Origin: Pseudomonas farris
GTDB taxonomy: Bacteria > Pseudomonadota > Gammaproteobacteria > Pseudomonadales > Pseudomonadaceae
NCBI RefSeq assembly: GCF_019145235.1
Contig: NZ_JAHSTV010000002.1
Coordinates: 1-64,000, forward strand
Reading direction: 5' to 3'
Length of the DNA: 64,000 nt
Shown here in pieces: positions 1 through 64,000 of this stretch (position 1 is its first letter; each line of letters opens with the position of its first letter). Position numbers and translations under genes: made by a program. The notes beneath the pieces are model-generated. The model saw nothing but the letters and a program-made list of their open reading frames with translations. It made no database searches and was not told the DNA's origin.

Positions 1-46
1 ATGGGCACTGCGGTGTATCGCCCTTCACATTCTCGAGGTGATCCCC

Positions 47-1258
47 ATGTTTCTCATCGCATTCCTGGGCGGCATTTTGACCGTCCTCAGCCCCTGCATC
101 CTCCCGGTCGTGCCGTTTCTGTTTGCCGGTGTTAAACGCACGCGCTCTTCGATCCTGCTCACCCTCGGCGGCATGGCCCTGACCTTCGCCCTGATCTCCA
201 GCCTGGCCGTGGTCAGCAGCGATTGGGTGGTGCAAGCCAACAACACCGGCCGCCATGTGGCGCTGATCGTGATGGTGCTGTTTGCCCTGTCGCTGATCTC
301 CGCTCGCATCGGTGGCTGGCTGGCGCGCCCGTTCGTGCTGTTGGGCAATCGCCTTGATCCCAACACCCGCAAAATGTCTGGCCCGTCAGGCTCGGTGATG
401 ATCGGCGTCGCCACGGGTCTGCTCTGGGCGCCGTGTGCCGGGCCGATCCTCGGGGTGATCCTCACTGGCGCCATGCTGCAAGGCGCCAACGCCCAGACCA
501 GTCTGCTGCTGGTGGCGTACGGCCTGGGCAGCGCGTTGTCCCTGGGCACTTTGATCTTCGCCGGTCGCGGCCTGGTCAATCGCTTGAAACCGTCGATTCC
601 GCTGACTGGCTGGCTGCGTCGCGGCACGGGGGCTGCGGTGTTGGTCGCTGCAGCCGTTATCTCCACCGGCGCTGACAACAAGTTGCTCGCCAGCACCTCA
701 TCCGAAGGCGTCACCACGGTTGAGCAGCGGGTGCTGGAAACCGTACCGAAAGTGGTCGATTACTTCATCAGCAAGGTCAAGGCCGACTCGACCATGGACG
801 CGGCCAAAGGCGCGATGCCGTCACTTTCCGGCGCAGTCGAATGGCTCAACTCGTCGGCGCTGAGCAACGATTCCCTGCGCGGCAAAGTGGTGCTGGTGGA
901 CTTCTGGACGTACGACTGCATCAACTGCCAGCACACCTTGCCCTACGTGAAAGACTGGGCGAAGAAATACGAGAAGGACGGCCTGGTGGTGATCGGCGTA
1001 CACACCCCTGAATACGGTTACGAACGCATCATCGACAACGTCCGCGATGAAGTGAAAAAACTCGGTATCACCTACCCGGTGGCGATCGACAACAACTATG
1101 CGATCTGGCGCGCCTTCAATAACCAATATTGGCCCGCTCACTACCTGATCGATGCCAAGGGCCAGGTGCGTTATACCCACTTTGGCGAGGGACGGTACGA
1201 GACTCAGGAACAGATGATTCGGCAACTGCTGGAAGAGGCCAAAGCGCCTGGCGCTTGA
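47..1258 (+). CDS. dipZ: DipZ-like cytochrome c biogenesis/thioredoxin fusion membrane protein
   Basis: The N-terminal half is a CcdA/DsbD-type membrane domain of about six hydrophobic segments with two Pro-Cys pairs, SPCILP near residue 15 and APCAGP near 128, which in this family relay electrons across the inner membrane. The C-terminal half (about 245-400) is a periplasmic thioredoxin/TlpA-like domain with the redox motif CINC in WTYDCINCQH, followed by VIGVHTPEY, typical of DipZ. Expected role: move reducing power from cytoplasmic thioredoxin to periplasmic thiols. ATG 47 is chosen because GAGGTG lies about 7 bases upstream; an in-frame GTG at 38 would add three residues. About 403 aa is shorter than mycobacterial DipZ, which carries an extra C-terminal domain. 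Family assignment is secure; the redox partner is unknown. Confidence 0.9.
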   Translation: MFLIAFLGGILTVLSPCILPVVPFLFAGVKRTRSSILLTLGGMALTFALISSLAVVSSDWVVQANNTGRHVALIVMVLFALSLISARIGGWLARPFVLLGNRLDPNTRKMSGPSGSVMIGVATGLLWAPCAGPILGVILTGAMLQGANAQTSLLLVAYGLGSALSLGTLIFAGRGLVNRLKPSIPLTGWLRRGTGAAVLVAAAVISTGADNKLLASTSSEGVTTVEQRVLETVPKVVDYFISKVKADSTMDAAKGAMPSLSGAVEWLNSSALSNDSLRGKVVLVDFWTYDCINCQHTLPYVKDWAKKYEKDGLVVIGVHTPEYGYERIIDNVRDEVKKLGITYPVAIDNNYAIWRAFNNQYWPAHYLIDAKGQVRYTHFGEGRYETQEQMIRQLLEEAKAPGA

Positions 1259-1446
1259 CCCGTTTTTGGCGACGCAAGCCAATCTGTTAATGCGGCGTTA
1301 CAGATAGCTGACCACGCATCGGAGAATGCCATATTTCGTGAATTCTCCGGACGATCGGCAGGACGCCGGCGTATCCGGGAGCGATAGTTTGTGGACGACG
1401 GGATCATTGCCGACTCTGTCATCACCATCAAGAAAAGGAAGTTGCC

Positions 1447-1719
1447 ATGCCTAAATACATTATTGAACGCGAGCTTCCGGGCGCCGGCGCACTGCCGCAA
1501 CAAGAACTCAAAGCGATCTCGCAAAAGTCCTGCGATGTGTTGCGCGAGATGGGGCCAGAGGTGCAATGGCTGGAGAGTTACATCACTGGCGACAAGATTT
1601 ACTGCGTGTACATCGCGCCGAGCGAGGGACTGATCAGGGAGCACGCCAAAAAGGGTGAATTTCCCATCAACAGCGTTTCCCGGGTCATGAACATCATCGA
1701 TCCCACCACGGCGGAGTGA
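1447..1719 (+). CDS. DUF4242 domain small protein
   Basis: This 90-residue protein matches the DUF4242 pattern: an MPKYIIERELPGAG start, a central LESYITGDKIYCVYIAPSE segment and a C-terminal INSVSRVMNIIDPTTAE. The family is a ferredoxin-like alpha/beta fold, some members of which are reported to bind nickel; no enzymatic activity is established. AAGGAAG lies just upstream of ATG 1447. It is 37 bases ahead of the methyltransferase gene and probably cotranscribed with it. No signal peptide, so cytoplasmic. The domain call is firm; the function is unknown. Confidence 0.8.
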   Translation: MPKYIIERELPGAGALPQQELKAISQKSCDVLREMGPEVQWLESYITGDKIYCVYIAPSEGLIREHAKKGEFPINSVSRVMNIIDPTTAE

Positions 1720-1756
1720 GCCGGGACGCGTCCCAACCCGCAACGGAGCAGACTTC

Positions 1757-2569
1757 ATGAGCACACCCATTGACCTCACTGCCCTGAAAAACCGCCAGAT
1801 GGTCACGTGGGCCAGCGGCGACTACGCCGTGATCGGCACCACCTTACAGATCGTCGGCGAACAACTGGCCGAAGCCTGCGACTTGCTCTGTGATGAGCAG
1901 GTGCTGGACGTCGCCGCCGGCAACGGTAACGCAACGCTCGCTGCCGCGCGCCGGGGCTGCAAGGTCACGTCCACCGACTACGTGGCCAAGCTGCTTGAAC
2001 GCGGCGAAGACCGCGCACGGGCGGAACACCTGGACGTGACCTTTCAGGTGGCCGATGCCGAGGACTTGCCGTTCGAGGACGCCAGTTTCGATGCCGTGCT
2101 TTCAACCTTTGGCGTGATGTTTACGCCCGATCAGCCCAAGGCTGCAGCGGAACTGGCGCGGGTGTGCCGTCCTGGCGGGCGGATCGGCCTTGCCAACTGG
2201 ACGCCTGAAGGCTACATCGGCCAGGTCTTCAAGACCCTGGGCCGCCACATGCCGCCACCGCCAGGAGCGCAACCACCTTCGAACTGGGGCACCGAAGCCT
2301 GGTTAAACTCGCACTTCGATCAGCGCGACTTTCAGCTCCAAGTGACACGGCGGCTGTTCAACTTCCGCTATCGCTCGGCCGCGCACTGGATCGACACCTT
2401 CCGTACCTGGTATGGACCGGTTCACAAGGCCTTTGCGACCCTGCCACCCGAAGGGGGCTCCGCCCTGGAAAACGACCTGACCGAACTGCTGAATCGCCTG
2501 AACCGGGCGGGGGAGCGGTCACTGGTGGTGCCCAGTGAATACCTGGAGGTGGTGATTACACGGCGTTGA
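1757..2569 (+). CDS. class I SAM-dependent methyltransferase
   Basis: A 270-aa Rossmann-fold methyltransferase. Motif I is VLDVAAGNGNATLAAA near residues 50-65, followed by an acidic TSTDYV strand end (ribose contact), then DAEDLPFEDASFDAVLSTFG (motifs II/III) and the post-motif ARVCRPGGRIGLANW. This arrangement is typical of the UbiE/MenG-like Methyltransf_11 group, which acts on small molecules; the substrate cannot be read from sequence. ATG 1757 has GGAGC upstream. It follows the DUF4242 gene closely and is followed by a REP pair, which likely ends the transcription unit. Confidence 0.82.
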   Translation: MSTPIDLTALKNRQMVTWASGDYAVIGTTLQIVGEQLAEACDLLCDEQVLDVAAGNGNATLAAARRGCKVTSTDYVAKLLERGEDRARAEHLDVTFQVADAEDLPFEDASFDAVLSTFGVMFTPDQPKAAAELARVCRPGGRIGLANWTPEGYIGQVFKTLGRHMPPPPGAQPPSNWGTEAWLNSHFDQRDFQLQVTRRLFNFRYRSAAHWIDTFRTWYGPVHKAFATLPPEGGSALENDLTELLNRLNRAGERSLVVPSEYLEVVITRR

Positions 2570-2584
2570 AACGGCAACACAAAT

Positions 2585-2684
2585 CCCCTGTGGGAGCGGG
2601 CTTGCTCGCGAAGGCGGACATTCAGTCAACATCACTGTTGAATGTAAGGTCCTCTTCGCGAGCAAGCCCGCTCCCACAGGGGTA
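2585..2684. repeat. paired REP-like inverted repeat
   Basis: Two inverted copies of the Pseudomonas REP core (GTGGGAGCGGGCTTGCTCG and its reverse complement) flank a spacer of about 40 bases, so the whole segment can fold into a long hairpin. It lies between the convergent methyltransferase and Usp genes. Such pairs (REPINs) are mobilised in trans by RAYT transposases and can protect mRNA 3' ends. Confidence 0.9.
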
Positions 2685-2714
2685 TGTGCAGAATTGACTA
2701 TCTGACTAGCCCGA

Positions 2715-3641
2715 TCACTCATCCAGCCGCTCGGTGTACACAACCCACACACTGCACGGCATTTTGTACAGCAGATGTTCCACCGTGCTGCCGAGCAACC
2801 GGCCCATGCCGCGATGGCCGACCCGGCCCATGACAATCACGTCGACATCATAAGTATCGGCATAGCGGGTCAGCACTTTGGTCGGGCTGCCCATGAGCAT
2901 GTGCCGTTGCTCCGGCGCGATGCCGTTGCGCGCGGCCAACTCGTTAAAGGCATCCTCCTGGAAGTCGAACAGGGTCTTGGCCTTGTCCGAAGCGAAAAAC
3001 GCCGAACCGTTTTCGAAGCTGAACTCGTCCGAACTGATAGACGAAAGGTCATAGGCGTAGACCACGTCGAGCTCGGCATTGCAGGCGCTCGCCAGTTTTG
3101 ACGCTTCGTGCAGAATCCGGTCGTTGAAGCTTTTGTAGTGGTCATCACGATGGAAGGGGTCGACCGCCGCAACGATCTTGCGCGGCAACGCATGAATGGC
3201 ATGGCTGACGAAGTGCAGCGGCACCGGGCATTCGCGCAGCAAATGCACGTCGAGAGGGGTAAACACCAGCCGCGACAGCCGTGATTGGTGCTCCAGCGCC
3301 TTGATCAGCACGTCCATCGGCTGCTCTTTGAGGTGAGTCAGGATTTCCTCCAGTGGATTCTCGACCCAAGCCACCTCGGTGGTGACGTGCACACCGATCT
3401 TGCGCAGGGGGCGGGCCTGTTCCTCAAGCCATTGGCGGTGGCGCTCGACGTACCCCAGACGCATCTGCTCCAGGGCCTTTTCGTTGACCAAGCCGGCGGT
3501 CGCCAGGCCTTCCAGATAGTCGAAAGCCACGATGTGCAAGGCCGCATCTTCAGCCTTGGCCAGCGCCGCGGCACGGTCGAAGGCGGGGCTGTGTTCCATC
3601 AAGGGCGAGGCGACCAGCATGAAACGTGCTTGACCAGACAT
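2715..3641 (-). CDS. tandem universal stress protein (UspE-like)
   Basis: 308 residues with two Usp folds: the first (about 1-140) starts ARFMLVASPLMEHSPAFDRA, the second (about 150-305) starts RKIVAAVDPFHRDDHYKSF. The second domain keeps the nucleotide-binding signature, seen as MGRVGHRGMGRLLGSTVEHL (the G-x2-G-x9-G-S/T type). The first domain lacks it, as in UspE of enterobacteria. Expected role: cytoplasmic stress protein, in pseudomonads often induced by oxygen limitation through Anr. The C-terminus VWVVYTERLDE is typical of Pseudomonas members. AGGTTTG precedes the start. An Anr-like box was not clearly identified upstream. Confidence 0.88.
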   Translation of the reverse strand: MSGQARFMLVASPLMEHSPAFDRAAALAKAEDAALHIVAFDYLEGLATAGLVNEKALEQMRLGYVERHRQWLEEQARPLRKIGVHVTTEVAWVENPLEEILTHLKEQPMDVLIKALEHQSRLSRLVFTPLDVHLLRECPVPLHFVSHAIHALPRKIVAAVDPFHRDDHYKSFNDRILHEASKLASACNAELDVVYAYDLSSISSDEFSFENGSAFFASDKAKTLFDFQEDAFNELAARNGIAPEQRHMLMGSPTKVLTRYADTYDVDVIVMGRVGHRGMGRLLGSTVEHLLYKMPCSVWVVYTERLDE

Positions 3642-3828
3642 GACAAACCTCCCGTGAGTAAACGAGCAGACGGTGGTCGTTTAATACATCTCAATCCCTT
3701 AATTATTGACCATGATCAGTCTCTGGGGGGCTTGGCCGCTCGAACGGGCCGTACAAGGCAGTGCAATGCCCCAATGCAAGTAGCGGAATCGGCGGTGTTC
3801 ATGCGATGGGGGCACGCCGGAGTTCTAA

Positions 3829-3860
3829 TGTGGGACGGGCTTGCTCGCGATGACGGCCTT
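3829..3860. repeat. solitary REP-like sequence
   Basis: A single REP-like copy (GTGGGACGGGCTTGCTCGCG) with no inverted partner nearby, in the gap between the Usp and GNAT genes. It has a one-base change from the core seen in the pairs elsewhere in the window. The rest of the 3642-3907 gap shows no gene. Confidence 0.7.
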
Positions 3861-3907
3861 CCAGTTGATAAAGGTCCGGTCTGACACACCTCAAGCAGAT
3901 GCAGCCT

Positions 3908-4366
3908 TTACGAGTAACCAATGGTCTGCTCCATGACAATCGTGCGCTCGGCACCGTGAAACTCATCGCGAACTTTTCGAAAGCCCAACTTGAAGTAAAA
4001 GCCTTCTGCGGTAATCGAGGATGGGACACGTAACACCTCGATTTTCTTATCGATGGCGACGGTTCGAATCATTGCCATCAATTGCCCGCCGATACCGTTG
4101 CCTTGATGCTGTGGGTCGACGAAGACGCTACGCACAACGTCGCGATCAAGGCTGGCGGTGGCGACTACACGATGATCGATGGTTGCTACAAAGACCTGGC
4201 GTTGAGTGAGTAAGGAAAGAATGGCCTCGGTTGAAAAGCTTTTCTCCACCTGAGTAATCACTTCGGCTGGGTAATCCTGGGCATTGGAGCGGCGTAGCGA
4301 CTGAATGATGACCCGGCTTATGGCTGGCGCATCCTCGGGGGTTGCGGTTCGAATCTGGGTGTTCAC
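3908..4366 (-). CDS. GNAT family N-acetyltransferase
   Basis: 152 aa with the GNAT fold. The N-terminal strand is IRTATPEDAPAISRVIIQSL; acetyl-CoA binding motif A is RSVFVDPQHQGNGIGGQLMA (Q/R-x2-G-x-G/A type) near residues 85-105; motif B is GFYFKLGFRKVRDEFHG near 130. It transfers an acetyl group from acetyl-CoA to an amine, but the acceptor cannot be inferred. No signal peptide. It is monocistronic on the minus strand, flanked by REP elements on both sides. Confidence 0.85.
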   Translation of the reverse strand: MNTQIRTATPEDAPAISRVIIQSLRRSNAQDYPAEVITQVEKSFSTEAILSLLTQRQVFVATIDHRVVATASLDRDVVRSVFVDPQHQGNGIGGQLMAMIRTVAIDKKIEVLRVPSSITAEGFYFKLGFRKVRDEFHGAERTIVMEQTIGYS

Positions 4367-4461
4367 TTGAAGACCTCATTCCTTGTGTCTTGACTGGGCG
4401 CTGTGCGTCCGTGGTTGCATTCCTTGGCTGCGAGTGGGAACGACCAAACACCGCAATCGAA

Positions 4462-4551
4462 TGTGGGAGCGGGCTTGCTCGCGAAGACGGAGTATCAGGC
4501 AGCATTTCTATCGACTGAAAGACCGCCTTCGCGAGCAAGCCCGCTCCCACA
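4462..4551. repeat. paired REP-like inverted repeat
   Basis: Two opposed copies of GTGGGAGCGGGCTTGCTCGC separated by about 40 bases, in the gap between the GNAT and DUF488 genes. Same family as the pairs at 2585, 41849 and 61574. Confidence 0.9.
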
Positions 4552-4575
4552 AGGGATTTTGGGTGTTCACCCTAT

Positions 4576-4962
4576 CTAAACAACCTTTGCGCCCCGTGCC
4601 TCCAGCAACTCCCGTAATACGGAGCGGTGGCAGTGTGCCTCTTCTTCGCAATAGCACCCCACGGCCAGCGATGTTTGATGGGAGAGGGCGGCCAGCAGGT
4701 CGAGCATCTGGCTGGGTGCGGGATGGTTCATCTCGGCCTTGAATTTGCGCTTGAAGGCGTTCCAGGCTTTGGCATCTTCTGCCGCTTTGGCTTCGGCCAC
4801 CAACTCGGGGCTGGGGGACAGCAGCGGTTGCCACACGTCGTAAAAATTCCGGCTGGCAAATTCGGCCTTTGGTACGCCCCGAGGCGGGCGGCGTACCGTG
4901 CCCAGGCGCAGCCCTTCATTCGCGGTGCGGGGTGAGCCGAGTTGCACGATGTGGATGGGCAT
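4576..4962 (-). CDS. DUF488 family protein
   Basis: About 128 aa with DUF488 hallmarks: an MPIHIVQLGSPR start, the conserved FDVWQPLLSP-like segment (here YDVWQPLLSPSP), a central FKRKFKAEM segment, and the C-terminal VGCYCEEEAHCHRSVLRELL with clustered Cys and His. The biochemical role of DUF488 is not established. ATG 4962 is preferred because it gives the family's usual N-terminus. The frame stays open far upstream, but that part overlaps the phosphatidylcholine synthase gene and reads as its shadow. It starts 11 bases after that gene's stop, so the two are probably cotranscribed. Confidence 0.82.
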   Translation of the reverse strand: MPIHIVQLGSPRTANEGLRLGTVRRPPRGVPKAEFASRNFYDVWQPLLSPSPELVAEAKAAEDAKAWNAFKRKFKAEMNHPAPSQMLDLLAALSHQTSLAVGCYCEEEAHCHRSVLRELLEARGAKVV

Positions 4963-4973
4963 GATCGCTGTGC

Positions 4974-5696
4974 CTATTTGAGCCGCGAGCTGTCGAACCA
5001 TTCCAGCGCCGTGCGCCAGAAGCAGATCCCCAGGAAGTACGCCGACATCAGCAGCCACAGGCCCATCACCAGTGGGTTGATGACCGGGTGGTTGACCACC
5101 AGCGACATGCTGCACAACAGCCAAATGGCCGTCACGGCAATGTTGATCGGCATGAACCGCCGCACACGGAATGGGTGCAGGAATTTCATTCGGGTCACGG
5201 TCAGCAGCGCCAGGCCGATGACGCTGAGAAAGGTGATCCATGGCGATGGATCGATGATGTACAGGCACAGCGCAACCACGTTCCACGCGGCGGGGAAGCC
5301 CTGGAAGTAGTTGTCTTTGCTCTTCATGTTGACGTTGCAGAAGCAAAACAGCGACGACACCAGAATCAGCGACACGGTCAGCAGCAGGGTGTAGTCCGGC
5401 AACGGGATGTAACGGTAGATAAACAGTGCCGGGATAAACACATACGTCAGGTAGTCGATTACCAGATCGAGGATCGAACCGTCGAAACTCGGCAGCACCG
5501 ATTGCACATTGACCTTACGTGCCAGCGCGCCGTCCAGACCGTCGACGATCAGCGCCACGCCCAGCCACAGCAGGCAATTGGTGGGCTGGTTTTCCAACAA
5601 GGCGAGGGTCGCGAGGAAGGCTGTGACCACGCCAGTGGCGGTAAAACCATGGGCGCCCCATGCTTTGAGCCTGGCAATGTGTACAGTGGATATCAC
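4974..5696 (-). CDS. pcs: phosphatidylcholine synthase (CDP-alcohol phosphatidyltransferase)
   Basis: Pcs condenses CDP-diacylglycerol with choline to give phosphatidylcholine in the inner membrane. The diagnostic CDP-alcohol motif is visible as DGALAR, 12 residues, then GSILDLVID; the long spacing is the Pcs-specific form of the motif. At least seven hydrophobic segments surround it, and FLHPFRVRRFMPIN matches the loop conserved in rhizobial Pcs. I chose GTG 5696 (GGAG about 9 bases upstream), giving 240 aa, the usual Pcs length, with HGFTATG near residue 18. The frame continues to a GTG at 5810, which would add 38 unusual residues. The presence of Pcs implies choline uptake and phosphatidylcholine in the membrane, common in plant-associated pseudomonads. 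Confidence 0.88.
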   Translation of the reverse strand: MISTVHIARLKAWGAHGFTATGVVTAFLATLALLENQPTNCLLWLGVALIVDGLDGALARKVNVQSVLPSFDGSILDLVIDYLTYVFIPALFIYRYIPLPDYTLLLTVSLILVSSLFCFCNVNMKSKDNYFQGFPAAWNVVALCLYIIDPSPWITFLSVIGLALLTVTRMKFLHPFRVRRFMPINIAVTAIWLLCSMSLVVNHPVINPLVMGLWLLMSAYFLGICFWRTALEWFDSSRLK

Positions 5697-5832
5697 GGGG
5701 GCGTTCTCCAGAAAGTGAAGCAAGCCAGTTATCACCCTCTTGTTGAGGGCGTCGGCAAACCGGGTCGGGTTGCAGGTATCGACCGGATTTTCGGGAATAA
5801 GGTTCACCACCTTTGAATCTTAGCCTCCACGC

Positions 5833-5859
5833 AAAAAAATACCCCGGAAATATCCGGGG
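5833..5859 (-). terminator. rho-independent terminator after the VOC gene
   Basis: Read on the minus strand, a CCCCGGA stem, a 4-base loop and TCCGGGG are followed by a run of T's (TATTTTTTT). It lies 50 bases after the stop of the VOC gene, so it ends that transcript before the pcs gene. Confidence 0.85.
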
Positions 5860-5908
5860 CACGTGTTGAGCGCGGCACATCTGTGCCTGACCGATGCCGG
5901 GACGAGTG

Positions 5909-6280
5909 TCAGCGCAGCGAGGGGTGGAACACGCGCAGCCGATGGTTATCCGGGTCAAGCGCGACGAAAGTGCGACCGAAGTCCAGCTCTGTCGGCGCTT
6001 GCACCATGGTCAACCCGAGCGCGCTCCAATCGGAAAACAGCGCATCGACCTGCTCGGCAGACTCCACCGGGAACGCCAGCTCGGTCCCACCGCCCGTCAC
6101 TTGCGCTGCCGGTTCGGCGGTATGCCGTGACCAGAGCCCCAGTTTGTAGCCGCCCTCCAGGACAAATAGCGCGAAGGTCGGCGACTCTTCCACGGGCTTG
6201 CGCTCCAGCAGGAACTCATAGAACCGCGCACTGACGGCGGGGTTTTCCACGAAAAGCAAAATATAACGGGGAGTGATCAT
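5909..6280 (-). CDS. VOC family protein (glyoxalase/bleomycin-resistance fold)
   Basis: 123 aa with the two beta-alpha-beta-beta-beta repeats of the vicinal oxygen chelate family. It starts MITPRYILLFVENPAVSARF; the middle has ALFVLEGGYKLGLWS; the second repeat has GGGTELAFPVES and ends FVALDPDNHRLRVFHPS, with the DPDxxxLRVF metal-ligand region. Members include glyoxalases, dioxygenases and antibiotic-binding proteins; this short single-domain form gives no substrate. The D-x-D-N-H-R-L end resembles the PhnB/YaeR-like group. Monocistronic with its own terminator. Confidence 0.83.
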   Translation of the reverse strand: MITPRYILLFVENPAVSARFYEFLLERKPVEESPTFALFVLEGGYKLGLWSRHTAEPAAQVTGGGTELAFPVESAEQVDALFSDWSALGLTMVQAPTELDFGRTFVALDPDNHRLRVFHPSLR

Positions 6281-6453
6281 AGGGCTGCTCCATTCAAGGT
6301 GGGCGCAGCATAGAAGGAGGCGGTGTCAGTTTCTGTCAGGAGTGTGAAGGGCGAGGGCAGCACCCATGACGTCAGCCAGACGGAGTTGGCGGAATGTCGG
6401 GTGAGGACTATCGTTGCCTGACCGAGTTTCTGCCTATTGATGAGGACGTCGTC

Positions 6454-7167
6454 ATGAACACCAGTGATTTGCTTGAGCAATTACTGCGGGCCAGCCAGGG
6501 CTCGCAGTCGCAACAAGGTGGCGGTGCGGCGTCAGCTCCAGGAGGCCTCGGCGGGTTGCTTGGTGGTCTATTGGGGGGCGGTGCGGGTGGCGGCGCAGGC
6601 GCCGGAGGCCTGGGTGGTTTGCTCGGTGGTCTGCTGGGTGGCAATTCACCCGTGGGCCGTTCAACCCAGACACGTTCGGGTGGCACCAACTACGCGGCGT
6701 TGGCTTCCTTGGGGATGATGGCGTTCCAGGCATATCAGGCTTGGCAACGCAGCCAGGCCTCGGCACCGCAACAGGCACCGCGCACCGTTGACCTGTTGTC
6801 TGGTCCGGAAATCGAAGACCACAGCCACGCCATCCTTCGCGCCTTGATCGCCGCCGCCAAGGCCGATGGTCGCATCGATGATGCCGAGAAACAGATGATC
6901 AGCACCGAAATCGGCCGCCACACCGACGATCCGCAACTGCAGCAATGGCTCGATGACGAAGTCGCCCGGCCGCTGGATGCCGCCGATGTGGCGCAGTCCG
7001 CCCAAGACCCGGGCATGGCCGCCGAGATGTACCTTGCCAGCGTGATGTTGGTGGACGATCAGCAGGACGCCGAACGCAATTATCTGGATGAATTGGCCGC
7101 TGCGTTGAAGATCGATCCAGAGTTGCAGGTGCATCTGGAGCAGCAGGCCAAGGGCGGCGCTGCCTGA
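6454..7167 (+). CDS. DUF533/TerB-like protein with Gly-rich N-terminal segment
   Basis: 237 aa. Residues 1-15 (MNTSDLLEQLLRASQ) are followed by a very Gly-rich stretch with repeated GLGGLLGGLLGG units (about 25-70), then a hydrophobic patch YAALASLGMMAFQAYQAW, and a C-terminal helical TerB-like domain (about 115-235) with AAAKADGRIDDAEKQMI and a second acidic MLVDDQQDAERNYLDELA. This is the YebE/DUF533 architecture, usually annotated as a tellurite-resistance TerB-family inner-membrane-associated protein; the real role is unknown. ATG 6454 is preferred for GAGGA 7 bases upstream. It is monocistronic, followed by a repeat. Confidence 0.85.
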   Translation: MNTSDLLEQLLRASQGSQSQQGGGAASAPGGLGGLLGGLLGGGAGGGAGAGGLGGLLGGLLGGNSPVGRSTQTRSGGTNYAALASLGMMAFQAYQAWQRSQASAPQQAPRTVDLLSGPEIEDHSHAILRALIAAAKADGRIDDAEKQMISTEIGRHTDDPQLQQWLDDEVARPLDAADVAQSAQDPGMAAEMYLASVMLVDDQQDAERNYLDELAAALKIDPELQVHLEQQAKGGAA

Positions 7168-7172
7168 ACGTT

Positions 7173-7271
7173 CCCCTGTAGGAGCTGGCGAAGCCTGCGA
7201 TCTTTTGATTTTCAGCGGTTTTGAATATGCCAAAGATCAAGAGATCGCAGGCTGCGACAGCTCCTACAGGG
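7173..7271. repeat. inverted repeat of the TGTAGGAGC family
   Basis: CCTGTAGGAGCTGGCGAAGC at the left and its diverged reverse complement GCTGCGACAGCTCCTACAGG at the right, with inner arms GCCTGCGATCT/AGATCGCAGGC, can form a long hairpin. This is a second REP family, distinct from the GGGAGCGGGCTTGCTCG type. It directly follows the DUF533 gene. Confidence 0.85.
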
Positions 7272-7430
7272 ATGGTGTGGCCGGCGTAGGCGCTGGCGTA
7301 CCGCGGCGCTGCCCCGTCTGTCCGGCCAATTTCAACGCCAATGGAATTTTTTTCAGGCACCGCCGCTCTGCTGATAGAGACGTGCTGATCCAGCGTCCTG
7401 CCACTGGCCGCAGAGCGAGACAATTATTCC

Positions 7431-8816
7431 ATGACTGCCCTGACACGACTTGAACCCCGGCCTGCCCACGAACACGCGATGAATGCCGCTGGGGGCGTAA
7501 AGTCGCTCTATCAACAGTTGTTGCTGAGCGACGATGATGCGCAAAAACACGCGCTCGCCCAGCGCTTCCTGCAAGAGCAATTGCAGCAAGCGGCGCACCT
7601 GCCTGAACAGATGCCACGGGATCTCTCGGCGTTGCAAAACTGGGTCGAACAGCACAGCGTCGACGTGGCCCGGCAATACGCCGATTACCTTCAGCAACGC
7701 AAGGCGGGTGGGGCGCGACAGTTCTTCAGTAATAAGGCCCATGCGCTGTTCTTCCTGCAAGCAGTTGCCCCGACCAAACTGGTGGATGGCGCCTGGCTTT
7801 ATGGCCTGTTGCGGCACTGGCGCGACCCGCGTTTCGACGGTCTTTTGTGCACCTATCTGGAAGAATTGGGCGAGGGCCATCCGGCGCAGAATCATGTGGT
7901 GATCTACCGCAAACTGCTGGCCGAACATGGCCTGCAAGACACCGCAGCGATTGCCGATGAGCGCTACCTGCAAGGCGCGATTCAACTGGCGCTCGGCTAT
8001 TGCGCCGATGAGTATTTGCCGGAAGTGATCGGCTACAACCTCGGCTATGAACAGCTGCCGCTGCATTTGTTGATCAGCGCTTATGAACTCAGCGAACTGG
8101 GCATCGATCCGCTTTACTTCACGCTCCACGTGACCATCGACAATGCCAGCACCGGGCATGCCCACAAGGCGGTGCAATCGGTGCTGCAGTTGCTCCCGGT
8201 GGAAGGCGATCGTGATGACTTTTTGCGGCGGGTGGCGCTGGGTTATCGGCTCAATGACCTGGGGCTGGGCAGCCGGGCGATCATCGAGTCGTTCGACCTC
8301 GACAGTGAAGTACTGAGCATGCTTGAACGCAAACGCCCGTTCGGCCAGCACATGCATTCCGATTACAGCCGCTTTGAAGGCAAGACCGTCAATCAATGGC
8401 TGTCTTCACCGGAGCAGTTGCCAGGATTGCTGGCGGCCCTGGAAAACAAGGGCTGGATCAAGCGCCACCAAGACCCGAAGGCCAGTCGTTTCTGGCAATT
8501 GATCGACGGCGCTGGCGCGGCAATGTTCGGCGTATTCAGCCCTTACGAAAAACAGTTGCTGCATGACTGGATTGCCGGCGGCTGGAAACCGGAGCATCCG
8601 GTCGCTGCGGTACGGCGCGGCAGCAGCGTTACGGCGCAGATGCCAGTGCCTGACAGCGATCCGGATATCCAGCGCCTGCAAACCGCGCTGAACGGTCTGA
8701 GCGGGCACGAGCAGATGCCGGTGTTGATGCCGTGGCTCTCGCCCCATCGGCATGCCCATCCTGCCGGTCTGTTGGCGACGCGCCGGTTTATCGAGCTCAA
8801 ATCCAGCCTTCTCTAA
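7431..8816 (+). CDS. iron-containing redox enzyme family protein (haem-oxygenase-like fold)
   Basis: 461 aa, mostly helical. The segment from about 135 to 255 has the acid/histidine pattern of haem-oxygenase-like diiron proteins: YLEELGEGHPAQNHVVIY, then YLPEVIGYNLGYEQLPLH, then HVTIDNASTGHAHKAV. Characterised relatives oxidise amino-acid- or fatty-acid-derived substrates with O2, but the substrate here is unknown. The 180-residue C-terminal half (GKTVNQWL onward) has no fold I recognise. It heads a compact operon with a methyltransferase 28 bases downstream and a YbdK-type ligase overlapping that, which suggests a short pathway that oxidises, ligates and methylates a small amino-acid-like compound (inference). 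Confidence 0.75.
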   Translation: MTALTRLEPRPAHEHAMNAAGGVKSLYQQLLLSDDDAQKHALAQRFLQEQLQQAAHLPEQMPRDLSALQNWVEQHSVDVARQYADYLQQRKAGGARQFFSNKAHALFFLQAVAPTKLVDGAWLYGLLRHWRDPRFDGLLCTYLEELGEGHPAQNHVVIYRKLLAEHGLQDTAAIADERYLQGAIQLALGYCADEYLPEVIGYNLGYEQLPLHLLISAYELSELGIDPLYFTLHVTIDNASTGHAHKAVQSVLQLLPVEGDRDDFLRRVALGYRLNDLGLGSRAIIESFDLDSEVLSMLERKRPFGQHMHSDYSRFEGKTVNQWLSSPEQLPGLLAALENKGWIKRHQDPKASRFWQLIDGAGAAMFGVFSPYEKQLLHDWIAGGWKPEHPVAAVRRGSSVTAQMPVPDSDPDIQRLQTALNGLSGHEQMPVLMPWLSPHRHAHPAGLLATRRFIELKSSLL

Positions 8817-8844
8817 AACGCCTTTTTATCAACGGGAGCGGTTT

Positions 8845-9846
8845 ATGAGTCAGGAAGAACAACTGTCTGCCGCCGACCTGGCGCTGGTGCAACTGGGACG
8901 GCGCTTGCAGGCTGACGGTTACCGATTCATCACGCCGACGCCGCTGACGCATCAACGCGTCAATACCCGCGCCGAAGCCCGGCGGGCCGAGACCTTGCGC
9001 GATGTTTTTGGCTGGTCGCGGCCATTTGAACCAGGGCTGTTGTCGGCGGATGAACAACGCCAGTTGCAACAGGCGCAGGTGCTGGAGGAGTGCAACGGGC
9101 GACTGATAAGTCGGGTGCGTTGGTCCAGCCTCGATGACTTGTTGTTCGTGCATTCGGCGTTTCCGACGGAGGCCGCCGATTCAGTGTTCTTCGGCCCCGA
9201 CACGTATCGGTTCGCCCAACTGATTCACGCCCATCTGCAGCAGAACTTCGCCCCAATCAGGCGCGTCGTGGACATCGGTTGCGGTGCCGGTGTCGGTGCC
9301 ATTCTGATTGCCCGCGCCCGTCGCGAAGCCGAGGTGTTGGCGCTGGATATCAACCCGGAGGCGCTGCGCATGACGGCCATCAACGCCGCGCTCGCCGAAG
9401 TGGCTAACGTCAGTGTCGAGGCCAGCGATTTGCTGCAGGATGTCGACGGATACTTCGACCTGATCGTCGCCAATCCACCCTACATGGCTGACCCCGCCGA
9501 GCGTGCTTACCGGCATGGCGGTGGCGCGTTGGGTGCGGAGCTGTCACTGCGGATTGTCGAGCAGGCACTCGGTCGGCTTGCACCCGGCGGCTCATTGCTG
9601 CTGTACACCGGCGCAGCGATGGTCGATGGTCGCGACCCGTTTCTGGAGGCTCTCGCTCCGCGTCTGGAGGCCCCGGGGTTCGGCTGGACGTATCGCGAAC
9701 TTGATCCCGATGTGTTCGGTGAAGAGTTGTCGTCACCCGGTTATCAACGGGTGGAACGGATCGCCGTCGTCGCGCTGACCGTAACGCGTCTCGGCCCAGG
9801 CATTGGGGAAAACGTTGATGAGCAGGCGCCTGAACTTCGGCATTGA
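8845..9846 (+). CDS. NPPY-motif methyltransferase (HemK/RlmG-like)
   Basis: 333 aa. The N-terminal 120 residues are a helical/beta specificity region. The Rossmann core follows: motif I VVDIGCGAGVGAILIA near residue 145, acidic ALDINPEALRM, and the catalytic motif LIVANPPYM near 215. NPPY is the signature of methyltransferases acting on amide or ring nitrogens (protein glutamine, rRNA or DNA bases, small amides). A C-terminal GGSLLLYTGAAMVDG strand completes the fold. ATG 8845 with GGGAG upstream is preferred to a much longer frame that overlaps the previous gene. Its 3' end overlaps the ligase gene by 29 bases, a sign of translational coupling. Substrate unknown. Confidence 0.8.
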   Translation: MSQEEQLSAADLALVQLGRRLQADGYRFITPTPLTHQRVNTRAEARRAETLRDVFGWSRPFEPGLLSADEQRQLQQAQVLEECNGRLISRVRWSSLDDLLFVHSAFPTEAADSVFFGPDTYRFAQLIHAHLQQNFAPIRRVVDIGCGAGVGAILIARARREAEVLALDINPEALRMTAINAALAEVANVSVEASDLLQDVDGYFDLIVANPPYMADPAERAYRHGGGALGAELSLRIVEQALGRLAPGGSLLLYTGAAMVDGRDPFLEALAPRLEAPGFGWTYRELDPDVFGEELSSPGYQRVERIAVVALTVTRLGPGIGENVDEQAPELRH

Positions 9847-10990
9847 AGAAGAATACTTCCTCACCGACCTCGTCACCCGGCGCATGCCGGGGCAGCCCTC
9901 GGCCCAAGCGATCGAGGCGTGCAGGGCGGCGCTGGGCCAGTCGTTCGCCTATGAGATGTTCCAGGGGCAGATTGAAGTCGCCTCACCGGTGTTCAGCAGC
10001 TTACCGGAGGCCGCCGATTATCTGGCAGCTACCCGCAGTGCCCTGAGACGTGCTCTGGAACCGTTCGGCCTGGGCCTGCTCAGCGCCGGCAGTCACCCCT
10101 TGGCGGATTGGCGAATTCAGTACCCGACAGATCAGGCGCATTTCCACCTGCTGTTCGACGACTACCAGCGAGTGGCCCGGCGCAGCCTGTTGTCCGGGTT
10201 GCACGTGCACGTCGAAGTGCCCGGTCATCTGGATCGTATTAGGGTCATGAACGAAGTCTTGCCGTGGATGCCACTGTTGTTGGCGCTCAGTACCTCTTCA
10301 CCGTTTTGGGAGGGTGAGGACAGCGGTTTCATGAGCTATCGCCAAGTCGCCTGCGATGAGTGGCCGCGCATGGGCATTCCGGAGTTTTTCGAGGATCAGG
10401 ATGCGTTCGACGATTACGTCGCGCTGATGACCCGGACCGGCTCGGTCCGGCAGCCCAGCGACTGTTGGTGGAGCGTGCGCCCGGCCGCGCGGTTTCCCAC
10501 GCTGGAGCTGCGCATCACCGACGCCTGCCCACGGCTGGACGATGCGCTGTGCATCGCTTCGCTGTTTCGCCTGATGGTCGCTGACGCCATCGCGCAGTCG
10601 CTGCCTGGGGCGAACTTCAACCGGACGGCTTACTGGATCCTCAAGGAAAATCGCTGGCGCGCCAAGCGTTACGGCATTCACGGCACCTTCATTGGCCAGG
10701 ACCACGAACCGACGATCTCGGTCGAGCAATGGCTGGCCCTGGCGCAAGTGACGTTTGCCGAAACCGCGCAGCAGCTGGGCGTGCAAGACGTCTTCAAACA
10801 GGCCCGGCGCATGCTGATCGAAGGCACCAGCGCGGATCGGCAACGGTGCGCGGTGGAACAGGCATTGCGCGACGGACGCTCGATGCCCGAGGCGTTGGCG
10901 CGAGCTGTCGATCAACTGCTGATGGAAACCGGCGGGCAACCTTGCGCCAGCCCGGTCCCGCAACGGAGCTATGACACCCAGTTGAAATAG
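9818..10990 (+). CDS. ybdK: carboxylate-amine ligase, YbdK/GCS2 family
   Basis: 390 aa. The N-terminus LNFGIEEEYFLTDLVTRRMP is the hallmark of GCS2 ligases; the Glu cluster binds Mg-ATP. The family regions VASPVFSSLPEAADYL, GLHVHVEVP and SVRPAARFPTLELRITDACP follow in order. GCS2 enzymes phosphorylate a carboxylate with ATP and join it to an amine, as in gamma-glutamylcysteine formation, although YbdK itself is weak in that reaction. Pseudomonads use other enzymes for glutathione, so this copy, coupled to an iron oxygenase-like and a methyltransferase gene, more likely serves a special metabolite (inference). ATG 9818 has GGGGA upstream and lies inside the previous gene. Confidence 0.85.
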   Translation: MSRRLNFGIEEEYFLTDLVTRRMPGQPSAQAIEACRAALGQSFAYEMFQGQIEVASPVFSSLPEAADYLAATRSALRRALEPFGLGLLSAGSHPLADWRIQYPTDQAHFHLLFDDYQRVARRSLLSGLHVHVEVPGHLDRIRVMNEVLPWMPLLLALSTSSPFWEGEDSGFMSYRQVACDEWPRMGIPEFFEDQDAFDDYVALMTRTGSVRQPSDCWWSVRPAARFPTLELRITDACPRLDDALCIASLFRLMVADAIAQSLPGANFNRTAYWILKENRWRAKRYGIHGTFIGQDHEPTISVEQWLALAQVTFAETAQQLGVQDVFKQARRMLIEGTSADRQRCAVEQALRDGRSMPEALARAVDQLLMETGGQPCASPVPQRSYDTQLK

Positions 10991-10994
10991 TTGA

Positions 10995-11294
10995 TTATCT
11001 AGCCACGGCGGTACCGGTGAGGCCGTTGCTAAAGCGTAAGACGATGACACCACCAATCGCCGCCAGAAACGAACCGATCAATACCCCAACTTTAACTTCA
11101 TCGACCAGATGAGGTGAGCCAGGGAACGCCAAATTGCCAATAAACAGACTCATGGTGAAACCGATTCCGCACAAGAGCGCCACGCCGTATAGCTGCAACC
11201 AGTTGCTGTCTGCTGGCATCTTGGCCAGCATCATTTTAGGTTCACAGGGTAACGGTTTCCTGGCGGGAATCTTTCTGGGGTCCGTTGCCACCAA
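10995..11294 (-). pseudogene. C-terminal remnant of Na+/H+ antiporter NhaA
   Basis: The minus-strand frame contains [20 protein letters not shown], then [10 protein letters not shown] and a [16 protein letters not shown] segment: the last two membrane segments of NhaA, preceded by [10 protein letters not shown]. Full NhaA is about 390 aa; only about 75 residues remain, and upstream of MMLAKMP the sequence is unrelated. Part of a last NhaA-like charged tail is also missing. This is a dead fragment left by a deletion or replacement between the ligase and nfeD genes. The rest of the gap to 11539 shows nothing else. Confidence 0.8.
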
Positions 11295-11539
11295 GGTGAT
11301 TCAGCTCTCTAGCATTCCAATCACTTTAGTAAAATAAGAAATCGTGAATGGCTTGATATCCTGGCGCCGTGCCCGTGATCAAATTGAAGCCGTCCGACGG
11401 TCCCATTGCTAGTTGAAGCTATGACGTGGGGCCAATAGTCGAAAATGGACTAATCGTCGCGCCTGAATCGCCCGTGGCTGACTCAACTACGCTTTAGGTG
11501 AAGGTTGAAGGCTGTCGAACCCGCAACTGGGAGGATCCC

Positions 11540-12925
11540 GTGAATAGTCACTGGTGGTGCCGCCTGCTCTTGCTGATGATACTGGTCTGGGTACCGACGG
11601 GGGCGACGACGGCTTCGGGCAGTGTCGTGGTCCTGACTGTCAACGATGCTATTGGTCCGGCCAGTGCCGATTACGTGGTGCGCGGCCTGACGCGTGCGGT
11701 CACCGAAGGCGCGCAGTTGGTGGTCATCAACCTCGATACCCCCGGCGGGCTGGACACTTCGATGCGCTTGATCATCAAGGCGATTCTGGCCAGTCCCCTG
11801 CCAGTGGCCAGTTTCGTCGCCCCCAGTGGCGCACGCGCGGCCAGCGCCGGCACCTATATTTTGTATGCCAGCCACATTGCCGCCATGACCCCCGGCACCA
11901 ACCTGGGCGCTGCTACGCCGGTGCAGATCGGCGGTCTGCCCGGCACCGCACCCGAACCGCCGGGCCCACCCGACGCACCCACCACCGACAAGAATTCTGC
12001 GCCTGAGCCGCGGGACACCTTGACTCGAAAACAGATCCACGATGCGGCGGCTTACATCCGTGGCCTTGCGCAACTGCGCGGACGTAACGCCGACTGGGCC
12101 GAAAAAGCGGTACGCGAATCGCTCAGCCTGTCGGCCGACGAAGCACTCAAACTCAAGGTGGTCGACTATGTGGCCAATGACGTGGCCGACCTGCTCAAGC
12201 AACTGGACGGCAAGAGCCTCAATGTCGCCGGTCAAACGCTGAAATTGAGCACCGCCGGGGCTGTGCTCATCGACCATGCGCCTGATTGGCGCACGCAACT
12301 GCTGGCGGTGATCACCAACCCCAGCGTGGCGTTGCTGCTGATTATGTTCGGGGTCTATGGATTGATATTCGAATTCATGAACCCAGGGTCGGGGGTTGGT
12401 GGGGTGCTCGGTGGCATCTGCCTGTTGCTGGGGCTGTATGCCCTGCAACTGTTGCCCGTGAATTACGCCGGGGTCGGACTGATTCTGCTAGGGATCGCCT
12501 TCATGATCGCCGAGGCGTTTCTACCAAGTTTCGGTGTGATCGGTTTCGGTGGGGTGGTTGCTTTTGTAGTCGGCGCAGTGATTTTGATGGACACCGATGT
12601 ACCGGGCTTCGGCATTCCGTTGACGCTGATCATCGGCATGGCACTGATCAGCGCCCTGTTGTTGATGGCTTTGGTCGGCATGGCGCTCAAGGCTCGACGC
12701 CGTGCTCTGGTCAGCGGCGATGCAGGCTTGGTCGGCAGTCTGGCCACGGTGACGGGGCTGCTGCCGGGTCTGCCCATGAGCGGCTGGGTGCAACTGCAGG
12801 GCGAAAAATGGCAGGTTCAGAGCAACTTGCCCCTGCACTTGGGCCAACAGGTCCGAGTGGTGGCGCGCACCGGGGTGATGCTGGATGTCATTGCGCTGGA
12901 TGAAACGCCACCGCTAGAAAGTTAA
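11540..12925 (+). CDS. nfeD: NfeD-type membrane-bound serine protease
   Basis: 461 aa: signal/anchor segment WWCRLLLLMILVW, then a ClpP-like Ser-Lys protease domain (about 25-230) with INLDTPGGLDTSMR, ASFVAPSGARAASAGTYIL (nucleophile Ser in SAGTY) and MTPGTNLGAATPV. Four membrane segments follow (LLLIMFGVYGLIFEFMNPG onward) and a C-terminal OB-like NfeD domain (about 395-455). In archaea and bacteria such proteins cleave stomatin/SPFH partners and help membrane quality control. An SPFH/slipin gene usually sits next to nfeD, but here it is followed by ligD instead. GTG 11540 is chosen because GGGAGGA sits 5 bases upstream and the signal segment then starts at once. Confidence 0.88.
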   Translation: MNSHWWCRLLLLMILVWVPTGATTASGSVVVLTVNDAIGPASADYVVRGLTRAVTEGAQLVVINLDTPGGLDTSMRLIIKAILASPLPVASFVAPSGARAASAGTYILYASHIAAMTPGTNLGAATPVQIGGLPGTAPEPPGPPDAPTTDKNSAPEPRDTLTRKQIHDAAAYIRGLAQLRGRNADWAEKAVRESLSLSADEALKLKVVDYVANDVADLLKQLDGKSLNVAGQTLKLSTAGAVLIDHAPDWRTQLLAVITNPSVALLLIMFGVYGLIFEFMNPGSGVGGVLGGICLLLGLYALQLLPVNYAGVGLILLGIAFMIAEAFLPSFGVIGFGGVVAFVVGAVILMDTDVPGFGIPLTLIIGMALISALLLMALVGMALKARRRALVSGDAGLVGSLATVTGLLPGLPMSGWVQLQGEKWQVQSNLPLHLGQQVRVVARTGVMLDVIALDETPPLES

Positions 12926-13169
12926 TTCAAGTCCTTCGAATCGGATTTTGGCGCGCTGCCAGCCCTGCGCTTGTGTGGGTGTACCCGGCCTTCCGGATTT
13001 CGCGCGAATCCGAGCGCGGGTTGGTGTTCCGACTCGGGGGGTGGCGGTCTGGGCGACGGAGAAAAATGCCTGCATGCATCCGCCAAGAGGCGGCGGAACC
13101 TTCCCATACCTAACAAGGGTCACAAGCAAATAGCAGATCGAATTTTGTCTTCACTCCCGTGGAGCTCAC

Positions 13170-15815
13170 ATGGAAAAGCCACTCGAAAAGTACCGTGACA
13201 TGAGAGACTTCGACGAAAGTCCCGAACCCGCCGGTATTGCCAAACCTGCGAGAGGCAAACGCAAGGACCAAGCGCACGCGCTACAGTATTGCATTCAAAA
13301 GCATGACGCCTCGCACCTGCACTACGACTTTCGCCTGGAACTCGACGGAGCGCTGAAAAGTTGGGCCGTGCCCAAAGGGCCGTCGCTGGACCCCAAGGTC
13401 AAGCGCCTGGCCATCCACGTCGAAGACCATCCGCTGGATTACGCCACGTTCGAGGGCACCATTCCCGAAGGGCATTATGGCGCCGGCGATGTGATCGTCT
13501 GGGACCGTGGGGTGTGGATTCCCCAGGACGATCCGGCCAAGGCGTACACCAAGGGCCGGCTGAAATTCGAGCTGAAAGGAGAGAAGCTCGGCGGCCTGTG
13601 GAACCTCGTGCGCACGCACATGCCGGGCAAGCAGGAGCAATGGTTTCTGATCAAACATCAGGACAGCGCCGCCAGACCTGACAGCGAATACGACGTGGTC
13701 GCCGCCGAGCCGGACAGCGTGCTCAGCGACCGCACCATCGTGGAAAAAAAGCACGGTACTGAAAAGCCTAAACCGATAAAGAAAGCGCCGGCCAAGGCGC
13801 GTAAGGAAAAGTCGGCACAACTGACGGGCGCTCGCAAAGCCAAGCTGCCGGAGCTGCTCAAACCCGAACTGGCAACGCTGGTCGAATCCGCGCCAAGCGG
13901 CGAATGGAGCTATGAGATCAAGTTCGACGGCTACCGGGTCATGGCGCGCATCGACCACGATGAGGTCAAACTCTTCACCCGCAATGGTCACGACTGGACC
14001 CACAAATTGCCCGGGCAAGCCGAGGCACTGGCAGCGCTGGGCCTGGAGTCGGCCTGGCTCGACGGCGAAATGGTGGTGGCCAACGAGCAAGGCGTTCCGG
14101 ATTTTCAGGCGCTGCAAAACGCGTTCGATTCCGGCCGAAGTGCCAGCATCGTTTACTACCTGTTCGACTTGCCCTACCTCAACGGCGTGGACCTGCGCGA
14201 AGTGCCTGTCGAGGAGCGCAGGGCGGCGCTGTCGACCGTGCTCAAGCCCAATGAAAATCCGCTGTTGCGATTCTCCGACGCCTTTGGCGAATCCCCGGAG
14301 GCCTTGCTCAACAGTGCCTGCGAAATGAAGATGGAAGGGCTGATCGGCAAGCGCCTGGGCTCGCCTTACGTGTCTCGGCGCACCAGTGACTGGATCAAAC
14401 TCAAGTGCAAGCATCGGCAGGAATTCGTCGTCGTCGGTTTCACTGACCCCAAAGGCGCACGCAGTGCCTTTGGCGCATTGTTGCTGGGATTGCACGACCG
14501 CGACAGCGGTGAATTGCGTTATGCCGGCAAGGTTGGCACCGGGTTCAACGAGGCGACTCTCAAGCGTATTTACGAACAATTGAAACCGCTGCAGACGAAA
14601 AAGCCGTCGGTGGTCAATCCGCCCAGCGGCTTCGAAGCCAAAGGTGTGCATTGGCTCAAGCCCACACTGCTGGCAGAAGTGGCCTTCGCCGAAATGACCA
14701 AGGACGGCTCGGTGCGCCACGCCGTGTTCCATGGTTTGCGTGATGACAAGCCTGCCAAAGAAATCACCGAGGAGTTGCCGACAACCGTGAACACTTCAGC
14801 CTCGAAAACATCAGTCTCGAAAACCGCCGCAGCAAAATCCACAGCGAAGAAGAAATCCGCCGCTGAGATACCTGACACCGCCGATCCAAAAGCTGCCCAG
14901 TCGACTGTCGCGCCGTCGCAGATCGGCCTGGCCAGCGGCAAGGTGCGCATCACGCACCCGGACCGGGTGATCGACGCCAGCAGCGGCACCACCAAGATGC
15001 AACTGGCGGAGTACTATGCCAGCGTCGCCGAATGGATTTTGCCGCAACTCAAGGACCGGCCGGTGGCGCTGGTGCGCGCGCCGGACGGCATCGCCGGCGA
15101 ACTGTTCTTTCAGAAGAACGCCGAACGCCTGGCCATTCCGGGGATTGTTACCCTGGACAAAGAACTGACAGGCCAACCGGTGATGATCATCAACAACGCC
15201 AAAGCACTGATCGGCGCGGTGCAGATGAGCACGGTGGAACTGCACACCTGGAATGCCACGTCAGTCGATCTGGATAAGCCCGATCGCTTTGTTCTCGATC
15301 TCGACCCGGATCCGGCGCTGCCCTGGAAAAGCATGATCGAAGCAACCCAGCTAACGCTCACAGTGCTGGATGAGCTGGGGCTCAAGGCGTTTCTCAAAAC
15401 CAGCGGCGGCAAGGGGATTCACCTGGTGGTACCGCTGACCCGCAAACAGGGTTGGGACGAGGTCAAGGACTTCAGCCATGCCATCGTCAGCCATATGGCC
15501 AAATTGCTACCGGATCGCTTTTCTGCGGTGTCCGGACCGAAAAACCGTGTAGGGCGTATCTTCATCGACTACCTGCGCAACGGTCTGGGCGCCACCACTA
15601 TTTGCGCTTACGCGGTGCGCACCCGCGAAGGGTTGCCGGTATCGGTGCCGATTTTTCGGGAGGAGGTGGCCGAGCTCAAGGGCGGCAATCAATGGAACGT
15701 GCACAATGTGCATGAACGCCTGGCCGAGATCGGTGACGAACCTTGGGCCGAGCTGAAGAAAACCCGACAGACGATTACTGCCGAAATGCGTCGGCGGGTC
15801 GGGATGAAAAAGTAG
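13170..15815 (+). CDS. ligD: multidomain ATP-dependent DNA ligase LigD
   Basis: 881 aa with all three NHEJ domains in the Pseudomonas order. The 3'-phosphoesterase domain (about 20-180) has HDASHLHYDFRLE and IPEGHYGAGDV. A Lys-rich linker leads to the ligase domain (about 225-530) with catalytic EIKFDGYRV and DGEMVV. A Lys/Ala/Ser linker leads to the primase-polymerase domain (about 590-880) with LAEYYASVAEWILP, DLDPDPALPW (metal-binding acids) and TSGGKGIHLVVPL. LigD trims, fills and seals double-strand breaks together with Ku. No ku gene is visible in this window, although the two are often neighbours. GGAG lies 5 bases before ATG. The preceding 244-base gap holds GC-rich hairpins only. Confidence 0.95.
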   Translation: MEKPLEKYRDMRDFDESPEPAGIAKPARGKRKDQAHALQYCIQKHDASHLHYDFRLELDGALKSWAVPKGPSLDPKVKRLAIHVEDHPLDYATFEGTIPEGHYGAGDVIVWDRGVWIPQDDPAKAYTKGRLKFELKGEKLGGLWNLVRTHMPGKQEQWFLIKHQDSAARPDSEYDVVAAEPDSVLSDRTIVEKKHGTEKPKPIKKAPAKARKEKSAQLTGARKAKLPELLKPELATLVESAPSGEWSYEIKFDGYRVMARIDHDEVKLFTRNGHDWTHKLPGQAEALAALGLESAWLDGEMVVANEQGVPDFQALQNAFDSGRSASIVYYLFDLPYLNGVDLREVPVEERRAALSTVLKPNENPLLRFSDAFGESPEALLNSACEMKMEGLIGKRLGSPYVSRRTSDWIKLKCKHRQEFVVVGFTDPKGARSAFGALLLGLHDRDSGELRYAGKVGTGFNEATLKRIYEQLKPLQTKKPSVVNPPSGFEAKGVHWLKPTLLAEVAFAEMTKDGSVRHAVFHGLRDDKPAKEITEELPTTVNTSASKTSVSKTAAAKSTAKKKSAAEIPDTADPKAAQSTVAPSQIGLASGKVRITHPDRVIDASSGTTKMQLAEYYASVAEWILPQLKDRPVALVRAPDGIAGELFFQKNAERLAIPGIVTLDKELTGQPVMIINNAKALIGAVQMSTVELHTWNATSVDLDKPDRFVLDLDPDPALPWKSMIEATQLTLTVLDELGLKAFLKTSGGKGIHLVVPLTRKQGWDEVKDFSHAIVSHMAKLLPDRFSAVSGPKNRVGRIFIDYLRNGLGATTICAYAVRTREGLPVSVPIFREEVAELKGGNQWNVHNVHERLAEIGDEPWAELKKTRQTITAEMRRRVGMKK

Positions 15816-15835
15816 GGAATGAGAAGGAAAGTGGC

Positions 15836-15966
15836 GAGGGGGCTTGTCGGAACGCCGCATCGCCCCGTTTGAGTGCGTAGCACTCACAAGATCTTTGGCA
15901 CATCAGAGATTTTGGGGCCGCTTCGCAGCCCAACGGGGCGATGCGGCGTTCCGACAAGCCCCCTCA
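15836..15966. repeat. long imperfect inverted repeat with inner palindromes
   Basis: The left arm GAGGGGGCTTGTCGGAACGC continuing CGCATCGCCCCGT is matched by ACGGGGCGATGCGGCGTTCC continuing GACAAGCCCCCTC on the right: about 33 bases nearly perfect. Between them are small palindromes GAGTGCGTAGCACTC and GGGCCGCTTCGCAGCCC. It differs from the REP families above in arm sequence and length, and resembles a miniature mobile element. It lies between ligD and the DUF3303 gene. Confidence 0.85.
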
Positions 15967-15989
15967 CCACAGGCTCGCCGCCTCGACGA

Positions 15990-16271
15990 CTATCGCTTGC
16001 CGAGCGCGGCAGCCAGCAGCGGCGCCGCCTGCTCATCGGTCAATGCGGCGTGGACTTCCATGCTCATGAGGTCGCTCCATTCCAGCACCCACTTCTGAAT
16101 CGACACCGGATCATCGGCTTCTGCAATGCCAAAACCACTCGAGCCACCGACGGCATGCCAGCGCCCCAGCATGTTGACGCCTGCGGGTGGCGCGCCACCG
16201 GTCTTGAGAAAACGTTCGATTGCGCTGTTGCGATGTTGCGGACTGATGGACCAACGGACGATGAATAGCAT
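15990..16271 (-). CDS. DUF3303 family protein
   Basis: 93 aa starting MLFIVRWSISPQHRNSAIER, with GRWHAVGGSSGFGIAEADD in the middle and WSDLMSMEVHAALTDEQAA near the end: the ferredoxin-like DUF3303 pattern, function unknown. AGGAGG lies 7 bases before ATG 16271, which decides the start over a longer upstream frame. Monocistronic. Confidence 0.8.
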   Translation of the reverse strand: MLFIVRWSISPQHRNSAIERFLKTGGAPPAGVNMLGRWHAVGGSSGFGIAEADDPVSIQKWVLEWSDLMSMEVHAALTDEQAAPLLAAALGKR

Positions 16272-16482
16272 CTGCCACCTCCTGCTACGGATGGGCACCT
16301 TTATCTTCGCGCACCTGGCTGGCGCCGGGGCCACGGTCACGCTTGTGTTTCCAGCTCCATCCTGGCAGGCCTGAAACCCTTTCTCCCATGAAAAGGCATA
16401 GCAGCGGCCCGCGTTTTGCGTACGACCGCTGATCCTCTTTCAGGCATTTGAAATGAACATATCGGGATAACAGTGCAAACCA

Positions 16483-16884
16483 TCAGGCATCACGCAACAA
16501 GTCGTTGGCATTGAGCAGCTCGTAGGCAATCTCCGGGCGCTTCTCCAGCCCTCGACGAATCGCCGCCGGAATCGACTGACGGGTTTTGCGACACAGGCCC
16601 GGCAAATCGCCGAGGGTGATGTTGATGCCGCGCATGGTGCGCACTTCATTGAAGCCCGGAACGATCTCCACACGCAGACCCAACTGCTCATACATCCGGC
16701 GTTGCAGACGCTCCAGGTCGCTCAGGCTCTGGAGATTTTCCAGGCGTTCGATCAGGCGCTTCTCCTCCGACCGGGTCAGGCTCAGGATGCGCAAATCCGC
16801 GCCGGGGGTTTCCAGCAACGGCTCACGCTCGCAGATGCAGGCTCCGGGCGGGCAGGGTTGGCGGATCGGAAGAGAGGTCGTCAT
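16483..16884 (-). CDS. conserved hypothetical protein with N-terminal Cys motif
   Basis: 133 aa from ATG 16884 (an in-frame TTG at 16893 is possible). The N-terminus has CPPGACICEREPLL, a C-x5-C-x-C-x-R cluster that could bind metal. It is followed by a charged helix LTRSEEKRLIERLENLQSL, a short RMYEQLGLRVEIVPG strand segment and a helical end. I recognise it only as the kind of small protein commonly found in Pseudomonas; no function can be named. No signal peptide or membrane segment. Confidence 0.6.
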   Translation of the reverse strand: MTTSLPIRQPCPPGACICEREPLLETPGADLRILSLTRSEEKRLIERLENLQSLSDLERLQRRMYEQLGLRVEIVPGFNEVRTMRGINITLGDLPGLCRKTRQSIPAAIRRGLEKRPEIAYELLNANDLLRDA

Positions 16885-17223
16885 GGGGTTCAATCATAGA
16901 GCGCTATGATCGGGTTTGCCCATGGGGTTGTTGTGCCGTTGAGCGCGATGTCTACATTCCTCTGCCGATCGCTTCTTCGACGAGCATTGGTAAGTCGAAT
17001 GTAAACGCTACTCAGCACTAAAGTGACTTGTGATGGTCAATAAAATCCCGCAACGACCATCAGTAGTCGTACTGCTCGGAACCGACCGAATCCGCATCGG
17101 TATTTTGATCAAGGACAGTGAAAGCATGTTTGCCGCAATTTAATCAGCAACCGCCTCCATCTGGTTCCGTGAATCGGGACTCGTCGTACGTTTATCCCTC
17201 AATCCAATTCGAAGATTTAAAGC
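16885..17223. other. intergenic region, no gene seen
   Basis: 339 bases between the minus-strand hypothetical and the plus-strand nuclease gene. No ORF with a credible start, repeat or terminator was found. It should carry both promoters, but no clear -35/-10 pair could be assigned. Confidence 0.4.
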
Positions 17224-18096
17224 ATGCACCTACGCAAAATTGCAGTTGGGCTGTCGGCCCTTGTTTTGCTCTCGACCGGGGCAGAAGCCCGCAGTCTGCT
17301 GGATCTCATCAAGCCGCCCACCCAGCATCAGGAACAAGTGTCCCGCTCGGGATCGGTCAGCCAGAACGCGGCCCTGGGTCTCTATTCAAACAAACAGAAA
17401 CAGGCATCGTTTGACGGCTGCGCAGAGCTGTTCCCGGCTGAGAAACCCATCAACATGGCCTCTGTGCCTGCAACAATGAAACCCCTGGCCCTGTGTTCCG
17501 ACAACTTTGCGGTGCTGTACTCGCAAACCAGCAAGACGCCATTGGTAGTGGTCGAACGCCTTAATGCCGCCCAGTTACAGGATGCCAAAGGCGAGGAGCG
17601 CACCAACCAGTTCTACCCGGACCCACGCATCCCCAAGAGTGGACGGGCAGAGTTGAGCGACTACCGTAGCCAACATCCGGCTGTGGACCGCGGCCATCAA
17701 TCCCCGGCAGCCGATGCTCCGAACCCCAATGCAATGGCCCAATCCTTTGCACTGTCGAACATGGTGCCGCAAGACCCAACCAACAACCGGAAGATCTGGA
17801 GTAAGGTCGAGTCCGATGTCAGAAAGTTTGCCAAGCGAGCCGATGGCAATGTTTTTGTCTTTACCGGCCCGCTCTTTGACTCAGGCCACACCACCATCGG
17901 CGACAACAAGGTCTGGGTGCCGACGCGCCTGTTCAAGCTGGTTTATGACGCATCGTCCAAGCGTGCCTGGGCCTACGTACTACCCAACGCTGAAACTCGC
18001 ATTGAGAGACCGATGGACTATGACGCTTTCGTGAAGAGTACCGGGCTCAAATTGCTGGGGAATCTACCGGTCACAGGTTCCGTAGGACGCTCTTGA
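17224..18096 (+). CDS. secreted DNA/RNA non-specific endonuclease (NucA/Serratia type)
   Basis: 290 aa. A signal peptide, LRKIAVGLSALVLLSTGAEA, is cleaved near residue 22. The betabetaalpha-metal nuclease core has AVDRGHQSPAAD near 160 (DRGH with the catalytic His), and FALSNMVPQDPTNNRKIWSK near 180, where the second N of NNRKIW is the Mg-binding Asn and the W and downstream E follow the family pattern. VFTGPLFDS and VWVPTRLFKLVYD complete the fold. It should degrade both DNA and RNA in the periplasm or outside the cell, for nutrient or phosphate scavenging or competition. No inhibitor gene is adjacent. ATG 17224 gives a perfect signal peptide. Confidence 0.88.
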   Translation: MHLRKIAVGLSALVLLSTGAEARSLLDLIKPPTQHQEQVSRSGSVSQNAALGLYSNKQKQASFDGCAELFPAEKPINMASVPATMKPLALCSDNFAVLYSQTSKTPLVVVERLNAAQLQDAKGEERTNQFYPDPRIPKSGRAELSDYRSQHPAVDRGHQSPAADAPNPNAMAQSFALSNMVPQDPTNNRKIWSKVESDVRKFAKRADGNVFVFTGPLFDSGHTTIGDNKVWVPTRLFKLVYDASSKRAWAYVLPNAETRIERPMDYDAFVKSTGLKLLGNLPVTGSVGRS

Positions 18097-18207
18097 TGGC
18101 TTGATGAATTGCACCCCAAAGGCTGGATGCAACCGATGGGGTGTTTCATTCTGGCCCGATATTTTAAGCTGATATCATTCAAGAGCTTACAAACCGAGTA
18201 GAAAAAT

Positions 18208-18369
18208 ATGAATCGTCGTAAAAAAATAAAGCAGTTATTAAAGGCTCACGCCAAAAAGGCTAGTGCCAAATTGGCACCGCCAAGCAAGTCCAAATACATT
18301 AGTAAAGCTGACCGATTGAAGCTGGCTGCTGAATCCAGTCACGACTCAATCATTTCTTCTGAAAGCTGA
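18208..18369 (+). CDS. DUF2986 small basic protein
   Basis: A 53-residue basic protein starting MNRRKKIKQLLKAHAKKASA and continuing with KLAPPSKSKYISKADRLKL: the DUF2986 pattern found in many gamma-proteobacteria, function unknown. The high Lys content suggests nucleic-acid or ribosome binding (inference). Confidence 0.75.
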   Translation: MNRRKKIKQLLKAHAKKASAKLAPPSKSKYISKADRLKLAAESSHDSIISSES

Positions 18370-18397
18370 TCTATGTAGCTTGAGCACCATTGCTCGG

Positions 18398-19138
18398 CTA
18401 TCGGTCCAGCAGAGGTGCCAGCAATGCACACATGCTGCGCCAGTGCGAACCCTCCCAGTAAATCCGTTGGCAGTTGTCGCAGCGCAGGAAATGCGAATAG
18501 AGGACACCAACGCGGGGCGGTACCTGCTGTCGGGCCAGTTCCGTGCTGATCTCGTGCAGCGGCAGGTTGCAATGAAGGCACAGGCTGAATGGCCGCGCGC
18601 TACGCGCCAGGTCGAGGCGTTCGTACAATTCGCGCAGCTGCAGCGACGGTTTCAGGGCATGCACGTAACAGCCGTGGCTGATGATCCGCCGCTTGAGCAG
18701 TTCGCGATCGCGGGTTAGCACGATGCGTCCTTGCTGCGCTGCGATCTCGGCGATCTCGCTATCCTCGAAGCCATTATCGTAGAGGGTGTCGAAGCCGCTC
18801 ATGCGCAGCAGATTGGCCAGCCCGCCAAGGTGCGCATCAGCGACGAAGCGCAGCACCCGTAAAGGTTGCGCACGAACCTTTAGCAGCGGGCTGATGTCTA
18901 GCGCTTCGAACTTGGGATACACCGCCAACCGGTCACTGTCGAAGATCACGCGCTCGAAGCCCACCGACTCGCCGTTGAGCAGCACCAGCTCGACCTCGGT
19001 GTGCGGGATCCCGAGCGCCTCGATCATATGCTTGACCGTCGCCCCTCGCGCGCACTCGCAAGTGAAGGACTGCCGCCGCCGTTCGGCCGGCAGGAAATCG
19101 TTGAGCTCCTCGTAGAAGCGGAAGGTTGCACGGGTCAT
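18398..19138 (-). CDS. Mut7-C RNAse domain protein with N-terminal ubiquitin-like domain
   Basis: 246 aa. Residues 1-80 form a ThiS/MoaD-like beta-grasp domain (Mut7-C ubiquitin): TRATFRFYEELNDFLPAERR and LVLLNGESVGF. Residues 90-246 are the Mut7-C/PIN-like RNAse domain: RFVADAHLGGLANLLRMSGF, then DNGFEDSEIAEIAAQQGRIV, LTRDRELLKRR, and a zinc ribbon CLHC...CDNC. The conserved acids (D of ADAHLG, D of TRDREL) match the PIN nuclease active site. The family is predicted to cut RNA; the in vivo target is unknown. Confidence 0.87.
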   Translation of the reverse strand: MTRATFRFYEELNDFLPAERRRQSFTCECARGATVKHMIEALGIPHTEVELVLLNGESVGFERVIFDSDRLAVYPKFEALDISPLLKVRAQPLRVLRFVADAHLGGLANLLRMSGFDTLYDNGFEDSEIAEIAAQQGRIVLTRDRELLKRRIISHGCYVHALKPSLQLRELYERLDLARSARPFSLCLHCNLPLHEISTELARQQVPPRVGVLYSHFLRCDNCQRIYWEGSHWRSMCALLAPLLDR

Positions 19139-19178
19139 GCTGAACAGTATGGCAGGGCTACAGGATGAGTGAGTCTAG

Positions 19179-19613
19179 TCCGGACATCTTCTCCGGGAGG
19201 CCTTCCACCTGATCCACCATCTCTTTTCTGCCATTCCGTACTGGAACTTCAAGAAGGCCTACAGGATCGCTGCTGAGCGATTCACCGCCAGCAGTGTCGC
19301 CGTCATCAAGACCGTACTGGGTTGCGTGCTTCTCTCGATCTTATTGTTTTTCCTCAAGCGCCCGGCGGCGTCGACCAAATGGACTCAGGCGGCTATCTGC
19401 GCCTTCTTTGGCATCTTTGTGCTGTTCCACTTCGAAACGTCCGCCTATCGACATTACGCTGCAGCAGGTGTGGTGGTAGTGCTGATGGCCAGTGCCTCAA
19501 TTTCCTCGATCATTCTGGGGCGCATTTTTCTCAAGGATGCCATTACCGCGAACGCGACCGTGGGCGCCGCACTGGCTATCGCCGGGATCGCGGTGATCTA
19601 CAAGCTCCAATGA
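19179..19613 (+). pseudogene. chimeric remnant: desaturase-like tail fused in frame to an EamA fragment
   Basis: An open frame from after TAG 19176 to TGA 19611 with no ATG. The first part reads FHLIHHLFSAIPYWNFKKAY, which resembles the histidine-box tail of a fatty-acid desaturase/hydroxylase. From 19281 it continues in frame into FTASSVAVIKTVLGCVLLSI, identical in protein to the EamA transporter at 22526 until AIAGIAVI, then diverges to YKLQ and stops. It lacks the start, the first helix and the second EamA domain, so it is a scar of recombination rather than a gene. Confidence 0.75.
19281..19599 (+). repeat. 319-bp direct repeat, copy 1 (partner 22625..22943)
   Basis: Nearly base-for-base identical to 22625..22943 at a constant offset of 3344; I count only about six differences, mostly silent (GCCAGC/GCTAGC, GCCGTC/GCTGTC, TTCTTT/TTCCTT, GTAGTG/GTGGTG). 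It is part of the EamA gene, so this copy is the partial duplicate. Confidence 0.9.
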
Positions 19614-19650
19614 CAAAGCTACCATTAGAGTAGCTTCTGCCAGCGACAAC

Positions 19651-19779
19651 CTATTTTTTTGAGGACTTGCTAGGTTTCAAGTCGGGATTATTTCCTTGCG
19701 TGTCTTTATTGTCACGACGACGTTTATCAACTTCGCCGGTTGATTTAGCAATTGGCTTTGGGCCTGGTTTAAGCGCCAT
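19651..19779 (-). CDS. 42-residue Lys-rich small protein
   Basis: A short gene with a good Shine-Dalgarno (AAGGAG, about 8 bases before ATG 19779) coding MALKPGPKPIAKSTGEVDKR and ending PSKSSKK. It is very basic and hydrophilic, with no Cys and no membrane segment. The strong ribosome site and coherent composition favour a real gene. Function unknown. Confidence 0.55.
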   Translation of the reverse strand: MALKPGPKPIAKSTGEVDKRRRDNKDTQGNNPDLKPSKSSKK

Positions 19780-19985
19780 AAGATTTCTCCTTTATTTTAA
19801 TATTGATTTTGGTGTTGCAGAATCATCTTATTGGTACTGGCGGATACTTCAATAGACATGAGATGCTTGATTTTAGCCATGTGAAAAATTGAGTTAGCTT
19901 TGGCAGCATCTACCGACCTACTGCCGCACAGGTGGATGCCCATCTAACGGTGCAACCTCTGACGGGGCACCGTATCAAGATTTGC

Positions 19986-20468
19986 CTAGTCGCCCAAATT
20001 AACGGCATTACCGTTAATCCGGACATAATAATTATCGAATTCACCGCTTTCGACGAACACAAAGCCATGGCGAGTGTAAAAACGATTTGAAGCGCTTTCC
20101 TTGAGAGCACCAACCTTGATGGGGCGCCCGATCTCATCAGCCTCTCTGAAAATCTGAGTAAGAACTTCAGAACCGATTCCTGCTCCTTGAGCACTGGGTA
20201 TCACATACAAGTGGTCAAGCAGAAGCTCGCTCTGATGGTCTTTGATAACGACAAAACCGACCAGATCACCTGATACTTCTATGCGGCGTGGGCTGTTAGC
20301 GTCGAACCCACCAAGAAATCGTTCGCGCGCACGATCTGGGTTAAATCGTCCAAGCCGTTCAAGGCTCTCGCGCATGGCCTCAATCCTGATGGCTACCAGA
20401 TCTTCCAGGTCGTTATTGGAAGCTGCGCATAAAACGACAGCGGAGTTTTGATCAGCGGAGGCTGGCAT
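19986..20468 (-). CDS. GNAT family N-acetyltransferase
   Basis: 160 aa. The acetyl-CoA loop is YVIPSAQGAGIGSEVLTQIF near residue 95 (Q-x-x-G-x-G type), preceded by the strand SELLLDHLY. GALKESASNRFYTRHGFVFV is motif B with the usual N-x-x-Y-x-x-x-G-F ending. The N-terminal part has LCAASNNDLEDLVAIRIEAM. ATG 20468 is preferred; an upstream in-frame start at 20486 lacks a clear ribosome site. Acceptor unknown. It sits alone in the scarred region. Confidence 0.82.
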   Translation of the reverse strand: MPASADQNSAVVLCAASNNDLEDLVAIRIEAMRESLERLGRFNPDRARERFLGGFDANSPRRIEVSGDLVGFVVIKDHQSELLLDHLYVIPSAQGAGIGSEVLTQIFREADEIGRPIKVGALKESASNRFYTRHGFVFVESGEFDNYYVRINGNAVNLGD

Positions 20469-20814
20469 AACAAGCACCCTAAACATGGCCGGTCAGTCAT
20501 TATAGAAAACAGAATCCGCACAACCACTACTGCCTCGGTTCAATGGAGGCGATGGCTCCATATCAGCTTCAGGGGGATGTGTTCGCGGGACGCTTACTGC
20601 GTATTTAAGGGGCGTGTTCACGCGACTGCCAATGCAGCGGCCGAGCGAGATTATTGAGTAGCTGCCGCGTAGATGGGCGCCCGTTTAACCACGCAAGGTC
20701 TTTTGGGCGGACGCTTACCGTCCAGGGCCTGGCTACAAGGTTTTAGAAAATGCGTAAGTGATGGGCTTGAAACTGGAGGCAGTCTGCAGCTTCCGTTTCC
20801 CAGATGCTGACAGT
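20469..20814. other. intergenic region with no recognisable gene
   Basis: 346 bases between two convergently uninformative minus-strand genes. It contains the word GGACGCTTAC-like at about 20588 and 20709 (also seen at about 24929 outside the IS). No coherent ORF. It looks like degraded accessory sequence. Confidence 0.4.
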
Positions 20815-21204
20815 TCAGTTGGAAGAGTTGCTCAGCTGCTGAAGCTCAAGTTGCTTGGCAGCACTGGCTTCGAGGGTTGCACGCTCTTCATCCAGATACC
20901 GATAAATGCTTTGGAGGTTGGCGATTTTCTGTTTGATTTCTGCCATCTTCTTTTCAATTAGCTTCGCGCCGTCAGCACAATCGATCAGCTTGTTCCGCTG
21001 CGCATCCAGAATCTCGCCTATTTCCCCCAGGGAAAACCCCATGCTTTGCGCGCGCTGGATAAAGTCCAGATCCTGCAGAGTTTGCACTGTGTAAACGCGA
21101 TAGTTGTTAGTTTGCCGCAGCGGTGAGATCAGGCCGATTTGCTCGTAGTAACGCAGCGTATGGCGGCTGGCGCCGCTGCGGGCCTCAAGTTCGCCGATTT
21201 TCAT
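20815..21204 (-). CDS. MerR family transcriptional regulator
   Basis: 129 aa. The N-terminal winged helix is MKIGELEARSGASRHTLRYY followed by EQIGLISPLRQTNNYRVY, textbook MerR; the C-terminal half is the dimerising coiled coil (IEKKMAEIKQKIANLQSIYR) with no conserved metal-binding Cys pair at the end. It is therefore of the organic-effector type rather than a metal sensor. It is divergent from the epimerase-like SDR at 21279, with the likely operator in the 74-base gap. Confidence 0.88.
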   Translation of the reverse strand: MKIGELEARSGASRHTLRYYEQIGLISPLRQTNNYRVYTVQTLQDLDFIQRAQSMGFSLGEIGEILDAQRNKLIDCADGAKLIEKKMAEIKQKIANLQSIYRYLDEERATLEASAAKQLELQQLSNSSN

Positions 21205-21218
21205 GAAAACACCGCTTG

Positions 21219-21240
21219 ACTATAGAGCTGGGTCGATAGT
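21219..21240. promoter_or_regulatory. MerR-type dyad operator/promoter candidate
   Basis: ACTAT and ATAGT arms spaced 12 bases apart sit directly after a CTTGAC -35 hexamer (21215-21220) facing the SDR gene. A long spacer between the -35 and the -10 region (TACGCT-like at about 21242) is the arrangement MerR proteins act on. Position between the divergent genes supports control of both. Confidence 0.55.
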
Positions 21241-21278
21241 TTACGCTTGATTTCTCACCTTAAACAAGGAGCAGGGAA

Positions 21279-22349
21279 ATGAGCGTGGAGTGCTTTGTCA
21301 CGGGGGGTACCGGCTTCGTCGGTCAACATTTGGTGGCGTACCTTAGTGCAAAAGGTCACACCATTCGGGTGTTGATGCGTCGCCCAGAGCGACTAGCTGT
21401 ACTGCGGGAGCAAGTCGATAATTTGGGAGGGTGCGCAACCCGGGTATTTGCCGTAGCTGGCGATCTGGAACGGGACAACCTCGGGCTGAGTCTTGCTGAC
21501 CGAGAAGTGCTAAGGCACGCCAGAGTCATATTCCACCTAGGCGCCCACTTCGCATGGGGACTTTCAGTGGAGCATTCTCGTGCGGTGAATGTGGAAGGGG
21601 CAAAGCGCGTGGCGCTGTTGGCGGCTGAGCAAAAAAGCCGTTTAGTGATGATCGGCGGCTACATGCTGAAAAATCATGAACATCTGCAACGCATCGGAAT
21701 TGATCCTCGTCATCCGGAGTTGACGAATTGGCCTGCCGTCTACCGACATGTCGGTGGTTACGAGGGAAGTAAGCTGGAGGCGCATTTTGCGACCCTGGAG
21801 GTCATGTCCGCCAAGGGCGGGGAGATTACCGTTGTCCACCCTGCGACTGTCTGTGGCCACAGCCGCACGGGGCATATCCTTGACGGTCAGCCGCTGGTGG
21901 AGCTGATACGCAACCTTGTGCAGGGAAAGCTGACTGCAGTGCCCGGTACCGCCGAGCACTGGCTGCCACTGGTCACCGTGGATTACCTGGTTGAGCTGGT
22001 GGCAGTTTGTGCTTTTGATCCTGCCATGGTGGGCCAGGAACTGCTGGCGCTTGACGACCAAACTCCAAACTTGCGAGAACTCCTGATACAGGTGGCACAA
22101 CCTTTGGGCTTAAAGTCTCCCAAGCATCACATTTCACTCCGATTGCTGAAGTTGCTACTGAGTATTCCTCCCGTCGCGTGGTTTTTGAATACAAAACCCG
22201 AAGCCTTGGACTTTATCCAGACCACTCGTTTTGATACAGCGGCGGTCGAGCAATTTGCCAACAGGCATGGAATAGCCAAACCGGATATACGTCAGTCTTT
22301 GCAGCACACTGCAACGTTCGTCAATTCATATTGCATAGCCAAGCGCTAG
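21279..22349 (+). CDS. NAD(P)-dependent epimerase/dehydratase (extended SDR)
   Basis: 356 aa. The N-terminal nucleotide motif is VTGGTGFVGQHLVAYLSAKG (TGxxGFxG). RHARVIFHLGAHFAWGL is the HxxA region, and the active-site YEGSKLEAHF supplies YxxxK near residue 165. HPATVCGHSRTGHI is the substrate segment. It belongs with atypical/extended SDRs such as dihydroflavonol-reductase-like and 3-beta-HSD-like enzymes; the substrate is not evident. AGGAGCAGGG precedes ATG. Likely controlled by the divergent MerR protein. Confidence 0.83.
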   Translation: MSVECFVTGGTGFVGQHLVAYLSAKGHTIRVLMRRPERLAVLREQVDNLGGCATRVFAVAGDLERDNLGLSLADREVLRHARVIFHLGAHFAWGLSVEHSRAVNVEGAKRVALLAAEQKSRLVMIGGYMLKNHEHLQRIGIDPRHPELTNWPAVYRHVGGYEGSKLEAHFATLEVMSAKGGEITVVHPATVCGHSRTGHILDGQPLVELIRNLVQGKLTAVPGTAEHWLPLVTVDYLVELVAVCAFDPAMVGQELLALDDQTPNLRELLIQVAQPLGLKSPKHHISLRLLKLLLSIPPVAWFLNTKPEALDFIQTTRFDTAAVEQFANRHGIAKPDIRQSLQHTATFVNSYCIAKR

Positions 22350-22525
22350 GCCCTCTGACCTCTCCCTTGGCGGCGACAAGAAGGCGAATAGCATCCTGCT
22401 GGGCGATCCAGCTTATGCCACAATAAATACTGGGGTAGGTGGGATCTTCGTATCCTCAAACTTTGCGCCGTCGATATAGGGCGGCATTCTATCGAACGAC
22501 AATTCAGCGACAGGGATCGTCATCA

Positions 22526-23425
22526 ATGCAATCTACTTTCAGCAAAGGCGTCATATTTGCACTCTCCGCTGCGGCACTGAACGCAACGATCGGTGTACTC
22601 AGCAAAATACTCATGAGTAATGGTTTCACCGCTAGCAGTGTCGCTGTCATCAAGACCGTACTGGGTTGCGTGCTTCTCTCGATCTTATTGTTTTTCCTCA
22701 AGCGCCCGGCGGCGTCGACCAAATGGACTCAGGCGGCTATCTGCGCGTTCCTTGGCATCTTTGTGCTGTTCCACTTCGAAACGTCCGCCTATCGACATTA
22801 CGCTGCAGCAGGTGTGGTGGTGGTGCTGATGGCCAGTGCCTCAATTTCCTCGATCATTCTGGGGCGCATTTTTCTCAAGGATGCCATTACCGCGAACGCG
22901 ACCGTGGGCGCCGCACTGGCCATCGCCGGGATCGCGGTGATCTTCGGCGCCGACCTGCAGCAGGGCTTTACCCTGCAAGGTGCTGCGCTAGCCTCCATGG
23001 CCGGCTGCGGCTATGGGGCCTTTTCGGTAGCCATGAAGCGGATGGGCGTGTCGGGGGGACTGCACTTCACCCGGCAATTGCTGTTCTTTGGCAGCCTGTA
23101 TCTGCTGATGCCGGCTGCGGCCGATGGTTTCGTGATCGGCGAGCTGTCGCCATTGGCGATCGCCGCACTGCTGGCGCTGGCCGCGCTGCCGACCATCCTC
23201 GGCTTCTTTTGCACCACCAAGGCCATCGAGTATCTCAAGCCATCCCAAGTGCAGGCGCTGGAGCTGACCGAGCCGCTGTTCGCCGCGCTGCTGGCGTTTG
23301 TGGCGCTCAATGAAGTACCGCGCGAAAGCCTGTACGCGGGGGCGGCACTGATCATCGTCGGGCTGTGTTTCTCCAATGAACTGATCCGCTTGGGCAGCAA
23401 AGCGTCCGTCCCGTCGACCGGGTGA
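22526..23425 (+). CDS. EamA/DMT family transporter
   Basis: 299 aa with ten hydrophobic segments in two EamA repeats of five. Repeat 1 starts GVIFALSAAALNATIGVLSK, repeat 2 starts GAALASMAGCGYGAFSVAMK and ends ELTEPLFAALLAFVALNE, the conserved EamA P-E-P-like region. Such inner-membrane carriers export metabolites or amino acids; the substrate cannot be read. ATG 22526 with AGGGA upstream is preferred to a longer frame starting at 22439. A 319-bp part of the gene is duplicated at 19281, so one copy was rearranged. Confidence 0.85.
   Translation: MQSTFSKGVIFALSAAALNATIGVLSKILMSNGFTASSVAVIKTVLGCVLLSILLFFLKRPAASTKWTQAAICAFLGIFVLFHFETSAYRHYAAAGVVVVLMASASISSIILGRIFLKDAITANATVGAALAIAGIAVIFGADLQQGFTLQGAALASMAGCGYGAFSVAMKRMGVSGGLHFTRQLLFFGSLYLLMPAAADGFVIGELSPLAIAALLALAALPTILGFFCTTKAIEYLKPSQVQALELTEPLFAALLAFVALNEVPRESLYAGAALIIVGLCFSNELIRLGSKASVPSTG
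22625..22943 (+). repeat. 319-bp direct repeat, copy 2 (inside the intact EamA gene)
   Basis: Partner of 19281..19599. This copy lies within an intact reading frame, so it is the source or the restored copy. Confidence 0.9.
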
Positions 23426-23494
23426 GCTATTTTCGGATCCTGATTGCTTTAGCAATCAGTGGTTTTTAAGTGTTTTGAGCGACTGACCGCTTCT

Positions 23495-24768
23495 GGCCCA
23501 GAGTGTGTAAAAACGCTAGATCCCGTTTCGATCTTCAAGGCTGAGCGACTGTCCGGCTTAGTAGCCTGATCAAGGCACGATGTCCCTTCCTGATGAGCTA
23601 ACCGCCCCAGCAACGCGCCAGATCATCGGGACACGTAAAAACAGGCCGGTTTTTAGGCTGTTGGCGCTTTCATCAAGTGATGGGTACCGATGATTTTCAT
23701 GACCCGTTTCAAGTTGTAGGCGAGCACATTCAAGCTCATCTCCGTACTCACCCCGGCCAGCTTTCGCGTCAGGAAGTGCGTCGCACCCATCCATTGTTTG
23801 AGCGTCCCGAAGGGATGTTCAACTGTCCGTTTTCGGACTCGCATCATCTCTGGCGCTTTGCTCAGCCGAAGCTGCATCTCCTCCAATACGTCTTTATGTT
23901 CCCAGCATCGAACTCGTCGTTCCGTGCTCGGGGTGCATTGCGACTTCAACGCGCAATCCTGGCATTTCGAACTCCAGTAACGATGCAACTTCAGGCCTTT
24001 TTCAACGTAGGAATAGTGCCAGGTCAGCGCCTCTCCAGCCGGGCAAATGTATTCGTTTTTTGCCGCGTCATAGATGAAGGCATCGTTATTGAAACGCCCG
24101 TCAGCCTTGGCTCCAGAGGTCATTGGCTTGGGCACATAGGCGGTGATACCTGCATGGTGACAAGCCAGGATTTGTTCGCTTTTGAAGTAACCTCGGTCAG
24201 CCACTACCGACAACGTATCTGACGCCATCGCCTCGCGGGCTTGCTTGGCCATCGAGCTGAGTTGATCGCGGTCGGAACCGACGTTGGTCACCTCATACGC
24301 AACGATCAAATGGTGCTGCGTATCGACCGCTGTCTGCACGTTGTAGCCAACGATTCCCGTGCCGCGCGTCATCATGGAGCGGCTGTCTGGATCGGTCAGT
24401 GAGACCTGTTTGTCCGGCGATTCATTGAGCTGGATTTCGATCGCCTGAAGCTCCTTCATTTGAGTTTTGAGCTTGGCGATTTTCTCTTCCAGCCGTACGG
24501 CGCTGGGCTCGGAAGCTGTTGGTTCTTGCCGATCAGCAGCATCGAGTGCCGTCAGGTAACGGTTGATGCTCGATTCAATTTCTTCCATTCGCCGCTTCAG
24601 TTTGGCGCTGGTGAAATTGCGGTCGCGGTTGTTAACCGCTTTGAATTTGCTGCCATCGATGGCGACCGATGTTCACCTTGGATGAAGCGCTTCATGGGCG
24701 ATCCTTGCGATGAAATCCTCAGAAATCATAGCAAGTGTTCGCGAAGACGTTTTTACACACTCTGGGCC
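23495..24768 (-). mobile_element. IS1182-family element with internal deletion
   Basis: The ends carry matching terminal inverted repeats, GGCCCAGAGTGTGTAAAAAC plus G at 23495-23515 and its complement at 24748-24768 (21/21). The transposase inside has lost most of its N-terminal half. About 1.27 kb remains, shorter than the roughly 1.6-1.9 kb expected for the family. Because both ends survive, it could still be mobilised in trans by a related transposase. Confidence 0.85.
23653..24695 (-). pseudogene. IS1182-family transposase, internally deleted and frameshifted
   Basis: The start MKRFIQGEHRS (ATG 24695) is the usual IS1182 N-terminus, but after CGGTCG it joins, one base out of frame, to VAIDGSKFKAVNNRDR, which in the intact protein lies after the first catalytic region. 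From there a long frame is preserved: MMTRGTGIVGYNVQTAVDTQ, then VVADRGYFKSEQI, the Cys-rich CQDCALKSQC and the C-terminal RTVEHPFGTLKQWMG with the catalytic Glu. The first-domain residues with the first catalytic Asp are gone, so the enzyme is inactive. Confidence 0.85.
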
Positions 24769-24951
24769 GCTTTCTGCCTAATGCGATGGGCCGCTATGGG
24801 TCGTCCTTTGCCGGTGCTGTTTACTGAGCGTTGAAGTTCGATGCAAACGCTGGGTTAGTTAAATGCGAACGGGTGGTCAAGTCAGTGCAATTGATCATTA
24901 AGCGATGGCCTCAAAAAGGCGTGTTACCGGACGCTTACAATATTCATGACT

Positions 24952-25018
24952 GCCTGACGTTTAGGTTAAGGAGCCGCGGTACGCGGTCCCAGAGAGCGAA
25001 GCGAACGGCTTGTTATAC
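24952..25018 (-). other. attC-like recombination site
   Basis: Read on the minus strand after the tautomerase stop: GTATAAC (the TAA stop lies inside it), then AAGCCGTTCGCTTCGCT, a GGGACCGCG/CGCGGCTCC hairpin and CTAAAC, ending GTCAGGC. This gives an R''-like and R'-like pair (RYYYAAC ... GTTRRRY, with one mismatch each) 67 bases apart around a folded centre, the layout of integron attC sites. Confidence 0.55.
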
Positions 25019-25396
25019 GTTAACCCTGTAACTCAAGGTTGCCTCATCGCCTGTGATCCCTCGGAATCCCCAGCAATGACTTGGCTGCTCAAATATTGTG
25101 ATTTCAACGTCAACCGGATTTATAGCCAAGTTTCGCTCAAAGGCTGTAAATATTTGCTTTATGAGCTTCTTTTTTGTTTCTTCCGTTCGCCCAGAAATCA
25201 TGCTTATTTCGATTACTGTGTATTTTTCAGATCTACCGTCGGGGTAATAAAAATTAGTTTTATCTAGCGGGACGAAACGGTGAGCACGCTTGTCTTCGGG
25301 TAACCCAAGAACAGTAGTCATGCAATTATGTAGCACATCGGACATCTGTGCTTTTTTGGCATTTAAATTGTAGTCAATTCCATAGACGGTGATCAT
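25013..25396 (-). CDS. tautomerase-family protein in a cassette-like setting
   Basis: 127 aa. The region after residue 30 follows the Tautomerase_2 pattern: TTVLGLPEDKRAHRFVPLDK, NFYYPDGRSEKYTVIEISMI, GRTEETKKKLIKQIF and a PVDVEITIFEQPSHCWG end. The N-terminus is MITVYGIDY, so the catalytic Pro-1 of 4-oxalocrotonate-type tautomerases is missing; activity is doubtful. AAGGAA lies before ATG 25396. Base composition is visibly more AT-rich than neighbours. GTTATAC lies 17 bases before the ATG and an attC-like site overlaps the stop, as in an integron gene cassette. Confidence 0.75.
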   Translation of the reverse strand: MITVYGIDYNLNAKKAQMSDVLHNCMTTVLGLPEDKRAHRFVPLDKTNFYYPDGRSEKYTVIEISMISGRTEETKKKLIKQIFTAFERNLAINPVDVEITIFEQPSHCWGFRGITGDEATLSYRVNV

Positions 25397-25545
25397 TGCG
25401 ATTCCTTGCAAGCGTATAACTACTAATTAGATGACATGCCATGTCGCGATGGCGTGTCGTATAACGTTCCTTGTCGTCCTGTAAGTCCTTGTCTAGCTTA
25501 GAGGTGGTCGCGGTAAATGCGACATTGCTCAGGGAGAAACGCGAC

Positions 25546-26751
25546 ATGGATGACGGCAAGCCCTGCTGCCCTCTAGAGTCGAAAGCAGCATCCGTGACAC
25601 TACTCATTTGCCATCACCATGTCCACCGTCCACTTTTGGCCGATAGCGGTCTGTCATCAGCAGCTCCTTTTACCATCAGGATTTCCGGGGCCGCGATCAT
25701 CTCGGCGAGCGACGACATTAGTGATGCGCAGAGTAGTGCCGCAGGAACGAATAAGGGGGACTCGGTACCTTTGGCGGTCGTGCCCTTCGCCTATATGTCG
25801 ACACCGCTTGATAATCGTCTTTCGATAGGTCTGGGTCTCTATGCTCCGAGTGGCCTGATCAATGATTACGAGGGCTCTTTTCAGGGCCGCTACCATGGCT
25901 CCTACAGCACGACCAAGGAAATAACCCTGCAGCCCACCATTGCCTATCGAATCAATGATTACGTGTCCATTGGTGGCGGACCGACCATAAACCGTTTCAA
26001 TGCAAAGCTTCAGAATTACCTGGCCACCGGCGCCCTGAACAACGGCCAGGACACACTGGTTACCATCAAAGGCGATGACACGGCACTTGGTTACAATGTC
26101 GGCGTCTTGTTTGACTTGAGTGATGCGACCCGTTGGGGGATTAACTATCACTCGAAGGTGAGCTATGAACTCAAAGGGCATACTGAGGTTTCCGGCTCCC
26201 CGAGCGTTATCCCGCTGGACGGAAAGTATGACAACAAGTTAGACCTGACTATGCCCGAATCAGTGGATACGTCCATCACCCATCATTTCAATAGTCGCTG
26301 GACGGGTTACCTGGGGACCACTTGGAAACGTTGGAGCCGGATCCAGAAGGTCGAGGCAGTCAACAGCGGTCTTTCCCCCCTGGGTCAGGCGGCTGGCCTG
26401 GGACGTGTGACCGAAGAAATGAACTGGCGCGACACTTGGTCCACCGCAGTTGGCGCATCCTGGCAGTTGAACCAACAATGGCTGCTGCGCGCAGGCTACG
26501 CCTATGATCCGTCGCCCATCAGAAATGCCGATCGCAGCGTGCGCGTTCCGGTCGGGAATCGCCAGGCCGTGACTTTGGGCGGCGCTTACTCACCGAATTC
26601 CGATCTGACGATAGACTTTGCTTACGGTTATCTCTGGGATTCCAAAGCCTCAGTAAAGCAGTCGAACAACTCCGGTCTTCAACCGGAATACAGTGCCAAC
26701 TACGAAAATAGTGCGCATGGAATTTCAGTGCAGGCAACCTATCGGTACTGA
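25546..26751 (+). pseudogene. 5'-truncated FadL/OmpP1-type outer membrane transporter
   Basis: From about residue 45 the frame reads as a FadL-family beta barrel: AYMSTPLDNRLSIGLGLYAP, then QPTIAYRINDYVSIGGGPTI, PESVDTSITHHFNSRWTGYL and a C-terminal YRY ending in aromatic residues, as outer membrane proteins do. The signal peptide and the first 60 or so residues, including the hatch start with NPA-type motifs, are absent. They are replaced by unrelated MDDGKPCCPLESKAAS..., which does not resemble a Sec signal. AGGGAG lies before ATG 25546, so translation is possible, but export is not expected. Intact relatives import long-chain fatty acids or aromatic hydrocarbons. Confidence 0.7.
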
Positions 26752-26756
26752 TCGCT

Positions 26757-26927
26757 GGTGACGTTTCTGAAGCGGACAAGAGGCGTGTTTACCAGAACTT
26801 GGCGACGGATCTGGCTCGGATAGAAGATGCCTTCGCGACCTACCGTGCCACACCTCTGGCGGTGGATGAGCGAGCAGCGGGGGACAAGTATGAAGATGTA
26901 ATGACTGCGGCGGTCGAGGACGCCTGA
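26757..26927 (+). pseudogene. fragment of a chemoreceptor (four-helix-bundle sensor) gene
   Basis: A 57-codon stretch, read from GGT 26757 to TGA 26925, gives DKRRVYQNLATDLARIEDAF, ATYRATPLAVDERAAGDKYE: the pattern of the periplasmic four-helix bundle of methyl-accepting chemotaxis proteins. The N-terminal anchor, HAMP and signalling domains are all missing. A remnant. Confidence 0.5.
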
Positions 26928-26955
26928 GCGCTGTCTTATGCAGATGTACTAATTT

Positions 26956-26991
26956 ATGATGCTGCATTGATAAATTTGGATACGGCATCAT
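26956..26991. promoter_or_regulatory. inverted repeat overlapping the TetR gene start
   Basis: ATGATGC and GCATCAT arms, 22 bases apart, the right arm overlapping the ATG of the TetR gene. It could be a 5' leader hairpin or an autoregulatory site. It is not related to the CTACCAACT operators found further down. Confidence 0.35.
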
Positions 26992-27565
26992 GAGTACACG
27001 TTCCGACCTTCTGACCACCGCTGAACTATTGTTGCGTACAAAGGGCTATGCAGCTTTCAGTTACGCCGATCTCGCAGCTGACATCGGCATCAAGAAGGCG
27101 AGTATTCACCATCATTTCCCGACCAAGGAAGGTCTGGCAATTGCCATTGTTGAGAGCTACCTGTTCCGATACAAGAAGCAGCTGGAGGTTATCAATGATG
27201 AATATTCCGGCATTATTGAACGTCTCGATGCCTTCGCCCTGATGTTTGCGCAAAGCAGTGAGAACGGCATGTTGCCGCTCTGTGGCGCCTTGGCCGCGGA
27301 GTTACTGGCATTGCCGCAAAGCCTAAAGGAAATGACGCGGGACTTTTTCGAAATCCATCTCGACTGGCTTCAGGCCAATATCGCTCTAGGCCAAGCGGCA
27401 GGGGAGCTCAAAGCTGAGCTGGACGGCGTGAAGATCGCCAGAGTCATCCTGAATACGCTGGAAGGTGGCAGCTTTGTAGCCTGGGCATTGAACGACAAGT
27501 ACGACCGTTCTTCTGGATTCGATTTCATTTTAGATGGACTTCGGGTGGCCGAACCGCACCACTAA
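26990..27565 (+). CDS. TetR/AcrR family transcriptional regulator
   Basis: 191 aa. The N-terminal helix-turn-helix reads TTAELLLRTKGYAAFSYADL followed by AADIGIKKASIHHHFPTKEG, a classical TetR DNA-binding domain; the rest is a helical ligand/dimer domain ending FDFILDGLRVAE. It stands 400 bases upstream of the OsmC operon, which carries an 18-base palindrome of the type TetR proteins bind; an almost identical palindrome precedes the CMD-OYE genes. It is therefore the likely repressor of this electrophile/thiol-stress block. A C near residue 90 (LPLCGALAAE) could act as a redox sensor, as in NemR (inference). Confidence 0.88.
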   Translation: MSTRSDLLTTAELLLRTKGYAAFSYADLAADIGIKKASIHHHFPTKEGLAIAIVESYLFRYKKQLEVINDEYSGIIERLDAFALMFAQSSENGMLPLCGALAAELLALPQSLKEMTRDFFEIHLDWLQANIALGQAAGELKAELDGVKIARVILNTLEGGSFVAWALNDKYDRSSGFDFILDGLRVAEPHH

Positions 27566-27891
27566 TGCCCGATCCGCTTTTTTTGCTTTATGAGACGACC
27601 GATTCTGCCATCGCCAGCTCGGTCTGCTGTTCCTGCCAAGTAAGTAGCTCCATCCGCTTATCGCTCACCTCCTGAATTTTATTCCCGCGTACTGGACTGA
27701 CGAGAGCCTATCTCGTCTCCCGGTTGTGCTGCGGATATCTGGCCATGCCTATGGCCTGAGGTGGAAAGGCTATAACCAATAAGATGGCAAGCCCTACATT
27801 TTAATAATGATGTCTGCGTATTCCAGACAGGCCGGGTCGCGGGTGCATTTGTTCGGCAGCTGGGGGATGGGTTTAAAGATCTCTTGAATGG
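27566..27891. other. intergenic region upstream of the OsmC operon
   Basis: About 330 bases between the TetR gene and the operator. No convincing ORF, repeat or terminator was found. Confidence 0.4.
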
Positions 27892-27909
27892 CTGCCTACT
27901 AGTTGGTAG
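27892..27909. promoter_or_regulatory. palindromic operator, copy 1 (upstream of OsmC operon)
   Basis: CTGCCTACTAGTTGGTAG matches the perfect palindrome CTACCAACTAGTTGGTAG at 16 of 18 positions. It lies 54 bases before the OsmC start, where a repressor would block the promoter. Confidence 0.65.
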
Positions 27910-27963
27910 GGTTGTATCTCTTTCGGGCGGCCAAACGCCCTGTCCACAAAGAGGATTGAATAA

Positions 27964-28518
27964 ATGAGCAACAACCTGAATGGTATCGACGTAGCCGCAC
28001 TCCAGCAGTTTGCCCAAGGCGTTGCTGAGGATGTGACCAAGCGCAAGGCAAGTTTCAACGTCAAGACCCAATGGGAGTACCAGACTCGCTCAGTCGCGAA
28101 AGTCAGCCGTTACAGCTTGGCAGGTGAAACCTACTCACGCGATTTTGAAATCGTGGCCGATGAACCAAATGAATTGCTGGGCCAGAACACCGCGCCTAAC
28201 CCCCAGGAACTGTTGATGGCAGCACTCAATGCCTGCATGTCGGTCGGTTATGCCGCCAACGCCGCAATGATGGGTATCAAGATTCATAGCTTGGAAATCG
28301 AGACGGATGGCACCCTCGACTTGCGCGGTTTTCTGGGGATTGAAGAGAGTGTCAACCCGGGCTACGACGAGGTAAGTGTGGTTATTCGCCTGCACACCGA
28401 TGCTTCCCGTGAGCGCGTTGAAGAGCTGCACAAAGTGGTGCTCAAGACGTCGGTCAACTACGCAAACTTCTCGAAAGCCATCCGTATGGTGCCCACCCTC
28501 GAAGTTCGTGAAGGCTGA
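27964..28518 (+). CDS. OsmC family peroxiredoxin-like protein
   Basis: 184 aa. The OsmC fold is seen in FEIVADEPNELLGQNTAPNP, QELLMAALNACMSVGYAANA (first redox Cys in a helix, NAC) and the end VNYANFSKAIRMVPTLEVRE. The second Cys of Ohr-type enzymes, usually in an SxxCP motif, is absent (SVNYANFSK), so it is an OsmC-like variant rather than an Ohr hydroperoxide reductase. First gene of the block behind operator 1. AAGAGG lies before ATG. Role: probably detoxification of peroxides or thiol-reactive compounds. Confidence 0.85.
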   Translation: MSNNLNGIDVAALQQFAQGVAEDVTKRKASFNVKTQWEYQTRSVAKVSRYSLAGETYSRDFEIVADEPNELLGQNTAPNPQELLMAALNACMSVGYAANAAMMGIKIHSLEIETDGTLDLRGFLGIEESVNPGYDEVSVVIRLHTDASRERVEELHKVVLKTSVNYANFSKAIRMVPTLEVREG

Positions 28519-28596
28519 TTTCGACTCTCCACGCACCAGCAGGCGATGAGTCGTCTTGGTGCCAAGTTTTAAATCTTGATCAGAAGGACTGATGAA

Positions 28597-29370
28597 ATGA
28601 GCGATTTCTTTAAAGGTCAGAAACTGTTAGTCGTCGGTGGTACCAGCGGAATGGGCTTGGAAACGGCCCGCATGGTTCTCAAGGCGGGCGGTAGCGTGGT
28701 GCTTACCGGAAGCAAGCAGGATAAGGCCGAGGCTGCACGCCGTGAATTGAGCCCGCTGGGTTCTGTGTCCGTAATCGTCGCCAACCTGATGACTGAAGAG
28801 GGCATGAATTCCGTTCGGCAGGAAATCAATACCCACCACAGCGATATCAGCCTGATGGTGAACTCTGCCGGGATTTTTGTTCCCAAGCCGTTCACTGAGC
28901 ACGACGAAGCTGAGTACGACATGTACCTGTCGCTCAACCGGGCGACCTTTTTCATTACGCAAGCGGTGGTCAAGAACATGCTTGCCGCCAAGCGCGAAGG
29001 GGCGATAGTCAACGTCGGCTCCATTGGTGCACAGGCAGCATTGGCCGGTTCACCGGCATCGGCCTATTCCATGGCCAAAGCGGGGCTGCATGCATTGACC
29101 CGCAACCTGGCCATTGAATTGGCCCACTCCGGAATCCGGGTCAATGCAGTCTCGCCAGGGATCGTCCATACCTCGATCTACGAGGGTTTCATGGACAAAG
29201 AGGCGATCCCGGAGGCAATGAAGTCGCTTAACGCTTTCCACCCACTCGGGCGAGTCGGTGTTCCCGAAGATGTGGCTAATACCATCCTGTTCCTGCTTTC
29301 CGACAAGGCGTCCTGGGTGACCGGTGCTATCTGGGATGTGGACGCCGGTGTCATGGCGGTACGTGCCTGA
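28597..29370 (+). CDS. short-chain dehydrogenase/reductase (classical SDR)
   Basis: 257 aa. The cofactor motif is [20 protein letters not shown] (TGxxxGxG type, here GGTSGMG); NSAGIF is the NNAG position; the catalytic S in VNVGSIGAQ and YSMAKAG supply Ser-Tyr-Lys. The C-terminus [18 protein letters not shown] is typical. It reduces a carbonyl or oxidises an alcohol with NAD(P). ATG 28597 with AGAAGGA is preferred to an in-frame upstream start at 28576. Cotranscribed with OsmC (78-base gap). Confidence 0.88.
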
Positions 29371-29395
29371 CCACATCAGCAAGCGCGACCTTATG

Positions 29396-29420
29396 AAAGT
29401 CCCCCGTTGGGGGGGCTTTC
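29396..29420 (+). terminator. rho-independent terminator after the SDR gene
   Basis: AAAGTCCCCC, loop GTT, GGGGGGGCTTT, then a T/C-rich stretch. It may end the OsmC-SDR transcript or only attenuate expression of the DsbA-like and thioredoxin genes that follow in the same direction. Confidence 0.8.
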
Positions 29421-29491
29421 TGTCGTCACTCCAACTATTTGCTTGAAACGCCGGCAACGCGGTCTCTATTAATTTTGGTGCAGGATGAATT

Positions 29492-30190
29492 ATGCAAACC
29501 CCTTCAAAAAAATATGCAGTGGATATCTGGTCTGATTTTGTCTGCCCCTGGTGCTGGATTGCCAAGCGCCGCTTCGAAAAAGCGCTGGAGCGTTTTCCTG
29601 AAAAAGACAGTGTGCAGGTCAATGTCAGGGCCTATCGTCTGGCGGCGAATCACGCGCCAGAGCCTATGGTTGCGGCTCTTAAGCGCAAGCTTGGAAACCC
29701 GGACTCCGCCGACGCGATGATGAGCACCGTCAGTAAATATGGCAAAGCCGATGAGCTGAATTACCGTTTTGACACCATGCTGTTTGGCGACACCGCTGAT
29801 GCCCACGTATTGGTCAAGGCGGTTGAAGATCCGACAGCGAAGAAGCGGCTGGTAGAGGCGCTGTATGAGCAGAGTACGACCCATGGTAAGTCGCTGTTTG
29901 ATCGCAGCAGCCTGAAGACCATTGCCAAGGCAGTAGGTGTATCGGATGAGTCAATTCAACTGGCGTGGTCATCCGTTGAATTGCGCGCAGAGATGGAGGA
30001 GGACGAACATATCGCCACGCAACTGGGTTCGGGTGTTCCTTTGTTTGTATTCGACAATGCCTTCTCATTATCCGGCGCTCAGCCTGAGGCCGCGTTTCTT
30101 GAAGCGCTGAACAAGCTGCAAACGAAGTCAAAGACTGAGGATGACGCGTTCATCGGCCAGATCTGCGGTATAGATGGCTGCAAGACTTGA
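29492..30190 (+). CDS. DsbA family oxidoreductase (FrnE-like)
   Basis: 232 aa, cytoplasmic (no signal peptide). The N-terminal strand leads into DIWSDFVCPWCWIAKRRFEK with the redox motif CPWC near residue 18. A helical insert follows, then the thioredoxin-fold cis-Pro in LGSGVPLFVFDNAFSLSGAQ near 183. It ends ICGIDGCKT with two more Cys. This is the FrnE/DsbA-like group, which includes polyketide-related and metal/oxidative-stress proteins. Adjacent to the thioredoxin gene, with which it probably works as a thiol pair. Confidence 0.87.
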   Translation: MQTPSKKYAVDIWSDFVCPWCWIAKRRFEKALERFPEKDSVQVNVRAYRLAANHAPEPMVAALKRKLGNPDSADAMMSTVSKYGKADELNYRFDTMLFGDTADAHVLVKAVEDPTAKKRLVEALYEQSTTHGKSLFDRSSLKTIAKAVGVSDESIQLAWSSVELRAEMEEDEHIATQLGSGVPLFVFDNAFSLSGAQPEAAFLEALNKLQTKSKTEDDAFIGQICGIDGCKT

Positions 30191-30253
30191 TCGGCAGAAG
30201 GTGTGCGGCACTGAGTAGTGCCGCTTTCCAGTAGCATAGAAAACGAGGCAAAA

Positions 30254-30583
30254 ATGAGCCGTATCGTTGAGTTGAGTGCCCCACAGTTCGCCCGTTTTGT
30301 TGCCAAAGGCAGCAGCGTCGTGCTGTTTTCCGCGTCGTGGTGCAAGCCTTGTCAGGAGATGAAGCCGGTCTTTCATGCCTTGGAAGAAAAGCTCCACGCC
30401 TTGGCGGTTTTTGGAAAGATCGATGTGGCGGTGTCTCCGACGATCTCGCAGATGTACGGCATCCGTGCAGTGCCATCCTTGGCGGTGTTTCACGAGGGTC
30501 GGTTGCTCCGGGTCATGCCCGGATCCCGTTCAGTTGCAGCGCTGAAAAAAGCGGTTCTTGCGGAGTTGGAAGAGGCCGTGTAA
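30254..30583 (+). CDS. thioredoxin with CKPC active site
   Basis: 109 aa. A thioredoxin fold with SASWCKPCQEMKPVFHALEE (active site C-K-P-C instead of the usual CGPC), MYGIRAVPSLAVFHEG (cis-Pro at AVP) and a short C-terminal helix. The Lys in the motif changes the redox potential relative to TrxA. ATG 30254 with GAGG upstream is preferred to an upstream frame start at 30218. 64 bases after the DsbA-like gene, so cotranscribed. Confidence 0.9.
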   Translation: MSRIVELSAPQFARFVAKGSSVVLFSASWCKPCQEMKPVFHALEEKLHALAVFGKIDVAVSPTISQMYGIRAVPSLAVFHEGRLLRVMPGSRSVAALKKAVLAELEEAV

Positions 30584-30624
30584 CCAGGCTCCTCTGTTCA
30601 GCATTGAACGCCACTTTCTGGATA

Positions 30625-31737
30625 TCAGGCTTCGCCCGCGGCATATGCCGGATAGTCGGTATAGCCCTTGGCAATCGTTTCGCTCACCCCGTAGTAGGTC
30701 GCGCGATCACCCTCAGCCAATGGCCAGCCGTACTGCATGCGTTCCGCCAGATCGGGGTTGGCGATATAGGCGGTGCCGAAGGCGATCAAATCGAGCTCGC
30801 CCTTAGCAAGTTCCGATTCAGCGAGCGCTTGGGTAAACCCGCCGGCCGCCATCAACGTACCTTTGTAGGCTTCACGGAACGCTGCACCGAAACCAGGCGG
30901 CGTCTGGGCAGCGAGGATGGTCGGTTGATAGTTCAGGTGAACGTACGCCAGCTCACGTTCGTTGAGCGCTGCCGCCATGCTCATCCAGGTTTCTTCTTCG
31001 CCTTCGTACACACCAAAGTCATAAAGGCGGCCAAATGGCGAAAAGCGCACGGCAACGTTCGAACTGCCGATTTCATCAGCAATCGCGTCAATGGTTTCGA
31101 GCAGGAAACGCTGGCGATTGGCGATTGAGCCACCGTACTGGTCAGTGCGGGTGTTCAGGGTGCTGCTGAGGAACTGGTCGAACAGAAAGCCGTTGGCCGC
31201 CATGATTTCGATGCCGTCAAAACCTGCTTCCATCGCCAGCCGCGCAGACTTCACAAAGTCGGCGGTGACGCGTTTTACTTCGTTCGTCTCCAACGCACGT
31301 GGCACGCTGGGTGGCACGTGGCCGGACTTGCCCGGTTCGATCCATGCGTAAACCGTGGTGTCGACCGCCGACTGCGTACCTGAAGAAACCGGGACCGCGT
31401 TATCCGGGTGTACCGATACATGGGACATACGGCCGACGTGCCACAACTGCGCGAAAATCTTCCCACCCTTGGCATGCACGGCATCGGTGACCTGACGCCA
31501 GCCTGGCAAATGTTCATTGGCGTAAATACCCGGGGTGTACAGATAGCCGCGGGCTTCTTCGGAAATCGGCAGACCTTCGGTGATGATCAGGCCGGCGGTT
31601 GCGCGCTGAGCGTAATACAGCGCGGTGAATTCATCAGGGATGTTTTCCAGGGTTCGAGTGCGGGTCATCGGAGCCATGACAACACGGTTGGCCAATGCGG
31701 TACCGGACAGATCGTAAGGGGTGAACAACTTATTCAT
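30625..31737 (-). CDS. old yellow enzyme family alkene reductase
   Basis: 370 aa, a TIM-barrel FMN enzyme of the NemA/OYE class: LSGTALANRVVMAPMTRTRT, QLWHVGRMSHVSVHPDNAVP, FDGIEIMAANGFLFDQFLSS, NTRTDQYGGSIANR and FGTAYIANPDLAERM. OYE enzymes reduce activated C=C bonds and nitro compounds with NADPH. The His-x-x-Asn pair that binds the substrate carbonyl appears as M-A-A-N: the His is replaced by Met, the Asn kept. It follows the CMD gene by 44 bases on the minus strand and is convergent with the thioredoxin gene. Confidence 0.88.
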   Translation of the reverse strand: MNKLFTPYDLSGTALANRVVMAPMTRTRTLENIPDEFTALYYAQRATAGLIITEGLPISEEARGYLYTPGIYANEHLPGWRQVTDAVHAKGGKIFAQLWHVGRMSHVSVHPDNAVPVSSGTQSAVDTTVYAWIEPGKSGHVPPSVPRALETNEVKRVTADFVKSARLAMEAGFDGIEIMAANGFLFDQFLSSTLNTRTDQYGGSIANRQRFLLETIDAIADEIGSSNVAVRFSPFGRLYDFGVYEGEEETWMSMAAALNERELAYVHLNYQPTILAAQTPPGFGAAFREAYKGTLMAAGGFTQALAESELAKGELDLIAFGTAYIANPDLAERMQYGWPLAEGDRATYYGVSETIAKGYTDYPAYAAGEA

Positions 31738-31781
31738 GATTAAACTCGACGTCGTTGACAGGTTGAAAGCCAGCGTTTGAT

Positions 31782-32114
31782 TTATGACTTATCGAATGCG
31801 TCCAGCACGTGTGTGCTGTAGACCAGCGCGGCGCCGGCGTTCATGTTGATGGCTACGCCAAGCGCTTCACCGATTTCCTCGCTGGTAACACCGACTTTCT
31901 TCGCTTCGGCGGCGTGGAAGGCGATGCAACCGTCGCAGCGAGTGGTCACGGCCACGGCCAGGGAAATCAATTCGCGGGTCTTTGCGTCTAGATGATTGGT
32001 CTTGGCGCCTGCGGCGCCGAGTGACGCCATGCCTTTCATTGTTTCCGGAGAAAGGCCGTTAAGCTCTACCAGACGAGTGTTGATGTCTTTACGAGTTTGC
32101 TTCCAGTCTTGCAT
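31782..32114 (-). CDS. carboxymuconolactone decarboxylase (AhpD-like) family protein
   Basis: 110 aa starting MQDWKQTRKDINTRLVELNG. The CMD core includes LISLAVAVTTRCDGCIAFHA, with C-x-x-C and a following His as in AhpD, so a thiol peroxidase or disulfide reductase activity is likelier than decarboxylation. It is the first gene behind operator 2 and is followed by the OYE gene. ATG 32114 gives the family start; a longer frame to 32303 lacks a ribosome site and would place the operator inside the coding region. Confidence 0.87.
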   Translation of the reverse strand: MQDWKQTRKDINTRLVELNGLSPETMKGMASLGAAGAKTNHLDAKTRELISLAVAVTTRCDGCIAFHAAEAKKVGVTSEEIGEALGVAINMNAGAALVYSTHVLDAFDKS

Positions 32115-32175
32115 GGGATTCTCACATGGATATGGATGGTGGTGGTTACAGTGATGTTTGAAACTCGATAACAAG

Positions 32176-32193
32176 CTACCATCCAGTTGGTAG
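32176..32193. promoter_or_regulatory. palindromic operator, copy 2 (upstream of CMD-OYE)
   Basis: CTACCATCCAGTTGGTAG matches the palindrome CTACCAACTAGTTGGTAG at 15-16 of 18 positions, with the right arm identical to copy 1. It is 62 bases upstream of the CMD start. Confidence 0.65.
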
Positions 32194-32781
32194 GCTAACA
32201 ATGAGTTCGTGTTGATTGTTACTATCAACACAATCGAAGAAAGGGGGCGGCCTCGTCTTTGGCAGCAGAACGCGGCCAATACCGCGCCGTCGACAGGCGA
32301 CAAGGCTGCAGCGGCTAGGTCTGCTAGCCTTGAGGGCTTTGGGGGCTATAGAAGGGCTGATAAAGTTGCAAGGTGGGAAAGGGCTGGGCAAAGCTGAGCT
32401 GTCTGAGCTGGAACGATATGCTGCCTCCCAGGGGCGCGTCGGTGCACTTGTTAACTCAAAGCGCTACTGGATTTTTTACAACCACTGGGTATGAAATTTT
32501 CGATAGGGATGAAGCGCCGCTCGCTATTCGTCAAACCGCCCAGTTCAAGCATTTGTGTCCTGCGTCGGCAACCTATTTACGAAAGTCGTTAGGCACCTCG
32601 GTGGTTTCGGAGTAACCCGTTCAGGGAAATGACTTCGTCCCCTTTACCACGGCATCAAACCAAGATTTCCGCGAGAGCGGAGCCTATGTGTGTTCCGAAT
32701 GGAATTGCGCACAAAGGTGCAGTACCTTGTATTTGTAGCATCCTCGTGTCCCAGTCCTGTCCAGGTTGAGAGGTGGCCTTC
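32194..32781. other. intergenic region, no gene recognised
   Basis: 588 bases between the operator and a 24-codon microprotein. Several short frames exist on both strands but none has a credible start or a family pattern. Possibly the scar of a lost gene at the right edge of the accessory block. Confidence 0.4.
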
Positions 32782-32856
32782 ATGAACAACATCATCTACA
32801 TCGTTGGAGTAGTTGTGATCGTCGTGGTTATTCTGTCGTTCCTCGGGTTTGCATAG
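32782..32856 (+). CDS. 24-residue single-membrane-segment microprotein
   Basis: A complete short gene: GAGAGG upstream, then MNNIIYIVGVVVIVVVILSF and LGFA, stop TAG. It is one hydrophobic helix of Val/Ile/Leu with a polar start, the composition of small conserved inner-membrane proteins in Pseudomonas. Too short for routine gene finders. Function unknown. Confidence 0.65.
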   Translation: MNNIIYIVGVVVIVVVILSFLGFA

Positions 32857-32897
32857 CTTCGAAGACCCACTGAACGATTGCCCGGCACCGAAAGCAG

Positions 32898-33665
32898 TCA
32901 AGCTTTGACCCAGCGTTGACGGCTCCAGCTGCTCAACGTATCGACGGCGAGTACCAGTAACAGCATGGCCAGAATAACCGTGCTGGCTTGCGCTTCCTGG
33001 AACAGGCTGAGGCTGACATAGAGCATTTGCCCCAAACCACCTGCGCCGACGAAACCGAGCACACTGGCCATGCGGATATTGTTTTCCCAGCGATACAGGA
33101 TGTAGGCCAGTAGCTGTGGCAACAGGTTGGGCAGGGTGCCGTAACAGAAAGCCGATACGGCGTTGCCGCCTTGCAGGCGGATGGCTTCGGCCGGCTCTGG
33201 TGGGGTGTTTTCCAGCGCTTCGGCGAACAACCGACCAAGTACGCCGGTGGTGTGCAGGGCTAATGCCAGGGTGCCGGCATTGGGGCCGAGACCGGCAGCA
33301 AGGACCATTAGCGCAGCCCACACCAGTTCCGGAACCGCGCGCAAGGCGTTGAGCGCCAGGCGCGACGCACTCTGCAATGGCCAGCCGAAGCGCCCGGCCG
33401 CAGGCAATGCCAATAACAGACCGAATACCGCCGCGAGCAGGGTGCCCAGGGCCGACATGGCAATGGTTTCCAAGGCGCCGTGGCCGATGGCTTGCAGATG
33501 GCCCGAACTCAGGTCCGGGCTGAGAAAACGCTGCGCATAAGCGCCCATCTGCTTCAGGTTGCCGGTGCCGCCGAGCTCGCCGAGGTCGATGCCCAGGTAG
33601 ATGAACGAGGCGATCACCGCTGCGCCGATGCAGAGCAGCAGTGCCAGGTTGATCAGGCGATTCAT
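32898..33665 (-). CDS. phnE: PhnE-type ABC transporter permease (second)
   Basis: 255 aa with six hydrophobic segments. SHGAL-like HGALETIAMSALGTLLAAVF leads into the BPD_transp_1 domain; the EAA-type coupling loop is seen as EAIRLQGGNAVSAFCYGTLP near residue 155. [19 protein letters not shown] is the conserved end. Pair partner of the permease just upstream; the start overlaps that gene's stop by four bases (ATGA). Confidence 0.9.
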   Translation of the reverse strand: MNRLINLALLLCIGAAVIASFIYLGIDLGELGGTGNLKQMGAYAQRFLSPDLSSGHLQAIGHGALETIAMSALGTLLAAVFGLLLALPAAGRFGWPLQSASRLALNALRAVPELVWAALMVLAAGLGPNAGTLALALHTTGVLGRLFAEALENTPPEPAEAIRLQGGNAVSAFCYGTLPNLLPQLLAYILYRWENNIRMASVLGFVGAGGLGQMLYVSLSLFQEAQASTVILAMLLLVLAVDTLSSWSRQRWVKA

Positions 33666-34489
33666 GCCAGCCTCCAGCGCAACAGGCGGCTGAGTTGATC
33701 GGCGAGCAGTACCAGCACGAGAAACGTCAGTAACAAACTGGCCACTTCACCACCGGCGAACATGCGCAACGACAGATCCATTTGCTGGCCCAGACCGCCG
33801 GCACCAACAAAGCCCATCACCACCGAGGCGCGGATGGCGCATTCCCAGCGGTACACCGTGTACGACAGCAGCTCCGCCGCGACATTGGGCAGAATCCCGT
33901 AGAAAAAGGCTGCGAGCCGACCGCTGCCCGATTGCAGTAGCGCGTGGGCAGGGCGCTGGTCGACCGACTCGAAAATTTCCGCGTAAACCTTACCCAACAT
34001 GCCGCTGTAGGTAATGGCAATGGCCAGCACCCCGGCCGTCGGGCCGAGGCCGACGGCGCGCACGAACAATAGAGCCCAGACGATTTCCGGCACGCTGCGC
34101 AGGAAGATCAGTAAACCGCGTACCGGCCAGCGCAGCAGTTGGCCCCAATAGCTCGGGTGGCCGGCACGGGAAGCAGCAGACAGCGACAGAGCACGGCTGG
34201 CCAGCAGGCTGGCGGGTACTGCCAACAGCAACGCCAGGGCCATGCCGGCCGTGGCGATGGCCAGGGTCTGCAGGGTGGCTTGCAACAGCAGTTCAATGAA
34301 CGCCTCGCCATGGGCCGGTGGCCAGAAGGCGGATACAAACCGGCCTATCTCGCTCTGACTGTCACTCGCCACCAGCACGCTGAGGTCCAACTCGCTGAAG
34401 TGGATGCCCGGCCACAGCAAGGCAAGGGCCAGCAAGGTGAGCAGCAGGCGGGGCCGGGTGGCCGGATCTCGGGTATCACGGGTCAGCAT
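33662..34489 (-). CDS. phnE: PhnE-type ABC transporter permease (first)
   Basis: 275 aa. N-terminal hydrophobic anchor [20 protein letters not shown], then the permease core with [20 protein letters not shown], the coupling loop [20 protein letters not shown] and [20 protein letters not shown]. The two permeases would form a heterodimer. It overlaps the ATPase gene at its start (7 bases), so the four genes form one coupled operon. Confidence 0.9.
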
Positions 34490-35280
34490 CGGGGAATCTG
34501 CACACTCAAGGGCGCCGGAGCAATCGGTGGGGACAGCAGTTGTTCGTTGGCGTAGAGCTTGTCGAGCAACTCACGGTCGACTTCGCTGGCCTGAAGGTCG
34601 AACAGGATCTGTCCGTCACGCAAGCCGATGATGCGCGAAAAGTGCGCCAGGGCCAGCTCCACCGCATGCAGGCTGGCGACCAGGGTGACGTTGTGCTGCC
34701 GGGCATGGCTACAGAGCACCGAAAGCGTGTGTTGGGCCAACACGGGGTCCATGGCCGATACCGGCTCATCGGCCAGCAACACCTCGGGCGCTTGGTACAA
34801 CACGCGGGCAATGCCCACGCGCTGCAACTGTCCACCGGACAGTTGCTGGCATTGCGCGAACAACTTGTCACTCAGGTCCAGTCTGGCCAATGCCGCGCGT
34901 GCGCCCGGAATATCCAGTGGATGCACCAGGTTCAACAGGCTCCTGCCCAAACCCCACTGACCCAGCTTTCCGGCCAGAACCGCAGTGATCACGCGCTGGC
35001 GCGGTGGCAGGGGAGGCGACTGATGGATCAGGCCGATGCGAGCGCGCAGACGTTGACGCTGACGGGCAGAAAGCTGCCAGGCTCGCTCGCCGAGCACCTG
35101 CAGCTCGCCGTTGCCCGGTCGCAGGGCGGTGGCCAGCAGGTTGAGTAGACTCGACTTACCCGCGCCGGACGGGCCAATGATGGCGACCTGTTCGCTGGCG
35201 CCAATGTGCAGGTCCACGCCACGCAGCGCTTGAACGCCGTTGGCGTGGGTAAGGCTGACCTGGGTCAGACGCAATGTCAT
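34483..35280 (-). CDS. phnC: PhnC-type ABC transporter ATP-binding protein
   Basis: 265 aa ATPase: Walker [21 protein letters not shown] near residue 40, Q-loop [14 protein letters not shown], signature [19 protein letters not shown], Walker [14 protein letters not shown] and the H-loop in [14 protein letters not shown]. It drives the PhnE permeases. It follows phnD with a four-base overlap. Confidence 0.92.
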
Positions 35281-36128
35281 TTGAGCAGTTCGGCGGCGAG
35301 GGCGGCTTCCTCGATGCCCTTGTAGTTCTCAGGCTTGGTTTCGATGAATCGGCTGGCGGCCTGCAGATCCAGAATCTCCTTGTCCGCAGGCTTCGCCGGA
35401 TCGAGCGCCAGGAAGGCTGCCTTTATCTTGGCCGCCAGCGCTGGGTCGAGGGTCCCGCGCACCGTCCAGTTGTAGTCGAAGTAGGCCGGGGTAGTCGCAA
35501 ACACTTTGACCTTGGTGGTGTCGACCTTGCCGGCGGCGACCAGTTTTTCCCACACACTGGCGTTCAGTACGCCGGCGTCGACCTTGCCGGCCTGGACCCA
35601 GGCGACAGTGGCGTCATGGGCGCCGGAGTAGCCTACGCGACTGAAGTAGGTTTCAGGCTTGATGCCGTCCTTGAGCATAAAGTAGCGCGGCATAAGACTG
35701 CCCGACGTGGAGGACACCGAGCCGAATGCAAAGGTCTTGCCCTTGAGATCGGCGAGGGACTTGACGGCAGGGTCGGCGGTGATGAATTTGCTAGTGAATT
35801 GGGCGTCCTGTTCGCGCTGTACCAGCGGAATGGCATTGCCGGTTTTCAGGCGTGCCTGCACGAACGTGAAGCCGCCCAGCCAAGCCAGGTCGATGCGGTC
35901 GGTGGCCAGCGCTTCGACCACGGCTGGATAGTCACTCACCGGCACAAACTCGACTTTCATGCCCAACTGTTGTTCCAGATAGGCGCCAAGCGGCTTGAAC
36001 TTGCGGAGCAGTTCGGTCGGGGCTTCATCGGGAATTGCGCTGACTTTCAGCGTATCGGCGGCCTGCGCCAACAGGGTGCAAAATGACAGGGTCAAGCCGA
36101 TGGCCAATGCCAGGGTACGCTTGAGCAT
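35277..36128 (-). CDS. phnD: PhnD-type periplasmic substrate-binding protein (phosphonate or selenate-type)
   Basis: 283 aa. Signal peptide [20 protein letters not shown] cleaved after AQA. The binding protein shows [60 protein letters not shown] and [16 protein letters not shown] (anion-binding Ser/Thr cluster). This is the phosphate/phosphonate/phosphite class; a closely similar Pseudomonas group is annotated as putative selenate transporter. No phosphonate-degrading (phn/ptx/htx) or selenium gene is adjacent, so the ligand stays open. No PHO-box was found upstream. First gene of the importer operon. Confidence 0.88.
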
Positions 36129-36514
36129 GGAAGATCTCCGGTGTATTAACGAAAGAATGTCGAGGCGCCTGGCACAAGTGGATCCAGCCTGGTGCTTTGT
36201 GAGGGTAGACGAAATGGAGCGAAATTGACTGCTTTTGGTTGAAGAGCGCAGATCGAAAAGGCTCCCTTCTGCTCAGCCAATTGAATCAAGCCATCGCAAA
36301 ACAATCAGCACCCGTTTTTTCGGCTGTTCAAGTGGGCCAGATTCATCCACCACATTCAAGCCAGCGCCTGGAATCAGGTCAGTGGTTCGAAAAAATTACC
36401 GAATTGCCATGTGCGGCTATAGTCATTTACCGAGGCCCTATGAAGGGTTCATACCCACCTCGGCAAGCGCCCCCATTGACCGGCAGCACCGAGCCCATGC
36501 GCAAGGAGATACCC
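36129..36514. other. intergenic region between phnD and a small secreted protein
   Basis: 386 bases of divergent upstream sequence. The frame of the secreted protein stays open far to the left, but without a ribosome site or family pattern. Promoters were not resolved. Confidence 0.4.
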
Positions 36515-36793
36515 ATGAAGCATTCTGCGATTGCTGGATTGTTCGTCACGGCCGCAATGTTAGCCTCACCGGTGTTTGCTGCAGACAAAGATCTTTGTAC
36601 GTCAAACATACAACAAATCAAACAAGTGCTGGACAGTGAGCCGACGACATCAGAGAACGCCAAGGACAACATCAAAGCCTCGCTGAAACGTGCAGAAGAT
36701 GCGCAGAAAGCTGGCGATGACAAGGCGTGCATCAGTGAAACAACCAAGACGCTGGAAAAAATCCAGACCCGAAATCCTGCCGACAAGGGCTGA
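36515..36793 (+). CDS. small periplasmic protein, YicS-like helical type
   Basis: 92 aa with a clear signal peptide, MKHSAIAGLFVTAAMLASPV then FAA, and a mature helical acidic/basic part with two Cys (DLCTSNIQQIK and KACISETTK) that could form a disulfide. Charged helices of the type NAKDNIKASLKRAEDAQKAG follow. AAGGAGATACCC before ATG 36515 is an excellent ribosome site. I do not recognise the family with confidence; a periplasmic stress-type protein is possible. Confidence 0.65.
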   Translation: MKHSAIAGLFVTAAMLASPVFAADKDLCTSNIQQIKQVLDSEPTTSENAKDNIKASLKRAEDAQKAGDDKACISETTKTLEKIQTRNPADKG

Positions 36794-36938
36794 CGGGCCT
36801 TTGGGTTGGTTTGATGACCCGCGTTGGCGTACACGACACCGGCTTGCTGCTCGAGTTGATTCAAAGAGCAGTGAGTTCGGGGCCGTTCAGAATTCGATGC
36901 CAGTTGCGAAATTCGCGCCGCGGCCCTCCGGCGCGTTG

Positions 36939-37151
36939 CTAGTTACCGTCCGCCACTTTACGTTCTATCTCCGCTATTTTTCGCCTGAGCTCTTCAGCCT
37001 CCCGCTCCTGGTTTCGCGCTTCCTCCAGACTTTCGGCGTCACTGTCGCTGTCCTCAAGTTCTCTTTCGACCACATCGTCGGGTTTGCCAGATGTATCGGT
37101 AGGCGGGGTCGCTTCTGCTTTGTCGTCATTAACACGGTCATCATTGTTCAT
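36939..37151 (-). CDS. small acidic coiled-coil protein
   Basis: 70 aa, strongly acidic at the start (MNNDDRVNDDKAEATPPTDT) and a charged heptad helix at the end (RNQEREAEELRRKIAEIERK). GGAGGTGAG 5 bases before ATG 37151 decides the start. No Cys, no membrane segment. Function unknown. Confidence 0.6.
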   Translation of the reverse strand: MNNDDRVNDDKAEATPPTDTSGKPDDVVERELEDSDSDAESLEEARNQEREAEELRRKIAEIERKVADGN

Positions 37152-37506
37152 GTCGCTCACCTCCATTGGCCTACACATTGGATTCAGCGGTATGGAAGGA
37201 GTTCGGGTTTTTCAGCCTTTATGACACGATTCAATGGTTCCGTTTTCAGTGACGTCTCTCCCTTGCCTCAATGGCATGTCGCAAACGCTTCCTCGCGTGT
37301 CGTCCCCGGCCAACCGCGCGCTACAACACGATTTTCGTCGATGATAAAGACCCACTTCGTCACGGCTTTCAACTGGCCTGATCGGTCGCATAATGGTGCT
37401 AGTTTGAGCTTCTGCAGGTAGCATGACGCTGCGCACCAAATGACAGATTGGCTAACGTAACCGAGTGGGTCGAACATTGATCGAACGACGTCAATTCAGC
37501 GGAGGC
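37152..37506. other. intergenic region, no gene recognised
   Basis: 355 bases between divergent genes. Short frames only; no repeat or terminator identified. Confidence 0.4.
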
Positions 37507-38490
37507 ATGAAAGGAAAAAACCTCCGCTATCTGAATGAAAACACTGGCGAGCCTGCTCGAATGACTCGGGCGGGCTTTTTGCTGCTCGAGCATTTCTCGC
37601 TGCCTGCGTTCACGCAAGCGCTGGACACGATTGTCACCGCAAATCTTTTGCGCCCCGGGTTGTTCTCTTCCCGAACGTTCGGTTTGAATGAGGGGGAGGT
37701 CGTCAGCGATCTGGGCCTGGTCATTCGTCCGGATGCGCGTATCGACTCTTCAGCCATTCACGACCTGGACCTGCTGGTTATTTGCGGCGGCTACAGGACA
37801 GAACTGAAGGCGACTGATGAGCTCATCAGCCTGTTGCGAGCGGCGGCAGACCAAGGTGTCATTCTGGCCGGGTTGTGGAACGGTGCATGGTTCCTGGGCA
37901 GCGCAGGCTTGCTCGATGGATACCGTTGCGCCATTCACCCCGAACATCGTCCCGCACTTGCAGAAATCTCCAAGGCGACGCATGTCACCAGTGAGCCCTA
38001 TGTCATCGATCGGGACCGGCTCACCGCGTCCAGTCCCTCTGGCGCATTTCATATGGCGTTGGACTGGATCAAAGAACTGCACGATAAAGCCCTGGTCGAG
38101 GGTATCGAGGACATTCTTGCTTTCGAGGAGTCTCGTTATCGACGCATCAAACCGGCTGAAAATATCTGTGTGAGCGCGCCGTTGCGAGAGGTGGTCAAGC
38201 TGATGGATGCCAACCTCGAAGAACCGCTGGAGTTGGAGCAACTGGCCGTCTACGCCGGCCGTTCCCGGCGACAACTCGAACGCTTGTTCAAGGAGCAGCT
38301 CGGGACAACGCCGCAGCGATATTACATGGAGCTGCGCATTACCGAAGCGCGTCGACTCCTTCAGCACACAGAGTTGTCACAGGTAGACGTGCTGGTTGCC
38401 TGCGGCTTTGTGTCGCCCAGTCATTTCAGCAAGTGCTATAGCTCGTACTTCGGCTACAGGCCTTCCAAGGAAAAACGGCTGGTCAAATAG
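37507..38490 (+). CDS. GlxA family transcriptional regulator (DJ-1/PfpI + AraC)
   Basis: About 327 aa. Residues 20-190 form a DJ-1/PfpI-like sensor domain (AGFLLLEHFSLPAFTQALDT, then LDLLVICGGYRTE and GVILAGLWNGAWFLGSAGLL; the nucleophile Cys position is Asn/Trp, so non-catalytic). Residues 225-325 form an AraC/XylS domain with two helix-turn-helix units, LEQLAVYAGRSRRQLERLFK and VDVLVACGFVSPSHFSKCYS. Relatives include GbdR, CdhR and ArgR, activators of amine and amino-acid catabolism. The start is unsettled: 37507 has a ribosome site too close, while 37561 (MTRAGF) is also plausible. A RidA gene lies convergent downstream. Confidence 0.82.
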   Translation: MKGKNLRYLNENTGEPARMTRAGFLLLEHFSLPAFTQALDTIVTANLLRPGLFSSRTFGLNEGEVVSDLGLVIRPDARIDSSAIHDLDLLVICGGYRTELKATDELISLLRAAADQGVILAGLWNGAWFLGSAGLLDGYRCAIHPEHRPALAEISKATHVTSEPYVIDRDRLTASSPSGAFHMALDWIKELHDKALVEGIEDILAFEESRYRRIKPAENICVSAPLREVVKLMDANLEEPLELEQLAVYAGRSRRQLERLFKEQLGTTPQRYYMELRITEARRLLQHTELSQVDVLVACGFVSPSHFSKCYSSYFGYRPSKEKRLVK

Positions 38491-38516
38491 CCGCTTTTTG
38501 AGTCCCGACGAAGATC

Positions 38517-38544
38517 TCCCGACGGTGCAAATCTGCCGTCGGGA
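38517..38544. terminator. hairpin between convergent genes
   Basis: TCCCGACGG and CCGTCGGGA arms, 10-base loop, between the GlxA-like and RidA stops. No long T run, so terminator activity is only possible, in either direction. Confidence 0.45.
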
Positions 38545-38598
38545 ACGACCCGGTGACGGCCGCTCGCTGGAGCAGTGCCACCGGACAAGTCCGCGAAT

Positions 38599-38979
38599 TC
38601 AGCCCTTGGACGCCATCGCGGTGACTTCCACACGCATACCTTCGACGGCCAGAGAGGCCACGCCAACGGCGGCGCGAACCGGCCAGGGCTTGGCGAAGAA
38701 GCGCTTGTAGACTTCGTTGAAAGCGGCGCGGTCGGCCATGTCAGTGAGGTAGATGGTCAGATGCAGCACCCGATCCATGGAACTGCCGGCAAGCTCCAAC
38801 GCCACCTTGAGCGCTTGCAGGGTGCACTCGCTCTGCTCGGCGATGCCACCCAGCTCCAGACTGCCGTCGGCACGGGTGGGGATCTGGGTGGAGACCAACA
38901 GGCCGCCGAAACCGGCGACGTCGGAGGAGATGGATTCCGGATCTGGGTCGGGGAGAAAGGTGATGTCGTGGTTTGCCAT
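38599..38979 (-). CDS. RidA family protein
   Basis: 126 aa with the YjgF/YER057c/UK114 fold. VSTQIPTRADGSLELGGIAE, QSECTLQALKVALELAGSSM, LHLTIYLTDMADRAAFNEVY and PVRAAVGVASLAVEGMRVEV follow the family. The conserved Arg of active RidA enzymes (PxRxxx) is present in WPVRAAVG, and the Glu near the end in VEVTAMA. It probably hydrolyses reactive enamines/imines from amino-acid metabolism. Paralogue type (RidA subfamily) not settled. Confidence 0.88.
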   Translation of the reverse strand: MANHDITFLPDPDPESISSDVAGFGGLLVSTQIPTRADGSLELGGIAEQSECTLQALKVALELAGSSMDRVLHLTIYLTDMADRAAFNEVYKRFFAKPWPVRAAVGVASLAVEGMRVEVTAMASKG

Positions 38980-39306
38980 GGGGGATCTCTTGAGGTGGTG
39001 AAGGGCGGTTGTGTATGGGACGGCTGGCCTGACATCGTCAGCGGGCTCAGTCCCGAGGTATTCAATTGAGGCAATGCGTTCTGAAGGGCCAGTTTACAGC
39101 GTCATCGTCGTGCCGTTCGTGCATCAGCTCGAAAACACGGAAGGGCGCTCCATGTGGCGCGGGATGGAGAGACTGTCAGCTGCTCCATGCTTCGCGCAAT
39201 CCGTAATCCGATGACATGGACCTCGTTTCCGAACTGCAATAATCAAATAAAAAACCAAGGACTCGGATAACTTCCGGCATCTGATAACTACAGGGAAAAA
39301 AGATCA
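38980..39306. other. intergenic region, no gene recognised
   Basis: 327 bases between the divergent RidA and thioesterase genes. Only shadow frames. The part next to the thioesterase (about 39230-39300) is markedly AT-rich and should hold its promoter. Confidence 0.4.
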
Positions 39307-39711
39307 ATGCCTCATGCGGTTTTTGTCAGCAGAACCATTCTGTTTGGAGATTGTGATCCGGCGGGAGTGGTGTACACCCCGCGATTTTCATATTTTGCAG
39401 TGGAAGCTATTTATGGAGCGCTTGATAAGTGGTTGGGAGCGCCCGGGCTTAGAACGCTGATGGGTTTTGATGTGTTGCCACCTGTACGCGCCATGTCATT
39501 GGAGTTACTGACTCCCCTGACTTGGGATGATGAGTTGAACATCAAGGTTAGCGTCGCCAAGTTAGGGGTTCACTCCTTCACGTTTTTGGTTGAAGGATTT
39601 GTCAGCAACGAGACATTATCGTTTGTCGCGAATATCACTCATGTTTGTGTCTCGCCTGAAACCAAAGACATTGTTGCCATTCCAGCACCGCTGAGAGCGC
39701 TTCTTTCATAA
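39307..39711 (+). CDS. 4HBT-type acyl-CoA thioesterase
   Basis: 134 aa hotdog-fold protein. The N-terminal ILFGDCDPAGVVYTPRFSYF holds the catalytic Asp of 4-hydroxybenzoyl-CoA thioesterase-type enzymes (D-x-D-P-x-G-V-V-Y/F). The later strand LELLTPLTWDDELNIKVSVA closes the dimer. It hydrolyses acyl- or aryl-CoA thioesters; the substrate is not known. Its base composition is more AT-rich than flanking genes, which suggests acquisition. It ends before a short repeat remnant at about 39715. Confidence 0.85.
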   Translation: MPHAVFVSRTILFGDCDPAGVVYTPRFSYFAVEAIYGALDKWLGAPGLRTLMGFDVLPPVRAMSLELLTPLTWDDELNIKVSVAKLGVHSFTFLVEGFVSNETLSFVANITHVCVSPETKDIVAIPAPLRALLS

Positions 39712-39749
39712 TTCGCAGGCTCGACAGCTCCTACGGGTCGCATGACTCT

Positions 39750-40787
39750 TCAGCCGGTATTGAACAACTGACGGATCAGGTTGGGCGTACTGCCAGTCCA
39801 GCGTTTGAACGAGCGGCGGAAGTTTGCCGCATCGTTGAAACTCAGGTACTCGGCCACTGCTTCATTGCTGAACCCCTTGATCTGGTACAGGTACAGGGCC
39901 ACGTGCTTGCGCACCAGGTCCACCTGTTGCTGGAAACCGGTGTCGTGTTTTTGCAGTTTGCGCTTGAGGGTGGCGGGGCTCATGGCGAAGGCCTGGGCGG
40001 CTTGTTCCAGGCTTGGGGTGTGGCGCACGTGGCGCTGTAAATAGCGGTACATGCAGCCGAGAAAACTCGACGTGCAGCCCAACTGTTGCAGTTGCCCCTG
40101 AGCTTCCTGACGGGCGACCTGGCCAGCAATGGCCGACGCATCGGGCCATCGCTGGGCGAGAAATTCCCGGGGGATGCGCATCAGGTCCAGAGGCCGGTTG
40201 AATTGAGTGTGCTCGCCCAAATGCACCCAATACTGCTCGACATAACGGGGCTCGGCATGGCTGAAACTGCATTCCCACGGCAGACGCTGGCCGCTCAGCG
40301 CGCGACTCATGGCTACCAGCGAGGTCATGCTCGCTTCCAGCAGAAAACGCCATTGCTCGCCGGACCCGCAACTGTCCAGCCAATAGAGATAGGCGTGTTT
40401 TTCATCCAGCACCAATCGCGGCGTCATTAACGGGCTGAGCAGCGCCTGTTGCTGCACCAGGGTGTCGAGTGCCTGGTGCAGATTTTGTGCATGGCGCAGG
40501 GCGTGGCTGGCGGCGCCGTAGTGTCCGGGCAGCAGGCGCTGACCGAACAGAAAACTGCTGTCGTCGGCATCCAGCAGACGTCGGCTGTTGCCGATCAGCG
40601 CGAAAAACTGCAGGGGGCTGAGGCGGGTCTGGCCAGCCAGAATGTCTTCATGAAACAGCCCCGTGCCGCGCAGCAGACGATGACTGTCGATGTCCCGGGA
40701 CAGCGCCAGATCGATCAGGGTTGCCGGTTGATAATGCCCGGGGATGAAACGGCTGTCGGTTTCGTACCACGTGGTTTTCAGGGTCAT
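39750..40787 (-). CDS. AraC family regulator with arabinose-binding-like N-terminus
   Basis: 345 aa. N-terminal PF12625-like domain (about 20-210; LLRGTGLFHEDILAGQTRLS, LPGHYGAASHALRHAQNLHQ) and C-terminal AraC domain with LEQAAQAFAMSPATLKRKLQ and FSNEAVAEYLSFNDAANFRR as the two HTH units. Effector unknown; relatives include OruR/ArgR-like regulators. The gene follows the GGDEF protein with a 9-base gap, so the two are cotranscribed and may be functionally linked. Confidence 0.85.
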   Translation of the reverse strand: MTLKTTWYETDSRFIPGHYQPATLIDLALSRDIDSHRLLRGTGLFHEDILAGQTRLSPLQFFALIGNSRRLLDADDSSFLFGQRLLPGHYGAASHALRHAQNLHQALDTLVQQQALLSPLMTPRLVLDEKHAYLYWLDSCGSGEQWRFLLEASMTSLVAMSRALSGQRLPWECSFSHAEPRYVEQYWVHLGEHTQFNRPLDLMRIPREFLAQRWPDASAIAGQVARQEAQGQLQQLGCTSSFLGCMYRYLQRHVRHTPSLEQAAQAFAMSPATLKRKLQKHDTGFQQQVDLVRKHVALYLYQIKGFSNEAVAEYLSFNDAANFRRSFKRWTGSTPNLIRQLFNTG

Positions 40788-40796
40788 GGCCGGGCC

Positions 40797-41711
40797 TCAG
40801 GCCGTTCTGGCCAGAGGCTGCTTGGCCCGGGCCAACGCCAGGTTAAGGCGCTTGAGCAGGGCGTCTGGCGACTCGTTCAGCGCCATCACCACCGCCGTGC
40901 TCGCCGACAGTTGCAAGCGTTCGCCGTGCTGTCGGGTTTTGTGCGCCAGGCCCTGAACCGCCTGTTGCAGTTCCAGCGCCAGCAGCCGTGCCTGGCTCTC
41001 GCCGGTGTTGGGCAGCAGCACCACGAAACGATCGCCGGCCAGTCGGCAGAGCAAGTCCTGGCGCCGCAGATTGAGCAACAGCAAATGACTGAGCGCTTGC
41101 AGCACGGCGTCGCCTTCGGCATGCCCGAAAGCCTGATTGATGGCCGAGAAGTTGTCCAGGTCCAGCGCCAACAACGACAGCGGCTGTTGTTGGCCGTGGC
41201 TTTCCTCAAGGCTGCCGGCCAGTTGCCGCTTGAGGTAATCGGCGCCGCCCAAGGGCGTGAGTTTGTCGAACAACCGATGTTCGCGGAACAGCCGCTCGCG
41301 TTTCTCCATCTGCGCGCTGATTGCCAGTTGTTCGCGGTGCCAGTGATAGATGCCGATGGTCAGCAGGATCATGCCGACCGGCATCGGCCCGGACTCGAGC
41401 CAGTGATCCCAGGTGATGCTGTCGGGCAGGCGGATGAACTCGTCGAGGCTGTCGATCCACCAGGAAAAAAAGATCCCGCTCAAACCCAGCGCCAGGTAAT
41501 TGGTGACGCGCCCGGCCGGCCGACTCTTGAGTACCAATCCCAGCCAGACCAACGCCAGCAACGCCGATCCACCTTCACCGACGATGTCCAGCCAGACCCA
41601 TTCGCTGACCGGTTTCACCTCGCCGCAGGCCAGATGCAGAAGCAACCCCAGGTTGGCGGCCAACAGCAGCAGGGCGAGTTTCCAACGGTGGGGTTTGAGC
41701 ACTGAGAACAT
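40797..41711 (-). CDS. membrane GGDEF protein with degenerate active site
   Basis: 304 aa. Four N-terminal membrane segments (LALLLLAANLGLLLHLAC, GEGGSALLALVWLGLVL, YLALGLSGIFFSWWIDS, MPVGMILLTIGIYHW) and a C-terminal GGDEF fold (about 135-300): LDLDNFSAINQAFGHAEGDA, then RRQDLLCRLAGDRFVVLLPN. The catalytic GG(D/E)EF reads AGDRF, with Arg at the essential acid position, so diguanylate cyclase activity is unlikely. RRQD five residues earlier is an intact RxxD I-site for c-di-GMP, so it may be a c-di-GMP receptor. ATG 41711 (MFSVLK) is preferred to an upstream start. Confidence 0.8.
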   Translation of the reverse strand: MFSVLKPHRWKLALLLLAANLGLLLHLACGEVKPVSEWVWLDIVGEGGSALLALVWLGLVLKSRPAGRVTNYLALGLSGIFFSWWIDSLDEFIRLPDSITWDHWLESGPMPVGMILLTIGIYHWHREQLAISAQMEKRERLFREHRLFDKLTPLGGADYLKRQLAGSLEESHGQQQPLSLLALDLDNFSAINQAFGHAEGDAVLQALSHLLLLNLRRQDLLCRLAGDRFVVLLPNTGESQARLLALELQQAVQGLAHKTRQHGERLQLSASTAVVMALNESPDALLKRLNLALARAKQPLARTA

Positions 41712-41848
41712 GGCCGTGATCCTTTGGCGAAGAAGCAATGCGCGCCAGCACAGCAGATGTTTGTGACAGTCGGGTGACTGGGGTGTGAGGGAGGGGTGAG
41801 GTCGAATCAGCTCATGGTGCAGCAAAGTTTTCTGGCTGGCGCAGAACC

Positions 41849-41940
41849 TGTGGGAGCGGGCTTGCTCGCGAAAGCGGTGTGTCAGTCGACATCAATGTTG
41901 ATTGTGCCGCCGTCTTCGCGAGCAAGCCCGCTCCCACATG
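41849..41940. repeat. paired REP-like inverted repeat
   Basis: GTGGGAGCGGGCTTGCTCGC and its inverted partner about 45 bases later, in the 458-base gap between the divergent GGDEF and TonB-receptor genes. It insulates the two promoters. Confidence 0.88.
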
Positions 41941-42076
41941 GATTGCGCTTAGCTGACTGACAGTTGGGCAAGCCTCCTCACCACAGAAGCATTGTCAGCC
42001 AAAACAAGTCATTTCAGCTCACTTCCCTCCCCGAAACCCCACAAACCCCCCGGTTTACCGCACCTCCCGCCAACCC

Positions 42077-42094
42077 CTGTCACAGAACCGTCAT
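42077..42094 (+). promoter_or_regulatory. PHO-box-like PhoB site upstream of the receptor gene
   Basis: CTGTCACAGAACCGTCAT matches the two-direct-repeat PHO box (CTGTCAT, 4-base AT-rich spacer, CTGTCAT) in 12 of 14 arm positions, with the 11-base period. It is 75 bases before the TonB-receptor start. It suggests phosphate-starvation control. Confidence 0.7.
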
Positions 42095-42169
42095 TCCCCG
42101 GCCCTAGCGTGCCCTCCCAGTTGCCGGGCCTCTTGCCTGGCGTTAACGGACTCTTGGGGGAGGACATTC

Positions 42170-44698
42170 ATGTACAAGCGCAGCAGCACCGCAGGAGTGG
42201 TCGGTTTCACGCTCACCGCCCTGGCCATGGCGATCGCCAGTGAACGCCTGAGCGCCGCCGAAACCGTGGCGAATACCGAACACGTCGAAGTAGTGGGCCA
42301 GGCGGCGAGCATTGATCAGGCGCTCAAGGAGCAGCGCAGTTCCGACAGCATCAAGAGCGTGGTGCATGCCGACGGCGTGGCGCAGTTGCCGGACGAAAAC
42401 GTTGCCGAAGCGGTGCAGCGCTTGCCGGGCGTCAGCGTCGAGCGCGACCAGGGCGAAGGGCGATTTGTCAGCGTGCGCGGCCTCGGTCCGGATCTGAACA
42501 GCGTGACCATCAACGGCACACTGGTGCCATCGCCGGAAAGCGAACGCCGGGCCGTGGCCCTCGATGTGCTGCCCTCGGAATTGGTGCAGTCCTTGTCGGT
42601 AATCAAAACCCTGACCCCGGACATGGACGCCAACTCCCTGGGCGGTACCGTGGATGTGAAAAGCCTCTCGGCCTTCGATCACAAAGGGCTGTTCTACACC
42701 GGCAGCAGCGAAGCCAGTTACGACAAGAATACCCACCAGACCAGTCCGAAATTTTCCGGCGCCATCAGTGATCGCTTCAGCCTTGGCGACGGCATCGACA
42801 ACTTCGGCGTCGCTGCGGCGCTGAGCTGGCAGAAGCGCGACTTCGGCTCGGACAACGTCGAAACCGGCGGCGCCTGGGACTTCGAGCAAGGCGCCAAATT
42901 GCAGGAGTTCGAGCAACGCGATTACGACATCAGCCGTGAACGCTCCGGTGGTGGCCTGAACTTCGATTACAAACCCGACGACCTCAGCAGCTATTACCTG
43001 CGCACCCTGTACAGCCGCTACAAGGACAGCGAGACGCGCAATTCCACCAGCCTCGAATTCGCCGACCCACTGACGGCGGGGGAGTTGGGCGACGCCGAAG
43101 GCTCACGCAAACTCAAACAGCGGGAAGAGACCCAGGAAATCCAGTCCTACGTATTGGGCGGCGAGCGTATGTTCGGCCTCTGGACCCTCAGCGGCCAGGC
43201 CGGCTACAGCCGCTCCAGCGAAGACAGCCCGGGCCACATCGCCAACGCCGCGTTCAATGGTACCGACGATTTCACTGACAGCGGTTTCTACGACAACGAC
43301 AAGCCGCGGCCCATCATCGGTCAGAGCTTCTACAACCCGGACAACTTCAGCCTCGACAAGGTCGACTGGGAAAAACAGAAAACCACCGACACCGAGAAAA
43401 ACCTGCGCCTGGACCTGGCCCGCGATTACGACTTCAGCGGCTATGCGTCCCAGGTCAAATTCGGCGGCAAGGTCAGCCGCCGCAACAAAGACAACAACCT
43501 CGACGCCTGGGTCTATGAAGATTTCGACGATCTGGGTTTCAGCGATGAACAGCTCAACCTCAGCCGATTCAAGAAAGGCACCGTGGATTACCGCCTCGGC
43601 CAATTCGGCCCGGGCATCAGCGGCAGCGCCATCAAGCAGTTGATCGGTGGCCTGAATCAGGCGGACTTCTATGACGAGACCGAATCGCGGGTCAACGACT
43701 TCAAGATCAGCGAAGACATCAACGCCGGCTACCTGATGAACACCATCGATATCGATGACTGGCGTTTCATTGCCGGCATGCGCTACGAAGGCACCGAGTT
43801 CGAAGCCAAAGGCACGGGCGCCACCGACGGCGAGTTCCAGTCCACCGAAACCAAACGCCGTTATCACCACTGGTTGCCGGGCCTGCATGCGCGCTATCAA
43901 CTGGACAAGAACACCCAGGTGCGCGCGGCCTGGACCAAGTCCGTGGTGCGCCCGACTTTCGGCCAACTGGCGCCGGGTTTTGTCATCGACGATGACGAGG
44001 CGACCTTCGGCAACCCGGACCTCAAGCCGCTGGAATCCAGCAACCTCGACCTGGGCATCGAGCACTACATGGGCCATGCCGGCACGGTCTCGGCGTTCGT
44101 GTTCTACAAAGACATCAAGAACTTCGTTTACAACACTGACCTGGCCGGCACCGGTGCCTGGGCCGATTTCTCCGAGGCTCATACGTTCGCCAACGGCGAC
44201 AGCGCCAAGCTATATGGCCTGGAACTGGCCTACTCGCAGAAATTCGACTGGCTGCCGGCGCCCTGGAACGGTCTGCTGCTCGGCGCCAACACCACCTTCA
44301 GCCGCTCCGATGCCGAGATCGAAGGCTTTGACGCCGCCAGTGGTATCAACCGCAAGCGCAGCATCGATTTGCCCAACCAATCGGACACCGTCGGCAACCT
44401 GATGCTTGGCTGGGAAGACGACAAGCTGAGCCTGCGTCTGTCGGCCAACTACAAATCCGATTACCTCTTTGAGTTGGCCTCGATCAACGACAAGGCCCAC
44501 GACCTGCACGTCGACGCCCAGACCTTCGTCGATTTCAGCGCGCGGTATTCGCTGACCAAAAATCTGCAAGTCAGCTTCGAGGCGCAGAACCTCACCGACG
44601 AGCCGTACTTCGTCTACACCGGCAACCGTTCCTACAACGGTCAATACGAAGAATACGGCCCGACCTACAAGCTCGGCCTGACCTTTACCCACTTCTAA
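42170..44698 (+). CDS. TonB-dependent outer membrane receptor
   Basis: 842 aa. A signal peptide of about 30 residues (ending SERLSA) and a TonB box (EHVEVVGQ) near 43 precede the plug: VAQLPDENVAEAVQRLPGVS, FVSVRGLGPDLNSVTINGTL, and SVIKTLTPDMDANSLGGTVD, the TIGR01782-type (Xanthomonas/Caulobacter) sequence. The barrel runs from about 155 to 842 with Asp-rich turns (YLRTLYSRYKDSETRNSTS) and ends YKLGLTFTHF, aromatic last residue. This class imports oligosaccharide-, phytate- or other large polar ligands. Upstream PHO-box-like site and a phytase gene 63 bases downstream point to inositol-phosphate or iron-phytate uptake (inference). Confidence 0.9.
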   Translation: MYKRSSTAGVVGFTLTALAMAIASERLSAAETVANTEHVEVVGQAASIDQALKEQRSSDSIKSVVHADGVAQLPDENVAEAVQRLPGVSVERDQGEGRFVSVRGLGPDLNSVTINGTLVPSPESERRAVALDVLPSELVQSLSVIKTLTPDMDANSLGGTVDVKSLSAFDHKGLFYTGSSEASYDKNTHQTSPKFSGAISDRFSLGDGIDNFGVAAALSWQKRDFGSDNVETGGAWDFEQGAKLQEFEQRDYDISRERSGGGLNFDYKPDDLSSYYLRTLYSRYKDSETRNSTSLEFADPLTAGELGDAEGSRKLKQREETQEIQSYVLGGERMFGLWTLSGQAGYSRSSEDSPGHIANAAFNGTDDFTDSGFYDNDKPRPIIGQSFYNPDNFSLDKVDWEKQKTTDTEKNLRLDLARDYDFSGYASQVKFGGKVSRRNKDNNLDAWVYEDFDDLGFSDEQLNLSRFKKGTVDYRLGQFGPGISGSAIKQLIGGLNQADFYDETESRVNDFKISEDINAGYLMNTIDIDDWRFIAGMRYEGTEFEAKGTGATDGEFQSTETKRRYHHWLPGLHARYQLDKNTQVRAAWTKSVVRPTFGQLAPGFVIDDDEATFGNPDLKPLESSNLDLGIEHYMGHAGTVSAFVFYKDIKNFVYNTDLAGTGAWADFSEAHTFANGDSAKLYGLELAYSQKFDWLPAPWNGLLLGANTTFSRSDAEIEGFDAASGINRKRSIDLPNQSDTVGNLMLGWEDDKLSLRLSANYKSDYLFELASINDKAHDLHVDAQTFVDFSARYSLTKNLQVSFEAQNLTDEPYFVYTGNRSYNGQYEEYGPTYKLGLTFTHF

Positions 44699-44761
44699 GC
44701 CCCGGGGCGGCAGCCCGGTGTTGCCGCCGTGATGGATGCACGACAAGGACTTTGCCTGTTC

Positions 44762-46675
44762 ATGAGTATTTCGTGGTTACCCAAACACGGTCTGCTGACC
44801 ACCCTGATCAGCTTGACCATCGGCCAGGCCATGGCGGCCGCGCCGAACCTGAGCCTCTCACCCTGGGCACCGAATCTGGCAGTCGACGCGGTGGCGTTTT
44901 TGCCCGCCGACTTCGGCACCGAACGCCTGGCCGCCAGCGAGCGTGACGGCTTGCTGCTGCTCGACACGCAAGGCAAAGAGCTGGCACGCCTGAAAGGTTC
45001 GTTCAGTAGCCTCGACAGCCGCGCCGCCGGCCAACATGTCTTGGTGGCCAGCCTCGACAACGCTCGACAACAAGCGTTGCTGGTCAGCCTCGATCCGGCC
45101 AAGCGCAGTTGGGGGCAACCGGTGTATCTGCCGACGCGGGATTACCCGGTGAACGGCCTGTGCCTGTACCGCGACGAAGCCAGCAATCTGTTCCTGTTTC
45201 TGGTGGGCGAGGAGGGCAAGGGTGAGCAATGGCTGGTGGGCAACGGCGTCACTTTGAACCCACAACCGCAACGGGTGCGCGGTCTGCCGCTACCGCCATC
45301 GGCACAGTTCTGTCAGGTCGACGATGGCGCCAATCAATTGGTGGTCAATGAGGAGAACGTCGGTTGGTGGGCCTACCCGGCGCATGCCGAAGCCGATGTA
45401 ACGCGCACACCGGTGGCCATGCGCGAACCGTTCGGCGAGATCAAACAGGCAGCGGGTGCGATGGCGCTGGAGCCGGGTGGCATCGTCGCACTCGATCCGA
45501 AAGCCGCGCAGTTGCATCTCTATCAGCAGCAGGGCGAACGCTGGACGGCTCAGGCCACCTTGGCGCTGCCAGGCTTGAACGAGCCGGAAAACCTCGCTCT
45601 GCGCCCGACGGCCAAAGGCTTGGAAGTACTGCTGCGCGACGATGATGACGGCCGTCTGTATCAGGGCGAACTCGACTGGCAAGCCACGCCGGTGCCCTTG
45701 GCGCCGGCGCTGGCGAACGTAAAAGCAATCAGCCAAAGCGACCCGGTAGGGCGCCAGGGCGATGCCGCGGATGATCCGGCGATCTGGATTCATCCGCAGC
45801 AAGCAGCCCTGAGTCGGGTGCTGGGCACCAATAAAAAGCAGGGGCTGATGGCGTACGACCTGCAAGGCAAGCTGCTACAGGAGTTGCCGGTGGGGCGGCT
45901 GAACAACGTCGATATACGGCCGAATTTCAAGCTCGGTCAGCAGACCGTCGACCTCGCGGTGGCGAGCAATCGCGATTACAACAGCCTCAGCCTGTTCAGC
46001 ATCGACCGCACCAGCGGTGAGTTGCGCGAAGCCGGTGAGATTCCCACGCCGCTCAAGGACATCTACGGCCTCTGCCTGTTTCAACCGGCCAGCGGCGAAA
46101 TCTACGCGATCGCTAACGGCAAGGACGGCACCTTCCTGCAATACCGCTTGAGCGCGCCGAACGGCAACGTACAGGGCGAGCTGGTGCGCCAGTTCAAGGT
46201 CAACAGCCAGCCCGAAGGCTGTGTTGCCGACGACCAGCACCAGCGCCTGTTTCTCGGTGAAGAGGACGTCGGCGTCTGGGCGGTGGACGCCCGCGCCGAT
46301 CAACCGGCGACGCTCAGCAGCGTGATCAAAGTCGGTGCGCAGTTGCAGGCGGATGTGGAAGGGCTGGCGCTCTATCAAAGCGCGGCGCAGGACTATTTAG
46401 TGATCTCCAGCCAGGGCAACGACAGCTATGTGGTGCTCGATGCTGAACCGCCGTTCGCGTCTCGCGGCGCATTCCGCGTCGGGCTGAACGCGGCGGCGGG
46501 GATCGACGGTGCTTCGGAAACCGATGGCCTGGAAGTCACCTCGGCCAACCTCGGCGGTCCCTGGAGCCACGGCATGCTGGTGGTGCAGGACGGCCGCAAA
46601 CGCATGCCCGAGCAAACCCAGAACTTCAAATTCGTGCCCTGGGCCGAGGTCACCAAAGCGTTGAAATTGCCCTGA
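44762..46675 (+). CDS. two-domain beta-propeller phytase
   Basis: 637 aa with a signal peptide (PKHGLLTTLISLTIGQAMAA). The C-terminal half (about 320-637) is a full beta-propeller phytase: DAADDPAIWIHPQQAALSRV, LNNVDIRPNFKLGQQTVDLA, EGCVADDQHQRLFLGEEDVG, and NDGLEVTS-like DGLEVTSANLGGPWSHGMLV, with Asp/Glu Ca2+ and phosphate contacts. The N-terminal half repeats part of the fold (APNLAVDAVAFLPADFGTER, FCQVDDGANQLVVNEENVGW) but lacks the D-x-A-D-D-P and N-x-V-D-x-R active-site motifs. It therefore resembles the known tandem phytases with an incomplete first domain. It removes phosphate from phytate in the periplasm or at the cell surface. ATG 44762 gives the signal peptide. Confidence 0.88.
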   Translation: MSISWLPKHGLLTTLISLTIGQAMAAAPNLSLSPWAPNLAVDAVAFLPADFGTERLAASERDGLLLLDTQGKELARLKGSFSSLDSRAAGQHVLVASLDNARQQALLVSLDPAKRSWGQPVYLPTRDYPVNGLCLYRDEASNLFLFLVGEEGKGEQWLVGNGVTLNPQPQRVRGLPLPPSAQFCQVDDGANQLVVNEENVGWWAYPAHAEADVTRTPVAMREPFGEIKQAAGAMALEPGGIVALDPKAAQLHLYQQQGERWTAQATLALPGLNEPENLALRPTAKGLEVLLRDDDDGRLYQGELDWQATPVPLAPALANVKAISQSDPVGRQGDAADDPAIWIHPQQAALSRVLGTNKKQGLMAYDLQGKLLQELPVGRLNNVDIRPNFKLGQQTVDLAVASNRDYNSLSLFSIDRTSGELREAGEIPTPLKDIYGLCLFQPASGEIYAIANGKDGTFLQYRLSAPNGNVQGELVRQFKVNSQPEGCVADDQHQRLFLGEEDVGVWAVDARADQPATLSSVIKVGAQLQADVEGLALYQSAAQDYLVISSQGNDSYVVLDAEPPFASRGAFRVGLNAAAGIDGASETDGLEVTSANLGGPWSHGMLVVQDGRKRMPEQTQNFKFVPWAEVTKALKLP

Positions 46676-46681
46676 CCCGGC

Positions 46682-46699
46682 CAGTCATCAACCTGTCAT
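46682..46699 (+). promoter_or_regulatory. PHO-box-like PhoB site upstream of the energy module
   Basis: CAGTCATCAACCTGTCAT matches the PHO box with one arm perfect (CTGTCAT) and the other CAGTCAT (one change), 4-base spacer. It lies 6 bases after the phytase stop and 73 before the TolQ-like start, so it could drive these three genes independently. Confidence 0.75.
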
Positions 46700-46771
46700 C
46701 ACTATTTCATCGAATAGCTCAACGGCCGTCGCGCATCGACAGCCCGAGAGCGCCAGACAAGGAGTTTCACC

Positions 46772-47482
46772 ATGCAAGCGACACTGGAACACATGACCAT
46801 CTGGGGCCTGATCAGTGATGCCAGCCTGCTGGTCAAAGCCGTCATGCTCATCCTGTTGTTGGCGTCGGTGCTCAGCTGGTACCTGATCATCCAGCGCAGC
46901 GGCGTGCTGCAACGTCGCGAGCGGCAGCTGAACAACTTCATGCAGCGCTTTCGCAGCACTGCGGACCTGTTGCCGCTGTACCGCGAAACTGCACAGAGCG
47001 CTGACAGCGAAGCCGGTGTCGAGCCGATTTTCCACGCCGGGTTTCAGGAATTCAGCCACCTCAAACAGCACTCGGGCAATGCGGCCGACGTGGTGCTCGA
47101 AGGTGTTGAACGGGCGTTGTACGTGGCCATCAGCGAGCAAGAAGTCCGCCTGGAGAAGGGCTTGCAGTTCCTCGCCACGGTCGGTTCCGTCAGCCCCTAT
47201 ATCGGCCTGTTCGGCACGGTGTGGGGGATCATGAATTCCTTCCTCGGCCTGTCCCAGGTGCAGCAGGCGACGCTGTCCACCGTGGCCCCGGGCATCGCCG
47301 AAGCGCTGATCGCCACGGCCATCGGCCTGTTTGCCGCCATCCCGGCAGTGATCGCCTACAACCGCTTTTCGGCGCGCAGCCAGACCCTGCTGACTCGCTA
47401 CTACGCCTTCGGCAATGAATTGCAGGTGCGCTTGCATCGCACCTTGCATGGCACGCCGATGAACCTGGCCGTCGCAGCCTGA
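46772..47482 (+). CDS. TolQ/ExbB-type proton channel protein
   Basis: 236 aa, three membrane segments. The sequence is closer to TolQ than to ExbB: MTIWGLISDASLLVKAVMLI at the start, SGVEPIF-like AGVEPIFHAGFQEFSHLKQH, and the highly conserved FLATVGSVSPYIGLFGTVWG, IMNSFLGLSQVQQATLSTVA, PGIAEALIATAIGLFAAIPA. It forms the inner-membrane channel with the TolR/ExbD-like partner encoded 14 bases later. It is not next to pal or tolB, so it is probably a second, dedicated copy and not the housekeeping Tol system. Confidence 0.92.
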   Translation: MQATLEHMTIWGLISDASLLVKAVMLILLLASVLSWYLIIQRSGVLQRRERQLNNFMQRFRSTADLLPLYRETAQSADSEAGVEPIFHAGFQEFSHLKQHSGNAADVVLEGVERALYVAISEQEVRLEKGLQFLATVGSVSPYIGLFGTVWGIMNSFLGLSQVQQATLSTVAPGIAEALIATAIGLFAAIPAVIAYNRFSARSQTLLTRYYAFGNELQVRLHRTLHGTPMNLAVAA

Positions 47483-47495
47483 GAGGAGAATACAG

Positions 47496-47942
47496 ATGCT
47501 CGTCAGACCGCAACGCAAGCACGGGCCCAAGGCCGAAATGAACGTGGTGCCGTACATCGACGTGATGCTGGTGCTGCTGGTGATTTTCATGGTCACCGCG
47601 CCGATGCTGACCCAGGGCGTGAAGATCGAACTGCCCAAAGTCGCCAGTGAAGCGTTGGCCACCGATACTCGCCAGCAAATCCTTACCCTGTCGGTGAAGG
47701 CCGAGGGTGGTTATTACTGGAACCTCGGCGGTGAACTGGATACGCAGCACCAGACTGACAGTGCGGTGGCGCTCGACGAGATGCGCGCCAAGGTCGCGCA
47801 GATTGTTGCCGAACGCCGTGACACTCAGGTTTACATTCGCGCCGACAAGGACGCCGGTTACGGCAGTGTGGTCGCAGCCATGGCGGCGTTGCAGCAGGGC
47901 GGTGTGAGCAACCTCGGGCTGGTGACCGAGGCCCCGCAATGA
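47496..47942 (+). CDS. TolR/ExbD-type proton channel protein
   Basis: 148 aa with one N-terminal membrane segment: AEMNVVPYIDVMLVLLVIFM, VTAPMLTQGVKIELPKV. The Asp in YIDVMLVLL is the proton-carrying residue of ExbD/TolR. The periplasmic part ends VYIRADKDAGYGSVVAAMAA, the TolR-like C-terminus. Stop overlaps the start of the TonB-like gene (ATGA), implying coupled translation. Confidence 0.92.
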   Translation: MLVRPQRKHGPKAEMNVVPYIDVMLVLLVIFMVTAPMLTQGVKIELPKVASEALATDTRQQILTLSVKAEGGYYWNLGGELDTQHQTDSAVALDEMRAKVAQIVAERRDTQVYIRADKDAGYGSVVAAMAALQQGGVSNLGLVTEAPQ

Positions 47943-48745
47943 CGGCGATGATCATGCCCAGTCCATCCATGACATTGCGGGATGCTGCCCGCAACGGGTT
48001 CTGGAAAAACAGTCTGGCGGCGAGCCTGGCGGTAGGGCTGCATGCCATTGTGCTGGCGTTGTTGGTGCACGGCTGGACCCTGGAGAAACCACCGCTCGAA
48101 CAGCCGGCGGTGTTGAGAACGCAACTGGTGATGCTGCCACCGGCGCCGAAGGCGACTGAACCGGTAGCGGCGCCGACGCCGCTACCGGAGCCAGTGGCCG
48201 AGGCGCTCATCCAGCCCGTCAAACCTGCGATCGATCCGCAGATCCAGGCGCAAAAACTTGAACAGGCCGTTCTTGCGCGCAAACGCGTCGAAGACAAAAA
48301 ACGCGAACTTCAGGCCGAGCAACAACGCCAGCGTCAGGAGACAGAAAAACGCACTCATGACCTCGAGCAGCAACGCCAGGCCCAAGAGCAGGCCCAAGAG
48401 CAGGCACAACGCGCCGAACAATCGCGCCTGGCCGCCGAACGCGCGCGTCAGCAGGCCACCCAAGTAGCTGCCGACAGCCGCCAATACCTGCCCCTCAGCA
48501 AGGACGCGCCGGACTATCCGCAACGGGCGCTGGATAAAAACATCGAAGGCGATTGCACCGTGGAATACACCGTCAATCCCCAAGGAAAAATCGAAAACCC
48601 CAAGGTGCTGGACGGCTGCCATCCGTTGTTCATGCGTCCGTCGCTGGCCGCCGCCAACACCTTTCGTTACCAGCCGAGAATCGTCGACGGCCACGCGGTG
48701 GCAGTGCCGGCCGTGCGCAATACCTTTCACTACCGGATCAAGTGA
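47939..48745 (+). CDS. TonB/TolA hybrid energy transducer
   Basis: 268 aa: N-terminal membrane anchor (SLAASLAVGLHAIVLALLVH near residues 25-44, containing the TonB/TolA S-H-x-H-like H), a Pro-rich patch (PPAPKATEPVAAPTPLPEP), a long Glu/Gln/Arg/Ala-rich helix (about 105-175; EQQRQAQEQAQEQAQRAEQ) as in TolA domain II, and a TonB C-terminal domain (about 190-268; YPQRALDKNIEGDCTVEYTV, NPQGKIENPKVLDGC, YRIK end). Two Cys (GDC and DGC) lie in the C-domain and may pair. It transmits proton-motive energy to the neighbouring receptor; the mix of a TolA-like stalk and TonB-like head is unusual. Confidence 0.88.
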   Translation: MTAMIMPSPSMTLRDAARNGFWKNSLAASLAVGLHAIVLALLVHGWTLEKPPLEQPAVLRTQLVMLPPAPKATEPVAAPTPLPEPVAEALIQPVKPAIDPQIQAQKLEQAVLARKRVEDKKRELQAEQQRQRQETEKRTHDLEQQRQAQEQAQEQAQRAEQSRLAAERARQQATQVAADSRQYLPLSKDAPDYPQRALDKNIEGDCTVEYTVNPQGKIENPKVLDGCHPLFMRPSLAAANTFRYQPRIVDGHAVAVPAVRNTFHYRIK

Positions 48746-48841
48746 GCGGCACCCCTAGTGGATAGGCGTGCGGCTATGCGGTCGTGAGATAGACTGATCA
48801 GCGGGCATCGGACGGTGGGGGTGACAGGTGGCGCGCTTCAG

Positions 48842-50062
48842 ATGGATTCGCTGATCACGGCGGCGGCCCGTGCGCTTGCGGCGGGTGATCCCCTCGGCGC
48901 GCTGAACCGCATCGCCTTGCGCGACGATGCGCCTGCGCTCGCGCTTCGCGGCATCGCGATGGCGCAGTTGGGCGACCTTGTGCGCGCGAAGGCGCTGGTG
49001 CGCAGCGCCGCACGTGCTTTCGGGCCGAAAGAGGCGTTGGCCCGGGCGCGATGTGTCGTCGCCGAGGCCGAAATCGCGCTCGCCTCGCGGGATCTGAACT
49101 GGCCAACTAAGGCACTCGACGCCGCGCGGGCAACGCTTCAGGCGCATGGCGACTGGGTCAACGCCGCCCATGCGCGGTACCTCGAGATCCGCCGCTTGCT
49201 GCTGATCGGGCACCTCGACGAGGCCGAACACCGGCTCGCCGAGCTTGATCCGACGCCGTTACCGCCCGCATCGAGGGCAGCCTACGAACTGGTCGTGGCG
49301 GGCATCGCGATGCGCCGCCTGCAAACAAAAGCGGCGCGCGCTGCACTTGAACGAGCCGAGCTTGCTGCACAACACGCCGCTATTCCCGCGTTGACGGCAG
49401 AGGTCGAAAGCGCCGCCCGCATCCTCGATACACCGGCGGCGCGACTGATTGTCGGTGGCCAGGAACGGCCGCTGCTGCTCGATGAAATTGAAACGTTATT
49501 GACATCCCCCACACTGGTCGTCGACGCCTGCCGGTATGTCGTGCGCGACGCAGGCTCGGCGGTTTCACTCGCCCGGCGGCCGGTGCTATTCGCGCTCGCC
49601 CGGGCGTTGGGCGAAGCGTGGCCCGCTGACGTGCCGAGGGAGACGCTGATTGCGCGAGCCTTTCGGATGAAGTTCGCGGATGACTCCCATCGCGCGCGGT
49701 TACGCGTCGAACTCGGGCGGTTGCGCGCGGCGTTGCACCTGATCGCCGATGTCGTCGCGACCCCGCGAGGGTTTGCGCTGGTGCCGCACGATGCGCGTGA
49801 CGTCGTGGTGCTGGCGCGACCTGTCGAAGAGCAGCATGCGACGCTGCTCGCCTTCCTCGCCGACGGCGAATCGTGGTCGAGTTCGGCCCTGGCGTTGGCG
49901 CTTGGCGCCAGTCAGCGCACCGTGCAACGAGCCCTCGACACGCTGGCGGCTGTCGGCAAGGTGCAGTCATTCGGTCATGGCCGCGCCCGGCGCTGGATGA
50001 CCCCGCCGGTTCCAGGATTCGCGACGGTATTGTTACTCACAGGGTTGCTGCCGAGTGACTAG
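48842..50062 (+). CDS. TPR-like/winged-helix DNA-binding protein
   Basis: 406 aa, very Ala/Arg/Leu-rich. The first 210 residues look like TPR-type helical pairs (AALARALAAGDPLGALNRIA-like, ARATLQAHGDWVNAAHARYL). The C-terminal end has a helix-turn-helix, WSSSALALALGASQRTVQRA then LDTLAAVGKVQSFGHGRARR, with a winged-helix wing, and PVPGFATVLLLTGLLPSD. Codon use is even more GC-rich than the neighbours, so acquisition is possible. ATG 48842 is preferred over an upstream frame at 48815. Together with the next gene it seems to be a two-gene unit; role unknown, a transcriptional regulator is likely. Confidence 0.7.
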   Translation: MDSLITAAARALAAGDPLGALNRIALRDDAPALALRGIAMAQLGDLVRAKALVRSAARAFGPKEALARARCVVAEAEIALASRDLNWPTKALDAARATLQAHGDWVNAAHARYLEIRRLLLIGHLDEAEHRLAELDPTPLPPASRAAYELVVAGIAMRRLQTKAARAALERAELAAQHAAIPALTAEVESAARILDTPAARLIVGGQERPLLLDEIETLLTSPTLVVDACRYVVRDAGSAVSLARRPVLFALARALGEAWPADVPRETLIARAFRMKFADDSHRARLRVELGRLRAALHLIADVVATPRGFALVPHDARDVVVLARPVEEQHATLLAFLADGESWSSSALALALGASQRTVQRALDTLAAVGKVQSFGHGRARRWMTPPVPGFATVLLLTGLLPSD

Positions 50063-50099
50063 CATCGACTTCACCAGCCCAGTGAAAGAGGAGCAAAAC

Positions 50100-50732
50100 A
50101 TGAAACATTCAGCAGCCGAAATCATCCGCGAATACGGGCCTTTTCCAGGCGTCGACAGCGTGCATGGCGTCACCCATGACGGCCAGCAGGTCTGGTTTGC
50201 CTCCGGCGACAAACTCAACGCCCTCGATCCTGCGAGCGGCAAGACGCTGCGCTCGATCGATGTCGCCGCCCATGCCGGGACAGCCTTCGACGGTCAGCAC
50301 CTGTTTCAGATCGCCGAGGATCGCATCCAGAAAATCGACCCACAGACCGGCCGTGTGCTCTCCACCATCCCCGCGCCCGGCGGCGGTGGGGACTCGGGGC
50401 TCGCCTGGGCCGAAGGGACGCTTTGGGTGGGTGAGTATCGCGAGCGCAAGATTCATCAGGTCGATCCCCAGACCGGGGCAGTGCTGCGCACGCTCGAATC
50501 CAACCGCTTCGTCACCGGTGTGACCTGGGTCGAGGGCGATCTGTGGCACGGAACGTGGGAGGGGGACGAGAGCGAGTTGCGGCGAGTCGATCCGGCAACG
50601 GGCGAGGTGCTGGAGAGCGTCCAGATGCCGGCTGGCGTCGGCGTGTCGGGACTTGAGTTCGATGGTCACGACCGGTTTTTCTGTGGCGGCGGCAACAGCG
50701 GGAAGGTAAGGGCAGTGCGCCGTCCTGAATAA
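50100..50732 (+). CDS. small beta-propeller protein (PQQ/YVTN-like repeats)
   Basis: 210 aa without a signal peptide. Repeats of about 40 residues: HGVTHDGQQVWFASGDKLNA, GTAFDGQHLFQIAEDRIQKI, GLAWAEGTLWVGEYRERKIH, GVTWVEGDLWHGTWEGDESE, GLEFDGHDRFFCGGGNSGKV, each followed by a DPQTG-type turn. This is a five-bladed or open propeller as in glutamine-cyclotransferase-like proteins. GAGGAGCAAAAC before ATG 50100 is a strong ribosome site. It starts 37 bases after the HTH gene and could be its sensory or effector partner. Confidence 0.72.
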   Translation: MKHSAAEIIREYGPFPGVDSVHGVTHDGQQVWFASGDKLNALDPASGKTLRSIDVAAHAGTAFDGQHLFQIAEDRIQKIDPQTGRVLSTIPAPGGGGDSGLAWAEGTLWVGEYRERKIHQVDPQTGAVLRTLESNRFVTGVTWVEGDLWHGTWEGDESELRRVDPATGEVLESVQMPAGVGVSGLEFDGHDRFFCGGGNSGKVRAVRRPE

Positions 50733-50823
50733 GCCTTTGCGGCGCAAGTCTCGGGTCGTACCGCGGTGCGCGAATGGAACTAATCTACAGTGGCCGAGCG
50801 AGACCTTTTGAGGGGCTCAAGCC

Positions 50824-51489
50824 ATGCAACCTATTGAACATCCGCGATACGACCTGGCGCTGTTGATTGCATTTCTTCTCATCGTCGCAGCGCTGGGGAT
50901 TTCACCCCATAGTCGAGTGGATTGGGTCCTGGAAAATCTGCTGGCCCTGCTGCTGGTGATGGTCCTGGTGGGCGTCTCCCGACGGTTCCGTCTGTCTGCC
51001 GTTTCCATCACTCTGGTATTCGTATTTCTCTGTATCCATGAACTGGGCTCGCACTACACCTATGCGCTGGTGCCCTACGACCGCTGGTGCTCAGCCTTGA
51101 CCGGGGTCAGTCTGAACAAAACCCTTGGGTTGGAACGCAATCATTACGATCGACTGGTCCATCTGACGTATGGACTCTTGATGGTGTATCCGATTCGGGA
51201 AGTGCTTGTGCGAATCACGCCGCTACGGGGGGGCTGGGTCGGGTTTATCGCGCTGAATATCATTCTGTCGACCTCAGCTGTCTATGAAATCGTGGAATGG
51301 ATAGGTGGGCAGTTCCTGGGAAAAGACACGGCGAAGGCATTTGTCGCTGCACAAAATGACCCATGGGACTCTCAGGCCGACATGGCACTGGCAGTGGCAG
51401 GTGCGTTCTTCACGTTATTGGTTGTCTGGTTCCGGCGACGGTTGTTTCATCAAAACACTCAATTAAATGCCCTCGAAAAAAATTCATAA
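50824..51489 (+). CDS. DUF2238 (YjdF-like) inner membrane protein
   Basis: 221 aa with six to seven hydrophobic segments: YDLALLIAFLLIVAALGISP, NLLALLLVMVLVGVSRRF, HELGSHYTYALVPYDRWC and the conserved ERNHYDRLVHLTYGLLMVYP are typical of the YjdF/DUF2238 family. The QNDPWDSQADMALAVAGAFF near the end is another family block (the WD-x-Q/x-D region). Function unknown. It is monocistronic and followed by a terminator-like hairpin. Confidence 0.85.
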   Translation: MQPIEHPRYDLALLIAFLLIVAALGISPHSRVDWVLENLLALLLVMVLVGVSRRFRLSAVSITLVFVFLCIHELGSHYTYALVPYDRWCSALTGVSLNKTLGLERNHYDRLVHLTYGLLMVYPIREVLVRITPLRGGWVGFIALNIILSTSAVYEIVEWIGGQFLGKDTAKAFVAAQNDPWDSQADMALAVAGAFFTLLVVWFRRRLFHQNTQLNALEKNS

Positions 51490-51958
51490 AATTTATAGAG
51501 TGTTCTAATTGAATGATGTCGATAAGCCGCTAATGTAAAGTTGATGTAACACTTGGGGTGTCCGCGCAGTAGTTGTTTTCCGACGAGTTACGTTGAACTT
51601 ATTTGATTCTGGATAGTATCAATATTATTGCAATGCGCCTGCAATTTGGCAGGTGTTTTTATCTGATAACAAGACGCATTAAGGCACGGTTGAATTTCGC
51701 TGTATATTCATACAAATGGCCTTTTTGTTTGGCTTTTTATAGTCGTAATGTATTGAAATTAAATGATATTATTTTGGTTATTTGCTTGGTGTTTTATGCC
51801 ATTGATAATGGCGAGTTATCCTGTTTGGTGGCAATATTTTGGCAGTGGTAGTGTCAAAAAATAACTTTATAATTAGTCGGGCATTTTTCTGGCGGGGTGC
51901 TAGTGTTGGTAGTCTTGTGTTGGATCACACTTGGCTCGCTTCTTAGGGGGAGTGCATT
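51490..51958. other. AT-rich leader upstream of the exopolysaccharide operon
   Basis: 469 bases of strikingly AT-rich sequence (runs such as AATGATATTATTTTGGTTAT) without a credible gene. It holds a rho-independent terminator-like hairpin at 51636. Such a stretch in a GC-rich genome is a typical target of MvaT/MvaU silencers and holds the promoter of the next operon. Confidence 0.6.
51636..51660 (+). terminator. terminator-like hairpin
   Basis: CGCCTGC, loop AATTT, GGCAGGTG (one G-T pair), then TTTTT. It may end the DUF2238 transcript (147 bases upstream) or attenuate the next operon's leader. Confidence 0.7.
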
Positions 51959-53347
51959 ATGTCGACTCCAAATCCTCGTATTGCGGTTCTTGGTAATAGA
52001 GTTGCCAGTTCTAACATTCCTGAACTCGAACACTTTTCGGATCTAAGCAGCTTATTGGCTGCGCCTGTATTTGATGTTCTGTTGCTTGATATGCCCGCGG
52101 CTTATGCCGGGCGAGTTCTGCGCAAATTGCGCTCAACTACGGCCTATCGCTATCAGCTCGTTTACTGCTGTCGGGATCAGGATGGCTGGTGTGAAGCGCT
52201 GGGCGATGGCCCATGCCCGGCCGAAACAAGCGAAATAAAAACACTGTGGGATATTTGGCGAGGGCGCTTCAACCTGTTCCGGCAGGGGTCTGCGCCCGAA
52301 CGGTTTGAAGGTCGGGTGCTGTCGTGGCTGTGGTTACGCGCCGACGCCCATGTGTTTGCTCTGCGCGACCCCGAAGTCCCCCAACATTATCGCTATCCGC
52401 TGCTCGAAGCACTGGCAGATGCCGAGCAGGTCAACCCGTTTGTCTGGCTCAGTCTGATGGTGCAGCACGACTGGCTGGAAGAGGGCGTGCTGGTCGATCG
52501 GGTACGTCTGTGTTCGGACTGTGGTTCGGGGCGCCTCAATTACATTGATGTGTGCGCCGAATGCCAGGCGATGGACATTTCACGGCAACCTTCATTGCAC
52601 TGTTTCACCTGTGGTCACGTGGGTCATCAGGAGTCGTTTCTCAAGGATGGCCTGTTGCTCTGCCCCAACTGCCTGAACCGTTTGCGGCACATTGGCAGTG
52701 ACTACGATCGCCCTTTGGAAAACTACCGTTGCCGCTCATGCCAGGCGTTTTTTGTCGACGCCGATGTGCAGGCGCGCTGCCTGGATTGCGGCTTGTCACA
52801 CGCGCCCGACAAGTTGCGCATACGTGAAGTTCGAGACTTTCATCTGACGGAAGCGGGGCGCTTCCGTTGTCGCCAGGATTTCAACGATCGATCGATCAAC
52901 CATTTCGGTCGCCTCAATTTGTTGGGCGGCAAGGATTTCTACGAGCTTTTGACCTGGCAGCTCCAAGTGGTGCGTCGTTACCAGCAGCCGGCGTTCTCGT
53001 TGATCGGCCTGCGCTTCGTCAATCTGGCCGGTACGCTGGCGCGTCTTGGCGAGCACCGCGGGCATGCCTTTATCGATAGCCTGACGGATCGGCTGAAAGA
53101 ATCCGTCAGGGAAACCGATCGCTGCTCGCGAAGCACCGAAGAGTTCTTCTGGATCATGCTGCCGCACACGGATGGCAAAGGGCTGGAGTTCGTCACCCAG
53201 CGCTTGAGCCGGGTCGCCGAATTGTTTTCCGCGCCGGAGGTCAGTGACATTTCCCTGCGCGTCGTCAGTTTCACGGCCCCCGGAGATTTGCTCGAGAAAG
53301 AAGACGGTGAGCTGTTGCTGGCCCGTCTTGCCAGTGAGTTGATTTAA
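51959..53347 (+). CDS. TackOD1-like zinc-ribbon protein with degenerate GGDEF domain
   Basis: 462 aa in three parts. Residues 1-70 look like a receiver-like alpha/beta domain (FDVLLLDMPAAYAGRVLRKL). Residues 180-280 carry four or more Cys-x2-Cys pairs (CSDCGSG, CAECQAM, CFTCGHVGH, CPNCLNRL, CRSCQAFF, CLDCGL), matching the TackOD1 metal-binding output domain. Residues 305-460 follow a GGDEF fold, but the active-site motif reads STEEF (in DRCSRSTEEFFWIMLP) instead of GGDEF, so cyclase activity is doubtful. It is the first gene of the exopolysaccharide operon and its probable regulator. Gene 2 starts 3 bases after the stop. Confidence 0.78.
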   Translation: MSTPNPRIAVLGNRVASSNIPELEHFSDLSSLLAAPVFDVLLLDMPAAYAGRVLRKLRSTTAYRYQLVYCCRDQDGWCEALGDGPCPAETSEIKTLWDIWRGRFNLFRQGSAPERFEGRVLSWLWLRADAHVFALRDPEVPQHYRYPLLEALADAEQVNPFVWLSLMVQHDWLEEGVLVDRVRLCSDCGSGRLNYIDVCAECQAMDISRQPSLHCFTCGHVGHQESFLKDGLLLCPNCLNRLRHIGSDYDRPLENYRCRSCQAFFVDADVQARCLDCGLSHAPDKLRIREVRDFHLTEAGRFRCRQDFNDRSINHFGRLNLLGGKDFYELLTWQLQVVRRYQQPAFSLIGLRFVNLAGTLARLGEHRGHAFIDSLTDRLKESVRETDRCSRSTEEFFWIMLPHTDGKGLEFVTQRLSRVAELFSAPEVSDISLRVVSFTAPGDLLEKEDGELLLARLASELI

Positions 53348-53350
53348 GCC

Positions 53351-54679
53351 ATGAGCCCGTTGATGGAGCAACTCTACAGCATGCTTAGCGCAATCATGGG
53401 GACGGACGGTTTGAGCCGGTTGTTCTACATGCTCTTTCCGTTGTTTCTGGTGTTTGAGTTGCCGCTGACGATCATGGTGCTGCTCGGCGTATTGCGCTGG
53501 TTTACCCGTCGGCGCAGCAGCGTGCCGAAGACCAGCCTCTATCGGCCCAAGGTCTCTTGCATCATCACCTGCTACAGCGAAGGGATGGATGTCCAGACCA
53601 CGCTGTTAAGCCTGTGCGAGCAGACCTACCCCGGCCACATCGAGATGATTCCGGTGGTGGACGGCGCCACGATCAATCAACCGACGCTCAGCGCCGTTCG
53701 CAGTTTTTACGTGGACCCGCTGTTGTACCCCCGGCGCCATTTGCGCCCGATCGCCAAATGGCAGAGGGGCGGACGGGTGTCGTCATTGAACGCCGGTTTG
53801 TCCCATGCCAGCGGCGACATCGTCATGGCGCTCGACGGTGATACGTCCTTCGACAACAACATGGTCAGTGCCATCGTGCGCAATTTCGAAGACCCCTCGG
53901 TGCCTGCAGTCGCTGGCAGCCTGCGGGTGCGCAATGTCTGGGGTTCCTGGGTCACGGCGATGCAGGCGCTTGAATACGTGTTGTCGATTCACATGTCGAA
54001 AATCGGCCTGGCCGAATGGAACCTGGTGAATAACGTCTCGGGTGCCTTCGGCGCTTTTCGCCGCAGTTTCCTGGTGAAAATCGGTGGCTGGAACACCCAT
54101 ACCGCGGAAGATCTGGACCTGACGCTGCGCATCAAAAGTTACTTCAAGCGACATGACTTGAGGATTCCCTTCGAGCCGGAAGCCATCGGGCATACCGATG
54201 CACCCGCGACGCTCAGGCAGTTTCTGATGCAGCGTTTGCGCTGGGACGGCGACCTGTTTTTTCTGTACGTCAGAAAGCACAACCACAACATCAACCCGGA
54301 TTTACTGGGCTGGCCAACCTTCCTGATGATCCTGCTCAGTGGCTTCTTTTTCCAGTTGGTGCTGCCGTTCATCATCTTCATCTACACCTTGCTGGCGCTG
54401 TTCATTCTGCCGGGCAAGACGCTGTTGTTTCTGTTTGCGCTGATCTACCTGCTGTACCTGTTAATCACCATGCTGCTGTTTGGCGCCATGTTGTCGATGG
54501 TGTCCGATCGACCTCGACAGGACGTGACCCTGGGGTTGTTGGTGCCTGTCTTCCCTCTGTTCATGCTACTCATTCGGTGCTGGAGCGCAGTGGCCATGCT
54601 CAACGAGATGTTTCGTCGAGGCCATGAAGAAACCTCTATGGCGCCGTGGTGGGTTCTTAAACGAGCCACGAGGTTTTGA
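53351..54679 (+). CDS. processive GT2 glycosyltransferase (polysaccharide synthase)
   Basis: 442 aa. One N-terminal hydrophobic segment pair (FYMLFPLFLVFELPLTIMVL), then a GT2 catalytic domain with the D,D,D,QxxRW set: VVDGATINQ, ALDGDTSFDNNM, HTAEDLDLTLRI, and QRLRWDGD near residue 295. Four membrane segments at the C-terminus (SGFFFQLVLPFIIFIYTLLA and LIYLLYLLITMLLFGAML) form the transport path. QxxRW is typical of processive enzymes such as cellulose, hyaluronan and PNAG synthases, which polymerise and export the chain at once. It has no PilZ domain, so allosteric c-di-GMP control would have to come from a partner. Confidence 0.9.
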   Translation: MSPLMEQLYSMLSAIMGTDGLSRLFYMLFPLFLVFELPLTIMVLLGVLRWFTRRRSSVPKTSLYRPKVSCIITCYSEGMDVQTTLLSLCEQTYPGHIEMIPVVDGATINQPTLSAVRSFYVDPLLYPRRHLRPIAKWQRGGRVSSLNAGLSHASGDIVMALDGDTSFDNNMVSAIVRNFEDPSVPAVAGSLRVRNVWGSWVTAMQALEYVLSIHMSKIGLAEWNLVNNVSGAFGAFRRSFLVKIGGWNTHTAEDLDLTLRIKSYFKRHDLRIPFEPEAIGHTDAPATLRQFLMQRLRWDGDLFFLYVRKHNHNINPDLLGWPTFLMILLSGFFFQLVLPFIIFIYTLLALFILPGKTLLFLFALIYLLYLLITMLLFGAMLSMVSDRPRQDVTLGLLVPVFPLFMLLIRCWSAVAMLNEMFRRGHEETSMAPWWVLKRATRF

Positions 54680-54680
54680 T

Positions 54681-55643
54681 ATGCGATCCGTACTTCTAGC
54701 CTTGACACTGTCGCTGCCCCCCGCGGCGCTCGTTGCACAACCGCTGCCCCTTCAGGATTTGATCGACAAGCAGCAATCGGACCCCATGTTTCGCACCGGC
54801 GAGGCCGACCTGCGGCAACCGCGTTTCTTGCTGGCGTCCACATCAGCGGCAGCGCCGAAAGCAGGGGCAGAGGCGGGGACGAGTTCGGGCAAATGGTCCC
54901 AGGCCAGTTATGTCTGGGACAGCGAAGCGTTGCTCGATCCCGATCGGCGCGAGGCGGAGCTTCAGGCGCTGCGCAAGGCCGGGATGGACAAGATCTACCT
55001 CGGCCTCAAGGCTGCACAGGTCAATGACTTGGTCACGACTCGCCGACGGCTGGAGCAATTGCTTCAGGACGCGGCCCGAGAAGATCTGCAAGTGAGTCTG
55101 TTGCTCGGCGATTCGAGCTGGATCGAGCCGACGGACCGTCACCAGCTCAGCGATTTATTGAAGAAGTTGAAGGGGCTTGCATTCAGCAGCCTGCATCTGG
55201 ACCTCGAGGTCGAACAACTGGGCATGCCCGTCCCCGATCAGCGCCTGAAAAACTGGCTCGATACCTTGCGCATGGCGTCCAGCGAGAGCCCATGGCCGGT
55301 GGAAATATCCAGCCATCATCGCTGGTTCGCTGAACCGAAACCCGGGCAAACCTGTGTGCCGTGTGCGCTTCCCGACGCTGGTGTGCGTCAGGTCAGCCTG
55401 ATGATCTACACCCGCAACCCGAAAAACAGCGCACGCATGACGGAGCAGATCGCCCAGCGCTGGCCGGCTCTGCAATTTCGTTTGGCACAAAGCACAGAAC
55501 CCGAATTGCCAGCCACGGAAAGCTGGGCGGGTGCATCGACTGACCAGTTGAAACACCAGGCCAGCGCCTGGCGCGAACAATTGCAACCGCGGGGGGTTGC
55601 CGGTATCGACTGGCAGGCCTGGCGAGACTTCCCCAAACGGTGA
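54681..55643 (+). CDS. secreted TIM-barrel-like hydrolase candidate of the exopolysaccharide operon
   Basis: 320 aa. Signal peptide MRSVLLALTLSLPPAALVAQ. The body starts YVWDSEALLDPDRREAELQA, then LRKAGMDKIYLGLKAAQVND (beta-alpha repeat), SLLLGDSSWIEP, SSLHLDLEVEQLGMPV with Asp/Glu candidates, and WPVEISSHHRWFAEPKPG. The strand-helix alternation and D/E positions suggest a (beta/alpha)8 hydrolase-like fold, perhaps a glycosidase that trims the polymer. I cannot assign a family. Two bases after the synthase stop, so translation is coupled. ATG 54681 gives a perfect signal peptide. Confidence 0.6.
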   Translation: MRSVLLALTLSLPPAALVAQPLPLQDLIDKQQSDPMFRTGEADLRQPRFLLASTSAAAPKAGAEAGTSSGKWSQASYVWDSEALLDPDRREAELQALRKAGMDKIYLGLKAAQVNDLVTTRRRLEQLLQDAAREDLQVSLLLGDSSWIEPTDRHQLSDLLKKLKGLAFSSLHLDLEVEQLGMPVPDQRLKNWLDTLRMASSESPWPVEISSHHRWFAEPKPGQTCVPCALPDAGVRQVSLMIYTRNPKNSARMTEQIAQRWPALQFRLAQSTEPELPATESWAGASTDQLKHQASAWREQLQPRGVAGIDWQAWRDFPKR

Positions 55644-55649
55644 GCCGTC

Positions 55650-56765
55650 ATGAAAATTCGTTTCGATAGTCGCAAAGAATTGAACCCCACCCAGGAACAG
55701 GGCTTGAGCGTGCTGTACGCACCGAGCAAGCGCATGGCCTTTCGCGCGCGCTGGTATTTGATTCTGTTGCTGGTCGCCAGCCCCTTGATCTGGCTCGGTG
55801 GCAAGCTGGCATACAGCATGCTGATGATCGACGCACCGGCGCAATTGCGTCTGCCGATTTACGAGGTGCGCGCGCGCGATGCCGGCCGGGTCGATCAGCT
55901 GTTTGCAAAGGCGGGTGAGCAAGTCCAGGCCGATCAAATGCTGGTCACTCTGGACAACCCGGAATGGCGGGCCCGGCTGGCGCAACTGGCTGCCATGCCA
56001 ACCAAGGCAACGGGCACAGGCACAGGCACTGCCCAATTGGGCGGCCGCGAGCGTCAATTGCTCAAGACCCGAATCGGCAGGGCGGAACAAAAGATCAAGG
56101 AATTGGAGTACCTGGCTGACCGAGGCGCGGCGGCTCGCGGCGAGGTGCTGGCAGCGCAGTCGGAGCTCGACGGGTTTCGAGCGGACTTGTTGGCGTTTGA
56201 ACGCCGCGAGCAACTGGCGCGTCAGCCCACCCAAAGCGTTGAGCGCGAGATCATTCAGCAGAACGCCGAGCAGCAGTGGTTGAAGACGCGTCTCGCCGCA
56301 TTGTCGATCAAGGCCGGACAGAGCGGCCGGATCGCGGAAGTGCTGGTGACTCCGGGCGAGAACGTCGGCGCCGGCACGCTGTTGATGCGCCTGGAGCGGC
56401 TGGAGGACCCGCTGCTATGGATTTATCTGGAACCGCTCAATATCAGTTACGCCGCGATCGGTCAGCCGTTGCGCGTGCGCATGCCGGATGGCCAGTGGCT
56501 GGCGGCGCATGTGGTTCAGGCGGTAGACAGCGCCGGGCGCACGCCGACGGTGCTGCGCGGCCCGTTTGCCGCCAGTGAAATGGGTTTGCAGGTCGCAGCC
56601 CGGTTCGATGACCCGCTGCCGTCGCGTTGGCGAATCGATCAACTGCCCTTGAATGTTCGCTTCCCCACGGACTGGCAAGAGATGTTCAGCGCCGGTCGGG
56701 AACTCATGGAAAGAGTCGAGGAGTTCGTCGCGATGGATCGACCTACAACCACTACTCCAGAGTGA
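55650..56765 (+). CDS. HlyD-like (Alg44/membrane-fusion type) periplasmic adaptor
   Basis: 371 aa. One N-terminal membrane anchor (WYLILLLVASPLIWLGGKLA), then a biotinyl-lipoyl-like half (PIYEVRARDAGRVDQLFAKA), a coiled coil (KTRIGRAEQKIKELEYLAD; ERREQLARQPTQSVEREII) and the second lipoyl half (IKAGQSGRIAEVLVTPGENV, GAGTLLMRLERL). A beta-barrel follows. This matches the membrane-fusion part of polysaccharide secretion systems (Alg44 has a PilZ plus MFP part; here the PilZ part is missing). It probably links the synthase to an outer-membrane exit that is not encoded here. Confidence 0.85.
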   Translation: MKIRFDSRKELNPTQEQGLSVLYAPSKRMAFRARWYLILLLVASPLIWLGGKLAYSMLMIDAPAQLRLPIYEVRARDAGRVDQLFAKAGEQVQADQMLVTLDNPEWRARLAQLAAMPTKATGTGTGTAQLGGRERQLLKTRIGRAEQKIKELEYLADRGAAARGEVLAAQSELDGFRADLLAFERREQLARQPTQSVEREIIQQNAEQQWLKTRLAALSIKAGQSGRIAEVLVTPGENVGAGTLLMRLERLEDPLLWIYLEPLNISYAAIGQPLRVRMPDGQWLAAHVVQAVDSAGRTPTVLRGPFAASEMGLQVAARFDDPLPSRWRIDQLPLNVRFPTDWQEMFSAGRELMERVEEFVAMDRPTTTTPE

Positions 56766-56772
56766 ATTTGCC

Positions 56773-57720
56773 ATGTCTGCTGATCGAATTCTTGTGACGG
56801 GTGGCGCGGGCTTCATTGGTTCGCACCTGGTCGAAGCCTTGCTTGAAAACGGCTATGGCGTTCGGGTGCTGGATGATCTTTCAACCGGCAAACTGGCGAA
56901 TCTGCCAGTGGACCGTGCGCATTTGAGCCTGATAGTCGGGGATGTCGCGGATGCGCCGACAGTGGAGCGCGCCCTGAAAGATTGCAGCGCGGTGGTGCAT
57001 CTGGCCGCGGTCGCCTCGGTTCAGGCGTCGGTCGAAGACCCGGTCGCCACTCACCAAAGCAACTTCATCGGGACGCTGAATATCTGCGAAGCCATGCGCC
57101 AGGCCGGCCTGAGAAGGGTGGTGTTCGCCTCCAGCGCCGCCATCTATGGCAATAACGGCGAGGGCACGGCCATCACCGAAGACACGCCCAAGGCTCCGTT
57201 GACGCCCTATGCCGCGGACAAACTGGCCAGTGAGCATTTCTTTGATTTTTACCGCCGCCAACATGGTCTGGAACCAGTGATCCTGCGCTTCTTCAACATT
57301 TACGGACCGCGCCAGGACCCGTCATCGCCTTACTCCGGGGTCATCAGTATCTTCAGTGAAAGAGCCCAGAAACACCTGCCCGTCACGGTGTACGGGGACG
57401 GTGAACAGACCCGGGATTTCGTTTATGTGGAGGACCTTGTAAAGGTACTGGTACAGGCGGTGAAAGAGTCGGAGCCGAGCGGCGAACCGGTCAATGTCGG
57501 TTTCAACCGCTCCACCAGCATCAACGAGCTCGCGGCCACGTTGAGCACGCTGCTGGGTCGGCCTCTGGCGTTGAACTACGCTGCACCGCGCTCCGGTGAC
57601 ATCCGCCATTCCCGGGCCGATAACCAGCGTTTGCTTGAACGTTTTCGGTTCACCGAGCCGACTTGTTTTGCCGATGGTTTGGGCCAGTTGCTCCGAAGTC
57701 TGGAGGGCGGTGACCGGTGA
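56773..57720 (+). CDS. NAD-dependent sugar-nucleotide epimerase (GalE/WbpP-type)
   Basis: 315 aa extended SDR: ILVTGGAGFIGSHLVEALLE at the start, VVHLAAVASVQASVEDPVAT, the catalytic SSAAIYGNN and YAADKLASEHFF (S...YxxxK near 145), then FFNIYGPRQDPSSPYSGVIS (substrate loop) and YGDGEQTRDFVYVEDLVKVL. It is a UDP-hexose or UDP-HexNAc C4-epimerase-type enzyme and would supply an activated sugar (for example UDP-Gal, UDP-GalNAc) for the polymer. ATG 56773 lies 7 bases after the adaptor stop. Confidence 0.9.
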   Translation: MSADRILVTGGAGFIGSHLVEALLENGYGVRVLDDLSTGKLANLPVDRAHLSLIVGDVADAPTVERALKDCSAVVHLAAVASVQASVEDPVATHQSNFIGTLNICEAMRQAGLRRVVFASSAAIYGNNGEGTAITEDTPKAPLTPYAADKLASEHFFDFYRRQHGLEPVILRFFNIYGPRQDPSSPYSGVISIFSERAQKHLPVTVYGDGEQTRDFVYVEDLVKVLVQAVKESEPSGEPVNVGFNRSTSINELAATLSTLLGRPLALNYAAPRSGDIRHSRADNQRLLERFRFTEPTCFADGLGQLLRSLEGGDR

Positions 57721-57850
57721 GCTCCGGGGCGTATAACCGGATGGAACTGTTGTCGCAGGCGCACCGTCAATCGAGGATAAGGCCGCCGGACCTCAGACGC
57801 CGAGATGCAGGAGGCCATTATCCTTCGACCCCATGACGGAGGGCCTCTCC

Positions 57851-60800
57851 ATGAGGATCGCTCAGATTGCGCCGCTCACCGAACGTTGTCCGCCCCGTTT
57901 GTACGGTGGCACTGAGCGGATTGTGTCTTACCTGACCGAAGAGTTGGTACGACAGGGACACGATGTCACGCTCTTCGCCAGCGGCGATTCGCAAACCTCG
58001 GCACGCCTGGAACCAGGTGCGCCCCAGGCCCTGCGGTTCGATCCACGCATCAAGGACGGGGCGCCTCATCACATTCTGATGCTCGATCAAGTCCTGCGAC
58101 AGGCGGATCAATTCGACGTGATGCATTTTCATGTCGATATTTTCCATTTTCCTTTGATTCGACACTTGGCCGGGCGCAGCGTGACCACGCTTCACGGGCG
58201 TCTGGACATTGCGGACTACCAATCCTTTTACCCTCACTTTCCCGAAGTGCCGCTGGTCTCGGTGTCCAAGGCGCAACGCACCCCGGTGAAGGGTGACGTC
58301 AATTGGGTGGGCAATGTCTATCACGGCATTCCGAGTGATCTGCTGGCCTTCAACCCTGAACCGAGCGGCGACTATCTGGTGTTTCTGGGGCGTATCTCTC
58401 CCGAAAAACGCCCGGACCGCGCCATCGAAATTGCCTTGAAGGCGGGGCTATCATTGAAGATCGCGGCTAAGGTCGACAGGGCTGATCAGGTGTATTGGGA
58501 AGAAGTCATCGCACCGATGATCGCCGCCCATCCGAATGTCGAATTTCTCGGCGAGATCGATGAATCGCAAAAGGCAGACTTGCTGGGCAATGCTCGCGCC
58601 TTGATCTTTCCCATCGACTGGCCCGAGCCGTTCGGTCTGGTCATGATCGAAGCCATGGCTTGCGGCACGCCGGTGATTGCGTTTGGTCAGGGCTCGGTGC
58701 CGGAAGTGATCGACGAGGGCGTGTCCGGTTACATCGTCGATGGCGTCGCAGGGGCGGTAGCGGCGGTGCAGCGGTTGGCAGAGCTGGATCGGCGCAGGGT
58801 GCGGGCCAGGTTCGACGAACGGTTCACGGTCGAGCGCATGACCAATCACTATCTGGAGTTATATCGCCATCTGACGGCGGGCAACACCTATGGCCATCCC
58901 TCCACGCCCTTCGATATTCCAGCCACCGCGTCGCTGCAAGAGCTGCGCTTGCGCAACCTGAAAAACAACGACACCTTCGCGGTGTTCGATCCCAATGGCG
59001 ACGTGCTGTTTGCGGACGACAGCCCGCAAGGGATTTTCCATACCGACACCCGACACCTTTCCGGGCTCTACCTGACGCTTAACGGCGCGCGGCCGCTGTT
59101 GCTCAGTTCGACGCTGCGTGACGATAACGCGATGCTCACGTGCGACCTGACCAACCCGGATCTGTTCGACGCTCATGGTGAAAAAATCCTGCACCACGAT
59201 TTGATCCATCTGCGCCGCTCACGATTCTTGTGGAATGGCTCCTGTTATGAACGGCTGACCCTGCGCAATTTCGACGATTCGCCCCAGCATCTGCAATTGA
59301 GAATTCAGTTCGCGGCCGACTTCAAAGACCTGTTCGAAGTTCGCGGCGCCCGGCGTCCGCAACGCGGCGAAGGGCACCGGGCAGAGATCACCGATGAAGA
59401 GGTGGTGCTTTCCTACACCGGTCTGGACCACAAACGGCGCATGACCCGCCTGCGTTTTGCCCCGGTGCCGGCCAGCCTGACCTGCGATTCGGCGTTGTTC
59501 GAGGTTCAGCTGGCGCCTGGGGAAAGCCAGTCGTTGTTCATGGACATCAACTGCGGTGTGCAGAACCCACCGTTTACGGTGCGCCACGGGTTCTTCATTT
59601 CATTGCGCGATTCCCGACGCGAGTTACGCACGTTCTCTTCGCGGGCGGCCTCTGTGGTGAGCTCCCACGATGTGTTCAACGAGGCGGTCAGCCGCAGCGT
59701 TTCCGACCTCTACATGCTCATGACCAAAACCCGCGAGGGGCTATATCCCTACGCTGGCATTCCATGGTTCAGCACCGTTTTCGGACGAGATGCGCTGATC
59801 ACTGCATGGGAGATGCTGTGGTTCGATCCCGGTATCGCCAAAGGCGTGCTCGGGCATCTGGCCGCCAACCAGGCAACCATCGTTGACGCCCACGCCGATT
59901 CCGAGCCCGGTAAAATCCTGCACGAAATAAGACTGGGAGAAATGGCCGAATTGGGCGAGGTGCCGTTCCGACGCTACTACGGCAGCATCGATTCCACACC
60001 GCTGTTCGTCATGTTGGCCGCCGCGTACCTGGAGCGCACCAATGATTTGGGCACAGTGCGTCAGCTCTGGCCGAATATTGAGGCGGCGCTGACCTGGATC
60101 GAGGAGTACGGCGACCGCGATGGCGATGGTTTTGTCGAGTATGGCCGGCAGTCCGCCGAGGGGCTGATTAACCAGGGCTGGAAAGACAGCCACGATTCGG
60201 TTTTCCATGCCGATGGGCAATTGGCCGTGGGCCCGATTGCGATTGTCGAAGTTCAGGCCTATGTGTATGGCGCCTGGACGGGGGCCGCCAAAATCGCTCG
60301 TCGGCTGGGTGATCCGGAGCGGGCTCAGCGCCTGAAATACAAGGCTCAACGCTTGCGTGAAGAATTCGATTCCCGTTTCTTCGACGAAGAACTGGGCACT
60401 TATGTATTGGCCTTGGACGGCAACAAGAAACCCTGTCGAATCCGTACCTCCAATGCCGGTCATGCCCTGTTCGCCGGCATCGCTTACCCGGAGCGCGCGG
60501 CATCGGTCGTCAGCGCGCTGATGGACCGCTCATCCTTTTCCGGCTGGGGCGTGCGCACCGTGGCGTCTTCCCAGGCTCGCTATAACCCGATGAGTTATCA
60601 CAACGGCTCCGTCTGGCCCCACGACAATGCGCTGATCGCCGCTGGTTTCGCCCGCTACGGTTACCGTCGGGACGCGGCGCGGATTTTCGAAGGCCTGTTC
60701 GCCGCGTCGACCTACATCGATCTGCGGCGCTTGCCCGAACTGTTTTGCGGCTTTGCCCGGCAACGCACCCAAGGGCCGACGTTCTATCCAGTCGCCTGCA

Positions 60801-61051
60801 TGCCCCAGGCCTGGGCCGCTGCTGCACCGTTGTCGATGATTCAGTCGTGCCTGGGGCTGAGCTTCAGGCCGAGGAAACTCAACATCCTGTTCGACGAACC
60901 GGTGCTCCCGGCATTTCTGGACACCATCGCCTTGCGGCGTTTGGCAGTGGGTGCTGAATGTGTGGACTTGATGCTCCGGCGTTCGGGGGAAAACGTCATG
61001 ATCGAGGTTCTCAATCGCCAGGGCCCGGTGCGGATTTTGAGTACCAGTTAG
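57851..61051 (+). CDS. GT4 glycosyltransferase fused to amylo-alpha-1,6-glucosidase
   Basis: 1066 aa from ATG 57851 (GGAGG 8 bases upstream; an in-frame start at 57833 adds six residues). Residues 1-345 form a GT4 (GT-B) domain: RLYGGTERIVSYLTEELVRQ, FLGRISPEKRPDRAIEIALK, PIDWPEPFGLVMIEAMACGT (E-x7-E). Residues 360-1060 are a glycogen-debranching-type amylo-alpha-1,6-glucosidase: VFDPNGDVLFADDSPQGIFH, DTRHLSGLYLTLNGARPLLL, PWFSTVFGRDALITAWEMLW, GSIDSTPLFVMLAAAYLERT, HNGSVWPHDNALIAAGFARY. A large single protein, possibly acting on an alpha-glucan. It follows the epimerase by 130 bases and may belong to the same locus. Confidence 0.88.
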   Translation: MRIAQIAPLTERCPPRLYGGTERIVSYLTEELVRQGHDVTLFASGDSQTSARLEPGAPQALRFDPRIKDGAPHHILMLDQVLRQADQFDVMHFHVDIFHFPLIRHLAGRSVTTLHGRLDIADYQSFYPHFPEVPLVSVSKAQRTPVKGDVNWVGNVYHGIPSDLLAFNPEPSGDYLVFLGRISPEKRPDRAIEIALKAGLSLKIAAKVDRADQVYWEEVIAPMIAAHPNVEFLGEIDESQKADLLGNARALIFPIDWPEPFGLVMIEAMACGTPVIAFGQGSVPEVIDEGVSGYIVDGVAGAVAAVQRLAELDRRRVRARFDERFTVERMTNHYLELYRHLTAGNTYGHPSTPFDIPATASLQELRLRNLKNNDTFAVFDPNGDVLFADDSPQGIFHTDTRHLSGLYLTLNGARPLLLSSTLRDDNAMLTCDLTNPDLFDAHGEKILHHDLIHLRRSRFLWNGSCYERLTLRNFDDSPQHLQLRIQFAADFKDLFEVRGARRPQRGEGHRAEITDEEVVLSYTGLDHKRRMTRLRFAPVPASLTCDSALFEVQLAPGESQSLFMDINCGVQNPPFTVRHGFFISLRDSRRELRTFSSRAASVVSSHDVFNEAVSRSVSDLYMLMTKTREGLYPYAGIPWFSTVFGRDALITAWEMLWFDPGIAKGVLGHLAANQATIVDAHADSEPGKILHEIRLGEMAELGEVPFRRYYGSIDSTPLFVMLAAAYLERTNDLGTVRQLWPNIEAALTWIEEYGDRDGDGFVEYGRQSAEGLINQGWKDSHDSVFHADGQLAVGPIAIVEVQAYVYGAWTGAAKIARRLGDPERAQRLKYKAQRLREEFDSRFFDEELGTYVLALDGNKKPCRIRTSNAGHALFAGIAYPERAASVVSALMDRSSFSGWGVRTVASSQARYNPMSYHNGSVWPHDNALIAAGFARYGYRRDAARIFEGLFAASTYIDLRRLPELFCGFARQRTQGPTFYPVACMPQAWAAAAPLSMIQSCLGLSFRPRKLNILFDEPVLPAFLDTIALRRLAVGAECVDLMLRRSGENVMIEVLNRQGPVRILSTS

Positions 61052-61070
61052 CAAGAGGGGCGCGAGCGTG

Positions 61071-61334
61071 TCAGAACGTGAACGCTTGTCCCGACGAATG
61101 CTGAGCCATTTCAGTCTCCAGCAAATGCTCAACCAGCACATCGTTCAAAAAGCGGAACTGATCATTGAGCCCGACCACTTCGTTACTGAAGTGGTTGGCC
61201 GCTGCCGGCATCAGCAAGGCCTCGAAGTGCTCGTCGAACACCAGTGCGACTGCTTTGCGAGACACGACCTGTTGCGAATAGTAGTTGCTGCCGAACACCG
61301 GAAAACTGACGGCGAGGCTGATGAAATGGATCAT
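61071..61334 (-). CDS. small hypothetical protein (87 aa)
   Basis: 87 aa starting MIHFISLAVSFPVFGSNYYS with a hydrophobic start and Gln/Val-rich middle (QVVSRKAVALVFDEHFEALL). No family recognised. Its start codon overlaps the stop of the 34-residue gene upstream (ATGA), so the two look like a translationally coupled pair. It is convergent with the GT4 fusion. Confidence 0.45.
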   Translation of the reverse strand: MIHFISLAVSFPVFGSNYYSQQVVSRKAVALVFDEHFEALLMPAAANHFSNEVVGLNDQFRFLNDVLVEHLLETEMAQHSSGQAFTF

Positions 61335-61435
61335 GATTTCGGCTCCTCGGTTTGACCGATATCCAGCACGAAGCGGGAAAACAAGGTCAGAGTGACGGCC
61401 GTCAGGGCCAGGCAGGTCAGGAGATGGATCAACAT
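61331..61435 (-). CDS. 34-residue membrane microprotein
   Basis: MLIHLLTCLALTAVTLTLFS then RFVLDIGQTEEPKS: one hydrophobic helix and a short acidic tail. A strong CCGGAGGGG ribosome site precedes ATG 61435 by about 7 bases, and the stop overlaps the next gene's start. Shorter than usual annotation limits. Confidence 0.5.
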   Translation of the reverse strand: MLIHLLTCLALTAVTLTLFSRFVLDIGQTEEPKS

Positions 61436-61792
61436 GGTTTGCCCCTCCGGTGCGGGGTTGAAAATGGGGATGAGGTTAATCCTGCACCTGACGGTTTTTT
61501 TGCGGAAAGCGTTCGTGGCGATGGTGAATATTGATGTGAATGATGGTGGTGATCTTCGGTGGTCTTGAGGGCCTATTCGCGAGCAAGCCCGCTCCCACAT
61601 TGGATCTCCTGCGTATGGGAATCTTGTGTCCGGCGGTGATTAAGTGTGGGAGCGAGCTTGCTCGCGAAGGCGTCCTTGAGCGCGCCACCCATTCAACTGA
61701 CGGACGGCCCATGTCCCCGACCTATACTCAAATCAGCACGCTCTTTAGCGTCCGGACACTCCGTTCGGCGAAGTCTGTAGGACACCGCGATC
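61436..61792. other. intergenic region with a REP pair
   Basis: 357 bases between a minus-strand microprotein and a plus-strand lipoprotein gene. Besides the REP pair at 61574 nothing coding was seen. Confidence 0.5.
61574..61670. repeat. paired REP-like inverted repeat
   Basis: The left copy TCGCGAGCAAGCCCGCTCCC and the right copy GTGTGGGAGCGAGCTTGCTC are in opposite orientation to the pairs elsewhere (tails inward), with a spacer of about 45 bases. Confidence 0.85.
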
Positions 61793-62854
61793 TTGAACCT
61801 GCGTTCGCTGATCGTCGCTGTGTTGGTGATATTGGCGGGATGCGCCACGCCCACGCGTGCCCCGGTAATCGTGGTGCCAGTAGTGGTATCCCAGAGCACC
61901 TGGCAGCAAGTAGACCGAGAAATTGTCGCCGCTTCACAGCAGGCCACCGAACAGGCCAGGGTCTACGCCCGCGGGTCCATGGAGCATTGGCGCACCCGGG
62001 TTTATCAGCAAACCGAAGAAGTCTTCATTCCGTGGTTCAGCAGCTACTGGACCCAGGAATGGCTGTCGATGAAAGTCAGCTGGTACACCATCAATGCCGG
62101 AGACGAGCAGGATGCGACGACCAAACGCCTGGCGGCCTATCTGCTGGAGCAATATCACCGGCGAGTACTGGAACCGGTGGCGGTGGAGATCGATCCCGAC
62201 GCGGTCCTCGGCCAGGCGACAGAGTTTTATGTGCAACTGATGGGGCAGCAACTCGAAGTTATTTCCAAACGTCATGGCGTGCCAATGGCGCAGCTCAACG
62301 GTCGCGTTCAGAAAATCCCGGCTATTTCGCTAGGCCCGCCAAGCGCCCGTGACGCTTCGCTATATCAGGTGGTGCATGCCGAACTGAGCAAATTGCCGGC
62401 CTACCAGGCGCTGATCGAGAAGATCCACACCGCGGGCGGCGAGAAGGGCATTGCTTCGACGGATGCCGGCATGGCGCCAGTGGCCAAGCGTGCCAGCCGA
62501 CGAATACAAGCCGAAATGGCCCCCCGAGGCGCGGCCAGTGCCGTGGCGGCAGTGGCGGGGAAGGCGGCCGGGGCGTTGATTTCCGTGGGGGTGGCGGGGG
62601 TGCGCGCGATTATTCAGGCCAACGATCGGCCTGACAGCGAGGCACTGATTCGCAGCAGTCTGGGCAATTCGTTCGACAAGGCATGGGTGAAGCTGGTGGA
62701 TAACCCCGCAACCGGCGTCATGGCTGGAACGCTGTACATGGCCAGACAAATTGAGGGCAGCCTGGAGGAGACCGTCGAGCCGTCGGTCGGTCTGGATACA
62801 GGCACTGTCGATTTTAGCCACGCTGATTCGACTACCCAGCAGATCAACCCATAA
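61793..62854 (+). CDS. lipoprotein of unknown function
   Basis: 353 aa. TTG start 61793 with TAGGA upstream; the lipoprotein signal is MNLRSLIVAVLVILAGCATP (lipobox LAGC). The mature part begins with helices rich in Gln/Glu (QQVDREIVAASQQATEQARV), includes SYWTQEWLSMKVSWYTINAG, a stretch of Ala/Gly with a possible membrane-inserting helix (AVAGKAAGALISVGVAGVRA), and ends NPATGVMAGTLYMARQIEGS. I recognise no family. It sits 16 bases before the DUF1428 gene. Confidence 0.75.
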   Translation: MNLRSLIVAVLVILAGCATPTRAPVIVVPVVVSQSTWQQVDREIVAASQQATEQARVYARGSMEHWRTRVYQQTEEVFIPWFSSYWTQEWLSMKVSWYTINAGDEQDATTKRLAAYLLEQYHRRVLEPVAVEIDPDAVLGQATEFYVQLMGQQLEVISKRHGVPMAQLNGRVQKIPAISLGPPSARDASLYQVVHAELSKLPAYQALIEKIHTAGGEKGIASTDAGMAPVAKRASRRIQAEMAPRGAASAVAAVAGKAAGALISVGVAGVRAIIQANDRPDSEALIRSSLGNSFDKAWVKLVDNPATGVMAGTLYMARQIEGSLEETVEPSVGLDTGTVDFSHADSTTQQINP

Positions 62855-62870
62855 CCCGAGGAGAACGATC

Positions 62871-63224
62871 ATGGCTTACGTTGATGGCTTCGTCGCGGCA
62901 GTACCCACCGCCAACCGTGAAAAATTCAAGCAACACGCGCAATCCGCTGCCGCAATCTTCAAGGAAAGCGGCGCACTCAGCCTCGCCGAATGCTGGGGAG
63001 ACGACGTGCCCGATGGCAAATTGACCTCGTTTCCCATGGCAGTAAAACTCAAGGAAGACGAAACCGTGGTGTTTTCCTGGATCGTCTGGCCGGACAAGGC
63101 CACCCGTGACGCCGGCATGGCGAAACTCATGAGCGATCCGCGGATGCAACCCGACGTCAATCCAATGCCGTTTGACGGTCAGCGCATGATTTTTGGCGGT
63201 TTCGATATGATCGTGAAAGCCTGA
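62871..63224 (+). CDS. DUF1428 domain protein
   Basis: 117 aa, an alpha/beta ferredoxin-like DUF1428 protein: MAYVDGFVAAVPTANREKFK, the middle SLAECWGDDVPDGKLTSFPM, and DVNPMPFDGQRMIFGGFDMI. Function unknown. CCGAGGAGAACGATC lies before ATG 62871, a strong ribosome site. Confidence 0.88.
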   Translation: MAYVDGFVAAVPTANREKFKQHAQSAAAIFKESGALSLAECWGDDVPDGKLTSFPMAVKLKEDETVVFSWIVWPDKATRDAGMAKLMSDPRMQPDVNPMPFDGQRMIFGGFDMIVKA

Positions 63225-63238
63225 CGGGAACCGCAGGA

Positions 63239-63433
63239 TCACTCTGACGTCGGGGCGGTCCTGCAACTCTTGCGGTTACGAATCTCGCTGTCCGAGGGGC
63301 GCTCCTTGATGAACTCGAAACGCGGCTCGCCTTCGTTGTAGTGAACCAGCCAGCCCCATTCCAGCTCGGACTCATCCTGGCCGGGTTTTGGTGGCACGGC
63401 CCACCATGGCTCTTTGCTGATGATCTGACGCAT
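63239..63433 (-). CDS. small hypothetical protein
   Basis: 64 aa starting MRQIISKEPWWAVPPKPGQD, with aromatic-rich ELEWGWLVHYNEGEPRFEFI and a polar tail. GGGAGG lies before ATG 63433, which is preferred over an upstream frame start at 63463. It looks like a small conserved Pseudomonas protein; no function. Confidence 0.55.
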   Translation of the reverse strand: MRQIISKEPWWAVPPKPGQDESELEWGWLVHYNEGEPRFEFIKERPSDSEIRNRKSCRTAPTSE

Positions 63434-63514
63434 GGCGCCCTCCCATTGATTCGGTTGCTTCAACTATAACGCGCATGCCGGCACGTGCCAGAAATGCACT
63501 TGCTGGTGTGGTAT

Positions 63515-63534
63515 CCCTTTGTAAAATCAAAGGG
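63515..63534. promoter_or_regulatory. perfect 7-bp hairpin upstream of thpR
   Basis: CCCTTTG, loop TAAAAT, CAAAGGG. No T run follows. It ends 25 bases before ATG 63560 and could be a 5' leader structure or the operator of an unknown regulator. Confidence 0.35.
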
Positions 63535-63559
63535 TTCCCGAAGCCTTGAGGTGGCAAAC

Positions 63560-64000
63560 ATGAGCGATGAAACCCGTGTTCCGTTCAAACGGCTGTTCTT
63601 CGCCCTGAACTGCGCCCCCGAACAACGCCGGGCCATCGCCCAATGGCGCAACGCGCTGGAGCTCAATGTCGGGCGCCCGGTGCCGGCGGAAAACTTTCAT
63701 TTGACGCTGCTGTTTCTCGGCACGGTGGGGATGGCGCAGATAGCGGGCGTCTGCGAGGCCGCCGCCAATGTCCAGATGCCCGGCATGCCCTTGACGGTTG
63801 TGCTTGATCGACTGGAAGTCTGGCGTCGCTCCGGGGTTTTGTTGCTGGCGCCCGAGCAGGCAGAACCGCAGTTGCTGCGGTTGGTGTATGCGCTGGAGCA
63901 GGCCATGTTGCCGTTTGGCTTTGAAGACACCCGTCGGGAATTTCGCCCGCATTTAACCCTGATGCGCGACTACCGGTCACCAGTCCCCGAATCCGCTACG
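63560..64000 (+). CDS. thpR: RNA 2',3'-cyclic phosphodiesterase ThpR (LigT), 3' end outside window
   Basis: About 147 codons seen, open to the window end. RLFFALNCAPEQRRAIAQWR at the start, and two H-x-T-x motifs, FHLTLLFLG and RPHLTLMRD, which form the active site of 2H phosphoesterases. ThpR opens 2',3'-cyclic phosphates on RNA ends. GAGGTGGC before ATG 63560. The C-terminus (about 30-40 residues) lies beyond the window. Confidence 0.9.
   Translation, partial: MSDETRVPFKRLFFALNCAPEQRRAIAQWRNALELNVGRPVPAENFHLTLLFLGTVGMAQIAGVCEAAANVQMPGMPLTVVLDRLEVWRRSGVLLLAPEQAEPQLLRLVYALEQAMLPFGFEDTRREFRPHLTLMRDYRSPVPESAT

Follow-up and report, generated by a model that had tools for sequence, protein, structure and literature searches.

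How polysaccharides made by a synthase leave the cell without a dedicated β-barrel is an open problem. For cyanobacterial cellulose, a GT2 synthase (XcsA), an HlyD-like adaptor (XcsB) and a TolC-like channel have been proposed as a tripartite exporter; in the available portion of the source, the endoglucanase is separate, a PilZ or PCR domain is part of the synthase, the channel lies outside the operon, the genes are not in a single operon, and experimental confirmation of the model is said to be missing (PMC12430437). The rhizobial bgsBA operon, according to the accessible text of two reports, consists of two genes, encoding a GT2 without PilZ and a HlyD-domain protein, and makes a mixed-linkage β-glucan under activation by c-di-GMP (PMC9495663, PMC5567048), which binds the synthase's own C-terminus (PMC9495663). 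In the Pel system, the c-di-GMP receptor PelD contains RxxD in the absence of a GGDEF motif, as stated in the part of the paper at hand (PMC2170427). The zinc-ribbon domain TackOD1 is described, in the available text, as an output domain of archaeal response regulators, often placed after a receiver domain and encoded at type IV pilus loci of thaumarchaea (PMC5847659). We found no other literature on TackOD1, and no description of the operon reported below by title or abstract start; since most subscription journals lay beyond the search, neither negative is proof of absence. A further paper treats, in its accessible part, a different Vibrio locus (PMC9888727).

The window analysed here is a stretch of 64,000 nucleotides from Pseudomonas farris (NZ_JAHSTV010000002.1). 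It contains five coupled genes with intergenic gaps of 3, 1, 6 and 7 bases, preceded by an AT-rich leader of 0.37 G+C as compared with 0.60 for the locus. Both the coupling and the composition of the leader had been noted in the initial annotation, and both agree with the gene coordinates and the measured values. Of the silencing by MvaT-like proteins that was also suggested there, the sequence bears out the AT-richness. The features are as follows.

51490..51958, + strand: AT-rich leader/promoter region (0.37 G+C measured over 400 bases)
51959..53347, + strand: protein 1, TackOD1 protein (Pfam PF18551, 207.8 bits; AlphaFold2; fold comparison)
53351..54679, + strand: protein 2, membrane family-2 glycosyltransferase (GT2) with QxxRW and without PilZ (Pfam, NCBIfam, motifs)
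54681..55643, + strand: protein 3, secreted TIM-barrel protein, short form (fold inferred from the long relative L064)
54814..54815, + strand: deletion junction in gene 3 (DNA of the window, L061, L062, L064 and L065; shuffle tests)
55650..56765, + strand: protein 4, HlyD-type periplasmic adaptor (Pfam HlyD_D23, HlyD_3, biotinyl-lipoyl)
56773..57720, + strand: protein 5, NAD-dependent epimerase, PelX-like, accessory (solved relatives 6wjb and 6wj9)
57833..61051, + strand: GT4 fused to amylo-alpha-1,6-glucosidase, a downstream neighbour outside the conserved core (Pfam)

The longest reading frame of gene 3 begins at 54624, and the conserved signal-peptide start (MRSVLLAL) corresponds to 54681. 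The gene order TackOD1-GT2-(channel+)TIM-HlyD was found in 14/14 other Pseudomonas loci and in 77/81 loci when the best 80 of 224 relatives were combined with the window, the other four being cut by contig ends. Across genus, class and phylum (the window plus 14, 11 and 14 loci, respectively), TackOD1 lies beside GT2 and HlyD in 39/40 loci, the exception being L052; the HlyD matches of L059, L169 and L171 and the GT2 match of L059 are weak or fragmentary. Two genomes with partial matches over the cut-off (G299 and G322) and six below it were left out before counting, as were three below it elsewhere. Neither the 119 TackOD1 proteins nor the 81 loci form independent samples, as some genomes occur in both sample sets and L061 equals L063. 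Clustering of neighbouring genes revealed no additional one that most loci retain. Protein 3 is, in 47 of 77 loci (best 80 of 224 relatives plus window), a long form of approximately 700 residues that combines a TolC-fold outer-membrane factor with a TIM barrel. Soil-type Pseudomonas hold synthase, adaptor, TolC-type channel and hydrolase-like barrel together in one operon, and an orphan zinc-ribbon domain is tied to polysaccharide synthases across the phylum.

A comparison with the XcsA-XcsB-TolC model reveals the same GT2, HlyD-like adaptor and, in the long-form relatives, TolC-like channel. In contrast to that model, those relatives encode, in the same operon, a channel joined to a TIM barrel, the TackOD1 protein is the probable controller, and the channel has been lost in some lineages. 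For the XcsA-type GT2 either PilZ or PCR is described; of these, Pfam detects no PilZ in protein 2. The cyanobacterial proposal is reportedly that of Maeda et al. 2018. The bgsBA operon likewise pairs a GT2 lacking PilZ with a HlyD-domain protein but, as far as the accessible text describes it, is a two-gene operon without the TackOD1, TIM-barrel or epimerase gene of the window. Likeness to Pel, judged from the available parts of the sources, extends to a control protein with RxxD and without the GGDEF motif, as in PelD (PMC2170427), and to an epimerase close to PelX (PMC9135694). Unlike in Pel, the synthase is of a different kind and PelG has no match in the window genome (G000); it is present in one of six operon-bearing genomes (G131). 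The Pel exit, furthermore, differs from the exit of this operon type. PNAG biosynthesis (PgaABCD) is approached by the synthase, for which PgaC is the nearest model, and by the barrel, the fold of which is like that of, among others, the PgaB hydrolase domain; however, the synthase falls far below the PgaC cut-off, and the relatives have a TolC-type exit as opposed to the PgaA-type porin of PNAG. The zinc-ribbon domain is the same as in archaeal TackOD1 response regulators, although here a degenerate GGDEF follows and a polysaccharide synthase adjoins. The initial annotation had recognised no PNAG, cellulose, alginate or Pel gene set, and this stands: PgaC and CelA score below their cut-offs, PelG is missing, and Pfam identifies no Alg44-type adaptor with PilZ among the operon proteins.

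We consider it reasonably likely that this is a synthase-dependent polysaccharide operon with a HlyD-TolC-style exit, in which the pore has been excised in the window lineage, a generic channel is borrowed, and TackOD1 provides control. Computation shows how the genes are ordered, which domains they encode, that relatives fuse a TolC fold to a TIM barrel, and that the pore half of this fusion is lost here. The product of the operon is probably a sugar polymer destined for export, and c-di-GMP control is possible. At the inner membrane, the GT2 would build a chain from a sugar nucleotide and send it out of the cytoplasm, with the HlyD adaptor connecting the synthase to an outer-membrane TolC-type trimer. 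In the long form, the TIM barrel would hang in the periplasm from the channel C-terminus, where it may trim or guide the polymer in a way comparable to the PgaB hydrolase domain. The cytoplasmic TackOD1 controller would activate the synthase either on c-di-GMP binding (RxxD) or on a signal perceived via the zinc ribbons or receiver-like domain. In the window lineage, where the dedicated channel is excised in frame, the adaptor may borrow one of the approximately 16 generic TolC/OprM-type channels.

Protein 2 is a family-2 glycosyltransferase with hydrophobic segments, and the QxxRW, [TA]ED and D[GA]D patterns occur in 79/79 GT2 proteins checked (window included), in line with the previous assignment as a QxxRW synthase devoid of PilZ. 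The best NCBIfam model is PgaC/IcaA with 134.3 bits (cut-off 422.3), followed by NodC with 85 bits (cut-off 550), while CelA/BcsA scores 19.9 bits (cut-off 699.1). The NodC match raises the question of whether the exported product is a small oligosaccharide or glycolipid (chitooligosaccharide-like) as opposed to a polymer, and the usual cargo of TolC-HlyD machines is small molecules or proteins. We regard this as improbable, given that the best model, likewise below cut-off, is that of a polymer synthase and that PgaB, a polymer hydrolase, is among the proteins that the barrel resembles.

TackOD1 (PF18551) is matched by protein 1 with 207.8 bits (cut-off 32), and GGDEF weakly, with 28.4 bits (cut-off 23.8). 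An AlphaFold2 model (pLDDT 80.7, pTM 0.64) was obtained, and the protein comprises a receiver-like N-terminus (approximately residues 1-110), the TackOD1 zinc ribbons (113-296) and a GGDEF fold (approximately 315-462), which matches GGDEF structures with Z ~14 over ~138 residues at an rmsd of ~3. The fold is devoid of the GGDEF motif and has RETD at the I-site position, confirming the zinc-ribbon protein with degenerate GGDEF that had been proposed from the sequence. The GG(D/E)EF active site of an active diguanylate cyclase is absent from protein 1, which has TEEFF, and GG[DE]E[FL] occurs in the last 200 residues of 0/119 TackOD1 proteins. Each of the 12 zinc-ribbon Cys residues is kept in at least 109/119 of these proteins, with nine Cys columns present in 119/119, and RxxD is conserved in 115/119. 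As a control, RxxD was also found in 23 of 26 readable ordinary GGDEF domains from the same genome (30/40 matches had loci; a script returned 24 R..D and 5 other, from which three spurious internal matches were removed by eye). RxxD is so common in ordinary GGDEF domains that it constitutes permissive evidence and not proof of c-di-GMP binding. The TackOD1/degenerate-GGDEF protein is a plausible candidate for second-messenger input to the synthase. It is also conceivable, if rather less likely, that zinc, redox or the receiver-like domain drives control, with the GGDEF fold purely structural and c-di-GMP having no role. The Cys ligands are indeed the most conserved feature, RxxD is generic among GGDEF domains, and archaeal TackOD1, in the text available, serves as response-regulator output (PMC5847659); however, RxxD has persisted despite complete absence of the catalytic motif, as in the accessible description of PelD (PMC2170427). 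If c-di-GMP or other control of the synthase by protein 1 holds true, it would, as far as we know, represent the first function for bacterial TackOD1 proteins.

Pfam OEP (cut-off 22) matches the long protein 3 of L064, L022 and L053 with 33.8, 36.5 and 56.2 bits, respectively; L016 falls under the cut-off (18.1 bits) and the distant L057 is unmatched. The L064 channel overlays on the TolC crystal structure 1ek9 (Z 23.2, rmsd 6.3, 389 residues) and on 9a2x, a cross-linking model (Z 24.2, rmsd 4.8, 390 residues). For the barrel, fold comparison identifies Cwp19 (Z 18.9), GH18 chitinase (Z 17.3) and the PgaB hydrolase domain (Z 16.7), with GH5 mannanases and others tying with PgaB, while Foldseek also returns the non-hydrolases isocitrate lyase and allulose epimerase. 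PelA is absent among the 50 fold matches listed, which is uninformative. Window protein 3 has no Pfam match, channel domain included, and a search by sequence for solved relatives gave nothing convincing for the barrel, only the channel half of the long form being matched. A hydrolase role is therefore a guess from the fold, as the barrel lacks a Pfam family, other folds tie and non-hydrolases match. An acidic DLEVE motif is invariant in 36/36 aligned barrels. The secreted barrel-like protein of the initial annotation is thus secreted and a barrel, although structure comparison reveals a TIM barrel and not an outer-membrane β-barrel.

The window operon has no co-encoded outer-membrane exit. 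This exit had been expected elsewhere in the genome; it is the N-terminal half of gene 3, deleted in the window lineage. Approximately 400 residues of protein 3 are gone in frame, leaving the signal peptide, ~25 TolC-like residues, the linker and the barrel, while Pseudomonas mandelii 29 retains the pore and is 96-98% identical elsewhere. The clean deletion in gene 3 that separates P. mandelii 29 (pore) from P. lini DSM 16768 (no pore) constitutes a natural experiment. Relocation of the channel was rejected: the L022 channel half matched only two long genomes (one its own) of ten, with 60 residues matched at the gene 3 remnant of the window genome and no match in seven other short genomes at E 0.001, a threshold too strict for generic channels to be picked up. 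An assembly error was likewise rejected, as the window, L061 and L062 share the junction across different assemblies. For the window and P. lini, the idea that one deletion was later trimmed was rejected by shuffle tests on the junction flanks. The P. lini pre-junction sequence is identical to the L064 linker at 17/18 bases (equalled in 0/2000 shuffles, as compared with 492/2000 for that of the window), whereas the window pre-junction sequence matches the L064 N-terminus (0/2000 shuffles as good, 490/2000 for P. lini). The two junctions are non-nested, so at least two pore losses occurred. Gene trees place the long L064 beside the window, inside the short clade (weak support), and exchange between relatives may have moved deletions or restored the L064 pore; the number of events is therefore stated as a minimum. 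The junctions point to at least two deletions in the window clade, with a further one each, probably, in a sister clade and in L140.

In 30/30 short loci (best 80 of 224 relatives plus window), the reading frame runs uninterrupted from a start resembling a signal peptide (judged by eye) to the barrel, and the HlyD adaptor is kept in all 30. Simple pairwise dN/dS estimates, in which pairs with different junctions include pre-deletion divergence, are 0.019-0.061 for the barrel in four pairs of short forms from the window clade and 0.115-0.179 in four pairs of long forms elsewhere. The same window-clade pairs give 0.049-0.084 for GT2 and 0.072-0.094 for TackOD1, and the remaining genes of short operons range over ~0.02-0.12 in the window clade and 0.063-0.168 in the sister-clade pairs tested. 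The other operon genes hence remain under purifying selection after pore loss. While the defining part, the exit channel, is missing, these values and the open frames leave decaying remnants of a polysaccharide locus as a disfavoured and very improbable reading of the short-form operons.

Channel loss might just as well indicate a product that now stays in the periplasm, a glycan supplied there by the GT2 and processed by the TIM barrel, comparable to osmoregulated periplasmic glucans. The channel disappeared on more than one occasion with synthase, adaptor and barrel under strong purifying selection, and no outer-membrane factor gain is visible in short genomes (16 OEP reading frames in the window genome, counted from 32 paired hits, 17 in G802 and 15 in G804; a partner swap is invisible this way), while the long genomes G801 and G803 have 18 and 17, not counting that of the operon itself. 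In addition, nine same-class loci (L051, L054, L056, L060, L162, L164 and L166-L168) contain the TackOD1-GT2-HlyD triad with no channel or barrel profile match in the stretch retrieved. Retention of the HlyD adaptor, the usual partner of which is an outer-membrane factor, and the many generic channels at hand nevertheless make a periplasmic product unlikely, and we favour export through a borrowed channel. More tentatively, the locus may represent a new and widespread machine class, with a TackOD1/pseudo-GGDEF switch acting on a GT2 and the pore, in its full form a TolC channel joined to a polymer-processing barrel, a replaceable module, cut out repeatedly, for which a housekeeping TolC or a periplasmic product is substituted. 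To our knowledge, this would be the first repeated pore loss in a retained exporter operon.

Protein 4 contains HlyD_D23, HlyD_3 and biotinyl-lipoyl domains (Pfam) and one N-terminal hydrophobic segment. The earlier description as an Alg44-like adaptor lacking PilZ is correct as to PilZ, absent by Pfam, but 'Alg44-like' is too specific because PilZ is missing and a sequence search at E 0.1 yielded no solved relative. Protein 5 is an epimerase, as annotated (Pfam), but an accessory one, the conserved core being the first four genes; it adjoins the adaptor in 21/80 loci. Its best solved relatives are 6wjb (474 bits over 310 residues), which we take to be PelX of P. protegens, and 6wj9 (471 bits). 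For a PelX-type UDP-GlcNAc C4-epimerase, UDP-GlcNAc/UDP-GalNAc would be the putative substrates, and the likeness hints at N-acetylgalactosamine in the polymer.

A simple scan detected no sigma-70-like site on the + strand of the leader; promoter-like sites were no commoner than in shuffles, and terminator-like sites slightly more so. Across 80 loci, leader G+C lies below 0.45 in 31, belonging to the window clade, the sister clade and L077, and the downstream GT4/amylo-alpha-1,6-glucosidase neighbour is present in 9.

The operon lies on the forward strand and is followed by a further gene:

51959-57720, + strand: five tightly packed genes, encoding a TackOD1 protein (protein 1), a GT2 synthase (protein 2), a TIM-barrel protein (protein 3), an HlyD-type adaptor (protein 4) and a PelX-like epimerase (protein 5)
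57833-61051: a 1072-residue fusion of a GT4 glycosyltransferase and an amylo-alpha-1,6-glucosidase (glycogen-debranching type)

The gene coordinates agree with the initial annotation of five coupled genes, with intergenic gaps of 3, 1, 6 and 7 bases. Pfam searches established the domain make-up computationally, assigning TackOD1 and a weak GGDEF domain to protein 1, a family-2 glycosyltransferase (GT2) to protein 2, an HlyD-type adaptor to protein 4 and an epimerase to protein 5. No Pfam family matched protein 3 of the window, and no PilZ domain was found in any of the five proteins, in line with the PilZ-free synthase and adaptor already described. The QxxRW motif, likewise reported for the synthase, is present in the window GT2 and in all 79/79 GT2 proteins checked. 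The leader is indeed AT-rich (G+C 0.37 vs 0.60). A leader G+C below 0.45 was seen in 31 of 80 loci, corresponding to the window clade, the sister clade and locus L077, and not in the other 49. The window clade and three other loci have the GT4/amylo-alpha-1,6-glucosidase fusion gene as a neighbour of the operon.

TackOD1 was found in 15 of 149 sampled genus genomes (window included); in the class and phylum draws it passed the cut-off in 14 of 274 genomes (12 of the 14 full length) and 15 of 398 genomes, respectively. GT2 and HlyD genes stand beside TackOD1 in 39 of the 40 loci examined across these draws (the exception being L052), with a few of the matches behind this count weak or fragmentary; the constant unit is therefore TackOD1-GT2-HlyD. 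The computed conservation extends to gene order: TackOD1, GT2, protein 3 and HlyD follow one another in 14/14 other Pseudomonas loci, and 77 of 81 loci show this order in full when the window is added to the best 80 of 224 relatives (the named set, which is largely Pseudomonas plus Stutzerimonas, Marinobacter, Vreelandella and some Burkholderiales); a contig end truncates each of the remaining four. The epimerase is optional (21/80 loci). In nine loci of the same class (L051, L054, L056, L060, L162, L164 and L166-L168), profile searches detected neither a channel nor a barrel next to the triad. In five distant relatives (L057, L058, L165, L170 and L171) the gene for a large protein lies ahead of HlyD, TackOD1 and GT2, in that order. 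This large protein gives a weak TIM-barrel match in the first three, and in L170 and L171 it is preceded by a small secreted protein that looks TPR-like by eye. In L174, from the same phylum, the triad adjoins an apparent second membrane protein of cellulose-synthase type, judged from its first residues, as well as another adaptor-like protein.

Protein 3 is long in 47 of 77 named-set loci (reading frame of 573-762 residues, mostly ~700) and short in 30 of 77, window included (277-341 residues). The N-terminal half of the long form exceeds the Pfam OEP cut-off in three loci (L064, L022 and L053) and falls short of it in L016; the channel of L053 follows an AMIN domain. An AlphaFold2 model of the long protein of L064 (Pseudomonas mandelii strain 29), computed from a 36-row alignment (mean pLDDT 87, pTM 0.56), shows a TolC fold and a TIM barrel with a low-confidence linker between them. 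The TolC fold matches crystal structure 1ek9 (Z 23.2, rmsd 6.3, 389 residues). Matches to the barrel include Cwp19 (Z 18.9), a GH18 chitinase (Z 17.3), a GH5 mannanase (Z 17.0) and the PgaB hydrolase domain (Z 16.7), where rows within 1 Z are tied. The acidic DLEVE motif of the barrel is invariant in 36 of 36 aligned barrels. As the pTM is low, the model does not fix the relative placing of channel and barrel.

A comparison of L064 with the window reveals the loss of this pore. Their TackOD1, GT2, adaptor and epimerase share 96-98% identity, yet window protein 3 runs from a signal peptide and a ~25-residue remnant of the channel domain directly into linker and barrel, where L064 carries ~400 extra residues. 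One junction is common to the window, L061/L063 and L062, while L065 (P. lini DSM 16768) has a different one. The window and L065 junctions are non-nested, with N-terminal sequence kept in the window and gone in L065, and linker sequence kept in L065 and gone in the window; each retained-sequence match was equalled by 0/2000 shuffles. All sister-clade loci in the sample are short, and in L140, a distant MAG, the barrel lies behind an apparent lipoprotein signal; both are likely further pore losses.

The initial annotation had proposed a search for the missing exit gene elsewhere. It does not lie elsewhere: when eight short genomes were searched with the channel half of the long locus L022 for a relocated channel, only the remnant in the window's genome matched. 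Other outer-membrane factors, counted as paired matches by which a change of partner would not be visible, number 16 in the window genome, 17 (L065) and 15 (L062) in two other short-form genomes, and 18 (L064) and 17 (L077) in two long-form ones. With 15-17 in short vs 17-18 in long genomes, no gain of a replacement channel is visible.

Decay of the pore-less operon is not visible either. Within the window clade, four short-short pairs gave dN/dS values of 0.072-0.094 for TackOD1, 0.049-0.084 for GT2, 0.019-0.061 for the barrel, 0.045-0.071 for the adaptor and 0.027-0.067 for the epimerase. The barrel gave 0.115-0.179 in four long-long pairs elsewhere and 0.075-0.136 in sister-clade pairs. All of these are simple pairwise estimates, and part of the time they span predates the deletions.

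In the model of the TackOD1 protein (pLDDT 80.7), a receiver-like domain is accompanied by zinc ribbons and by a GGDEF fold that matches GGDEF structures at Z ~14; full-length PleD and WspR also matched, at large rmsd. None of the 119 TackOD1 homologues has GG[DE]E[FL], in line with the earlier description of a degenerate GGDEF. The Cys ligands are nearly invariant across the 119, and RxxD occupies the I-site position in 115. RxxD is permissive evidence for c-di-GMP control, as 23 of 26 readable ordinary GGDEF domains of this genome also carry it. Receiver phosphorylation is uncertain, since the presumed aspartate is kept in only 88/119. PelD is a c-di-GMP receptor that has RxxD and is without a GGDEF motif (PMC2170427), a pairing the TackOD1 protein shares.

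The best curated models for the GT2 were PgaC/IcaA and then NodC, both far below cut-off; its best solved match was the family-2 glycosyltransferase 6yv7, followed by hyaluronan synthases. The epimerase, correctly named from the outset, has as its best solved relative 6wjb (474 bits), which we take to be the P. protegens PelX. One report describes PelX as a UDP-GlcNAc C4-epimerase making UDP-GalNAc for Pel (PMC9135694). PelG was not found in this genome, and a second epimerase homologue, 69% identical, is encoded elsewhere in it. That the product is an amino-sugar polymer is no more than a plausible guess.

In the most likely scheme, the GT2 synthase would sit at the inner membrane, the HlyD-type adaptor would span the periplasm and the polymer would exit through a TolC-type channel, with the barrel as a putative periplasmic processing or guiding domain and the TackOD1 protein as a candidate switch. 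The window lineage probably borrows its exit channel. The closest systems in working principle are the XcsA-XcsB-TolC cellulose exporter proposed for cyanobacteria (PMC12430437) and rhizobial bgsBA (PMC9495663); on the features tested, the operon belongs to neither. A literature search, of incomplete coverage, found no paper describing this operon.

L061 and L063 are identical in sequence: a stretch of 21,386 bases from Pseudomonas frederiksbergensis 36C6 (NZ_MOBM01000038.1) occurs twice, 100% identical, on one 'Joined_contig', in opposite orientation and ~65 kb apart. This is probably an assembly artefact, or possibly a recent inverted duplication. The operon-bearing MAG contig of L140 is labelled uncultured Synechococcus, a doubtful label because the proteins of this operon cluster with those of Pseudomonas sp. 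8AS and P. fluvialis. L128, named Pantoea sp. Ap-967, falls among Pseudomonas records in the operon tree and is probably misnamed.
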